In this document: piece after piece, positions 1 to 39,731 of the stretch
Position numbering within the stretch: position 1 is the stretch's first letter
How the letters are laid out: each line of letters begins with the position of its first letter
NCBI GenBank assembly: GCA_027019175.1
Contig: JALUXB010000063.1
Coordinates: forward strand, 1 to 39,731
DNA: 39,731 nucleotides
Direction of reading: 5' to 3'
Source of the DNA: Sulfurovum sp.
GTDB taxonomy: Bacteria; Campylobacterota; Campylobacteria; Campylobacterales; Sulfurovaceae
Translations under genes and position numbers: made by a program
Notes under the pieces: model-generated
What the model saw: only the letters and a program-made list of their open reading frames with translations
Databases searched by the model: none
Told to the model about the DNA's origin: nothing

Positions 1-87
1 TTTTATATGCTATATTTTCATCATACCACTATCACAGATTTTTGTCAAATACAGCACGTAGTAAAATAGGTACAAGGTAAAAAAGCA

Positions 88-927
88 TTATCCCTCTTCA
101 CCCGGCTTCATACACCCGGAGCAACGGTAAGAGACAATCTTCGCTTGTGGTAGATCGATGCGTGCTGCGGTAAGGCTGCCGCCCCACAGACACCCTGTAT
201 CGAGTGCCAGTACATGTTCATCTTCATAGAAACCCAGTGTCGACCAGTGGCCAAAGATGATCTTCAGTTCTATCTCTTTTCGGTTTTCACATTCAAACCA
301 CGGCTTCATTTCTTTGGCACGTACTTCAGGTGTGGGCGCCCCTTTCTGTTTGAAATCAAGACGGTGATCTTTGTAGCAGTAGCGCATACGCGTAAAAGCA
401 CTGACAATGTAACGGTCAATATCTTCAGGGCCTGCATTGCGATCAAAACGTTCCACGCCCCCCTTAAACATCTTTTTCAACCACACATCAGCATGGGCAC
501 TCTGCAGCTGTTCCTCAATACGGTGCGCATACTCTATTGCCATGCCCAGGTCAAACTCCGGAGAAATACCGGCATGTGCCATACAGTATCCCAGTTTGAA
601 ATCGGTATGCAGGAACTTCTGATGACGCAGCCAGTCTATAAGCTCCGTTGCCTTTGATGATCTCAAAACAGGATCAATCGTCGGATTGGACTTTTTTATG
701 CCGTAATAGGCCGCAATCAGTGCCAGGTCATGGTTGCCAAGCACAATTCGGACACTCTCTTTGATGCTGTAAAGATACTCCAGTACCTCCAGCGATTTGT
801 CACCCCGGTTGACAAGATCTCCCGCCAGCCACAATGTATCGTAACGCGGATCAAACTGGATCTTTTGTAACAGCCCCTGCAGAGAATCATAACATCCCTG
901 AATATCACCGATAGCCCATACACTCAT
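88..927 (-). CDS. apaH: Symmetrical bis(5'-nucleosyl)-tetraphosphatase
   Basis: Predicted to cleave Ap4A symmetrically to two ADP in the cytoplasm, clearing alarmone-like dinucleotides. The calcineurin-type phosphoesterase motifs are complete: GDIQGC at residues 7-12, GDLVNRG at 36-42 and GNHD at 64-67, which supply the two-metal site. A late GHW motif follows. The length, about 279 aa, is normal for ApaH. I prefer the ATG at 927 because AAGGTGG lies about 6-8 nt before it; an in-frame GTG nine bases further upstream lies inside that ribosome site. It stands alone on the minus strand, before the glycosylase gene. Family assignment is secure; function is by homology. Confidence 0.93.
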   Translation of the reverse strand: MSVWAIGDIQGCYDSLQGLLQKIQFDPRYDTLWLAGDLVNRGDKSLEVLEYLYSIKESVRIVLGNHDLALIAAYYGIKKSNPTIDPVLRSSKATELIDWLRHQKFLHTDFKLGYCMAHAGISPEFDLGMAIEYAHRIEEQLQSAHADVWLKKMFKGGVERFDRNAGPEDIDRYIVSAFTRMRYCYKDHRLDFKQKGAPTPEVRAKEMKPWFECENRKEIELKIIFGHWSTLGFYEDEHVLALDTGCLWGGSLTAARIDLPQAKIVSYRCSGCMKPGEEG

Positions 928-1058
928 CTGTACCACCTTCGGAGGAGTGAATAGTTATTGTTTGCATTGCTTTGCAATGCTTTTATTGATAAAAGATTTC
1001 TCAAAGAAAAAGCATACCAAAATTCCTCATTCTTCATTCCTCATTCCTCATTCCTTAT

Positions 1059-1550
1059 TCATTTTCTAATTTCTAATTTTTCTGCGTATATTTCTGTTTT
1101 CTCTTCAAACGTCATCGACGCGTGTGCCGGAGAGGGTGACGGCAGGTAGACACGCTCTATGGCAAGATCACCAAAGTGCTTTTCAAAAAGTGTCTGTGCC
1201 TTTTTACCCGTAAAAGCAAGTTTGGTAATGGAGGGGTACTTCTCAAGCAGTGCAGGTATATCGTTGACTTTGACACGGGACAGCGACGTGTCAAGCGAAT
1301 TGTTACGTTCGCAGGCAGCAACCATATCCCAAACACCGAAGCGGTTCTCTTTCAAAAGCCAAATCTTCTGGTCGCGGTTGTTGACCGGATACCCTGTCAA
1401 CGATTCAAGAATCTTCCAGAACTGGTTTCTTGGATGTCCGTAGTAAAAGGCATTATCAAACGATTTGATACTTGGGAAAGATCCCAGAATGAGGGTTTGG
1501 GTATCGTTGAAGACAATGGGGTCAAAAGGGTGTATAAGCTGTTCTTTCAT
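1059..1550 (-). CDS. DNA-deoxyinosine (hypoxanthine)/uracil-DNA glycosylase family protein
   Basis: Likely a base-excision repair enzyme of the uracil-DNA glycosylase superfamily, hypoxanthine-DNA glycosylase branch (family 6), which removes deaminated bases. Motif A is GSFPS (residues 23-27), followed by the family-typical GHPRNQFW (38-45). The C-terminal loop LPSPSPAHAS (136-145) matches the substrate-loop motif of the superfamily. The length of 163 aa is typical. The start is supported by AGAGGA about 9 nt upstream. It precedes apaH but is separated from it by 130 nt of AT-rich sequence with a short repeated CATTC(C)TCATT motif near 1025-1060. The exact substrate (hypoxanthine or uracil) cannot be read from sequence. 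Confidence 0.85.
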   Translation of the reverse strand: MKEQLIHPFDPIVFNDTQTLILGSFPSIKSFDNAFYYGHPRNQFWKILESLTGYPVNNRDQKIWLLKENRFGVWDMVAACERNNSLDTSLSRVKVNDIPALLEKYPSITKLAFTGKKAQTLFEKHFGDLAIERVYLPSPSPAHASMTFEEKTEIYAEKLEIRK

Positions 1551-1600
1551 CTTTATTATCCTCTACATCGCTTCCCGATTATCATTTGCAAACATGTTTT

Positions 1601-1622
1601 GGTGCGTGATTACGCACCCTAC
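1601..1622. repeat. REP-like intergenic palindrome, copy 1
   Basis: An 18-nt hairpin with a 7-bp stem (GGTGCGT/ACGCACC) and a 4-nt loop (GATT), followed by CTAC. The same 7-4-7 geometry and trailing CTAC recur at 2210, 4954, 5021, 7167 and 14744. It sits between the glycosylase and DUF4149 genes and may help end transcription, though there is no T-run. Confidence 0.8.
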
Positions 1623-1624
1623 GG

Positions 1625-2104
1625 CTACTTGCATGCCTTTTGCATGTTGCGCACCATCAGCACCAGCAGTGCCAGTGAGAAGATCTTGAAGTTTATCTCG
1701 CTGCCTTTATGGGTAGCAATAAATGCAGCAGACTGTGTCATTTTCTCCCCGGCAAGCTGCATATTCAGAATGTCCGGAAGATAATAGTGTCCAAACATCA
1801 AACCTGTGGCAACGACAAAGAAGGTCGCTACCTGTGTGATGGTATCACGTTCGAATTTTTTGTATTTATAGCCTTCGTAGAGTATGACAGCAAGCACTGT
1901 AAAATCTACCAGATAGGAGAGCCTGACAAAGTTCTGTGTCATAATGAGCCCCTCCTGGAAATGGCTTAACACACCTGCGCCAAGCCACTGCTCTGTATGG
2001 AACGTTACCGGTGCCACCACAATACCGGCAAAAAGCCCTGCGCCAAGTGTAGCGCCAAGCAATATCAGATATGCAATAGTTACTCGTCTAAAAACTGGTT
2101 TCAT
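1625..2104 (-). CDS. DUF4149 (TMEM205-like) integral membrane protein
   Basis: A 159-aa inner-membrane protein with about four hydrophobic helices. The first carries the sequence LGATLGAGLFAGIVVAPVTF, typical of the DUF4149/TMEM205 family. The others lie near residues 55-70, 85-110 and 135-152. The biochemical role of the family is unknown in bacteria. A good ribosome site (AAGGAAAA) precedes the ATG. The gene lies between two REP-like repeats, so it is probably its own transcription unit rather than joined to prmC. The family call is confident; the function is not. Confidence 0.75.
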   Translation of the reverse strand: MKPVFRRVTIAYLILLGATLGAGLFAGIVVAPVTFHTEQWLGAGVLSHFQEGLIMTQNFVRLSYLVDFTVLAVILYEGYKYKKFERDTITQVATFFVVATGLMFGHYYLPDILNMQLAGEKMTQSAAFIATHKGSEINFKIFSLALLVLMVRNMQKACK

Positions 2105-2124
2105 ATTTGTTTTCCTTTTCTATT

Positions 2125-2231
2125 GTAGGGTGTTGTGCACCACAGGCACTTCCTTTGGTCGCCCTCACAACACCCTTGATCTATCTAACAACATATTCAC
2201 ATCAATTTTGGTGTGTGGTTACACACCCTAC
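2125..2231. repeat. REP/MITE-like composite element with GTAGGG ... CCCTAC ends
   Basis: The element opens with GTAGGGTG and closes with CACCCTAC. The left half forms a 10-bp stem, GGGTGTTGTG (2128-2137) with CACAACACCC (2166-2175). The right half is the standard 7-4-7 hairpin GGTGTGT-GGTT-ACACACC (2210-2227). Its final CTA (2228-2230) supplies the TAG stop codon of prmC on the minus strand. It is organised like the composite copy at 4950-5042. Confidence 0.75.
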
Positions 2232-3058
2232 ATGAATTCAATCACAAACCCGCGGTCATATCCCGCAAGGTCTTTGTAAAATCGAACCGATTTTACTCCA
2301 ACTTCATTAACAAATGCTTGAATAGGCTCCTTTTGGTCATATCCCATCTCACATGCCAGCCATTTCACCCCGCGTGCCTTGACATCGAGAATGATCTGCC
2401 GGAGCAATTCGTCCCCTTCCCTGCCGCCAAAAAGTGCCTCTTTCGGTTCATAGGCAGCCACATTCTTCTCAAGCACAAAATCTTCTGCAATATAAGGAGG
2501 ATTGGAGACGACCAGTTCAACACTTTCCTTTACCTCATCGAGCAGATTCGATTTGCAAAGCGTAACCTGTTCACATACTCCAAATGCTTCAGCATTTTCG
2601 GCAGCTATACGTAACGGGGCATCACAAATATCGGTTGCAATGATCTTCAGGTTGGGAAATTTACGTGCAAGTACAATACTGATCGCACCGCTTCCCACCC
2701 CAATCTCTGCGATGGAGGTGATTTTCTCTCTTTCAATGATGTTGGCAACTTCATCGATGAGCAGTTCCGTCTCCGGACGGGGGATAAGTACACCGGGTGC
2801 CACTTTCAGATGAATGTCGTAAAAGCTCGCTTCACCTACAATGTACTCGTATGGCTCATTGTCAACACGTCTTTTTACCAGTCCTTCAAAGCCTGCTGCA
2901 TCTGTCACCACCTCATCAGGATGCAAAATCAGATAGGTACGCTCTTTACCAAGATGATGTGCCAGCAGCAACTCCGCTTCAAATTGTGGGCGCTCGCAGC
3001 TTGTTTTCAGTTTTTCTCGTGCCCAGTTTAGGCCATGTTGAAGTGTCATATTTTTCAT
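2228..3058 (-). CDS. prmC: Peptide chain release factor N5-glutamine methyltransferase
   Basis: Methylates the GGQ glutamine of release factors RF1/RF2 using S-adenosylmethionine, which speeds translation termination. The N-terminal helical domain is followed by a Rossmann methyltransferase with the SAM loop EIGVGSGA (118-125). The catalytic NPPY is at residues 186-189, and the family motif RPETE is at 94-98. The length of 276 aa is normal. The start codon lies one base after the toxin stop codon, so prmC appears to be cotranscribed with and translationally coupled to the upstream toxin-antitoxin pair. The stop codon falls inside a REP-like repeat, so the final residues may have been reset by repeat insertion. 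A second in-frame ATG (MTLQ) nine bases in is an alternative start. Confidence 0.93.
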   Translation of the reverse strand: MKNMTLQHGLNWAREKLKTSCERPQFEAELLLAHHLGKERTYLILHPDEVVTDAAGFEGLVKRRVDNEPYEYIVGEASFYDIHLKVAPGVLIPRPETELLIDEVANIIEREKITSIAEIGVGSGAISIVLARKFPNLKIIATDICDAPLRIAAENAEAFGVCEQVTLCKSNLLDEVKESVELVVSNPPYIAEDFVLEKNVAAYEPKEALFGGREGDELLRQIILDVKARGVKWLACEMGYDQKEPIQAFVNEVGVKSVRFYKDLAGYDRGFVIEFM

Positions 3059-3059
3059 C

Positions 3060-3344
3060 TTACAGATCAGGTAAATTTTGATTAAAAATACTTAACAGTT
3101 CCAACCGCTTCTCTTCACTGTCAATCTCATAAACAATCGTGTATCCCTTATAAATCATATCTCTAATATTGTCATGATGAAAATAGACAGATTTTCTATA
3201 TTGATAAGGGGAATCTGCCAAGTGCTTAATCTTTTTTTTCAATGTTTGTACAAACTCGACAGATGCAGACAGATTATCTCTTCTAATATAGTAGGCAATA
3301 GCCTTTAATTCATCTTTAAACTGTTTAGATTCAACAATCTTCAA
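3060..3344 (-). CDS. RelE/ParE-family toxin of a type II toxin-antitoxin module
   Basis: A 94-aa small basic protein with the RelE/ParE layout. Helical residues 5-45 include IAYYIRRDN and a lysine-rich second helix. A beta sheet follows with YRKSVYF, IRDMIYKGYTIVYEI and LELLSIFNQ near the C-terminus. Members either cut ribosomal mRNA or poison gyrase; which applies here cannot be told, though the 'plasmid stabilization' ParE-like pattern (GYTIVYEI) fits best. Its ATG overlaps the last four bases of the antitoxin gene (ATGA), the usual sign of coupling. It is followed one base later by prmC. Confidence 0.75.
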   Translation of the reverse strand: MKIVESKQFKDELKAIAYYIRRDNLSASVEFVQTLKKKIKHLADSPYQYRKSVYFHHDNIRDMIYKGYTIVYEIDSEEKRLELLSIFNQNLPDL

Positions 3345-3583
3345 GCTTGAAGTTCCTTAAGCAGTTCATCTGTAACGCTCTCAAAGTCATACATAGGCTC
3401 CCTACCGGACTTTATATCTTCACGCAGAGAATGAAGCCTTTTTTTCCGCAGATCATAAAAAGCATCTTCTTTTTGCGTTGAAGATATCGTATAGCTATCT
3501 ACAATGCCTTCTTTCAGATTTTGAATAATATTCAAAAGAACATCTACGTTGTTATCTTTAATATTAATATGAATTGTCTGCAT
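3341..3583 (-). CDS. Antitoxin partner of the RelE/ParE-like toxin
   Basis: An 80-aa protein with a beta strand at the N-terminus (TIHINI), then a helical segment, followed by an acidic C-terminal tail (FESVTDELLKEL) of the kind that wraps around RelE/ParE toxins. The identity rests mostly on its position: it is first in the operon, overlaps the toxin start by four bases, and is small. AAAAAGGACA precedes the ATG. As in most such modules it probably represses its own promoter just upstream, but I do not see a clean operator palindrome. Confidence 0.6.
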   Translation of the reverse strand: MQTIHINIKDNNVDVLLNIIQNLKEGIVDSYTISSTQKEDAFYDLRKKRLHSLREDIKSGREPMYDFESVTDELLKELQA

Positions 3584-3619
3584 ACCATGTCCTTTTTTAT
3601 ATCTATTTTACCCAAAAAA

Positions 3620-4903
3620 CTACTTTCTGTCCATATAGGCGAATATCCCATCGTTAGGCAGTGGCGGTTCCTCCTGTTTTTCTTCTTCACCAACGACTGT
3701 ATTGCTCGCATCATAGCCCATCGCTTTTAGACGCTCGATGACCGGAGGGTGGGTATGATAAAAAAAGATCACCAACGGATGGGATTTTGGGAACGCTTTG
3801 TTTTCCGTCACCAGTTTCAGCAGTGCCGAGATAAGATTCTCTTTCCCGCCCATCTGGGAACCGAACTGGTCTGCGGCATACTCGTTGTGGCGGCTGACAT
3901 AACTCATAAACGGCGTAAAGACAAAGCTTACCAGCGGCAGGAGCAGCATCAGCATCGCTATCTTCACCCCCGCATGCGGTATGACACCCATCTGGATAAA
4001 GAGTGAGTCAGGAAGATGTCCAAAGAGAAAGAAGACCACAAAAAGAAGACCGCCCATCAGCGCAATGTTCTTCCAGATATCCCCATGGCTGTAATGCCCC
4101 AGTTCATGTCCAAGCACGGCAAGCAGTTCATCTTTGTTCAGTTTCTCAAGCAGCGTATCGAAAAGTACCACTCGCTTGCTCTTGCCAAGCCCCCCAAAGT
4201 AGGCATTGAGACGGCTGTCACGTTTGCTGGCATCCATCACGAAAATACCGTCACTTTTGAGGCCGACTTTCTGCATCATATCGGTAATAGCATCTTTAAG
4301 TTCCCCCTCCTCAAGCGGGTTGAACTTGTTGAAAATGGGAGCGATGAGTGTCGGATAGAGCACATTGACAAGCACTGCGACAGCAAAAAGCAGCACAAAG
4401 CCCCACAGCCACCACATTTCATAGTTGCTGATGATCCATGCAAGCAGGGCAAAAAGCACACCGCCGAGCACAAAGAACATCACAGCACTCTTGAGGGTAT
4501 CAACAAGGAACATCTTTGGTGTCATTTGGTTAAAATGAAATGCTTCATCTATTTTAAACTTTTGATACAGTTCAAACGGCAGTCCGACAATATAGTTGAT
4601 AGTGACAAAACCGTAAAGGAATACTACCGCCTGAAGTACCGATCCTTCTACATGCACTACGGAAGAGAGCCATGCAAACCCTTTGAATACCCACCAGACG
4701 AACATCAGGTAGTCGACAAAGTGTTCCACAATCGCCAGCTTCTCCTTGGCCACCGCATAGTTTGCCGCAACCATATATTTGCCCGCAGGCATCAACACCG
4801 GCGCTTTGCGTTTCTCCTGGTTGATATATCCTATCTGCATTACGGAGATATAGATACGCATGAAGGTATAGAGCGAATAGAGCCCGATAATTAATTCCAG
4901 CAT
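3620..4903 (-). CDS. M48-family zinc metalloprotease, Ste24/CAAX protease-like
   Basis: A 427-aa multi-spanning inner-membrane peptidase. The N-terminal CAAX-protease-1 region has several membrane helices (about residues 1-25, 65-110, 132-185). The zinc site HELGH is at 266-270, with the third ligand in NEYAAD (E341), and more hydrophobic helices lie between (275-295, 312-335). In bacteria such enzymes contribute to membrane protein quality control; no prenylated substrate is expected. The ATG is preceded by AAAGGATTTCA. The C-terminus is short and charged (GEEEKQEEPPLPND). It forms a single-gene unit flanked by a REP element upstream. Confidence 0.9.
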   Translation of the reverse strand: MLELIIGLYSLYTFMRIYISVMQIGYINQEKRKAPVLMPAGKYMVAANYAVAKEKLAIVEHFVDYLMFVWWVFKGFAWLSSVVHVEGSVLQAVVFLYGFVTINYIVGLPFELYQKFKIDEAFHFNQMTPKMFLVDTLKSAVMFFVLGGVLFALLAWIISNYEMWWLWGFVLLFAVAVLVNVLYPTLIAPIFNKFNPLEEGELKDAITDMMQKVGLKSDGIFVMDASKRDSRLNAYFGGLGKSKRVVLFDTLLEKLNKDELLAVLGHELGHYSHGDIWKNIALMGGLLFVVFFLFGHLPDSLFIQMGVIPHAGVKIAMLMLLLPLVSFVFTPFMSYVSRHNEYAADQFGSQMGGKENLISALLKLVTENKAFPKSHPLVIFFYHTHPPVIERLKAMGYDASNTVVGEEEKQEEPPLPNDGIFAYMDRK

Positions 4904-4949
4904 TGAAATCCTTTGTATATATCATTGGAATAGATTATGAAACCTTTGT

Positions 4950-5042
4950 GTAGGGTGCGTACCCACGCACCTTCAAACCATTTTGCAAAAACACGATCTG
5001 TCATCAAAACATGTCTCAAAGGTGCGAAATATCGCACCCTAC
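4950..5042. repeat. REP/MITE-like composite element, inverted pair of 7-4-7 hairpins
   Basis: It begins GTAGGGTGCG and ends CGCACCCTAC, so the termini are inverted repeats. The left hairpin is GGTGCGT-ACCC-ACGCACC (4954-4971) and the right one is GGTGCGA-AATA-TCGCACC (5021-5038); the stem change T-A to A-T in the right copy is compensatory. About 50 bases separate them. It lies in the divergent gap between the protease and the ABC-F gene. Confidence 0.8.
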
Positions 5043-5131
5043 ATATGTAGTCACAAAACCAAAGTTTTTCATTCCATATGTTTGTTTATATGAGAATATA
5101 GCAAGAGGGGCTTTAGCAAGCCTTAAAAGAG

Positions 5132-5137
5132 TATAAT
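5132..5137 (+). promoter_or_regulatory. -10 box for the ABC-F gene
   Basis: A perfect TATAAT lies 33 bases before the start codon in AT-rich sequence. No matching -35 is evident, as is usual for sigma-70 promoters in Campylobacterota. Confidence 0.6.
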
Positions 5138-5170
5138 TTCATCAAAACATCCCTGAACAAAGGCAGACCC

Positions 5171-7126
5171 ATGGCACTCATTGACCTCTTCGATATCAAA
5201 AAGCAGTACGATGTCAAACTCCTGCTTGACGGGGTCGACTTCCACCTCAACGAAGGTGAACGGGTCGCTATTGTCGGCAAGAACGGCTGCGGCAAATCGA
5301 CTCTCATGAAGATTGCACTTGGCGAAGAAGAACCTACTGACGGCAAACGTGTGATTGACCGTTCTATCCAGATAGAGATGCTCTCGCAACAGCCAACCTT
5401 TGATGCTTCCCTCAATGTCCGTGAAGCCATTGAAAACGAACTGACAGAACTCAAAGCGGCAAAAGAACGCTACGACACCCTCACAGCACAGGTTGCCGAA
5501 GATTTTGAGAACAAGCATCTGCTCGCACAGCTTGAAGCGGTCACAGCATACCTTGACCACCATAATGCCTGGAGTCTCGATGACAAGATAGAGCGCGTTT
5601 TGCAGGAGTTTAAACTCAAGGCGTATGAGGAGAGGCTTGTCATCTCCCTTTCCGGGGGAGAACAGCGGCGTGTCGCACTGGCGTCACTCATCCTCAAAAA
5701 ACCCGAAGTACTGCTGCTGGACGAGCCGACCAACCACCTCGATGTCTACATGGTGGAGTTTCTCGAAGAGATACTGCTCAAAGAGAAGTTCACCCTGCTG
5801 TTTATCTCGCACGACAGGCACTTCATTGACACCATAGCCACCCGTGTCGTGGAAGTGGAGAATCACGAACTTGTCTCCTACAAAGGGGGCTACAGAGACT
5901 ACCTCGAACAGAAAGAGGCACGCATGCAGGCACTTGCCAAACAGCACGAAAATCTGCTTAAACTGCTCAAGCACGAAGAGGAGTGGCTGGGCAAAAGTGT
6001 GCGCGCACGTGAAAAACGCAACCAGGGACGCAAAGCACGTGTCTTCAAGCTGAGGGATGAAGCCAAAAAGAACCCTACCCTCATCCGTAAGATGCAGCTT
6101 GAACTCGAGCGCGAAAAGAAGCACTTTAACCGTGAAAAGAGTGTTGGCAAGAAGAAGATGCTCTTTGAAATAGAACACTTGCACTACTCCATTGCCGGTA
6201 AGGAGCTTATCAAAGACTTCTCTACGCGTATTCTCCAGCGCGACAAAATCGCCATTGTAGGAGTCAACGGGGCGGGTAAATCAACCCTGCTTCGGCTGCT
6301 GCTTGGCAGGCTCAAACCTGACAGCGGCAGCATCAAAAAAGGGGACTTCTCCATCGGTTACTTCGACCAGCACCGTGAGATGCTCGATGACGAAGAAACA
6401 CTCATCGGTACTTTTTGTCCCAACGGCGGTGACCACATTCAGGTACGCAGCGGCAATATGCACGTCTATGCCTACCTTAAACAGTTTCTTTTCCCCGAAG
6501 AATTTTTGACCAAAAAGATAGGCCAACTTAGCGGCGGAGAGAAAAACCGTGTCGCACTTGCCCTGCTCTTTACCAAAAATGTCGACTGCCTCATTCTCGA
6601 TGAGCCCACCAACGATCTGGACATTCAGACCATCAACATCCTCGAAGAGCAGCTGCTTAACTTTCCCGGGGCAATTTTGTTTGTTTCACACGATCGCTAT
6701 TTTGTAGACAAAATTGCCTCCAAACTCTTCATTTTTAAGGGAGATGGCCTCATCGAAGAGTCTTACCAAAGCTATTCGGAGTATCTTGAAATCGAAAAAG
6801 AGCTTAAAGAGATAGAGGCGTTGGCACATGAGATTGAAAGCAGTGCCGCCAAAGAGAATAAAACATCTACAACACAAGAGAAGAAAAAACCTACAAAGCT
6901 CAGTTACAAAGACCAGCGTGATCTGGATATGCTTCCTGATGAAATAGAGGCACTTGAAGGCAAAATAGACAAACTTAATGCCTGTCTTGCCAACCCGGAG
7001 TGTTACGAACAAAAAGGGCTTACGGCACTGAGTGAAGAGCTGGCAGAAGTTGAAAAAGCGTATGAAGCAAAAAGTGAACGGTATCTTGAGGTTTTGGAGA
7101 TGTATGAGGAATTGCAGCATGCATAG
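5171..7126 (+). CDS. ABC-F family ATPase, Uup-like
   Basis: A soluble double-ABC protein with no membrane segments. Members of ABC-F act on the ribosome, and Uup-type members also affect transposon excision and branched DNA. ABC1 has Walker A GKNGCGKST (36-44), signature LSGGEQ (160-165) and Walker B with D184-E185. The inter-domain arm (about 240-320) is rich in Arg/Lys. ABC2 has GVNGAGKST (364-372), LSGGE (453-457) and D477-E478. Residues 560-651 form a charged coiled coil containing DQRDLDMLPDEIEALE, which matches the Uup C-terminal domain. Length 651 aa, typical of Uup. AAAGGC sits seven bases before the ATG. Confidence 0.88.
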   Translation: MALIDLFDIKKQYDVKLLLDGVDFHLNEGERVAIVGKNGCGKSTLMKIALGEEEPTDGKRVIDRSIQIEMLSQQPTFDASLNVREAIENELTELKAAKERYDTLTAQVAEDFENKHLLAQLEAVTAYLDHHNAWSLDDKIERVLQEFKLKAYEERLVISLSGGEQRRVALASLILKKPEVLLLDEPTNHLDVYMVEFLEEILLKEKFTLLFISHDRHFIDTIATRVVEVENHELVSYKGGYRDYLEQKEARMQALAKQHENLLKLLKHEEEWLGKSVRAREKRNQGRKARVFKLRDEAKKNPTLIRKMQLELEREKKHFNREKSVGKKKMLFEIEHLHYSIAGKELIKDFSTRILQRDKIAIVGVNGAGKSTLLRLLLGRLKPDSGSIKKGDFSIGYFDQHREMLDDEETLIGTFCPNGGDHIQVRSGNMHVYAYLKQFLFPEEFLTKKIGQLSGGEKNRVALALLFTKNVDCLILDEPTNDLDIQTINILEEQLLNFPGAILFVSHDRYFVDKIASKLFIFKGDGLIEESYQSYSEYLEIEKELKEIEALAHEIESSAAKENKTSTTQEKKKPTKLSYKDQRDLDMLPDEIEALEGKIDKLNACLANPECYEQKGLTALSEELAEVEKAYEAKSERYLEVLEMYEELQHA

Positions 7127-7166
7127 ACACATCATCTGATTCTTGCGAAGAGATATCCCTGTGGTG

Positions 7167-7188
7167 GGTGCGTGGTTACACACCCTAC
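7167..7188. repeat. REP-like palindrome, degenerate copy
   Basis: GGTGCGT-GGTT-ACACACC followed by CTAC. It is the same family as the copy at 1601 but with one mismatch in the stem (C opposite A), so it is probably decaying. Confidence 0.7.
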
Positions 7189-7221
7189 GACCCAGCCTTG
7201 GGTGGTTTCTTCGAGACAACA

Positions 7222-7343
7222 CCTCCGGTTTCGAGCCTATGAACGACTCGCAGGTGTCGTTAAGGTTTGCCCACCTTCGGCGGTGCTCCTTCGTCGCACA
7301 TCGCCTCCGGTTTCGAGCCTATGAACGACACGCAGGTGTCGTT
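7222..7343. repeat. Pair of 40-bp direct repeats in the convergent gap after the ABC-F gene
   Basis: Two 40-bp copies at 7222-7261 and 7304-7343 differ by one base and are separated by 42 bases. Each begins CCTCCGGTTTCGAGCC and ends with a hairpin. In the second copy AACGACAC and GTGTCGTT form a perfect 8-bp stem around GCAG; in the first copy one pair is broken. They fill the 228-base gap between two convergent genes, so the hairpins could end transcription from either side, but there is no T-run. Confidence 0.8.
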
Positions 7344-7354
7344 CATTACGGCTC

Positions 7355-8557
7355 TCACCAATAAATCACTACGCTTCTTCGGCCCCATCTTAGGGCTTTT
7401 CGGCGGTTGGTTCCCATGTAGATATCGATACGTTTTTTGAAGCGTTTATTCATTTTGTCCCGAACCCTGTAAATACCCGGAAGGCCGCCGATGCGTACTC
7501 TGGTACCGTTTCGCATACCGTACCTGTAAAGCAGGTCACGGGAAACTGCGATCACTTTCATGCCCGGACGCAGGCGGTTGTTCCATGCAGCAAGGAAAGG
7601 CGTACTGTCAGTCTGGTTTCCGTGAGAAGAGTATGCCGTAGCGGTCACACGAAGCCTATGCTTTCCAAACCCCCGAATAAACCGGCTTCTTTTCTTTTTG
7701 GCAAGTTTCTTCTTTGCCTCCGCCTTTTTCTTGGCCTTTTGTGCTGCAATAACATAAGGCAGCGGCAGCTTCAGAATTTTTCCTTTTCGCAGCTGTGCAC
7801 TGTTCTTTATTTTATTGTATGTAGCCAGTTCCTTGGCATCAAGACCGAATTTTTTGGCAATGCCAAGCAGGGTATCGCCTTCTTTTACCGTATAGGAGGC
7901 TGAAACAATAGCATCGATCTTCTCCTGCTCCAACGGAAATTTCAACTTTTGTCCAATACGAAGCATATGCTTGTTTTTCAGTCCGTTATATTTCATAATG
8001 TCAGCACTTTTGACACCAAACATCAAGGCAATTTTTCCAAGGGTATCACCCTTTTGTATTGTATATACACCCTCTTGTTTTGTCGTTGGCGAAGGCTGTT
8101 TGTGTTGCACTGTTTTTGGAAGTCTTACTTCAATACTCTGGTTGCCTTCAACTACTTTGATAATAGGCTCATGCGCCATCCCTACCTTAAATGGTGGTCG
8201 GTTTGCCTGTTTCTGTTCTTTCTTTTTCACAACAGGAATCAGCTCCGGAACAGAAACTTTTGTTCCAATAAAACGCTTAGGAGGCTGAAACTTTTTAATA
8301 TAGCGGTTAAGCATCTCTTCTACAGAGATCACTTTAAGATGAAGGTTCTTGTGGGGAACAGGAAGCTCTTTTTGGATAATAAGCTTCTGTTTGTTGGGGG
8401 TGTATTTTATCTCTTTGGCTACAAGCAGACGGTTACTGTAGGGAGAACACTCTTTCATACCGGATACAATCACCCGGCAGTCAATTGGTGCAGCCTGGAC
8501 ACCGGAAGCCGAAACATATCCTGCCAGCAGTATCAGTCCAAGCGTTTGTTTTGTCAT
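7355..8557 (-). CDS. Exported LysM protein with a C-terminal 3D domain
   Basis: A 400-aa protein with a signal peptide (hydrophobic residues 5-20, cut near QAA). A proline/lysine-rich region follows, then two LysM modules (about 165-209 YTIQKGDTLGKIA and 222-266 YTVKEGDTLLGIA) that bind peptidoglycan. Next come a Lys/Ala-rich linker (272-293) and a 3D domain (about 303-382). The conserved aspartates of the 3D domain are visible in TDSTP, VRDKMN and RIDIYMG. 3D domains have the double-psi barrel seen in MltA and Rpf-like cell-wall enzymes, so a periplasmic role in cell-wall cleavage is likely but unproven. It starts 14 bases after thrC ends, so the two are probably cotranscribed. Confidence 0.82.
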   Translation of the reverse strand: MTKQTLGLILLAGYVSASGVQAAPIDCRVIVSGMKECSPYSNRLLVAKEIKYTPNKQKLIIQKELPVPHKNLHLKVISVEEMLNRYIKKFQPPKRFIGTKVSVPELIPVVKKKEQKQANRPPFKVGMAHEPIIKVVEGNQSIEVRLPKTVQHKQPSPTTKQEGVYTIQKGDTLGKIALMFGVKSADIMKYNGLKNKHMLRIGQKLKFPLEQEKIDAIVSASYTVKEGDTLLGIAKKFGLDAKELATYNKIKNSAQLRKGKILKLPLPYVIAAQKAKKKAEAKKKLAKKKRSRFIRGFGKHRLRVTATAYSSHGNQTDSTPFLAAWNNRLRPGMKVIAVSRDLLYRYGMRNGTRVRIGGLPGIYRVRDKMNKRFKKRIDIYMGTNRRKALRWGRRSVVIYW

Positions 8558-8571
8558 TTGTTTCGTTGAAC

Positions 8572-10038
8572 TTAAAGGAAGCTCAACATCTCCTCTTTGA
8601 TCTTCTCTTTTTCTACAACAACGGTATGGACAATCGGTTTTTCAAAAAGACCGCGAATCATAGGGGGTACGGTTACATTCGCATGTGACGATACCCACTC
8701 AAGCGCTTCAATGTCACCTGATACAGGATGTCCAAGCGCCTTGGCAACTGTTGGAGAGAATTTTGTCCACTCGGCAGTCGAGTAGATGACTGTCGGCAAA
8801 GGTTTCTCTCTGAGGGTTTCATAGGCTTTGATACAGGTCGCCGTATGCGGATCCATCATGTACCCCTTTTTGACATAGCGGGCAATTTCGTTCTCACACT
8901 CTGCATCATCGGACCAGCTTGCAGCAAAATCTTCCTGTAGTGATGCCCGCTCCTCATCCGTCAGTACAAAACGGCCTTCATTGGCAAGGGCTTCCATCAG
9001 TGTTTTGGTACGCGCTGCACCAAATTTGTCATACATAATACGCTCAATATTGGAACTTTTCAGAATATCCATCGCTGGTGATTCGGTAAGCACAAGCTCT
9101 CTGCCGTTGAGATCATATTCACCCTTTTCGATCCAGTCTGTAAGGATGTTGTTTTCATTGGAACTGATGAGTATCTTCTCAATAGGCAGCCCCGCTTTTT
9201 TGGCATAGTATCCGCCCAGTGCATTACCGAAGTTTCCGCTTGGAACGACAAGATAGATTTTCTCACCCATCGCGATTTTGCCGCAGCGTACCATTTCAAG
9301 GTAGCTGTGGATATGGTAAATGATCTGGAAAATGATACGCCCGAAATTCACGGAGTTGGCTGCAGAGAGTTTGATGTTCTTTCTTTCAAGCTCTTCTTTA
9401 AAATCTTCGGAAGCCAGCAGTGCTTTGAGGGTATTTTGCGTATCGTCGAAGTTGCCTTTGACACCGATCACTTTAAGGTTTGGCGCATCTTCGGTGACCA
9501 TTTGAAGACGCTGTACGTCAGAAGTTCCTCCCTCCGGGTAGAGACAGGCCACCTTGACATTGTCCTGTTTTTTGAAAGTCTCCAGTGTCGCGGGGCCGGT
9601 ATCACCGCTTGTCGCTGCCATGATAAGGTAGTTCTCACCACGTTCCTGTGCCAGTTTGGCAAGGATGTAGCCAAATGGCTGCAGCGCCATATCTTTAAAG
9701 GCACGTGTGGGGCCATGGTAGAGTTCCGAAACACAGCAGTCACTTTCAATGGCATTCAAAGGTACAGGATTTTGGGGATCATCGAAAGCATCGTAACGAT
9801 TTAGCGCAGCTTCAATCACTTCCTGGTCAATATCAATCCCGAAGGCTGTCAAAAAATCCATTGCCAGCGTTTTATAATGGCTGTTTTTGTGTTTTTCCAA
9901 AAATACTGCATCGAGTGCAGGCAGTGCCGTAGGTACGTACAGTCCGCCAAAACTTGCGCTTGGGCTTAAAATTGCTTCCGAAAAGCTTACCGAAGCAGGT
10001 TTGACACCGTCATTCCCGCGTGTTTCAATAAATTGCAT
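8572..10038 (-). CDS. thrC: Threonine synthase
   Basis: PLP-dependent conversion of O-phosphohomoserine to threonine, the last step of threonine synthesis. The N-terminus (FIETRGNDG) and the PLP-lysine motif AFKDMALQ (K115) are typical of the long bacterial/fungal class. So are SGDTGPA, the glycine-rich VPSGNFGNALGGYYAKKAG phosphate loop and the length of 488 aa. A strong ribosome site (GAGGAT) lies seven bases before the ATG, and a TATAAT box is at 10073-10078. The LysM/3D gene follows closely. Confidence 0.95.
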   Translation of the reverse strand: MQFIETRGNDGVKPASVSFSEAILSPSASFGGLYVPTALPALDAVFLEKHKNSHYKTLAMDFLTAFGIDIDQEVIEAALNRYDAFDDPQNPVPLNAIESDCCVSELYHGPTRAFKDMALQPFGYILAKLAQERGENYLIMAATSGDTGPATLETFKKQDNVKVACLYPEGGTSDVQRLQMVTEDAPNLKVIGVKGNFDDTQNTLKALLASEDFKEELERKNIKLSAANSVNFGRIIFQIIYHIHSYLEMVRCGKIAMGEKIYLVVPSGNFGNALGGYYAKKAGLPIEKILISSNENNILTDWIEKGEYDLNGRELVLTESPAMDILKSSNIERIMYDKFGAARTKTLMEALANEGRFVLTDEERASLQEDFAASWSDDAECENEIARYVKKGYMMDPHTATCIKAYETLREKPLPTVIYSTAEWTKFSPTVAKALGHPVSGDIEALEWVSSHANVTVPPMIRGLFEKPIVHTVVVEKEKIKEEMLSFL

Positions 10039-10072
10039 CTATCATCCTCTTCTTGTGAGTGTAGTTGCCGAA

Positions 10073-10078
10073 ATTATA
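10073..10078 (-). promoter_or_regulatory. -10 box for thrC
   Basis: TATAAT on the minus strand, about 35 bases before the thrC ATG, in the context GGCTATAATTT that recurs at other promoters of this window. Confidence 0.6.
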
Positions 10079-10129
10079 GCCAAAAAAGCATAAGGGACGC
10101 ACCTTACACACACCCCTGTACGCCTGTGG

Positions 10130-11316
10130 CTACTGCTTTTTCAGTTTAATAATATAGAAATCCTTTGCCAGTCTGAAGCTTTCTGTTTCTCCGACGATGA
10201 TCATACTTTTGTCACTCATACGTGCCACACCGTGTCCCACATCTTTGCGTTCACCGCCAAAAACATGCGACCAGATAAGCTCACCCTGCCTATTGAGCGC
10301 CAGAGCATACAGACTGTGGTTTCCTTTTCCCAGGGTATTGGTACCGCCGACCAGCATAAACCCGCCGTCAGCCGTTGTTGCCACGGCATTGCCGTATTCA
10401 TAATACTTGAACCCGTAAATCTTGTGCCAGATCGTTTTGCCTTTGGCATCGATCTTCATGACTGTCAGGTCACTTTGGGAACTGCCGTAGGAACGTGTAC
10501 TGCCTATGGCGACTATGCCGTTGTCTATCGTGGGAGTCACACCGTTTAGCATATCTTCATAGTCACCCCCAAACTGCTTGCGCCACCGCATTTTTCCATT
10601 CTGATCCAGCTGCATGATGAGAAAGTCACTGTCACCCGCCCTTGCAACCTCACGGTAGCCGACCATCACCATTTTGCCATCACGGGTTCGCGTCAGTGAC
10701 GTCGCCACATCATCCTTTTCCCACCCATTGTGTGGGCATTGAGCAGTTTTCCGTTTTTGGAGAGTTTGGCAATATAGATATCTTTGTCTCCATCCCCGTA
10801 CGATTCGGTTGCACCGACTACCAACATACCCCCGTCATCGGTACCGGCAATACCGCCGGCATACTCATCACGGTCACCGCCAAATGTAGTTTCCCACATC
10901 TTCTTCCCATCAAGCGATACTTTGGCAACATAGAGGTCATAGGCATAGGCTTTGGAGAAGGACTTGGTACGCCCCAGTACCACAATGTTCCCGTCAGCCG
11001 TTCTTGCAATGGCCTTTCCTTCATCTTTCTTCTTGCCGCCAAGCCACAGCCGCCATTTCATCTCCCCATTGGCATCCATCCGTGTGACACATATATCACT
11101 GCGCTGTGCGCCATATGACTTACAGGTTCCGACAATAGCGCTCTCACCGTTTTCAAGCGCTACAATGCCGTAGGCGATATCATCTTCCTTCCCGCCGTAA
11201 ATCTTTTGCCATACATCGATATAGGCCTCTTTTTTTACTTTTTTAACCGGTGCAGCAGCATACACATTCACAAAGGTTCCCAACAAAGCAGTCATCAGCA
11301 TAGATTTTCCAAACAT
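10130..11316 (-). pseudogene. Exported seven-repeat beta-propeller-like protein, broken by one frameshift
   Basis: A signal peptide (MFGKSMLMTALLGTFVNVYAAA) is followed by seven repeats of about 50 aa. Each starts with GG-x-x-x-D/E, continues through a TxDGG-like turn and V-G-x-T-x-S-Y/F, and ends D-I/F-Y-I-x-K-L/M-D-x-x-G-K-x-x-W. Seven such units suggest a closed beta propeller in the periplasm or outside the cell. The reading frame breaks at the start of repeat 4, at 10720-10722: three G on the coding strand stand where four would restore GGEKDDVA and continue into the downstream frame. The N-terminal piece runs 11316-10693 and the C-terminal piece ends at 10130. The break may be a true mutation, a variable tract or a sequencing error. 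No enzymatic residues are recognised. AAGGAAAAT precedes the start. Confidence 0.75.
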
Positions 11317-11350
11317 ATATTTTCCTTATGATATTTGATTGTTTGGTTTA

Positions 11351-11356
11351 ATTATA
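11351..11356 (-). promoter_or_regulatory. -10 box for the propeller gene
   Basis: TATAAT on the minus strand 34 bases before the ATG at 11316. It is inside a 174-base gap after argB, so the propeller gene is probably expressed separately. Confidence 0.55.
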
Positions 11357-11490
11357 CTGAGATTGGATTATAGTAGCGAATGATGCTTTTTCAAAAAAGA
11401 AGCTTAACGCACTTCTCATTAATCGAAAGCCGGCATTTCTGCTTAATGCTACCTATCGGCCTGAGCCGTAAAGAAAGCATTATATTTACC

Positions 11491-12342
11491 TTATAGTTCG
11501 ATACAGGTGCCGACACCCGAGCTTGTCAAAATTTCAAGCAGCAGTGAATGCTCTACGCGCCCGTCAATAATGTGTGCTTTCTTCACTCCGCCGCGCAGTG
11601 CCTCGATGCAGGCATCGACCTTGGGCACCATTCCCCCGCTGATCGTTCCGTCCGCTTTGAGTGCTTCTGTCTTGGCAATGTCCAGGTTGGTAATGAGTTT
11701 CCCTTCTTTGTCAAGTACCCCAGCGGTATCTGTCAGGAAAAGGATTTTGCGTGCCTCAAGCGCAACGGCAATCTGGCTCGCTGCAAGATCGGCGTTGATG
11801 TTGAAGCCGGGATGTCCGATGGTACTGCTTGAAGCGATGGGGGCGATGACAGGCACAAAACCGTCATCGATGATGTTGTCGACAATCTCAGGGTTAACCT
11901 GCTCAATCACACCGGTATAGCCGAAATTGTCAAAATCTTTGGGGCGCGCTTCAAGGAATTTGGCATCTTTGCCCGAAATACCGATCGCTTTGCCCCCATG
12001 ATTGTTCAAAAGCGAAACGATCTCCTTGTTGATCTCTCCGCTGAGTACCATTTCGGCAATGCGCATCACTGCCTTGGTCGTCACACGCTGACCATCGACA
12101 AACTCCGTCTCTACACCAAGGTCGGCAAGCAGGTCAGTAATGCTCTTGCCTCCGCCATGTACGATGATGGGCTTCATCCCCACCAGGTGCAGCAACACGA
12201 TATCCTGCGCGAACTGTTCTTTAAGCTCCGGTGAGGTCTGTGCAGAACCGCCGTACTTAATGACGATCTTTTCATTGGAGAATTTTTTGATGAACGGCAG
12301 CGCGTCCAGGAGGGTTTTGACCACTTCGATCTTACTCTTCAT
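11491..12342 (-). CDS. argB: Acetylglutamate kinase
   Basis: Phosphorylates N-acetylglutamate with ATP, the second step of arginine synthesis. Typical amino acid kinase motifs are visible: VIKYGGSA near residue 27, HGGGKSITDLL near 62, the central NINADLAA and the C-terminal GGMVPKVDACIEALRGGV. The length of 283 aa is normal. Its ATG lies inside the last eleven bases of lpxK, so the two genes overlap and are translated from one message. The arginine pathway also appears in this window as argD at 27427. Confidence 0.95.
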   Translation of the reverse strand: MKSKIEVVKTLLDALPFIKKFSNEKIVIKYGGSAQTSPELKEQFAQDIVLLHLVGMKPIIVHGGGKSITDLLADLGVETEFVDGQRVTTKAVMRIAEMVLSGEINKEIVSLLNNHGGKAIGISGKDAKFLEARPKDFDNFGYTGVIEQVNPEIVDNIIDDGFVPVIAPIASSSTIGHPGFNINADLAASQIAVALEARKILFLTDTAGVLDKEGKLITNLDIAKTEALKADGTISGGMVPKVDACIEALRGGVKKAHIIDGRVEHSLLLEILTSSGVGTCIEL

Positions 12343-13255
12343 GCAATTCCTTATATTTTTTAATATATGAGTCTATACTTTCAAGTATTGTTTCTTCTAT
12401 TTCTAATTTTAACTTCATTTGGACGACAGGTAACTTAAATCTATCCATTTTCACCGCATCTTTCTGTGTGACAAGAAGCGCATCAGCCCCAGCCTCTTCC
12501 ATGTTCTTAGCCAACTGATGCTCATCAAAATAGGCATGATCCTCAAGATAAAACCTTCCAACGACAGTATTGGGCAGATATGGTTCCAGTCTGACAGGAT
12601 TGGCGATAGCAGTTGCCAACAACAGTTTCCCTTCAAAAGGGGTGACTTGAACAATACGCCTGAAGTCCCGCCCCTCTTGCACTACTTTATCGGCAAAACA
12701 CTCAGAAAAGGAAAACTCCCGCAGCGGACCGGCAGGAAACGGCAGCGTGTTTGGAATGGAAGCAGGCTTGAGAAGAAGATCATATTTTTCAATATCAACA
12801 CGATTAAAGCCATCATCAAGAATAATCACCGATGCACCATTCTCTTTTGCAAGGGTGATTGCATCTTCTCTCTTTTCACTAACGATCACAGACGCATTGG
12901 GCAGAGACTGTGCCATCAACATGGGTTCATCACCACTTTGCTTCACATCGGCCAGTATGGTGCCATTACGGCTGACTTCCAACAAGCCTTTACTCTCCCT
13001 TCCGTATCCCCGTGAAACAATCGCTACATTCTCATAGCGTGATGCCAATGCAATAACAAACGGTGTCTTGCCGCTCCCTCCTACCACCAGATTGCCCACG
13101 GAAACAATGGGAAGACCAAAATCTCTCTTTTTTGCAGCAAGCCGCCGTACCAACATATAGCTGCCATACAACAGCGAAAACGGTGACAATGCTGCAATCA
13201 GAAAATAGTCCACTCCCTTAGGATGATAATACAACCGTTCAAAAAACCGCTTCAC
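12332..13255 (-). CDS. lpxK: Tetraacyldisaccharide 4'-kinase
   Basis: Adds the 4'-phosphate to the lipid A disaccharide at the inner membrane, the sixth step of the Raetz pathway. An N-terminal hydrophobic helix (about residues 17-35) anchors it. The P-loop GGSGKTPF is at 59-66, followed by SRGYGRES and DEPMLMA. ILDDGFN is present, the DDGxQ-like motif with N in place of Q/H. The length of 307 aa is typical of Campylobacterota LpxK. It follows the DUF455 gene by 41 bases and overlaps argB. Confidence 0.93.
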   Translation of the reverse strand: MKRFFERLYYHPKGVDYFLIAALSPFSLLYGSYMLVRRLAAKKRDFGLPIVSVGNLVVGGSGKTPFVIALASRYENVAIVSRGYGRESKGLLEVSRNGTILADVKQSGDEPMLMAQSLPNASVIVSEKREDAITLAKENGASVIILDDGFNRVDIEKYDLLLKPASIPNTLPFPAGPLREFSFSECFADKVVQEGRDFRRIVQVTPFEGKLLLATAIANPVRLEPYLPNTVVGRFYLEDHAYFDEHQLAKNMEEAGADALLVTQKDAVKMDRFKLPVVQMKLKLEIEETILESIDSYIKKYKELHEE

Positions 13256-13296
13256 CCCATCTCCATATTTAAAAATATCACATCTAATTCCTAATT

Positions 13297-14112
13297 CTAT
13301 TCACACCGCTTTGCCCCAAGTTTCATAATCTCTTCGCAGGCAAATCCCGCCGCCTTCCGTGCTTCGACATTGATATGCGGACGGTGTTTTGTTGTCAGGT
13401 TGTAGCGTTCGAGTATCTCAAAATAGACGCTCTCCTCTTTTCCCTCTTTCTTACAAAGGTACTTGAACCATTTGTCCCCTTTATGAACGTGTACAATCTC
13501 CTCTTCGTAAATCGTCTGCAACGTTTTCAGAAGTGCTGCCACGTGCGGATTTTTCTTTTTATTGTCAAGTTTTTTCATGATCTGAGGGTTGACATCGAGA
13601 CCGGAAGCCTCATAGTAGCGCGGAATGATCGCCATACGGTCAAGCACACTCTCGGCCGTGTGTTCCGCAGCATCAAACAAACCGGCATGCACAGGAAAAT
13701 CACCATAGGCATAGCCCAGTGTGTGCAGTATTTCTGTGAGCATCTTATAGTGGCGTATCTCATCTGCCGCCACTTCAAGCCAGTCGCATTTGTAGTCATT
13801 TGGCATGGAAGGGAATCGGTAGACTGCATCGAGCGCAAGATCAATGGCTGAGTATTCGATGTGGGCAATGGCATGTACCAGTGTTGCAAGCCCTTCGGTG
13901 GTATCGAAGTCCTTACGTGCGGGCAGTTCCCGGGGAGAAACAATACGGCACTTGAAAGCATAGGAAGGCTTTGTGAACTTTTGGGGAATAAACTCCGCTT
14001 TGTTACTAACCTCATTTTGGTTACAATACGCCAAAGCCTGAAGCGTAATGGCCTCTTTGACCGCAATATCGTCACTGGTAAGCGCTTCTTCCAATTTAGC
14101 GTAAAAATCCAT
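13297..14112 (-). CDS. DUF455 ferritin-like di-iron family protein
   Basis: A 271-aa helical protein of the DUF455 family. The ferritin-like metal ligands are visible as HIEYSAIDLA, DEIRHYKML and EEEIVHVHKG, which supply the E and ExxH residues. Members are seen near tRNA-hydroxylase-like and oxidative-stress genes, but the reaction is not established. The start is notable: TATAAT ends five bases before the ATG and there is no ribosome site, so the message is probably leaderless. It is divergent from the hydrolase gene, with only 13 bases between start codons, and probably heads an operon with lpxK and argB. Confidence 0.8.
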   Translation of the reverse strand: MDFYAKLEEALTSDDIAVKEAITLQALAYCNQNEVSNKAEFIPQKFTKPSYAFKCRIVSPRELPARKDFDTTEGLATLVHAIAHIEYSAIDLALDAVYRFPSMPNDYKCDWLEVAADEIRHYKMLTEILHTLGYAYGDFPVHAGLFDAAEHTAESVLDRMAIIPRYYEASGLDVNPQIMKKLDNKKKNPHVAALLKTLQTIYEEEIVHVHKGDKWFKYLCKKEGKEESVYFEILERYNLTTKHRPHINVEARKAAGFACEEIMKLGAKRCE

Positions 14113-14117
14113 AAGGA

Positions 14118-14123
14118 ATTATA
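14118..14123 (-). promoter_or_regulatory. -10 box of a likely leaderless promoter for the DUF455 gene
   Basis: TATAAT on the minus strand with five bases (TCCTT) before the ATG. Initiation six to eight bases downstream would fall on the start codon itself. The same few bases hold the ribosome site of the divergent hydrolase gene. Confidence 0.6.
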
Positions 14124-14125
14124 GC

Positions 14126-14731
14126 ATGCAAATCAAAATGCAACCCATGGGATCCTACCAGACCAACTGCTACATCGTCACTGTTGACGGCAAAGACCTC
14201 ATTATCGACCCGGGTGTCAATGCAACAGAGTGGGTACTTGACAATGTCACCAACCCTGTTGCCCTACTCAACACCCACGGCCACTTCGACCATGTTTGGA
14301 GCAATGATGCGGTAAAATCCGCACTGCACATCCCGCTCTACTGCCCCAAAGATGATATTTTTATGCTGACAGACGACCCTTTTTCACAGGGTACACCGCC
14401 AAGCATTGCCGATGTTGCCGTTGAACCTGACAGCACACTTGATATTGCCGGCATCCCTGTAACATTTCATCATTTCCCCGGACATACTCCGGGATGCAGT
14501 ACCATCGAAATAGGCGATATATGGCTTAGTGGCGATTTTCTCTTTGAAGGCAGTATCGGACGATGGGATTTTCCCTACTCCAGTGGAACACAGATGGTAG
14601 AGAGCCTGAAAAAAGTGCAGCGTTTTACAGAAGACTTTACCCTCTACCCAGGCCACGGTATGAGTACCACCCTCAAACGCGAACAGCGCGGCATACCGCA
14701 GTGGATACGGTATGTGGAATCGACGCTGTAA
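14126..14731 (+). CDS. Metallo-beta-lactamase-fold hydrolase, glyoxalase II-like
   Basis: A 201-aa cytoplasmic hydrolase. The zinc motif THGHFDH (50-56) follows DPGVN, and FPGHTPG (third-ligand His) and WLSGDFLFEGSIGRWD (the bridging Asp) come later. The C-terminal YPGHG completes the two-metal site. Members of this short group are often annotated as hydroxyacylglutathione hydrolase-like, but a true GloB has an extra C-terminal substrate domain that is lacking here, so the substrate is unknown. AAGGAATTATAGC provides the ribosome site in the 13-base divergent gap, and its promoter must therefore lie inside the DUF455 coding region. Confidence 0.88.
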   Translation: MQIKMQPMGSYQTNCYIVTVDGKDLIIDPGVNATEWVLDNVTNPVALLNTHGHFDHVWSNDAVKSALHIPLYCPKDDIFMLTDDPFSQGTPPSIADVAVEPDSTLDIAGIPVTFHHFPGHTPGCSTIEIGDIWLSGDFLFEGSIGRWDFPYSSGTQMVESLKKVQRFTEDFTLYPGHGMSTTLKREQRGIPQWIRYVESTL

Positions 14732-14743
14732 AATATTGGGGAA

Positions 14744-14765
14744 GGTGCGTGTTTACGCACCCTAC
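14744..14765. repeat. REP-like palindrome between convergent genes
   Basis: GGTGCGT-GTTT-ACGCACC followed by CTAC, with a perfect 7-bp stem. It lies between the convergent hydrolase and hsrA genes and could stop transcription from both sides. Confidence 0.8.
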
Positions 14766-14796
14766 AATTTGAAACAAAGAAAAATTTGGACAAAAA

Positions 14797-15456
14797 TTAA
14801 TAGGAAAATTTATACCCGCGTCGGCGTACGGTATGAATGACCTGAAAACCGAGAATACTTTTAAGGCGCTTTCGGATCTGGTTGATCGCTACCTCAACGG
14901 TGTTGTCACTCACATATTCCGGCTCTTCCCAAAGCGCATTGATAATCTCGTCTTTGCTGAAAACACGCTGCTTGCGCAGTGCCAGGTAGGCAAGAATATC
15001 AAAGGTCTTCCCGTTGAGTGAAACAATCTTCTCATCAAACTCAATCTTCTTGTTGGCAATATCGATCACCAGCTTGTCAATATTCACCTGGGTACCGAAG
15101 AGGTGGCGCATATTGGAAAGGACACGCGCTGCAATCAGATCAGGATGCTCAATATGATGGGTAATCACATCATCGATGCCAAGATCGAACAGCTCTTTCT
15201 GATGCTTGACATTGTCCGTCAAAATGAGAATCTTTGTCTCACTCTTTTTCTTTTTGACTTCATTAACATAACGTTCAAGAGAGAATTTGACCCCTTCATC
15301 GACAATAATGACCAGTTCATAGTGCCTGAAATCCGTAAAATTGGTAGCATCATACATATCTTTTGCATTATCTACAATGCAGATAAAATATTTTTCCAAC
15401 TCTTTTTCAAGCTCTTTTACATACTCGTCGTCAAATCCAACTGTCAATATTCTCAT
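14797..15456 (-). CDS. hsrA: HsrA-type orphan response regulator (OmpR family, degenerate receiver)
   Basis: A 219-aa regulator with an N-terminal receiver-like domain (1-115) and a C-terminal winged helix (about 125-219). The DNA-binding half is very close to the Campylobacterota HsrA/HP1043 pattern: ALWEEPEYVSDNTVEVAINQIRKRL, then TVRRRGYKF. The receiver lacks the conserved Lys-Pro near its end (VITHHIEHPD instead), so normal phosphorylation control is unlikely; family members are essential, phosphorylation-independent homeostatic regulators. GGAAAATT precedes the ATG. It is transcribed alone. Confidence 0.8.
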   Translation of the reverse strand: MRILTVGFDDEYVKELEKELEKYFICIVDNAKDMYDATNFTDFRHYELVIIVDEGVKFSLERYVNEVKKKKSETKILILTDNVKHQKELFDLGIDDVITHHIEHPDLIAARVLSNMRHLFGTQVNIDKLVIDIANKKIEFDEKIVSLNGKTFDILAYLALRKQRVFSKDEIINALWEEPEYVSDNTVEVAINQIRKRLKSILGFQVIHTVRRRGYKFSY

Positions 15457-15599
15457 AATTTTCCGCTATCCCGTCATATTTACCAAGAGAAAACTTAAAT
15501 AAGATCCTGTTTCCCTCTTTTAGTTGCGTATTTATAGCAGAATCAAGCTTATTTAAAAATAAAAGTAACTTTCAGCTTCTTTGGTTATTTTAATGCTTT

Positions 15600-15650
15600 T
15601 TATGATTTCGATGCTTTATGTGCCTTAATATAAACACGTTTTGGTGCAGG
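15600..15650 (-). pseudogene. Relic of a second, diverged cmoB 3' end
   Basis: On the minus strand these bases read PAPKRVYIKAHKA, then SKS and a stop. The first thirteen residues equal the last residues of the intact cmoB that ends at 15749. The 39-bp DNA match (15612-15650) has five differences, all at third codon positions and all silent. It therefore descends from a related but diverged cmoB rather than being a fresh duplication. About 100 bases with short hairpins separate it from the intact gene. It is not expected to be expressed. Confidence 0.8.
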
Positions 15651-15748
15651 ATGTCATTATCAGGACACTTCCGAAGCAAAGCTCCGTAAGCTACGCTGAC
15701 GCAGTGTCCACTTCAGCAGCGGGCTCACGCGACTTATCGCGTATAAGG

Positions 15749-16654
15749 CTACCCTGCTTTATGCGCTTTGATATAAACACGTTTGGGGGCAGGATAGCCT
15801 TCGACAGTCTTCTCCGGGTCGTTGGGATCAAGGAAATCTTCGAGGCTCTGGGTGGCGATCCACTCCGTTTTACGCTGTTCGTTCAGGTCAGTTTTTTTAA
15901 TCTCAAGTACTTCGACATCATCAAAGCCTGCACGGTGACACCAGTTCTTCAATGCGTTTACCGTAGGGATGAAATAGATATTCGGAATTTTTGAATAACG
16001 CTCTTTGGGGGTCAGACATACTTCTTCCTCTCCGTCGATCATAAAAGTATCAAGAATCAGTTCCCCTCCTTTGTTGAGTCCTTTGAAGAGTGATTTCAGC
16101 ATTGCAACAGGGTCAGAACGGTGATAGAGCACACCAAGACAGAAGAGTACATCAAATTTGTGTTCGAAAAACTCCACATGTTCAACGCCCAGCATTTCAT
16201 AAACGATGTCAGAGTTGACAAAGTGGTCAATGAACTGAAACTGGGAGTAATAGATGGCAGATGGATCGAAACCTACGAGCTTTTTTGGGTTGTGCGTTTG
16301 CATTCTAAAGAGGTAGTAGCCGTTATTGCAGCCAATATCACCAACCACTTTGTCTTCAAGATTGAAATGGGGTTCAAGCAAATTGTATTTGATCTGACTC
16401 TGCCACTCCGAATCGATGAAAAGGTCGTTAATGGCAAAAGGCCCCTTACGCCATGGCATCATCAGCCTTGCTGTTGTTTCAATCTGTGCCATCTGAGCTT
16501 TATCGATGCTTTCACTGTTCACAGCGACTGTATCACCAAGTGAAACCGTAATATCTTCACATACCGGGAGGGCAGCAATGGCATCCTGAAGCGGTTTGAT
16601 ATTCTTCCAGGTCAGCCACTTTCTGCGTTCTTCTCTAATCTGGTTCAGATCCAC
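15749..16654 (-). CDS. cmoB: tRNA uridine-34 carboxymethyltransferase
   Basis: Uses carboxy-SAM to convert 5-hydroxyuridine at the tRNA wobble base to cmo5U, broadening codon reading. A helical N-terminal region is followed by a Rossmann fold with the SAM loop GDIGCNNGYY (105-114). The family hallmarks MMPWRKGPF, SEWQSQIKYN and GVLYHRSDP are present. The length of 301 aa is slightly below the roughly 320 aa of the enterobacterial enzyme. It is the last gene of a probable minus-strand run that starts with the cyclo-ligase. A second diverged copy of its 3' end lies downstream. Confidence 0.94.
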   Translation of the reverse strand: MDLNQIREERRKWLTWKNIKPLQDAIAALPVCEDITVSLGDTVAVNSESIDKAQMAQIETTARLMMPWRKGPFAINDLFIDSEWQSQIKYNLLEPHFNLEDKVVGDIGCNNGYYLFRMQTHNPKKLVGFDPSAIYYSQFQFIDHFVNSDIVYEMLGVEHVEFFEHKFDVLFCLGVLYHRSDPVAMLKSLFKGLNKGGELILDTFMIDGEEEVCLTPKERYSKIPNIYFIPTVNALKNWCHRAGFDDVEVLEIKKTDLNEQRKTEWIATQSLEDFLDPNDPEKTVEGYPAPKRVYIKAHKAG

Positions 16655-16747
16655 AACAGTCCTTTGTATCTATTGATTGGTGTATGGGGAGAGTACATTC
16701 ACAGTAAGCATTTTGCGCTACTGTGAATCATTCAATAGGCATAATAC

Positions 16748-17296
16748 CTATTTTTTGATATATGCTTTAATGATCTTTTGGTCAAACATCGGTCTGTCAC
16801 CGGGACCGGTAGTAACATTTTCAATCTTTTTGACAACATCCTTGCCTTTGATAACTTCACCAAAAATGGTATACCCGCCATTAAGGTGTGGTGTAGGCAC
16901 GGTTGTAATGAAAAACTGGCTGCCGTTGGTATTGGGACCGCGGTTGGCCATAGCCAGAAGGAACGGTCTGTCAAATGTAAGGTTAGGTGCATATTCGTTC
17001 TTGAAATCTTTATGCCAGATGGATTCACCGCCGCGTCCCGTACCGGTAGGGTCACCGCCCTGAATCATGAAGCCTTTGATGACACGGTGGAAGATAATAC
17101 CGTTGTAATAACCGTTTTTGACATGGGTAACAAAATTTTCCACTGCCAAAGGTGCGGCTTTCGGGTAGAGTTTCAACTCAATATTCCCCACATTGGTTTT
17201 GAGTACCACGACCGGTGCTTTGTTGTCTGCTGCATGGAGCGTACCTGCACCCACCATAAGCGCAAGGCAGAATTTTAAAAAAGTTCTTCTCATCAT
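16748..17296 (-). CDS. Exported cyclophilin-type peptidyl-prolyl isomerase
   Basis: Catalyses cis-trans isomerisation of prolyl bonds, most likely in the periplasm. A signal peptide (MMRRTFLKFCLALMVGAGTLHA) precedes the cyclophilin core. The core has FHRVIKGFMIQGGDPTGTGRGG, FLLAMANRGPNTNGSQFFIT and LNGGYTIFGEV; the catalytic Arg and the QFFIT block are intact. I place the start at 17296 because AAGGAACAG lies just before it; an upstream in-frame ATG at 17323 would overlap the preceding gene and bury the signal peptide. The gene follows the small unknown protein by seven bases. Confidence 0.92.
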   Translation of the reverse strand: MMRRTFLKFCLALMVGAGTLHAADNKAPVVVLKTNVGNIELKLYPKAAPLAVENFVTHVKNGYYNGIIFHRVIKGFMIQGGDPTGTGRGGESIWHKDFKNEYAPNLTFDRPFLLAMANRGPNTNGSQFFITTVPTPHLNGGYTIFGEVIKGKDVVKKIENVTTGPGDRPMFDQKIIKAYIKK

Positions 17297-17303
17297 CTGT
17301 TCC

Positions 17304-17603
17304 TTAAATAACATCGTTTTCACATTTGTCTATGCCCAGCTCTTTGAGTACAAGCTCAAAAAAGGCGCCGCTTTCGCGTTGTGTTTCATCAGTAAACTCA
17401 ATATAGAAAGCTTCATGTTGCGATTTGTCGGTTCTTTTATTGTCAAAAACCACAGGCTTCAGCCCTGTAGCGCTGCAGGCCTTCTCGATAGCACCGTTGA
17501 TCTCTTTTCGGAGATCATCTCTCTCGCCATCAAAAACAAGGCTCATGCCCTCGTAACACTCTTCCATTCTTACATTCGCAACGATCTCTTGACATCTGTC
17601 CAC
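17304..17603 (-). CDS. Conserved small protein of unknown function
   Basis: A 99-aa soluble acidic protein. Cysteines are at residues 4, 15, 43 and 94, and the start is MDRCQEIVANVRMEECYEG. The middle region EINGAIEKACSATGLKPVVFDNKR and the end FFELVLKELGIDKCEND look like a compact alpha/beta domain. I do not recognise a family. It lies between rny and the cyclophilin gene on the same strand with tight spacing, so it is likely translated. The first two cysteines are 11 apart, so they do not form a classic metal finger. Confidence 0.7.
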   Translation of the reverse strand: MDRCQEIVANVRMEECYEGMSLVFDGERDDLRKEINGAIEKACSATGLKPVVFDNKRTDKSQHEAFYIEFTDETQRESGAFFELVLKELGIDKCENDVI

Positions 17604-17669
17604 TATTTACCCTTTTTTGGAAATATGGGCAATATTATACTATTCTAATATTATACGATTTTTAAGCCG

Positions 17670-19196
17670 TTATTTTGCAATACTGACCGCACGTGTTTCC
17701 CTGATAACATTGACCTTGATCTCTCCGGGAAACTGTACCTTGTCGGCAATCTCCTTTGCAATCTCTTTGCTCAGCAGCGCGACATCATTGTCACTCATTT
17801 TTCCGGCATTCACAAATACCCGTATCTCCCGTCCGGCATTGATCGCGTATGCCTTTTCCACATGCGGCTTGGAGAGGGCAATCGTTTCAATCTCTTTCAC
17901 CCGTTTGGTAAAACTCTCAAGGACTTCACGTCTGGCTCCGGGTCTCGCAGCCGAAAGGGTGTCAGCCGCACAGACAGCTGCACTCTCGACAGAGTCCGGT
18001 TCTTCATGTCCATGATGCGCATAAATAGCATTGATAACCGTAGGATGTTCCCCGTATCTTTGGCAAAGTTCCGCACCAATTTCGACATGTGACCCGCCCA
18101 TATCCTGTGTCAACGCCTTGCCGATATCATGCAGCAGCCCCGCACGCATGGTGAGCTTTTCATCGCCCCCCATCTCCGCTGCCATGACACGGGCAAGCCT
18201 TGCGACTTCAAGCGTATGTGCCAGTGCATTCTGTCCGTAACTTGCGCGGTATTTCAACCGTCCCAATAACCTGACAAGCTCTTCATGCATTCCATAAATA
18301 CCAAGATCGATCAGGACATTCTGCCCCGCTTCAAAAGTTTTCTCTTCAAACTCCCGTTCAACCTTTTCATGCACCTCTTCGATACGACCGGGATGAATAC
18401 GCCCATCTTCTACCAGTATCTCGATAACGCGTGTCGCGATAGCACGCCGGTACAGGTTAAAGGAACTGACCAAAATGACCCCCGGTGTTTCATCAATAAC
18501 GATATCTACACCCAGCAGCATCTCAAGCGCTTTGATGTTACGCCCTTCTTTCCCAATGATGCGCCCTTTATGCTCATCACTTGGCAGCGTAATAAGATTG
18601 ATCAGACGTTCACCGGCAAACTCCCCTGCATAGCGTGTTGTCGCTTGTGCAAGAATGTAATTTGCGCGCTTTTGCCCCTCCTCTTTTGCAGTCTGTTCAT
18701 AGCGTCTGACAATAGCGGCGACCTCGGAACGGCTCTGCTCTTCGACCTTTTCAAGGATATAGGCTTTTGCCTCCTCTTTTGTCAAAGCAGCAACATTTTG
18801 AAGTTTTGCTATCGCCTTGTCAATTTCATGCTGTTTTTGGTTTTCAAGGAGTTCAAGCTGGGCAGTCCTTGTTTCCAATACCTGCTCTTCTTCCCGCAGC
18901 TTCTCTTCAGCGTTTTCCAGGTTTTTACGCTTACGGATCAACGCCCTGTTGCGCTCTTCAAGTTTTGTCAGCCGCTCTTCGTATGCCGCTTCCAGCTCCA
19001 ACGCTTTACGCTTGCGTTCCATCTGTGCTTCCTGAAGCAACAGTTCAGCTTCATGGCTGATAGCCTTTGCTTTCGCTTTTGCTTCTTTTTCAAGATGTGC
19101 ATAGCGCCGTTGGGCATTTCTGGCAAACACCAAATATCCCACACCCGCTCCCAGTACTGTTCCTACAGCGGTAGAGAGCACAATTATTCCTGTCAT
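17670..19196 (-). CDS. rny: Ribonuclease Y
   Basis: A membrane-anchored endoribonuclease that starts mRNA decay in bacteria lacking RNase E. An N-terminal transmembrane helix (residues 4-24) is followed by a long coiled coil (28-190) rich in Glu/Arg/Ala. Next come a KH RNA-binding domain with GRIIGKEGRN (211-220) and an HD domain with the metal motif HDIGK (H356-D357) and downstream HHGHE. The C-terminal KVNVIRETRAVSIAK is typical. The length of 508 aa is normal. It follows the cyclo-ligase by 53 bases. Confidence 0.95.
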   Translation of the reverse strand: MTGIIVLSTAVGTVLGAGVGYLVFARNAQRRYAHLEKEAKAKAKAISHEAELLLQEAQMERKRKALELEAAYEERLTKLEERNRALIRKRKNLENAEEKLREEEQVLETRTAQLELLENQKQHEIDKAIAKLQNVAALTKEEAKAYILEKVEEQSRSEVAAIVRRYEQTAKEEGQKRANYILAQATTRYAGEFAGERLINLITLPSDEHKGRIIGKEGRNIKALEMLLGVDIVIDETPGVILVSSFNLYRRAIATRVIEILVEDGRIHPGRIEEVHEKVEREFEEKTFEAGQNVLIDLGIYGMHEELVRLLGRLKYRASYGQNALAHTLEVARLARVMAAEMGGDEKLTMRAGLLHDIGKALTQDMGGSHVEIGAELCQRYGEHPTVINAIYAHHGHEEPDSVESAAVCAADTLSAARPGARREVLESFTKRVKEIETIALSKPHVEKAYAINAGREIRVFVNAGKMSDNDVALLSKEIAKEIADKVQFPGEIKVNVIRETRAVSIAK

Positions 19197-19249
19197 TCTT
19201 TTTCCTTTTTACAGTGAAAAAGGCTCAAAATATAGGGTCTGTCCTGAAC

Positions 19250-19798
19250 TTATGGCACAATCACCAGATCTGCCTTTACATCATAACGGTCGGTCACAAT
19301 CTCTTTGGACATACAGAGTTCCCGCGCCACAAATACTCTCTTTTTTATATTTTTCGTCTCTTTTTCAAAAAAGCGGTCGTACATCCCTTTGCCGAAACCT
19401 ACCCTTCTTCGGGTAATGTCCATCCCGACAATGGGAATCACCGCAATATCTATCTGTTTTTTTCTATATTGGTTTGAAAATTTCGGCTCTTTGATGCCAA
19501 ATTGTTTGATCCTTAGCGGATATCTGTATTTTACCAACCTGAAACTTTTACCTTCCATAAAGGGGACATAGACCGTTACTCCCCTTTGTCTCAGATGCCG
19601 TATCAGCGGGAAAATGTTGACTTCCGTTGCCAAAGGTACATAGAGCATGACAGACTTTGCATGCTCTGCAGCGATCAATGCACTCAGTTTCTCCACTACC
19701 CGGCGATCTTTTGCGTAGGTACCCTGTCGTGAAGCCTGTTTCAGCCGTTTAAGGCATCTTTGTCGGAATCTTTTTTTCTTTTCTGCGTAACTATCCAT
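19250..19798 (-). CDS. 5-formyltetrahydrofolate cyclo-ligase
   Basis: ATP-dependent conversion of 5-formyl-THF to 5,10-methenyl-THF, recycling folate in one-carbon metabolism. The N-terminal basic helix KKKRFRQRCLKRLK and the family signature VGFGKGMYDRFF (near residues 131-142), just after VGMDITRRR, are present. The C-terminus ends ADLVIVP, matching the family. The length of 182 aa is normal. It likely heads the minus-strand cluster that continues with rny, and is divergent from the lipoprotein gene with a 72-base gap. Confidence 0.9.
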   Translation of the reverse strand: MDSYAEKKKRFRQRCLKRLKQASRQGTYAKDRRVVEKLSALIAAEHAKSVMLYVPLATEVNIFPLIRHLRQRGVTVYVPFMEGKSFRLVKYRYPLRIKQFGIKEPKFSNQYRKKQIDIAVIPIVGMDITRRRVGFGKGMYDRFFEKETKNIKKRVFVARELCMSKEIVTDRYDVKADLVIVP

Positions 19799-19819
19799 AC
19801 TTTTTTAGTGCTCTTTGGC

Positions 19820-19825
19820 TATAAT
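19820..19825 (+). promoter_or_regulatory. -10 box for the TlpA-like lipoprotein and ftsY
   Basis: TATAAT in the context GGCTATAATTTTTG, 45 bases before the GTG start at 19871. A second AT-rich TATTAT follows at about 19834. Confidence 0.5.
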
Positions 19826-19870
19826 TTTTGACCTATTATACCAAAAGGGCACCTTCAGAAAAGGAAGTTT

Positions 19871-20494
19871 GTGAACGCATCCGTACGATACCCCCTGGCC
19901 CTTGCCGCTGTCGTTCTATTGTTTGTCCTCGCAGGATGTGGCAAAAAAGAGAAGTCTGCACAGGAATACAATACAAGTACTGCAGCTGTCACCAAAGACG
20001 ACGATGCATCTGCCGTATCAAGCAAACCTTCACCTGCCAAAGACAACCGGTTTATGCTGACCGACCATAACGGCATAAGCCACACTGTTGTCATGAAAAA
20101 GGAAAAACTTCTTTTTCCTGACATTACAAAACCGGTGGTTATTTTGCATTTTTTCAGTACCTGGTCAGACCCGTGTCAGGGCGAAGCACCCTACCTTTCT
20201 GATCTTCAGCTAAAATACAAAAAAAAGATTGCCATACTTGGTATCTTGCTGCATCCGGACAACTACCTTGAAGAACTGGACACATTTGTTTCAAAAAACA
20301 AACTTGCCTACTTCATTTCCAGCGGCGGAGAAAACGATGCCTTTGCCAAAGCGATCAGCAAACGCCTTTCCCTTCCCGATATGCTGCCCATCCCGTTGAC
20401 GGTCATTTACCACAACGGCCGGTATTACAAACATTATGAGGGTGCTGTCCCCGTCGAAATGCTGGTACACGATATCAATACACTATTGAAATAA
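19871..20494 (+). CDS. TlpA/ResA-like thioredoxin-fold lipoprotein lacking the first active-site cysteine
   Basis: A 207-aa lipoprotein with a GTG start after AAAAGGAAG. The signal peptide ends in the lipobox LAGC (C23), so it should be anchored in the periplasm. A low-complexity linker (25-57) precedes a thioredoxin-like domain. The canonical WCxPC is here WSDPC (98-102), so only the second cysteine remains and an ordinary dithiol exchange is not possible. The rest of the fold is present, including the cis-proline-like IPLTVIY. It lies 13 bases before ftsY on the same message. It may act as a monothiol, as a chaperone, or be degenerate. Confidence 0.8.
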   Translation: MNASVRYPLALAAVVLLFVLAGCGKKEKSAQEYNTSTAAVTKDDDASAVSSKPSPAKDNRFMLTDHNGISHTVVMKKEKLLFPDITKPVVILHFFSTWSDPCQGEAPYLSDLQLKYKKKIAILGILLHPDNYLEELDTFVSKNKLAYFISSGGENDAFAKAISKRLSLPDMLPIPLTVIYHNGRYYKHYEGAVPVEMLVHDINTLLK

Positions 20495-20507
20495 AAGGAG
20501 TTTACTT

Positions 20508-21374
20508 ATGTTTAATGTACTCAAAAAAGTTTTTGGAAAAACTACCGAAGCGATCAAAGAGGTTGCGCCCGAAAAGAAAAAAGAAATCACCAAAGAGGAG
20601 TTCGAAGAGATCCTCCTTGAATCAGATGTCAATTATGAACTTGCCGAACGCCTTCTTGAAGCGCTGCCGGAAAAGATCAGCCGTACACAGGCATTCAACT
20701 CTCTTATCTCCGTATTTCAATACAAAGCAGACTGGAAAGAGAGCGATGCCAAACCGTATGTTGAAATGATCATCGGTGTCAACGGTGCAGGGAAAACCAC
20801 CACCATCGCCAAACTTGCCTATCGCTACAAACAGGAGGGAAAAGGGGTTATTCTTGGCGCAGGCGATACTTTCCGTGCCGCTGCCATAGAACAGCTCACA
20901 CGCTGGGCGGACAAACTGGACATTCCCATTGTTGCTACCCGTCAGGGGCACGATCCTTCCGCTGTTGTCTACGACACCATTGAAGCGGCAAAGGCCAGAG
21001 GGCTGGAACATGTCATCATCGATACTGCAGGCCGTCTGCATACACAGACAAACCTCAGTGAAGAGCTCAAAAAAATGATCCGTGTCGCAGGCAAGGCAAT
21101 GGAGGGGGCACCGCACCGAAAAATGCTCATTCTTGACGGTACCCAGGGAAGTTCTTCGATCAACCAGGCAAAAGCTTTCAATGAAATGATCGGCATCGAC
21201 GGCATTATCATCACCAAACTTGACGGCACCGCCAAAGGCGGATCGGTACTGAGTATCGCTGACGAACTCCAAATGCCCATCTACTACATCGGTACGGGAG
21301 AACAGCCTGCCGACCTCATCCGCTTCAAAGCCAACGACTACGTCAACACCATTCTCGATGAGATTTTTGCGTAG
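20508..21374 (+). CDS. ftsY: Signal recognition particle receptor FtsY
   Basis: The membrane-associated GTPase that docks the SRP-ribosome complex at the Sec translocon. A short basic amphipathic N-terminus (MFNVLKKVFGK) replaces the long acidic A domain of enterobacteria. The NG domain follows with G1 GVNGAGKTTT (90-99), GDTFRAAAIEQL, the DTAGR box (172-176), TKLDGTAKGG and IGTGEQPADL near the end. The length of 288 aa is typical for the phylum. AAAGGAG lies eight bases before the ATG. The upstream lipoprotein is cotranscribed. Confidence 0.97.
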   Translation: MFNVLKKVFGKTTEAIKEVAPEKKKEITKEEFEEILLESDVNYELAERLLEALPEKISRTQAFNSLISVFQYKADWKESDAKPYVEMIIGVNGAGKTTTIAKLAYRYKQEGKGVILGAGDTFRAAAIEQLTRWADKLDIPIVATRQGHDPSAVVYDTIEAAKARGLEHVIIDTAGRLHTQTNLSEELKKMIRVAGKAMEGAPHRKMLILDGTQGSSSINQAKAFNEMIGIDGIIITKLDGTAKGGSVLSIADELQMPIYYIGTGEQPADLIRFKANDYVNTILDEIFA

Positions 21375-21385
21375 ACAAACAGTCT

Positions 21386-22069
21386 CTACACAAGTGCGAA
21401 ACGTTCGCGGTAGACTTCCTGAAGGTTGCGTCTTTCACGATAGTCAATAGGTTCTCCAATCTCCACGACGATCTCTCTTCGGACAGAACTGTCTGCTATG
21501 GCCGCTTTCAGCACCTCGGCCGCATTACCTTTGATGTGAACCGGCAGCATAGGCAGTCGGTTTTTAAGTGCGATAATACGGGATCCCTCTTTAAATTCGG
21601 CAACCGGTGCACTGCTTTTGTTGCGTGTTCCTTCCGGAAATATAAAGATAGAACTCCCCTGTCGAACCCCCTCCTTGACATCGGCAAAAAAACCTGCCAT
21701 CTGGCTTTTTGCACGATCCAGCAGAATACAGCCTGCATTTCGGACAAACATGCCAAAGAAAAAAGAGTTATACAGCTCCTTCTTTGCTATCCAGAGCCCG
21801 AAAATATCAGTATTTTTCAAGACTACTTCAATAATCGGAGGATCAATAATCGTACGGTGATTGCTTACCAGAAGATATTGACCGGACGCAGGGAGCCTTT
21901 CAGGGTATTCGGTACGGATACCGATATTCAGTGCGTTGAGCTGATCCGTCGAATAGGCAAGACGCAGTGCCTTTTTCTCCATTGGATCATTCGTACCTTT
22001 CAATTTCAGCCCATACGAATTGGTAAGATAAAGTGCAGTAAAAAACTGTCTGATTTTGTTAAATGTCAC
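21386..22069 (-). CDS. 1-acyl-sn-glycerol-3-phosphate acyltransferase (PlsC family)
   Basis: A membrane-associated acyltransferase that makes phosphatidic acid or a related acyl ester. The catalytic NHRTIID (HX4D) and the substrate motif FPEGTRNKS are intact, followed by GSRIIALKNRLPMLPVHI. I choose the GTG at 22069: CAGGAAT precedes it, and a TATAAT at 22103-22108 would start transcription about 27 bases upstream. The longer reading frame from an ATG at 22114 would include its own promoter. This gives 227 aa. It is convergent with ftsY, with an eleven-base gap and no visible terminator. Confidence 0.85.
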   Translation of the reverse strand: MTFNKIRQFFTALYLTNSYGLKLKGTNDPMEKKALRLAYSTDQLNALNIGIRTEYPERLPASGQYLLVSNHRTIIDPPIIEVVLKNTDIFGLWIAKKELYNSFFFGMFVRNAGCILLDRAKSQMAGFFADVKEGVRQGSSIFIFPEGTRNKSSAPVAEFKEGSRIIALKNRLPMLPVHIKGNAAEVLKAAIADSSVRREIVVEIGEPIDYRERRNLQEVYRERFALV

Positions 22070-22102
22070 ACATATTCCTGAAATAAAGTAAAAAGTAGAT
22101 GT

Positions 22103-22108
22103 ATTATA
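22103..22108 (-). promoter_or_regulatory. -10 box for the plsC-like gene
   Basis: TATAAT in GGGCTATAATAC on the minus strand. It lies within the in-frame extension of the plsC gene and so argues for the downstream GTG start at 22069. Confidence 0.6.
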
Positions 22109-22177
22109 GCCCAAAGGGAATTAAATACGAAAAATGACAATATGACATATTTTAAACATTTTGGTGCGCAAAAACAT

Positions 22178-22183
22178 TATACT
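22178..22183 (+). promoter_or_regulatory. -10 box for radA
   Basis: TATACT 20 bases before the radA ATG, following an A/T-rich stretch. The predicted leader is about 13-14 bases with GGAAAG as the ribosome site. Confidence 0.45.
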
Positions 22184-22203
22184 TTCAAAAAAACGGAAAG
22201 ACT

Positions 22204-23556
22204 ATGGCAAAGAAAAAAACCCTGTTTGAGTGTCAGGCCTGCGGATTCCAGTCACCACGCTGGATGGGAAAATGCACCTCCTGCGGCGAATGGGAAAGTA
22301 TGGTAGAGCTTACCGCAGAACAGATCAAATTTCTTAAAGAGACTTCCGGTACATCCTCTTCCGCATCTCTCAATGCAAAAGCAACCCCGATCACAGAGGT
22401 AAATGAAGACAACATCACACGGTTTGGCTCAGGCAGCAGAGAACTTGACCTTGTACTCGGTGGAGGTATCGTTCCGGGTTCTCTTACGCTTATCGGCGGC
22501 AGCCCGGGTATTGGTAAATCGACACTGCTGCTTAAAATAGCAGGCAATCTTGCTCAGGAAGGACAGAAGATCCTCTATGTCTCAGGAGAGGAATCTGCCG
22601 GTCAGATCAAACTTCGAGCCAACCGTCTGGGTGCCAATGCACAAACCCTCTATCTGCTGTCCGAGATCAATCTCAGTACAGTCATTGCAGAAATCAACAG
22701 CAGGGACTATGATCTGATTATCATCGACTCTATCCAGACACTCTATTCTGACGAAAACCCTTCAGCTCCGGGTTCGGTAACACAGGTACGCACCATCACT
22801 TTCGAACTGATGCGCATTGCCAAAAGCATGCAAATACCTGTTTTCATTATCGGTCACATTACCAAAGACGGCTCCATCGCCGGCCCTCGGGTATTGGAGC
22901 ATATGGTCGATACGGTACTCTATTTTGAAGGAGACAGCAACTCCGAACTGCGCCTGTTAAGAGGGTTTAAAAACCGTTTTGGCTCTACCAATGAGGTGGG
23001 TATTTTTGAAATGAACCGTGACGGGCTCAATGATGCCAAAAGTATGGCAGGACGTTTTTTTAACAAAGAGAAACTTCAGTCCGGTTCTGCACTGACCATT
23101 ATTATGGAAGGAAGCCGACCCATTGTGATTGAAGTACAGGCATTGGTCAGTGAAGCGTATGGACACCCCAAACGAAGTTCGACCGGATTTGATAACAATC
23201 GCCTCAATATGCTGCTTGCTTTATTGGAAAAGAAACTTGACCTGCCTTTGGGAACATACGATGTATTTATCAATATTTCCGGTGGTATCAAGATTAATGA
23301 ACCCTCTGCAGACCTCGCTGTCATTGCCGCCATCCTGAGCAGCTACCGGGACAGGGAACTCAGCGCACATACACTTTTTCTTGGGGAAGTCTCTCTAACC
23401 GGAGAGATAAGAGAGGTCTCCGGACTGGCACAACGTCTCAAAGAGATGGAAACACAGGGCTTCACGAAAGCAGTTATTCCCAACGAACCCCTTGAACATA
23501 CTGCTGTAAAATGCTATATTGCCGATGAAGTTTCAAAAGTGGTAGAATGGATGTAA
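22204..23556 (+). CDS. radA: DNA repair protein RadA
   Basis: A RecA-like, DnaB-type branch-migration ATPase that helps recombination intermediates mature. A four-cysteine zinc motif opens the protein (C10, C13, C24, C27). The RecA-type core has Walker A GSPGIGKST (99-107), Walker B LIIIDSIQT near 171-179 and the RadA-specific KNRFG (256-260). A Lon-protease-like C-terminal domain ends with the GEVSLTGEIREV block. The length of 450 aa is typical. It is monocistronic as far as can be seen. Confidence 0.97.
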   Translation: MAKKKTLFECQACGFQSPRWMGKCTSCGEWESMVELTAEQIKFLKETSGTSSSASLNAKATPITEVNEDNITRFGSGSRELDLVLGGGIVPGSLTLIGGSPGIGKSTLLLKIAGNLAQEGQKILYVSGEESAGQIKLRANRLGANAQTLYLLSEINLSTVIAEINSRDYDLIIIDSIQTLYSDENPSAPGSVTQVRTITFELMRIAKSMQIPVFIIGHITKDGSIAGPRVLEHMVDTVLYFEGDSNSELRLLRGFKNRFGSTNEVGIFEMNRDGLNDAKSMAGRFFNKEKLQSGSALTIIMEGSRPIVIEVQALVSEAYGHPKRSSTGFDNNRLNMLLALLEKKLDLPLGTYDVFINISGGIKINEPSADLAVIAAILSSYRDRELSAHTLFLGEVSLTGEIREVSGLAQRLKEMETQGFTKAVIPNEPLEHTAVKCYIADEVSKVVEWM

Positions 23557-23570
23557 CTATTCTGAACTAT

Positions 23571-23642
23571 TGTCCATTATCACAATGTTTGTGGTGCTTG
23601 AAATATCGAACTGTACCATGATTGTGATATTTTACAGACAAT
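23571..23642. other. Nested inverted repeats between radA and the response regulator
   Basis: TATCACAAT (23578-23586) pairs with ATTGTGATA (23621-23629), and TTGTC just outside can pair with GACAA near 23637-23641, giving an interrupted stem. There is no T-run directly after, so it is either a weak terminator of radA or an operator-like site upstream of the regulator promoter. Confidence 0.5.
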
Positions 23643-23649
23643 TTGATGC

Positions 23650-23655
23650 TATAAT
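23650..23655 (+). promoter_or_regulatory. -10 box for the response regulator
   Basis: TATAAT 59 bases before the preferred TTG start, directly after the inverted repeats described at 23571-23642. Confidence 0.5.
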
Positions 23656-23714
23656 CCTATCAGTTTGCAAGAAGTAATATAATTCTGCAAAAAGAGAATC
23701 AAAAGGTATTGACA

Positions 23715-24413
23715 TTGCATAAACCTACATTACTATATGCAGAAGATGACCAAGAAAGCCGAGAAAACTATGCATATATTCTGCATAATGATTTTGAGAC
23801 AGTCTATCAGGCAGCAGACGGCAAAGAAGCATTGCGCCTTTACCATGAGCATTCTCCCGATATCGTCTTGCTTGATGTCAATATGCCGTTGCTTGACGGA
23901 CTTGAAGTGGCCGAAGCGATACGAAAAGAGAATCAAACGATTCCCATTGTCATGCTTACAGGTCACTCAGACAGAGAAAGACTGCTGAAAGCCATAAATC
24001 TGAAACTTTCTGCCTATCTGCTCAAGCCGGTTGACATTATACACCTGCTTCAGACACTGAAAAGCCTGGTAGCATCACATACATCATACAAGAGTAAACG
24101 CCTTATCCTTCGGGGAGGGCTTTATTACGACAATGAAAAAATGACTCTGTTTGACGCGCGGGACAAAGAGATCAATCTAACAAAGAAAGAGCGGATGCTT
24201 GTTAAAACACTATGTGAAAAGCACGGAGAGTTCTGTCATCATGACGAGATCATCTATCGGGTTTGGAGTGACGAAATACCGGATTATCGTCATAACAAGA
24301 AGTTGACACAACTCGTCTACAGGCTCAATAAAAAAATTGCGGAAACGGTTTCTCCCGGATTGCCCCTCATTGAAAACGGGTACAGTCTCGGTTACCGGAT
24401 AGCACTTCCATAA
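23715..24413 (+). CDS. OmpR/PhoB-type response regulator
   Basis: A two-component regulator. The receiver (about 1-115) keeps the acidic pocket (EDD, 10-12), the phospho-acceptor D54 in VLLDVNMP, the conserved T in MLTGHSD, and Lys-Pro (LLKP). The C-terminal winged helix (about 135-232) has TKKERMLVKTLCEKHGEFCHHDEIIYRVW and NGYSLGYRIALP. It starts with TTG: the TTG at 23715 is eight bases after AAAAGG, while an earlier in-frame TTG at 23709 is only two bases away. No histidine kinase gene is adjacent, so it is an orphan in this window. The unusual start may keep expression low. Confidence 0.85.
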   Translation: MHKPTLLYAEDDQESRENYAYILHNDFETVYQAADGKEALRLYHEHSPDIVLLDVNMPLLDGLEVAEAIRKENQTIPIVMLTGHSDRERLLKAINLKLSAYLLKPVDIIHLLQTLKSLVASHTSYKSKRLILRGGLYYDNEKMTLFDARDKEINLTKKERMLVKTLCEKHGEFCHHDEIIYRVWSDEIPDYRHNKKLTQLVYRLNKKIAETVSPGLPLIENGYSLGYRIALP

Positions 24414-24490
24414 TATATAATGACAGGTACTTCGACCGTATTAGTTAATAAAATATGAAATATTAATATTGTTTCGGTACACTTTCCTCC

Positions 24491-24841
24491 ATGCAAATAG
24501 GAACAGATATTATCGTCATTGAACGTATAGAAAAACTAGTGAAACGCTACGGTATCAAATTTAAACAACGCTTTCTCTCTCCCAAAGAGATTGCTGTTGC
24601 ACGAAGAGTGGAGTCCATTGCAGGCTTCTGGGCAGCCAAAGAGGCCATTTCAAAAGCCCTGGGGTGCGGCATCGGTGCGCAGCTGAGTTTTCATGACATT
24701 ATCATCGCCAAAGACCATCGCGGACGTCCCTACTTCAAGTTGACAAAAGAGGCACAAAAAGTTCATAAAATCAAAAACTCCTCTCTTTCTATCAGCCATG
24801 ACGGAGGATTTGCCATCGCTGTGGTTGTCATAGAACAATAA
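24491..24841 (+). CDS. acpS: Holo-[acyl-carrier-protein] synthase
   Basis: Transfers 4'-phosphopantetheine from CoA to acyl carrier protein. The Mg-binding GTDII (D6) and the motif FWAAKEAISKALG are present, followed by ISHDGGFAIAVVV at the end. The length of 116 aa is typical. There is no clear ribosome site (only TTTCCTCC directly before the ATG), so initiation may be weak or the leader very short. It is followed by the small lipoprotein gene. Confidence 0.94.
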   Translation: MQIGTDIIVIERIEKLVKRYGIKFKQRFLSPKEIAVARRVESIAGFWAAKEAISKALGCGIGAQLSFHDIIIAKDHRGRPYFKLTKEAQKVHKIKNSSLSISHDGGFAIAVVVIEQ

Positions 24842-24886
24842 TTTGTGTACAATACTTTCATGCTACTTTCCCAAAAAGGAATTTTC

Positions 24887-25267
24887 ATGAAATATTGGCT
24901 TCTTCTTCCCCTTGCTTCACTGCTTTTGACCGGTTGTATGGAACCGCAACCCATCACATACAGACCCGTCCCTGTTATCAAACCCAAATCTAAGCCAAAA
25001 CCGGTCATTACTCCCGAAAAACCAAAGCAGATTCACGAGCTTAAAGAAGTAGAAGATGATAATTTTGATCCGGCGTATATGTATCCGGAGACAGGTTCAC
25101 ATCAAACTGTCAAAAAACCGGAACCGGTTACTGTAGCGGCAGCACAGATGAGCCGGGCAGAATGCATTGCAATGATCGGTCAGGAGAAATTCGACAAATA
25201 TACACAAATGCTCGGCAGTGAAGAGGGGGCCATTAAACGCTGTACACTGCTCAAATCGATGCAATAG
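24887..25267 (+). CDS. Small proline/lysine-rich lipoprotein
   Basis: A 126-aa lipoprotein. I start it at the ATG at 24887 because AAGGAATTTTC precedes it and the signal peptide MKYWLLLPLASLLLTGC then follows with a normal lipobox. An upstream in-frame ATG at 24845 has neither. After the lipidated cysteine comes a Pro/Lys-rich stretch (PVIKPKSKPKPVITPEKPK), an acidic segment, and a C-terminal domain with AECIAMIGQEKFDKY and a final CTLLKSM. The family is not recognised. It is convergent with the MidA-like gene. Confidence 0.8.
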   Translation: MKYWLLLPLASLLLTGCMEPQPITYRPVPVIKPKSKPKPVITPEKPKQIHELKEVEDDNFDPAYMYPETGSHQTVKKPEPVTVAAAQMSRAECIAMIGQEKFDKYTQMLGSEEGAIKRCTLLKSMQ

Positions 25268-25276
25268 ACAGCCTCG

Positions 25277-26269
25277 CTACCCCTCTTTTGAAACATGTAT
25301 CATTTTGAAGCGATCCCCCATCATCGTGGGAGCGATCAATGTTTTGATCTTGTCCGCTTCACGTAGATAATTTGCCTGGGTTGTCTGCTTTGCAAACTGT
25401 TCGAGAATATCGATAAGCCCAAAACGCACAAGCGCTCTTGCCTGCGTTTCGTAGGCTTCTTCCTTAAATCCGGCAGCTTCAAATGCTTCAAGCACATGGG
25501 CAAAGTTGACATCATAGGTAATGTCATCATTCTGAAATGACTCCTCCAGCTTTAACGTTTCATCAAAAAGCGGAAAAGTTTCGTGTTTGCGGTAGACTCG
25601 TATAGAAAAGTCGTTACGGACATACTTCTCGCCATAGTCGAATGTCACAAAGTCACACTTTCTGATGCCCTGTGCCATCGCCTTTGCAAACGATTCATAC
25701 CCTGTAGCAATCTCTCCGGTTTGCAAATAGTGACGTTTTGCCCATGCTTTCGTCTCTTCGGGTGCATCAACCCATCCGATGGTATGATTCTCCACGACCG
25801 CAAGCTTTTCATCTTTGTAGAGTTCGCACGGGAAGGCATCAAAAATCTCGTTGGCCACGACAAAAGCGTACTCGGCATTCACTTCGGAGAGATCTTCGAA
25901 GTGCCTTACCTGCACATCGTCACCAAAGCGTGATTTAATGTACTCCAGCTGTGCTTCCCGTACTTCCGGCTGCCGCTCTACAATCCCAAACTGCATGGTC
26001 TTCACAAGCGCAGGATCACAGGTGTAGAGCCACTGGATCATATCGCACAGCAGGTATCCCTGGTGTGCCCCCACCTCAATGAGCCAGCCGTCTCTCTCAG
26101 CCCGTCCTTCCTGGAGCATTTTAAAAAGCGCATTGGCAATACTGGCACCGAAAAAGGAGCTGGTACTCACCGCCGTGTAGAAGTCACCATGCTTCCCTAT
26201 GTCCTTGAAACGACGGTAATACCCGTTCTCCCCATAAAGCCATTCATTCATATATTCGCTAAAGTACAT
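25277..26269 (-). CDS. MidA/NDUFAF7-like class I SAM-dependent methyltransferase
   Basis: A 330-aa protein of the DUF185 family, whose mitochondrial member NDUFAF7 methylates an arginine of complex I. Typical blocks are FYTAVSTSSFFGASIANAL, the SAM loop EVGAHQGYL, VVANEIFDAFPCELY and FVTFDYGEKY. A role in respiratory complex assembly is plausible but not shown. It begins eleven bases inside the 3' end of the TolC-like gene and is the last gene of the argD-tolC-like unit. Confidence 0.82.
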   Translation of the reverse strand: MYFSEYMNEWLYGENGYYRRFKDIGKHGDFYTAVSTSSFFGASIANALFKMLQEGRAERDGWLIEVGAHQGYLLCDMIQWLYTCDPALVKTMQFGIVERQPEVREAQLEYIKSRFGDDVQVRHFEDLSEVNAEYAFVVANEIFDAFPCELYKDEKLAVVENHTIGWVDAPEETKAWAKRHYLQTGEIATGYESFAKAMAQGIRKCDFVTFDYGEKYVRNDFSIRVYRKHETFPLFDETLKLEESFQNDDITYDVNFAHVLEAFEAAGFKEEAYETQARALVRFGLIDILEQFAKQTTQANYLREADKIKTLIAPTMMGDRFKMIHVSKEG

Positions 26270-27470
26270 TTTCTACCCGTATGTAAAGTTTCAGCAGCTG
26301 TATCTGCTTGTCGATGTAGTAGATCTTTTGATCAAGCTTTCGGATCTCTCTGGAGTTTCGCATGACGGCAACATCGAGTGATGTCTTTTCTCCTGCTTTG
26401 GCAAGATTCTTTGTCAGTTTGTAGAGGCTGGCATAGACTTTCTCGTCTTTACGCGCCAGCATAATCTTACGGTCAAGAATGCCCAAAGAATTTTTGATCC
26501 AGTCATACTCTTCATTGACTGTTTTTTTTCGGTCAAGTACTTGCGTTGCTGCACGTAGCCTTGCCACCTTGCTCGACTCGATATCCGCATAGGCATTGAT
26601 GTCAATGGGCATTGATACCGAAAAACCGTAATTGTAGTAACGCTCTTTTATCCCGCTGCTTGCCCAGAGAGGATTGAGATCCCCGTCAGTATATTGTCCC
26701 TGCAGCGAGACAGCCGGCAGATACTTGGCAACGGTCATATCTTTTTGGTATTCACTCTCCTCGGCCAGCAGGGTATCTCGTTTGAGTTCAAGGTTCTGAC
26801 TGCGATAATTCTTTTTGCTGATCAATTTTAGTTTCGGCACCTTCAGCTTTTCGGGTTTTTTATCACTAAGAAGCGAAAAACGCTGTTTAAGCTCAAGCAG
26901 GTTCAGTTGCAGCTCAAGCAGGTTCGCTTCATCCTGGCTCTTTTTCAATATCGCCTGGTCAAGGAAACTGCTGTCAAGCAGCCCTGCATTGTAGCTGTCA
27001 CGCTTTTGGCGGATATCAATTTTATCATTGGCAATCTGCAGTTTCATTTTTTGCTGCTGCAGTTTATTCTTTTTGAGCTGAAAGAGAATAGAGACAGCAT
27101 CACCGATCATCTGCCGGCGCTTGAGCATAATATCTGTCCGGTTCGCCGAACGGTACGCATCGGCATACTTGATCGCATAGTAGATGCCGCCAGAACGGAA
27201 AATGGGCTGGTCTATCGATACCGAATAGTTTCCGGTTTTAGTGGTATGCCCTGGAAACTGTGTCGAATGGTTTTGGTTATACCGCAGCATGACCGGGTTG
27301 ATCCAGCTTTTGGAAAGTTTATCACTTTCCAGTTCGTTTCGCTCAAGGTCGTACTCAAACAGCAAACTTTTATTGTGAGAAAGTATATCTTTGAGGTCAT
27401 CTGCCATCAAAGGCAGTGACACCAGACTACAAAGAAGAAAGAGCCGTTTCAAAACGCTTGAATCCTTCAT
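26259..27470 (-). CDS. TolC-family outer-membrane efflux protein
   Basis: A 403-aa exported protein with signal peptide LKRLFLLCSLVSLPLMA. It has the two long coiled-coil repeats of the TolC family: the first half around KKNKLQQQKMKLQIANDKIDIRQKRDSY and the second around ARKDEKVYASLYKLTKNLAKAGEKTSLDV. It would form a trimeric channel across the outer membrane. The ATG overlaps the end of argD by 44 bases. No inner-membrane pump is next to it; the nearest adaptor is the membrane-fusion protein at 30839-31633, in a separate unit. Confidence 0.82.
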   Translation of the reverse strand: MKDSSVLKRLFLLCSLVSLPLMADDLKDILSHNKSLLFEYDLERNELESDKLSKSWINPVMLRYNQNHSTQFPGHTTKTGNYSVSIDQPIFRSGGIYYAIKYADAYRSANRTDIMLKRRQMIGDAVSILFQLKKNKLQQQKMKLQIANDKIDIRQKRDSYNAGLLDSSFLDQAILKKSQDEANLLELQLNLLELKQRFSLLSDKKPEKLKVPKLKLISKKNYRSQNLELKRDTLLAEESEYQKDMTVAKYLPAVSLQGQYTDGDLNPLWASSGIKERYYNYGFSVSMPIDINAYADIESSKVARLRAATQVLDRKKTVNEEYDWIKNSLGILDRKIMLARKDEKVYASLYKLTKNLAKAGEKTSLDVAVMRNSREIRKLDQKIYYIDKQIQLLKLYIRVENVL

Positions 27471-28611
27471 CTATTTCTGCTTTTGTAATGGTAAGACTTG
27501 GTAGAAACCGTACTGTATTCCGCCCTGCTTTGAGCACCACAACGCCTTCTTTCATGCTCTCTTTGATGATCTTACCCTGCACTTCGGCACTCTTGGCGCG
27601 AAGACCGCGCATCAAACCAAGTCCCACCTCTTTTTCAAACAGTGCAGTGTGCCGCACAGCGACATCCTGCAGCTTCTGTTCAAAATAGAGCAGTGTTTCA
27701 TGCAGCGCACCGCTGTCGTAAAGCTCTGAGAGAATATCCAGCACGGCAAGCCCTGCTGCGGTACTGAGGTAGTTTCCGCCAAAGGTACTGCCGTGGTCTC
27801 CAGGTTTAAGTACATCTTTGTGCGTTGTCATCACTGCCCCAATGGGTACACCGCCGCCCAGCCCTTTGGCCAATGTTACAATGTCAGGCTCTATCTCGTA
27901 GAGATTGCTTGCCAAAAACTCTCCGGTACGGTAGACACCTGTCTGTACCTCATCGACAATAAGCAGTACATCTCTCTCTTTAAGATATGCGGCAAGTTGT
28001 TGCACCTGTTCCTTCTCAAACGGCTGTACACCGCCCTCTCCCTGTACAAGCTCCAGCAGTACTGCTACCGTCTCATCGTCAATGGCATCGTAAACATCCC
28101 CGATACTCGGCACATATCCAAAACCGTCCGGATAAGGTGAAAAATGCGGCGTATGGAAACTCTCCTGCCCTGTTGCCTTGACGGTAGTGATAGTCCGCCC
28201 GTGGAAAGAGTGCTCGAGCGTAATGACTTTGTAGCGCTTCTTCTCAAAGTTTGTTTCACCATATTTTCGGGCGATTTTGATGGCACCTTCGTTCGCTTCT
28301 GCACCTGAATTGGCAAAAAAGACCCCCATATCGTATCCGCTAAGCTCTACCATACGCTTGGCAAGTTTCGCCTGCGGTTCAATAACCTGCAGGTTGGAAA
28401 TATGAATAATCTTCTTTGCCTGTTCACAAATAGCATCTGTCAAACGCGGATTGGCATGGCCTACGGAATTTACCGCAATACCGGAGGCAAAGTCGATGTA
28501 GTCTCTCCCTTTGTCATCGTAGAGTGTCGATCCCACCCCCTTGACAAAGTTGGTATAGTCACGTGCATAGGTTCCCAGTACATACTGCTTGTCAATTGCT
28601 TCAAGTGTCAT
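27427..28611 (-). CDS. argD: Acetylornithine aminotransferase
   Basis: PLP-dependent transfer of an amino group from glutamate to N-acetylglutamate semialdehyde in arginine synthesis; it may also serve in lysine synthesis. The class III signature is clear: FFANSGAEANEGAIKIARKYG (98-118), LLIVDEVQTG with D220, and the PLP lysine K249 in TLAKGLGGG. STFGGNYLS follows. The length of 394 aa is normal. A TATAAT at 28646-28651 serves the operon argD, tolC-like, midA-like. Confidence 0.95.
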   Translation of the reverse strand: MTLEAIDKQYVLGTYARDYTNFVKGVGSTLYDDKGRDYIDFASGIAVNSVGHANPRLTDAICEQAKKIIHISNLQVIEPQAKLAKRMVELSGYDMGVFFANSGAEANEGAIKIARKYGETNFEKKRYKVITLEHSFHGRTITTVKATGQESFHTPHFSPYPDGFGYVPSIGDVYDAIDDETVAVLLELVQGEGGVQPFEKEQVQQLAAYLKERDVLLIVDEVQTGVYRTGEFLASNLYEIEPDIVTLAKGLGGGVPIGAVMTTHKDVLKPGDHGSTFGGNYLSTAAGLAVLDILSELYDSGALHETLLYFEQKLQDVAVRHTALFEKEVGLGLMRGLRAKSAEVQGKIIKESMKEGVVVLKAGRNTVRFLPSLTITKAEIDEGFKRFETALSSL

Positions 28612-28645
28612 TTTTCATTCCATTGTTGTAAAAAAGTGTGATGCT

Positions 28646-28651
28646 ATTATA
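28646..28651 (-). promoter_or_regulatory. -10 box for the argD operon
   Basis: TATAAT in TGCTATAATAGC on the minus strand, 34 bases before the argD ATG. Confidence 0.6.
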
Positions 28652-28689
28652 GCAGAGTATCGTTAGGCTTAGTATGTGCAATGCAACCA

Positions 28690-28719
28690 TGGACATTTTC
28701 AGAATAGATGCCGTATAAT
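28690..28719 (+). promoter_or_regulatory. Promoter for the small membrane protein gene
   Basis: TGGACA (28690-28695) and TATAAT (28714-28719) are 18 bases apart, one of the few promoters in this window with a recognisable -35. The TATAAT lies inside a possible longer reading frame, so the start at 28744 is preferred. Confidence 0.55.
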
Positions 28720-28743
28720 CATTTCAAAAAACAAAGGCAACCT

Positions 28744-29046
28744 ATGCGCTACCGCAGCGGCAAAATTCAGTTTCTCTTCTGGTTGGCATTCTTTTCTGTA
28801 TTTGTATATCTGTGGTTGGTGGCTGTAGGGTTACAGACCTTCGTACTGCCCAAGGAAACACCGACAGAGCTGCCACAGCATGAAACCATACTCATGTTCA
28901 TCCTTTTTGGTTTTTCGATTCTGATGAACCTCACCGGTACATTTGTAGCAATGATGATAGGAAACCGGTTTTACATCCGTTTTTTTGGTGCCATGACCAT
29001 TGTGCTCTTTGCCTCACTCATTTTCGCAAAAAGCTATTTTGGTTAA
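28744..29046 (+). CDS. Small three-helix membrane protein of unknown function
   Basis: A 100-aa protein with three hydrophobic segments: about residues 7-27 (IQFLFWLAFFSVFVYLWLVA), 45-67 and 72-92. The start at 28744 has AAAGGC seven bases upstream; the ATG at 28708 would contain the promoter. The family is unknown to me. It is convergent with the molybdopterin oxidoreductase gene, and the two stop codons overlap by four bases. Confidence 0.7.
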   Translation: MRYRSGKIQFLFWLAFFSVFVYLWLVAVGLQTFVLPKETPTELPQHETILMFILFGFSILMNLTGTFVAMMIGNRFYIRFFGAMTIVLFASLIFAKSYFG

Positions 29047-30842
29047 ACCCGTTCAATACGGACTTTAACCTCCTGATAACAGGCATTGTGCCCCTCTTCA
29101 CTCAAAATAGCCGGCGTAAGAGAGTTGACACCGGTCGTATTATTCGTCACCACTACACAGTTGGGACGGATATCTTCATTCAAATGCACGCTGAAAGTGT
29201 GTTCGCCGTGTTCCGAAACCAAACGTACTGCTTCTCCTTCTTCAAAGCCTGCGTCCGGATGTATCTGTACCCGGTTGTCTCTGAAAAACTGTGTATTGAG
29301 TGATTTTGGCGATTTGGGGGAAAGCAGCCAAAAGGTTTCATCTTTTGGCTTTGTTTTACTCTTCTTCCGGTACTTCGTAAAGCGTTTGGGATTGATGAAA
29401 TCATCGTCATAATCATCAATAAACTCGAACTCATCATCACCCGATTCACCAAATCCCTCTGCATAGGGGATCTCCTCATGAGCCGGTGAGCAGAGAAAAC
29501 CGTTCTTCTCTTCACACTGTAAAAGCCACTTTTCAATGTATGCTGCTTCACTCTCAAGCCCATCAAACCCAAAAGCATCAAAGAGGTACCGGGTAAAGTC
29601 ATACTCACTGATACCGATGTCGTTCTCTACCACTTTGTTCATCTTCTGCACATAGTGATGCCCATAGGAAAGCCGTACATCTTCCTTCTCAAAAAAATTC
29701 TTTGCAGGAATAACGATGCGCGCCATCTGTGAGGTTTCATTTTCATATAAGCCAAAATAGACCAGATTTTCCACCCCTTCAAGTTCACGCTTCACCCGGT
29801 TTGTATCGGGCATGGAAGCAGCAGGATTGCCTCCTTGTACCAGTACAGTATCGAAGTAGGAAAAATTCGTCGTTGCCTTGGGTACGCTGGTGGTCTTGAC
29901 ACGGAAGGGGTTTTCAAACCCAAGTTTTGAGTCGCCAAGATAGTGTACGCCACATCCCTCTTTCCCAAAGAGCCCAAGTACTGCCGCAAGTGCATCGATC
30001 GCCTGAAGCGTATAGGAACCTGTGGAGTATTTCTGCACTCCCGCACCTACCAAAAATACTGTTTTTTGACCCCGTATCAACTCCAGAATGCTACCCATCT
30101 CTCCAAGGTCCGTACCGATATGTTCCAAAATCGCTTTGATACGGTGCTCTCTCGTATAGTCGTAAAAATCTTCGAACTCCGGTGCGAACTCTTCGAGCCA
30201 TTCAAGGTCTTCACCGTCCTCCATGAAAACAAATCGCGCCAGAAGAATCGCTACGTAGTAATCCATACGCGGCTCAATCTGCATATGCAGATCAGCCTTT
30301 TTGGCAATAGGCGTTTTTACCGGGTCTATAACTACCAGTTTTTTCCCTTCCAAAAACGGCATCATATGGGCATTGGTGACCGTAACGTTACGCCCCCACA
30401 CAACAACCGTCTCGGCCTTGGCGATCTGCTCGACAGGAAGGTTACGGTGCACACCGCGACCGAGCAGTATACCCGCCTCTCCGGCAGCGTCACAGAGCGA
30501 GCCGTGTGTCAGTGACCCGCCTATTTTTTTCATAAAGAGGTTGGTTACCTCCTGCATCACTCCAAGGTTGCCAGAACCCCGCCAGAGCAGCGAACGCTCC
30601 GCTTTGAACGCTTCTGCAACCGCCGCCATCGCCTCTTCCATGCTTACAGCCTTTCCATCAACACGCGGCTGTGTAATGCGCCCGGCTTCATGGATAGATT
30701 TGTTGATCAGCGCACAAAGCGCCCCGTTTCCGGCAGGATGCTCCTTGTCCCCATGCATTTTTGGGAAATGGATTTCATCGGTAACAATACGGCAGGCATC
30801 ATAGCAGTCCAGTCCGCATGCAGTATGTATGGGCTCACTCAT
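29043..30842 (-). CDS. Single-subunit molybdopterin oxidoreductase (formate dehydrogenase-like family)
   Basis: A 599-aa member of the DMSO-reductase superfamily binding a bis-MGD cofactor and one 4Fe-4S cluster. The cluster motif at the N-terminus is C9, C13, C17 and C43. RGSGNLGVMQ and GGSLTHGSLCD follow, where C117 is a candidate metal ligand. Then come VVWGRNVTVTNAHMMPFL and the C-terminal molybdopterin-binding barrel. A very acidic insertion (GESGDDEFEFIDDYDDDF) followed by a basic stretch (KRFTKYRKKSKTKPK) precedes the barrel and looks like a flexible linker. There is no Tat signal, so it is cytoplasmic. No electron-transfer subunit is adjacent. Its start overlaps the end of the membrane-fusion gene by four bases. 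The substrate is unknown. Confidence 0.85.
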   Translation of the reverse strand: MSEPIHTACGLDCYDACRIVTDEIHFPKMHGDKEHPAGNGALCALINKSIHEAGRITQPRVDGKAVSMEEAMAAVAEAFKAERSLLWRGSGNLGVMQEVTNLFMKKIGGSLTHGSLCDAAGEAGILLGRGVHRNLPVEQIAKAETVVVWGRNVTVTNAHMMPFLEGKKLVVIDPVKTPIAKKADLHMQIEPRMDYYVAILLARFVFMEDGEDLEWLEEFAPEFEDFYDYTREHRIKAILEHIGTDLGEMGSILELIRGQKTVFLVGAGVQKYSTGSYTLQAIDALAAVLGLFGKEGCGVHYLGDSKLGFENPFRVKTTSVPKATTNFSYFDTVLVQGGNPAASMPDTNRVKRELEGVENLVYFGLYENETSQMARIVIPAKNFFEKEDVRLSYGHHYVQKMNKVVENDIGISEYDFTRYLFDAFGFDGLESEAAYIEKWLLQCEEKNGFLCSPAHEEIPYAEGFGESGDDEFEFIDDYDDDFINPKRFTKYRKKSKTKPKDETFWLLSPKSPKSLNTQFFRDNRVQIHPDAGFEEGEAVRLVSEHGEHTFSVHLNEDIRPNCVVVTNNTTGVNSLTPAILSEEGHNACYQEVKVRIERV

Positions 30843-31633
30843 TTCAATTCCACCTTCATCAATTTGGAAAAATATGCTTTAGGTGCGGAAAGATAAATCT
30901 CGGCACGGTAGGAGGAGATATATTTTTCATCCGTGACATGCCATACCTTATTCACATGATATGTTGTTGCTTTATCGTTTAGAAACACATGTTTTTGTTT
31001 GATGCCAGGCAGCTCTTCAGGTTCAAGAAAAAGTACCAGCTTCGCCTGTGTCATATTATTGATACGTGCAAGTGGTGAACCCGGGGCAACATATTCCCCT
31101 TCTTTTACCAAAAGCTTGTCAAGATACCTATCATGCAGCACTATCGATTTTTTTGCAATGGTATCTTTAAGCATATCGATCTTGTAACGCATATCGAGAA
31201 TCTGTTTTTTTAGTGATACAATCTTCTCTTTTGTACCCAAATACTGTGTTTTGGCTGACGCAAAGGCACTGTAGGCATTATCTTTCTGTGTTTTGGAGGC
31301 TGTGGCAAGTTTGGAGATACGGTGGTAGTATCCCTCCTGCCGTTTGACCGTTTCGGCCAAAGAATCCGCAATCTCCTGATTGATACCAAGCATCTGCTCA
31401 AGCAAAACCAGACTCTCTTTTGTATCGTTCAGATCAATACGGTTCAGTTTATCATCAATGTGGATCACCCGACTGTTCTTTACCCGCGTACCTTCTGCAT
31501 CGAGGTTAACATCGACAATCTGTCCGCTTGCTGCCGCTTTGAGCGTAATTGTCTCATACGGTTCAACTTTCGCATAATGTACCTTGGCAGCAAGCAGTGC
31601 CGGAATCAGCAGAACAATCAGCGACTTCCACAT
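30839..31633 (-). CDS. Periplasmic adaptor (membrane-fusion, HlyD-like) protein
   Basis: A 264-aa exported protein with signal peptide MWKSLIVLLIPALLAA. A split lipoyl-like domain (LKAAASGQIVDVNL, and later LVKEGEYVAPGSPLARI) surrounds a long coiled-coil hairpin (about residues 75-170). A short beta-barrel segment follows. This is the layout of adaptors that bridge inner-membrane pumps and TolC channels. It is short for the family and lacks a clear C-terminal proximal domain. It comes 18 bases after the small acidic protein gene and overlaps the oxidoreductase start (ATGA). Confidence 0.78.
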   Translation of the reverse strand: MWKSLIVLLIPALLAAKVHYAKVEPYETITLKAAASGQIVDVNLDAEGTRVKNSRVIHIDDKLNRIDLNDTKESLVLLEQMLGINQEIADSLAETVKRQEGYYHRISKLATASKTQKDNAYSAFASAKTQYLGTKEKIVSLKKQILDMRYKIDMLKDTIAKKSIVLHDRYLDKLLVKEGEYVAPGSPLARINNMTQAKLVLFLEPEELPGIKQKHVFLNDKATTYHVNKVWHVTDEKYISSYRAEIYLSAPKAYFSKLMKVELK

Positions 31634-31651
31634 TCTTAGAGCCTTCTGTCT

Positions 31652-31942
31652 CTATTCACACTGTGTCACAATGGACGAGACAAGATCGATAAATACCGTA
31701 CCGGTACGGTCATCAATATCTTCATCAATGACTGTCGCTTTGATCTGTTTTTCAAGTTCTTCATCCAGTCCACGCTCTTCGAGCATTCGCTCAGCAACCG
31801 CAAGACGGCGGAACACTTTTTCAAGCTCCTGCTCTACAATGTTCTGATTTGCCGTTTTGGCAATTTCAAAATAGGCAGATTGAGGCGTTCGCCCCATAAA
31901 ATCCATTCCGTAATCTTCATCATCATCTTCAAACATACCCAT
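31652..31942 (-). CDS. Small acidic protein of unknown function
   Basis: A 96-aa protein starting MGMFEDDDEDYGMDFMGR, with a helical middle (EKVFRRLAVAERMLEERGLDEEL). It has a single cysteine next to the C-terminus. AAAGGATG precedes the ATG. It is likely soluble. I do not recognise the family. It is the first gene of a minus-strand unit with the adaptor and the oxidoreductase, and the first intact gene to the left of the rnpB-linked island. Confidence 0.65.
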   Translation of the reverse strand: MGMFEDDDEDYGMDFMGRTPQSAYFEIAKTANQNIVEQELEKVFRRLAVAERMLEERGLDEELEKQIKATVIDEDIDDRTGTVFIDLVSSIVTQCE

Positions 31943-32082
31943 AATAACATCCTTTGTATCGTTTTGTAAATTTTAATTATTATAACCAAGTTACGTAAAT
32001 CTATCTTAGTCTTTGCAGTTTTTTTACATTTAGGAGAATAATAGTCCTATTTATTCACAGTTGTCAATTCGTAGGAGAAAAG

Positions 32083-32097
32083 AGGAGCGACGATAAG
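32083..32097. repeat. Putative left attachment site, copy of the rnpB 3' end
   Basis: AGGAGCGACGATAAG is identical to 35809-35823, where it forms the 3' strand of rnpB helix P1 and adjoining bases. To its right, GATAAGT (32092-32098) and ACTTATC (32106-32112) form a 7-bp hairpin spanning the junction. Together the two copies bracket the AT-rich segment with a recombinase fragment. Confidence 0.75.
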
Positions 32098-32163
32098 TTA
32101 TATTCACTTATCATCATAGCGTTGTTTCTTTTTTGATTGGTACAATTAAGGGTACAAGTATAA

Positions 32164-32394
32164 TTATTTTTTTATTACTTGCTTATTATCTTTTTTTGTT
32201 TTCCCTAATTCTGAAAATTCTACAACTTCATCTTTATGGAAGTCTTTATATTTTACTTTATATATATTGGAACCGCAAGTTACAATATATGTATCTGAGT
32301 TACCCAAACGATGCTCTGTACAATTGTCTTGTTTATTTTGATATGCAAACAAAGTTGATACAGCCAATAATCCAATTATCATGATTTTTTTCAT
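32164..32394 (-). CDS. Small exported protein of unknown function
   Basis: A 76-aa protein with a signal peptide (MKKIMIIGLLAVSTLFA) and a short mature part containing two cysteines (DNCTEHR and VTCGSN) that could form a disulfide in the periplasm. It ends in a lysine-rich tail. AAAGGAC lies before the ATG. It is the third of three small exported proteins in line on the minus strand of the island. No family is recognised. Confidence 0.65.
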   Translation of the reverse strand: MKKIMIIGLLAVSTLFAYQNKQDNCTEHRLGNSDTYIVTCGSNIYKVKYKDFHKDEVVEFSELGKTKKDNKQVIKK

Positions 32395-32460
32395 TTTTGT
32401 CCTTTTTGTTGAATTGGGAAAATGATTATACCACTTTTATAAACTTAAATTTTGATTTTT

Positions 32461-32700
32461 TTAGAAATTTTTATCATTTGACGGATTTGGTTCAAGATCA
32501 CCTTTTTTTAAGGGCTTTGGATGCTTGCACTTCTTTTCCCATTCTAACAGGTCTTGTAAAGCACTATTATCTTTTTCTTTGAGTCTTTTTTCTATAGGTG
32601 CTAAGCTTGCTTTACATTCAGGGGTCAGCTTTTCTCTCCAGTTCTGAAACGACCATAATGCCGAAACTGTAATTGTAACCACCAAAATAATTTTAAGCAT
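32461..32700 (-). CDS. Small exported or membrane-anchored protein of unknown function
   Basis: A 79-aa protein. The ATG at 32700 is chosen because AAAGGAGAAAATAAT precedes it and a signal/anchor (MLKIILVVTITVSALWSF) then follows directly. The in-frame ATG at 32784 has no ribosome site and would overlap the upstream gene. The mature part has two cysteines (TPECKASLAPIEKRL and WEKKCKHPKP) and a proline-rich end. Its cysteine pattern and size are like those of its neighbours. Confidence 0.6.
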   Translation of the reverse strand: MLKIILVVTITVSALWSFQNWREKLTPECKASLAPIEKRLKEKDNSALQDLLEWEKKCKHPKPLKKGDLEPNPSNDKNF

Positions 32701-32731
32701 ATTATTTTCTCCTTTATTGCAATTTATTTTA

Positions 32732-32995
32732 TTAAAATTCCATGAGTTTGTTTTTATGTGATTTGTATTCTGCTGTTTTAGCATTATTGCAATCGTGCAT
32801 AATTGTTTCTGTCATTTCTTGCATATTCTTACACTCGGATAAGCGTACTTTTCTGAGATCCTTGTGATCTAAATAATATTGAACTGTTTTAAAAGTTTCC
32901 GTTTTTTTAGCTACTTCTTTATTTTCTCGTTTATTGTTATCTCCACATCCTATTAAAAGTAGTACAGCTGTGATTGCGATTAGTGTATGTTTCAT
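32732..32995 (-). CDS. EexN-family-like lipoprotein (entry-exclusion type)
   Basis: An 87-aa lipoprotein with the lipobox LIGC. It matches the EexN family layout: a short charged linker, then TVQYYLDHKDLRKVRLSECK and a final cysteine-asparagine motif HDCNNAKTAEYK, which corresponds to the C-x-N-A-x-x-A end of EexN. EexN proteins sit in conjugative loci and block entry of related elements. Its presence inside an integrated island fits that origin, but no other conjugation gene is left here. AAGGATAAAG precedes the ATG. Confidence 0.65.
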   Translation of the reverse strand: MKHTLIAITAVLLLIGCGDNNKRENKEVAKKTETFKTVQYYLDHKDLRKVRLSECKNMQEMTETIMHDCNNAKTAEYKSHKNKLMEF

Positions 32996-33039
32996 TCTTT
33001 ATCCTTTTTTGTGATTTTAGTATTTTATCAATTTTGCTT

Positions 33040-33277
33040 TTATTTATTCTGATTATTTTTTAATTGTTTTATATAGTTATTGGCACCTTCAACGATCTCT
33101 TGTTTTTTAAATCTCTCAAAAAGATAGCCGTCTTCATCTATTTCTTTTTTGTATCGGTAACAAAGATATTCAAAAAAATCAGATTTTATTTTGGAAAAGG
33201 TCATATACATTGTTGGCATTTTTTGTGAAAAGGTGTTATATTTTAAATATAATACTATTAACACAAAATCATTTAAA
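33040..33277 (-). pseudogene. Gene fragment truncated at its 5' end by the IS3-family element
   Basis: An open frame runs from the IS edge to a stop at 33040. It encodes a helical C-terminus with FSKIKSDFFEYLCYRYKKEIDEDGYLFERFKKQEIVEG. The frame continues into the IS terminal repeat (up to 33318) without a plausible start. An internal ATG at 33219 has no ribosome site. So it is probably what remains of a larger gene after IS insertion or an IS-edge deletion. The function is not recognised. Confidence 0.5.
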
Positions 33278-33354
33278 TGGAATGCCCCCAAAACCGTAGA
33301 CACTTTTTTACACGCCAATTAGACTATAATAACAGGTAGTAAAGGAGTGAAGAA

Positions 33355-33627
33355 ATGCTACCACGATATACAACAGAATTCAAAGAGGAAGCGGCACGGC
33401 AAGTGCTTGATAACGGTTACGGGATCAAAGAGACCGCAGAGCGCTTAGGGGTACATCCTCATTCCCTTGGAAAGTGGGTGAAACAGTACAAGGATCCTAT
33501 CATTCATGCAAAAGAAGACAGCAAACACCAAGAGATCCTCCGATTAAAAAAAGAACTCAAACGTGTAACGGAGGAGCGGGATATTTTAAAAAAGGCCGCT
33601 GCGTACTTTGCAAAGCACCAAAGCTGA
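33355..33627 (+). CDS. IS3-family OrfA, helix-turn-helix protein
   Basis: A 90-aa transposase N-terminal product. The helix-turn-helix region is YTTEFKEEAARQVLDNGYGIKETAERLGVHPHSLGKWVKQY (residues 4-44), recognising the IS ends. A leucine-zipper-like helix follows (EILRLKKELKRVTEERDILKKAA). The end of the frame contains the heptamer A-AAA-AAG at 33588-33594, in the phase where a -1 slip passes ribosomes into orfB. AAAGGAG precedes the ATG. Confidence 0.92.
   Translation: MLPRYTTEFKEEAARQVLDNGYGIKETAERLGVHPHSLGKWVKQYKDPIIHAKEDSKHQEILRLKKELKRVTEERDILKKAAAYFAKHQS
33588..33594 (+). promoter_or_regulatory. Programmed -1 frameshift site (A AAA AAG)
   Basis: The orfA codons read TTA AAA AAG, so the heptamer A_AAA_AAG is in the canonical slip phase. 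OrfB lies in the -1 frame and is open before and after this point. A second A-rich run (TTA AAA AAA GAA, 33544-33555) is an alternative but lies earlier. Confidence 0.75.
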
Positions 33628-34532
33628 AGTACGCGTTCATTCGTACCCATGCTTTGGAATATCCCGTCAGAAGAATGTGCAAAGTGTTGAAAGTCCATCC
33701 AAGCGGTTATTATGCCTGGGTAAAAGAACCTGAATCACCACGCGCCAAAGAGAACAAGAAGCTGCTTGAAAAGATCACAGAAGCCTATGAACAGAGCAAT
33801 TGTACCTATGGCTATAGGAATATTCATAGAGATCTTGTTGAATCCGGTATTCCGGTAAACAAGAAAAGAGTGGCACGTCTGATGAGCTTGCATAAGCTCT
33901 ATGGTGTGGGGATGGTGAAAAAACGTCCCAAGCACAAATCAGGTAGGCCGCACCAGACACACCCCAATCACTTAAAACAGTGCTTTATTGCTACCAGACC
34001 AAATGCACTATGGGTAACGGACATCACCTATATCCGAACCTATGAGGGATGGCTCTATCTGGCAGTGATCCTTGATCTGTTCAGCAGGAAAGTGATCGGA
34101 TGGTCTATGAGCCACAGGATGACACGGCAGCTTGCCTTGAATGCCTTTGAAATGGCAGTATCACGCAGAAAGATAAATACTGAAGTGATCTTGCACTCCG
34201 ATCAGGGATCGCAGTTTGCATCCTCTGACTGGCAGCGGGCTCTGAAGAAATACAATGTTACTCCCAGTATGAGCAGATGGGGTAACTGTTATGACAATGC
34301 TGTAGCTGAGAGCTTTTTCAAGACACTGAAAAAAGAGTGTGTCAGAAAATATATCTTCAAAACCAGAGAAGAAGCAAAACGGAAAATCTTTGAATATATC
34401 GAGATGTTTTACAACTCAAAAAGAACGCATAGCTATCTCGATTATCTATCTCCAAATAACTTTGAGATAAGATATTATTCGGACATCAAAAAAGAAGAGG
34501 TGTTGGCGACTGATTTTGTGTCTATGAAATAG
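33595..34532 (+). CDS. IS3-family OrfB, DDE transposase catalytic part
   Basis: The catalytic half, made as an OrfAB fusion through the -1 frameshift; the frame is open from 33474. It has the HTH_21 region (ENKKLLEKITEAYEQSNCTYGYRNIHRDL) and the rve integrase core. The DDE triad lies in WVTDITYIR, LHSDQGSQF and AESFFKTLKKE. The C-terminus NSKRTHSYLDYLSPNNFE is typical of the IS3/IS51 branch. No stop or gap is seen, so the transposase should be active. It ends eleven bases before the right inverted repeat terminus. Confidence 0.92.
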
Positions 34533-34543
34533 GGGTCATTCCA

Positions 34544-34977
34544 TGGAAGTAGCTGCCATGAGGATAGAATGGCTTGATTTCGACAATATGGTTTATCATA
34601 TTCCTGCTGATCACAATAAAGCCAAAAAGGTAATTACAGCACCCATGACAGTATTACTAAAAGATGCTCTTTTGGCTATGGATCTTGGTAATACAGGATA
34701 TATTTTTAAAGGTACCGGATCAAGTGGTCATATCTCCAGTACCGGCATAGATTTTCAATGGCGGAATATCAGATCTCTTGCCGGTGTACCTAAAATGAGA
34801 CTTCATGATATACGGCACTTAATCGGATTTATTGGCATTAACAGCGGTTACAGTTTGGAACAGATCGGATCTGTTTTAGGGCATACTTCCACAGCTACTA
34901 CCAAGCGTTATTCCAATATGAAAGTTGAAAGTGCTACAGAGGTACTGCGGAATATGTTCGATAGGTTTGCAGAGTAA
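34544..34977 (+). pseudogene. 3' part of a tyrosine recombinase (integrase) gene
   Basis: About 144 aa of a phage-type integrase catalytic domain. It starts in the middle of the conserved G-x-R-x-x-E-V region (EVAAMRIEWLDFDN), so the N-terminal arm- and core-binding domains and the first catalytic arginine are missing. What remains has the HxxR box (LHDIRH, H88-R91), LGHTS (H114) and the nucleophile Y123 in KRYSNM. The IS abuts the truncation point, and the missing 5' part is not found on the other side of the IS. It is probably the former integrase of the island. Confidence 0.88.
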
Positions 34978-35023
34978 TTTACTATTACTTTGATATAATT
35001 TTCAAATTTTAAAAAGGACATAG

Positions 35024-35539
35024 ATGAGTTTTTGGGCTGAAAAACGCTATATAGATCCCCGTACTGATCGTATAAAACTCAATGTTCTTAGAAATGATGC
35101 AGATCCTTTACCAAAAAGGCATAGAACTTTTAAATCATTTAAAGCATCATTTGGAAATACCAATTATTATGAGTATGAGATTGCCGGCTGTTTTATTGTT
35201 GTTGATTTGAAATATGCTTTCAGGCATTTTAATCAAAACACTTACAATGAGATGCGAAGCAATATAAACGGTACACTGCTTCCAACATTGTTAGATCCTA
35301 TTCTTATCATTCGTGACACATACGAAAACCAATCAGTTATTACCTTTTACAAAACATTCAAAACACAGAATGATCTGTATCACATTGTTATGTTTAAGGC
35401 GTATAAACAAGAAAATGGAAAGTACTATTTCAAGACAATATTTAATGTAGATGATAATTTAGGGAAAGTAAAAAAAGTGATTAAGGCTTTGGATATGAGA
35501 ACAATCTATTTTAAATACACAGAGGGCAACGGGAGCTAA
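35024..35539 (+). CDS. Possible BECR-fold (PBECR-like) nuclease, otherwise unknown
   Basis: A 171-aa protein with AAAAAGGAC before the ATG. The second half, LLDPILIIRDTYENQSVITFYKTFKTQNDLYHIVMFKAYKQENGKYYFKTIFNV, resembles in pattern the Barnase-EndoU-ColicinE5/D-RelE nucleases found in phage and mobile elements. In those, a 'leu-x-x-P' strand is followed by a hairpin and a 'T-x-F' or 'T-I-F' strand. The family call is from pattern only and is weak. A charged N-terminus and no signal suggest a cytoplasmic protein. It sits between the integrase remnant and the right att site, a common cargo position. No antitoxin-like gene is adjacent. Confidence 0.4.
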   Translation: MSFWAEKRYIDPRTDRIKLNVLRNDADPLPKRHRTFKSFKASFGNTNYYEYEIAGCFIVVDLKYAFRHFNQNTYNEMRSNINGTLLPTLLDPILIIRDTYENQSVITFYKTFKTQNDLYHIVMFKAYKQENGKYYFKTIFNVDDNLGKVKKVIKALDMRTIYFKYTEGNGS

Positions 35540-35808
35540 GCCCAAATCCTCGACTGATTGCTCAGTGAGACCTCTCTGTTATTTGAATTATAACACACAA
35601 AGATTAATCATTTATAAAACAACTTATTTTTATTTCTGCTTGTACCAAAAAATAAAAATGTAAAATTAGTACACTTTTTAGTACAACTTGCTGTGTAAAA
35701 AGATGCACTTTGATGCATAGTAGTAAAAATATGACTTATTCAAAATAGTCGTTTATTGTTGATGTAGTGGGGATTTGTGCATCTTTATGCACGATTATGC
35801 ATTATAGT
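35540..35808. other. AT-rich right end of the island with repeated motifs
   Basis: No gene is seen in these 269 bases. They contain TTGTACC at 35640, AGTACAC near 35668 and AGTACAA at 35680, echoing GGTACAA at 32139 and 32151 near the other end. A perfect hairpin GTGCAT-CTTT-ATGCAC lies at 35777-35792. ATGCAT followed by TAGTAG occurs at 35713 and, with a TA insertion, at 35797. They are possible recombinase or excisionase sites. Confidence 0.5.
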
Positions 35809-36162
35809 AGGAGCGACGATAAGCCGGGTTCTGTCGTGGGTAGTTATTTGTCTAGGCCTGCCGTTGCCGACAGGCTCAAGCGAAGCATGAGTGCCGCAAA
35901 GCGGCGTTGCAAGAGTTGTTACCATATGCTTCTTGCTGCGGACAGGGTTTACCTGGCTGCCCGTGTTACCACAGGCACCGGTGGTCTCTTACACCACCCT
36001 TTCACCCTTACCTGCACTGCACAAAGCAGTACATAGGCGGTCTACTCTCTGTTGCACTTGCCCTCAGATTACTCTGGCCATCCGTTAGATGGAGTCCTCT
36101 CTTGCATGCAGCCCGGACTTTCCTCTCGCAGCATACGCTGCCAGCAACTACCTGTCGCTCCT
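35808..36162 (-). ncRNA. rnpB: RNase P RNA
   Basis: The catalytic RNA that matures tRNA 5' ends. Read on the minus strand it starts with GGAGCGAC, has GAGAGGAAAGTCCGGGCT (conserved region I) and GGGTGAAAGGGTGG. It continues with GTAAGAGACCACCGG and AGACAAATAACTACC, and ends GACAGAACCCGGCTTATCGTCGCTCC. The 5' GGAGCGAC and 3' GTCGCTCC form helix P1. Ends are set by P1 and are accurate to a few bases. TATACT at 36171-36176 is the likely -10. The last 15 bases are duplicated at 32083-32097, marking the island insertion. Confidence 0.95.
35809..35823. repeat. Putative right attachment site within the rnpB 3' end
   Basis: The second copy of AGGAGCGACGATAAG. It includes the 3' strand of P1 and the bases up to the conserved GGCTTA element, so the insertion preserved a functional RNase P RNA. 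Confidence 0.75.
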
Positions 36163-36170
36163 GTAGGCGA

Positions 36171-36176
36171 AGTATA
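36171..36176 (-). promoter_or_regulatory. -10 box for rnpB
   Basis: TATACT on the minus strand about nine bases before the rnpB 5' end, preceded by a T-run. It follows the oor terminator, so rnpB has its own start. Confidence 0.55.
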
Positions 36177-36232
36177 GCAAAAAAGGGTAAACAGAGGTTG
36201 AGAATTGAGGAAATAGGGAATTAATTAAAGAC

Positions 36233-36251
36233 GGACGGGAAGTCCCCGTCC
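36233..36251 (-). terminator. Terminator-like hairpin of the oorDABC operon
   Basis: On the minus strand GGACGGG and CCCGTCC form a perfect 7-bp G/C stem with a five-base loop, followed by GTCTTTAATTAATT. It lies 15 bases past the oorC stop codon and before rnpB. Confidence 0.7.
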
Positions 36252-36265
36252 CGGTAGAGAAGTGT

Positions 36266-36835
36266 TTACTTCGAAGGGCCTTTTTCAAGTGCTTCAAGTG
36301 CATACTTTTTACCAAGCTCATACGCTTTGAGGTTTGCTTCGTGTACTTTTTTTGGTACTTTGGAAAGCATAGTTTCAATGAGTACATCCTCATCGAGTGC
36401 TTTTGTCATTGTATTGGCAATAGCAAGGGCAACGACTGACTGTGTGATAACGTTTCCGACTTCCTCTTTTGCAATAGTAATGATGGGAATCTCATAAATA
36501 TTCCACTTTTGCTTGTCTTCCGTAGTAGGATGTACCAGGTTTGGTTCAATTACCATTGTTCCACCTTCGGCAACGCCGTTCTTAAAGAGCTGATAACTCT
36601 TGTCAGCCACGGAAAGCATGAAGTTGATCTGACCGTCAATTGCATACGGATACCATATCTCTTTGTCATCCAGCTGAATATCAACCACGGTCGGTCCACC
36701 ACGTACCTGAGAAGTATAGGTTGCCGTTTTAACACCGTATCCGCCGTCTTTGATCTTTGCTGCTGCGAAAATCTCTCCGGCGAGAAGAACCCCTTGTCCA
36801 CCAACACCGGTAAATCTCATTACAATTCTACTCAT
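36266..36835 (-). CDS. oorC: 2-oxoglutarate:acceptor oxidoreductase, gamma subunit
   Basis: One of four subunits converting 2-oxoglutarate and CoA to succinyl-CoA with a low-potential acceptor; in autotrophs of this phylum the reverse direction fixes CO2 in the reductive TCA cycle. 189 aa, with the family start FTGVGGQGVLLAGEIFA and then TSQVRGGPTVVDIQL, matching the gamma domain of the 2-oxoacid:ferredoxin oxidoreductase superfamily. It is the last gene of the operon, 11 bases after oorB, and is followed by a terminator-like hairpin. Confidence 0.94.
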   Translation of the reverse strand: MSRIVMRFTGVGGQGVLLAGEIFAAAKIKDGGYGVKTATYTSQVRGGPTVVDIQLDDKEIWYPYAIDGQINFMLSVADKSYQLFKNGVAEGGTMVIEPNLVHPTTEDKQKWNIYEIPIITIAKEEVGNVITQSVVALAIANTMTKALDEDVLIETMLSKVPKKVHEANLKAYELGKKYALEALEKGPSK

Positions 36836-36846
36836 GGCTCTTCTCC

Positions 36847-37704
36847 TTACAGTTTTTTCTTGAATTCATCTGGCGTAATAGGTCCTCTGAGTCCCTGATG
36901 TGCCTTCTGAACCTCTTTGTACATTTCACAATACTCAGGTGCTTCTGTATCTTGCTTCAGAATACCGGTAGGAAGATGGTTCATTTTCTCTTCTTCTGGA
37001 AGGGCATCCCACTTCTTTTTAGGAAGCGTGATAGAGTCGATCCAGTCAAGGTTTGCCATGGCAGACTGCATTTTATTCTTTCTACCAAGGTTGATATGAC
37101 AGTTGGACAATGCTTCGACATAGGAGAAACCTTTGTGCTGCATTGCCTGAAGCAGTACTTTTTCAAGCTTCTTCGGTGCCGTGACATTTTCTCTTGCAAC
37201 AAACGATGCACCCGCCGCTTCTGCAAGCTTACAACCGTCAAATGTCGGGTCAATATTCCCTACTTTTTGTGACACGGTCCAAAAACCTCTTGGTGTTGTA
37301 GGAGACGTCTGAGAGTTGGTCAGACCATAGATGAAGTTCTGAATAATAATCAGTGTAATATCAATGTTTCTTCTACATCCGTGAATCGTATGGTTACCAC
37401 CGATTGCCAGACCGTCACCATCACCGGCAACACAGACAACGTGTTTGTCTGGGTTTGCCAGCTTAATACCTGTTGCAAATGCTACAGTTCTTCCGTGTGT
37501 GGTGTGTACTGTGTTGAAATCAACGTAAGAAGAGAATCTTCCCGAACATCCGATTCCTGAAACGACACAAATGTCATCTTTTTCCCAGCCAAGTTTGTCT
37601 ACTGCACGAATAAATGACTTGAGGATTACCCCGTCACCACAACCCCAACACCAGAGTGTCGGCATCTTATCCGTTCTTAAGTATTCATCATAGTTAAATG
37701 CCAT
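36847..37704 (-). CDS. oorB: 2-oxoglutarate:acceptor oxidoreductase, beta (TPP-binding) subunit
   Basis: Carries thiamine diphosphate and iron-sulfur ligands. The N-terminal CWGCGDG (19-25) supplies cluster-binding cysteines, with another in SGIGCSGR. The TPP/Mg motif begins GDGD (94-97) and continues to a downstream Asn (LIIIQN). GLTNSQTSPTTPRG follows. The length of 285 aa is typical. It begins one base after oorA ends. Confidence 0.96.
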   Translation of the reverse strand: MAFNYDEYLRTDKMPTLWCWGCGDGVILKSFIRAVDKLGWEKDDICVVSGIGCSGRFSSYVDFNTVHTTHGRTVAFATGIKLANPDKHVVCVAGDGDGLAIGGNHTIHGCRRNIDITLIIIQNFIYGLTNSQTSPTTPRGFWTVSQKVGNIDPTFDGCKLAEAAGASFVARENVTAPKKLEKVLLQAMQHKGFSYVEALSNCHINLGRKNKMQSAMANLDWIDSITLPKKKWDALPEEEKMNHLPTGILKQDTEAPEYCEMYKEVQKAHQGLRGPITPDEFKKKL

Positions 37705-37705
37705 A

Positions 37706-38842
37706 TTACAGCTCCTTTACTTTTTCAATAATATCTGCAGGTGAGAATGGACGACCATTCGTTTTTGTCAGTTTTTCAATATCACGTCTTCCCATACATC
37801 TCTGTACCTCTTCAAGGTACTGTCCCTGGTTCAGCTCCACAACCAGTACTTTGTCAAACTTCTGTCCGAGTTCGAACATTCTCTCTTCAGGAGATGGCCA
37901 AAGGGTGATTGGTCTGAAGAGTCCGGCTTTGATTCCCTGCTCTCTCAATACATTGACAGCTTCTTTGATAGCCAGTGAAGCTGAACCGTATCCGATCAGA
38001 AGAATTTCTGCATCATCTACCATATACTCTTCATTGCTTTCAATTTCATCTCTGTGTGCATCAACTTTTTTAAAGAGTCTGTCGATCAGCTTTCTACATG
38101 TCTCGATCTCTTCGGTCGGGAAGCCCATTGCATCATGGTGCAATCCTGTAAAGTGGTAACGATACCCTTCAAACATTGGGTTAAGTACCGCCGGCTCATC
38201 CTGAGCGACACCGTATGGTTTATAGTCTGCAGGGTCACCTTCAAATTTCTTTCTCGGTTTGATACCCGCTTTAACCTCTTCAACAGTTGGAAGCATTGCT
38301 TTTCCATGCATATGCCCCAGTGTTTCATCAAGCAGTACAAAAACAGGCTGCATAAATCTGTCAGCCAGGTTGAACGCTCTTACAGTTTCAGTATAACACT
38401 CTGCAAGTGTTCCGGCACACACAGTAATGGACTTGTAGTCACCGTGGCTTGGGTTCTTCGCCTGAGCAACGTCTCCCTGAGAAACACGTGTAGGCAGACC
38501 CGTTGATGGACCGCCCCTCATGACGTTGACAACTACCAGCGGTACTTCTGCCATCTGTGCAAGTCCAAGGTTTTCCGCTTTGAGTGAAATACCAGGGCCT
38601 GAAGTCGCTGTCAAGGTACGCACACCTGCCATACCAGCACCGATCGCCGCTGCGACACCTGCGATCTCATCTTCCATTTGAATGGCAGTACCACCCACTT
38701 TTGGAAGCAGATCCGAAATGGTATGCATAACCTCACTCGACGGGGTAATAGGATACCCTCCGAAGAACATACACCCGGCATCTACCGCCGCAATTGCAGC
38801 CAGGTCGTTACCGCTTGAAATAATCTCTCTTGTTGCTGACAT
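37706..38842 (-). CDS. oorA: 2-oxoglutarate:acceptor oxidoreductase, alpha subunit
   Basis: The pyrimidine-binding alpha subunit, 378 aa. The hallmark blocks are MFFGGYPITPSSEV, QMEDEIAGVAAAIGAGMAGVRTLTATSGPG and VVNVMRGGPSTGLPTRVSQGD. The late region YGSASLAIKEAVNVLREQGIKAGLFRPITLWPSP is the CoA-side domain. The ATG shares its first base with the oorD stop codon (TAATG), indicating translational coupling. A strong GAGGCG lies upstream inside oorD. Confidence 0.96.
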   Translation of the reverse strand: MSATREIISSGNDLAAIAAVDAGCMFFGGYPITPSSEVMHTISDLLPKVGGTAIQMEDEIAGVAAAIGAGMAGVRTLTATSGPGISLKAENLGLAQMAEVPLVVVNVMRGGPSTGLPTRVSQGDVAQAKNPSHGDYKSITVCAGTLAECYTETVRAFNLADRFMQPVFVLLDETLGHMHGKAMLPTVEEVKAGIKPRKKFEGDPADYKPYGVAQDEPAVLNPMFEGYRYHFTGLHHDAMGFPTEEIETCRKLIDRLFKKVDAHRDEIESNEEYMVDDAEILLIGYGSASLAIKEAVNVLREQGIKAGLFRPITLWPSPEERMFELGQKFDKVLVVELNQGQYLEEVQRCMGRRDIEKLTKTNGRPFSPADIIEKVKEL

Positions 38843-39174
38843 TAGTTCGCCTCCTTGTAATCTTCAGGTAACATATACCCGTTTTCTTTAATAATTTCTT
38901 GTCTCTTCTTTGAAGACTCTGTCAGTTTTGCAAATTTATATTCTTTCTTTTCCGCAACATAAATTGCAAAGTCAGGACAACAGAGTTCGCACTCGTTACA
39001 CCCGATACAGGCATCAGGATAGACAACGCTGATCATCGCCCCCAATACTGATGTCGGTTCCAGTTTCATCGAGAGAACACCTGCCGGACAGGCATCCACA
39101 CAAATGTCACATGCTTTACATCGATCCGTATTTACCCATACCGGAGTATTTTCTGGAGCTTTCATTACTGCCAT
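38842..39174 (-). CDS. oorD: 2-oxoglutarate:acceptor oxidoreductase, delta (ferredoxin-like) subunit
   Basis: A 110-aa protein with two 4Fe-4S motifs: C19, C22, C25, C29 and C56, C59, C62, C66, each followed by a proline after the last cysteine. It passes electrons between the TPP site and external ferredoxin. It is the first gene of oorDABC, with AAGGGGAAAAC before the ATG. In relatives such as Campylobacter jejuni the operon follows sucCD; here the 550 bases upstream hold no recognised gene. Confidence 0.95.
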   Translation of the reverse strand: MAVMKAPENTPVWVNTDRCKACDICVDACPAGVLSMKLEPTSVLGAMISVVYPDACIGCNECELCCPDFAIYVAEKKEYKFAKLTESSKKRQEIIKENGYMLPEDYKEAN

Positions 39175-39219
39175 GTTTTCCCCTTAATTTTGAAGTTTGT
39201 TGTTTCGTGAGATCGCCAA

Positions 39220-39269
39220 CCTGGGTTTGACTTGAGAGTTTTAAAAGCAACTGCCAAGTCAAACCCAGG
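39220..39269. other. Perfect 15-bp palindrome with 20-nt loop upstream of oorD
   Basis: CCTGGGTTTGACTTG (39220-39234) and CAAGTCAAACCCAGG (39255-39269) are exact reverse complements. The structure ends 45 bases before the oorD start codon. There is no T-run on either side, so it is not a standard terminator. It may be a leader RNA structure or an end of an old element. Confidence 0.8.
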
Positions 39270-39543
39270 ATGTCAGGGATATCCCTTATTCACTACATAA
39301 AGAATAGCTTACTTTTTGTAAGGTTGCTTTGAATAAGCCTGAATTATTGGTAGCATAAGGGGTGTTGTTACCATTCGAAGCAGCATTTTTACCCACCTTT
39401 TTGATAGGTTTTTACTTCACTTGAAAACTGCACTTCTTCCTTTTGATGTGCTGTTTCCATAGGTGTATCGTTTAGTTACTATTTGGGTATTGAGCATTCT
39501 TCTTTACAAGAAAAATGCCTGACATCCTATCATCTCTCAACTA

Positions 39544-39681
39544 ATGGGAAATGTTAACATTCATTGGATAATTGATGCAAAGATTCCTGTTTTTACAAGG
39601 ATGATACATGTAAAAAATGGAGTTAAAGTAAAGAAATGGGTTGCTGAAAACCTAAGCAAAGCCCGATACTATGGGAGTTAA
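39544..39681 (+). CDS. Doubtful 45-aa open reading frame
   Basis: It starts ATGGGAAATG and ends at TAA. The product is basic, with IHVKNGVKVKKWVAENL and KARYYGS at the end, and looks more protein-like than random sequence. There is no ribosome site (CTCAACTA precedes the ATG) and no family match I can name. It could be the remnant of a larger gene. Confidence 0.2.
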   Translation: MGNVNIHWIIDAKIPVFTRMIHVKNGVKVKKWVAENLSKARYYGS

Positions 39682-39731
39682 AAAGGGATTATCTACAGAT
39701 GGGTTGTAAAAAAGATGTCCAAATTGTAATT

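What the first reader, a model, noticed from the sequence alone, without database searches (positions are those of the whole stretch)
39220..39528. Large palindrome and nested inverted repeats upstream of the oor operon
Seen: a perfect 15-bp stem with a 20-nt loop 45 bases before oorD, an 11-bp inverted repeat spanning about 240 bases, and a further hairpin within. No T-run follows, and no gene explains the region. Inference: a structured leader RNA controlling this key carbon-fixation operon, or the end of an old mobile element. In relatives oorD often follows sucCD closely, so the 550-base gap is itself odd.
Basis: partly seen in the sequence, partly recalled or inferred. Interest (0 to 1): 0.6.

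Follow-up and report, generated by a model that had tools for sequence, protein, structure and literature searches.

The report
Structured mRNA leader of oor operon
The palindrome before this Sulfurovum carbon-fixation operon lies inside the operon's own messenger RNA, between two short complementary sequences that nearly every relative keeps at the message's likely front end, so it is probably part of a folded leader that shields the message rather than the end of a mobile element.

Summary
In detail: a 15-bp perfect stem (39220-39234 / 39255-39269) with a 20-nt loop lies 45 bases before oorD, plus an 11-bp inverted repeat. On the minus strand, relatives show a family-wide conserved promoter with a -10 box at 39301-39306. 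It is followed after 6 nt (usually) by AGTGA (39290-39294), the predicted RNA 5' end. TCAC, complementary to GTGA, recurs in 67 of 68 distinct Sulfurovaceae oorD leaders (7.9 expected by chance), at loop lengths from 5 to 79 nt. Every loop of 16 nt or more (15/15) holds its own hairpin. The mobile-element-end reading is rejected: the 15-mer has no other close copy in the genome. The 11-bp repeat is incidental, because its outer arm lies in foreign DNA beyond 39484. The 550-base gap is not odd; sucD sits 400-850 bases upstream in relatives. Best mechanism: a 5'-terminal stem-loop that protects oor mRNA from 5'-end-dependent decay, like H. pylori vacA. A rival is a switch in which the same strand pairs with the Shine-Dalgarno sequence. 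No transcript data exist.

The parts
38842..39174 (-). oorD, ferredoxin-like subunit of 2-oxoglutarate:acceptor oxidoreductase, first gene of oorDABC
   Evidence: ORF of 110 aa; 69-100% identical homologues in 80 loci, nearly all Sulfurovaceae, and matches in 148 of 150 genomes of the order
39180..39185 (-). Shine-Dalgarno AAGGGG of oorD
   Evidence: Near-invariant AAGGGGA before the start codon in Sulfurovaceae oorD
39207..39210 (-). P1 3' arm, TCAC (within GATCTCACG)
   Evidence: TCAC in 67/68 distinct leaders, 7.9 expected by shuffling; the most conserved 4-mer of the leader
39220..39269 (-).
   Evidence: Folded leader z = -5.6; P3-type hairpin in W, L021, L022, L051 and a different long hairpin in L023; 4 of 10 stem pairs changed on both sides among three variants
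39275..39286 (-). P2: small hairpin AGGG-ATAT-CCCT
   Evidence: Equivalent hairpins with different sequence in the long-loop leaders
39290..39294 (-). P1 5' arm AGTGA; predicted transcription start at A 39294
   Evidence: AGTGA lies 6 nt after the -10 box in 67/81 and 7 nt in 11/81 leaders
39301..39306 (-). -10 box TATTCT
   Evidence: TAT[T/C]CT conserved in 79 distinct promoters
39307..39382 (-). Conserved upstream promoter region: gap-free spacing, 11-bp periodic boxes, including GGTAACA (39366-39372), which fits the HP1021 box KGTWDCD
   Evidence: box consensus from PMC8266642
39485..39619 (.). DNA not shared with the closest relative; carries the outer arm of the 11-bp repeat (39518-39528); 39530-39604 resembles dispersed repeats of related genomes
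   Evidence: Homology with L021 stops at 39484
39620..39731 (+). End of a multi-copy insertion sequence running off the contig, including the start of its transposase (KRCPNCN...)
   Evidence: 96-100% copies, several at contig ends, in this genome and in G002; the same protein start continues as a full ORF in L005 and a relative of it in L008; weak InsA zinc-ribbon match

Best explanation
The region is the promoter and 5' untranslated leader of oorDABC on the minus strand. Transcription is predicted to start at A 39294, so the mRNA begins 5'-AGUGA. GUGA pairs with UCAC about 80 nt downstream (stem P1). The space between is filled by self-folding hairpins P2 and P3, P3 being the 15-bp palindrome. 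The RNA 5' end is thereby held in a stem. Most likely this slows removal of the 5' phosphates by RppH and attack by 5'-end-dependent RNase J, lengthening the life of the mRNA of a central reverse-TCA-cycle enzyme. The loop sequence is free to vary as long as it folds on itself and keeps P1 closed, which is why the palindrome is prominent here and absent or tiny in relatives. Shown here: conservation, complementarity, compensatory changes, position relative to the -10 box. Inferred: the start site, pairing in the cell, and the effect on mRNA stability.
For: The same promoter with fixed spacing lies upstream of oorD in nearly all of the 80 loci. AGTGA sits at the distance from the -10 where a start is expected (67/81 at 6 nt, 11/81 at 7 nt). 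TCAC is kept in 67/68 distinct leaders against 7.9 expected, at loop lengths 5 to 79 nt, and in 14/15 leaders that lost the wider CTCAC motif. This variable spacing fits an RNA stem, not a dimer site on DNA. All 15 loops of 16 nt or more contain a hairpin (combined p 2e-19; sequences are related, so nominal), with stems of different sequence. P3 has 4 of 10 pairs changed on both sides among three variants, against 0-1 in slid controls. In the window P1 has probability 0.84 against 0.31 when its context is shuffled. The one leader without TCAC (L066) can still pair its 5' end. Precedent: the H. pylori vacA stem-loop at +4 to +30 sets mRNA half-life, and pairing repair restores it (PMC4843948); B. 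subtilis RppH needs at least two unpaired 5' nucleotides and G at position 2 (PMC3997798), and here G at +2 is in the stem.
Against: No transcript start is mapped in any Sulfurovum that I could find. P1 itself is invariant, so it has no covariation of its own; its support is complementarity at variable distance. P1 is only 4-5 bp, and in many relatives predicted folding prefers a different pairing (mean P1 probability 0.56 real against 0.70 with shuffled context). The sequences are related, so p-values are nominal. Three P3 variants are few, and their arms were cut and put in register by hand. Sulfurovum RppH and RNase J were not examined.
Confidence: 0.5

Rival explanations
1. Bistable translation switch: the segment UCUCAC(UU) pairs either with the 5' end AGUGA, leaving the Shine-Dalgarno free, or with the Shine-Dalgarno AAGGGGA, hiding it. 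A signal (protein, temperature, metabolite) would choose between the two.
For: The predicted pairing of UCUCACUU with AAGGGGA is about five times stronger than in context shuffles (1.44 against 0.30 mean summed pairing) and is the minimum-energy fold in many relatives. The Shine-Dalgarno is near-invariant AAGGGGA in this family, whereas most other families have AAGGAG-like sites.
Against: Most of the 15 distinct leaders that lost CTCAC while keeping TCAC show little of it. In the window the segment is UCUCACGAAA and hardly pairs with the Shine-Dalgarno (0.14). The enrichment may be inherited from few ancestors. No Rfam match.
Confidence: 0.2
2. Binding site: the stem-loop is recognised by an RNA-binding protein or small RNA that controls oor translation or decay, with P1 as the recognised part.
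For: AGUGA and UCAC are invariant in sequence, more than a pure protection stem needs.
Against: Loop length and content vary from 5 to 79 nt. No candidate protein was identified.
Confidence: 0.12
3. The GTGA/TCAC repeat is a DNA operator at the start site, and the palindrome is a separate protein-binding site or neutral.
For: Perfect inverted repeats are typical operators; the promoter has other conserved boxes.
Against: Spacing between the halves is 5, 7-15, 22-28, 72 or 79 nt, which a fixed dimer could not span. P2 and P3 keep pairing with different sequences.
Confidence: 0.08
4. The palindrome is the end of an old mobile element or an intergenic repeat.
For: A multi-copy insertion sequence lies about 350 bases further upstream. 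P3 occurs only in the close relatives.
Against: The stem sequence has no close second copy in the genome and the 11-mer only its own pair. The hairpin sits at the same place with diverged but paired arms in relatives, not as a copy of one element.
Confidence: 0.04

Closest known systems
H. pylori vacA 5' UTR stem-loop (PMC4843948)
   Same: Stem-loop next to the mRNA 5' end in a Campylobacterota species; structure is kept by pairing; proposed to limit RppH and RNase J
   Different: Different gene, no sequence relation known. vacA has one stem at +4 to +30. Here a short invariant outer stem closes loops of very different length and content, family-wide. No stability data here.
E. coli ompA 5'-terminal stem-loop (general knowledge; cited in PMC3997798)
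   Same: 5'-terminal pairing as an mRNA stabiliser
   Different: E. coli acts through RNase E, which H. pylori lacks (PMC4843948)
Campylobacterota sigma-70 promoter with periodic A/T signal (PMC3656092)
   Same: -10 box without a -35 box, periodic upstream conservation (11 bp here)
   Different: The -10 is TAT[T/C]CT rather than TATAAT; gene-specific boxes reach about 77 bp upstream of the -10
Fur-controlled oorDABC promoter of H. pylori (cited in PMC9696931; original paper not held)
   Same: Same operon under its own transcriptional control
   Different: Fur boxes were not tested here; the conserved leader was not seen in the families sampled outside Sulfurovaceae

Membership tests
5'-terminal mRNA-stabilising stem-loop | Stem-loop at or within a few nt of the mRNA 5' end | tested here: inconclusive
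   AGTGA begins 7 nt after the end of the -10 box, where a start is expected, but no start site is mapped
5'-terminal mRNA-stabilising stem-loop | Pairing is conserved while sequence varies | tested here: met
   67/68 TCAC at variable distance, 15/15 long loops folded; 4/10 double changes in P3. P1 itself never varies.
5'-terminal mRNA-stabilising stem-loop | Disrupting the stem shortens mRNA half-life and re-pairing restores it | not testable with these tools
   Needs a genetically tractable host
Known riboswitch or RNA family (Rfam 15) | Match above a curated score | tested here: not met
   Only sub-threshold matches to eukaryotic microRNAs and one CRISPR repeat family
Mobile-element end or dispersed repeat | Several copies in the genome | tested here: not met
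   Stem core and 11-mer without further close copies; no BLAST match of the hairpin elsewhere in G000
Intrinsic terminator or attenuator | Stem followed by a run of T | tested here: not met
   TTGGCGATCTCAC follows the stem; scan found none on this strand
Campylobacterota sigma-70 promoter | -10 box with periodic upstream signal and no -35 box | tested here: met
   79 promoters, power peak at 11-11.5 bp; description from PMC3656092
HP1021/CemR target | Box KGTWDCD in the promoter and binding of the regulator | tested here: inconclusive
   GGTAACA fits the consensus, but the consensus is short; binding was not testable and the orthologue was not searched

The most novel reading that the evidence does not exclude
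The oor leader of Sulfurovaceae is a new class of bistable RNA regulator: one strand (UCUCACUU) chooses between the mRNA's 5' end and the Shine-Dalgarno sequence and so tunes a key reverse-TCA-cycle enzyme, with an expandable loop in which some lineages, like this one, have grown a long hairpin that locks the open state.
Probability: 0.13. Interest if true: 0.65.

Novelty: new member of a known kind. Interest (0 to 1): 0.42.

Why it matters
2-Oxoglutarate:acceptor oxidoreductase is a carboxylating step of the reverse TCA cycle, the carbon-fixation route of Sulfurovum and other vent Campylobacterota; I found no description of how its expression is set in Sulfurovum. A family-wide leader with a fixed outer stem and a free loop gives a simple testable handle. 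It also suggests that structure rather than sequence is kept, and that a striking palindrome can be a private elaboration inside a shared scaffold.

Tried and rejected
Mobile-element end: rejected. The 11-bp inverted repeat as part of the structure: rejected, because its outer arm lies past the homology break at 39484 and is not shared by L021. Terminator or attenuator: rejected, no T-run. Short ORF in the gap-free conserved block (a 21-codon frame on the minus strand, seen by eye): dropped, because conservation follows 11-bp phased promoter boxes and the -10 box rather than codons. Known RNA family: no match. HP1043/CosR direct repeat TTTAAG-N5-TTTAAG (PMC5253667): only loosely like TTAC..CTAAG before the -10; not claimed. 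A wider regulon with the TGCTTC-N5-GTAACA box: own-genome matches did not exceed the reversed control (24 against 34). The same -10/AGTGA/TCACT layout at other genes: in 31 Sulfurovum genomes 5 matches, 4 of them the oor-type leader and 1 elsewhere. The element outside Sulfurovaceae: not present as such. Other families with a separate oor promoter often have some other hairpin in the leader, but only weakly beyond shuffles (combined p 1e-4, hand-picked leaders). MAFFT alignments A1, A2 and A4 of the leaders were not in structural register and were not used for pair counts; A3 used hand-cut arms.

Full report
The two arms 39220-39234 and 39255-39269 are perfect complements over 15 bp with a 20-nt loop, 45 bases before oorD, and an 11-bp inverted repeat spans 39267-39528. 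The folded minus-strand RNA from the predicted start to the oorD ATG is much more stable than shuffles (-42 against -23.8 kcal/mol, z -5.6, 0 of 200). Rfam has no credible match.

The 550-base gap is not what it seems. The contig ends at 39731, inside an insertion sequence whose end lies at about 39620 and which has near-identical copies elsewhere in the genome, two of them at contig ends. The last codons read KRCPNCN, the start of a transposase seen as a full ORF in L005, with a relative in L008 (weak InsA zinc-ribbon match). Homology with the closest relative (L021, OorD 100% identical) stops at 39484; in that relative sucD lies 409 bases before oorD, and in other Sulfurovum loci checked with sucD upstream 441-849 bases. 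So a long intergenic region is normal here, and the outer arm of the 11-bp repeat lies in foreign DNA.

Comparison across relatives reveals the real object. A BLAST of the region against related genomes found a block of about 97 bases without gaps upstream of oorD. With 80 oorD loci from named genomes, nearly all Sulfurovaceae, the minus-strand architecture is plain. Boxes TTGCTTCaAA, GGTAACA, cTTAT, AATAAT, TTATTcATA and cATTA lead to a -10 box TAT[T/C]CT. Conservation has an 11-bp period, as described for Campylobacterota sigma-70 promoters, which use a periodic A/T signal in place of a -35 box (PMC3656092). Six nucleotides later (67 of 81; seven in 11) comes AGTGA, where transcription should begin. 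Then follow a stretch of very different length, TCAC, and the Shine-Dalgarno AAGGGGA before the ATG.

TCAC is the complement of GTGA. It is present in 67 of 68 distinct leaders, while 7.9 would be expected after shuffling; it is the most conserved 4-mer of the leader, and it survives in 14 of 15 leaders that lost the surrounding CTCAC. The distance between GTGA and TCAC takes values from 5 to 79 nt. Such spread does not suit a DNA-binding dimer but suits an RNA stem. Where the loop is 16 nt or longer, it always (15 of 15) contains its own hairpin, so the two arms stay close in space (combined p 2e-19, nominal because the sequences are related). The small inner hairpin (P2) appears as AAGGG..CCCTT, AGGGC..GCCCT, AGGGT..ACCCT, AAGGA..TCCTT, TAGAAGA..TCTTCTA and so on: different letters, same pairing. 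The one leader without TCAC can still pair its 5' end, with bulges.

Among the genomes sampled, P3-type stems occur in the window, L021, L022 and L051, and a different long hairpin in L023. The arms differ between these genomes but remain paired: over 10 core pairs of three variants (arms cut and put in register by hand), 4 pairs changed on both sides and 29 of 30 cells pair; sliding the partner by 1 to 3 columns gives 0-1 double changes and 24-56% paired. In the window, P1 has pairing probability 0.84, against 0.31 when its context is shuffled.

It is not a mobile element. The 14-base core of the stem has only its own two exact copies in the genome; the 11 other matches, all at two mismatches, are about what the reversed pattern gives (9). 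The 11-mer occurs only as its own pair. The layout -10/AGTGA/TCACT occurs in 31 Sulfurovum genomes five times, four of them the oor-type leader.

Function. The most likely role is that of a 5'-terminal stem-loop protecting the message. The closest tested precedent in the phylum is the vacA leader of H. pylori, where a stem at +4 to +30 sets mRNA half-life and restoring the pairing restores it; the authors propose reduced RppH access and hence less RNase J attack (PMC4843948). B. subtilis RppH needs at least two unpaired 5' nucleotides and a G at position two (PMC3997798); here the predicted second nucleotide is a G inside the stem. A different reading is a switch: UCUCACUU is also complementary to AAGGGGA, and in roughly two fifths of the leaders this pairing competes with P1. 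But it is missing in most divergent members and weak in the window, so it is either a lineage-specific layer or accidental.

Regulation of the promoter was not resolved. The conserved GGTAACA box fits the redox-regulator HP1021 consensus KGTWDCD (PMC8266642), a short motif; deletion of the related regulator gene Cj1608 in C. jejuni lowers Oor protein 1.7- to 2.0-fold (PMC11334517); in H. pylori Fur activates oorDABC (title cited in PMC9696931). These are leads only.

Scope. Outside Sulfurovaceae, oorD often follows sucD or another gene closely, or has another leader. Some of these leaders contain a hairpin of other sequence, with weak statistical support, which would fit a general need for a structured oor leader but does not show it.

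Verdict: a real, conserved, apparently undescribed promoter-leader of a central carbon-fixation operon, with the palindrome as a lineage-specific part of a family-wide 5' stem-loop. What is shown is conservation and pairing potential; the start site, the fold in the cell and the effect remain inferred.

Noticed in passing
window 39620-39731: Contig ends inside an insertion sequence; its end and transposase start recur at 96-100% identity in this genome and in G002, several times at contig ends, so this element probably broke the assembly.
   Followed up: partly
window 39530-39604: Resembles (72-80%) dispersed 60-75-base repeats found many times in related genomes G002 and G009; possibly a small non-autonomous repeat.
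   Followed up: no
about window 39455-39485 (minus strand); also L021, L022, L023, L051, L030: A second conserved motif, roughly GTAAC-N-AAA-YGATACA, lies upstream of the promoter block in the close relatives; it may be another regulator site.
   Followed up: no
L022 and L023, upstream of oorD: Short tandem repeats (AACGCTG in L022, CTAAACC in L023) lie between sucD and oorD, so this spacer seems prone to repeat expansion.
   Followed up: no
L206, L207, L208, L212, L157, L214 (family f16): A similar core promoter (AAAACTtrGaTACTCT) and leader hairpins with changing arms (ATGTAAA/TTTACAT, ATACAAA/TTTGTAT, TTACAAA/TTTGTAA) occur before oorD in another family of the order.
   Followed up: partly
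window 39308-39322: CTTACTTTTTGTAAG is a perfect small palindrome within the promoter, but many relatives have TTAC...CTAAG without complementarity, so it is probably not functional as a palindrome.
   Followed up: partly
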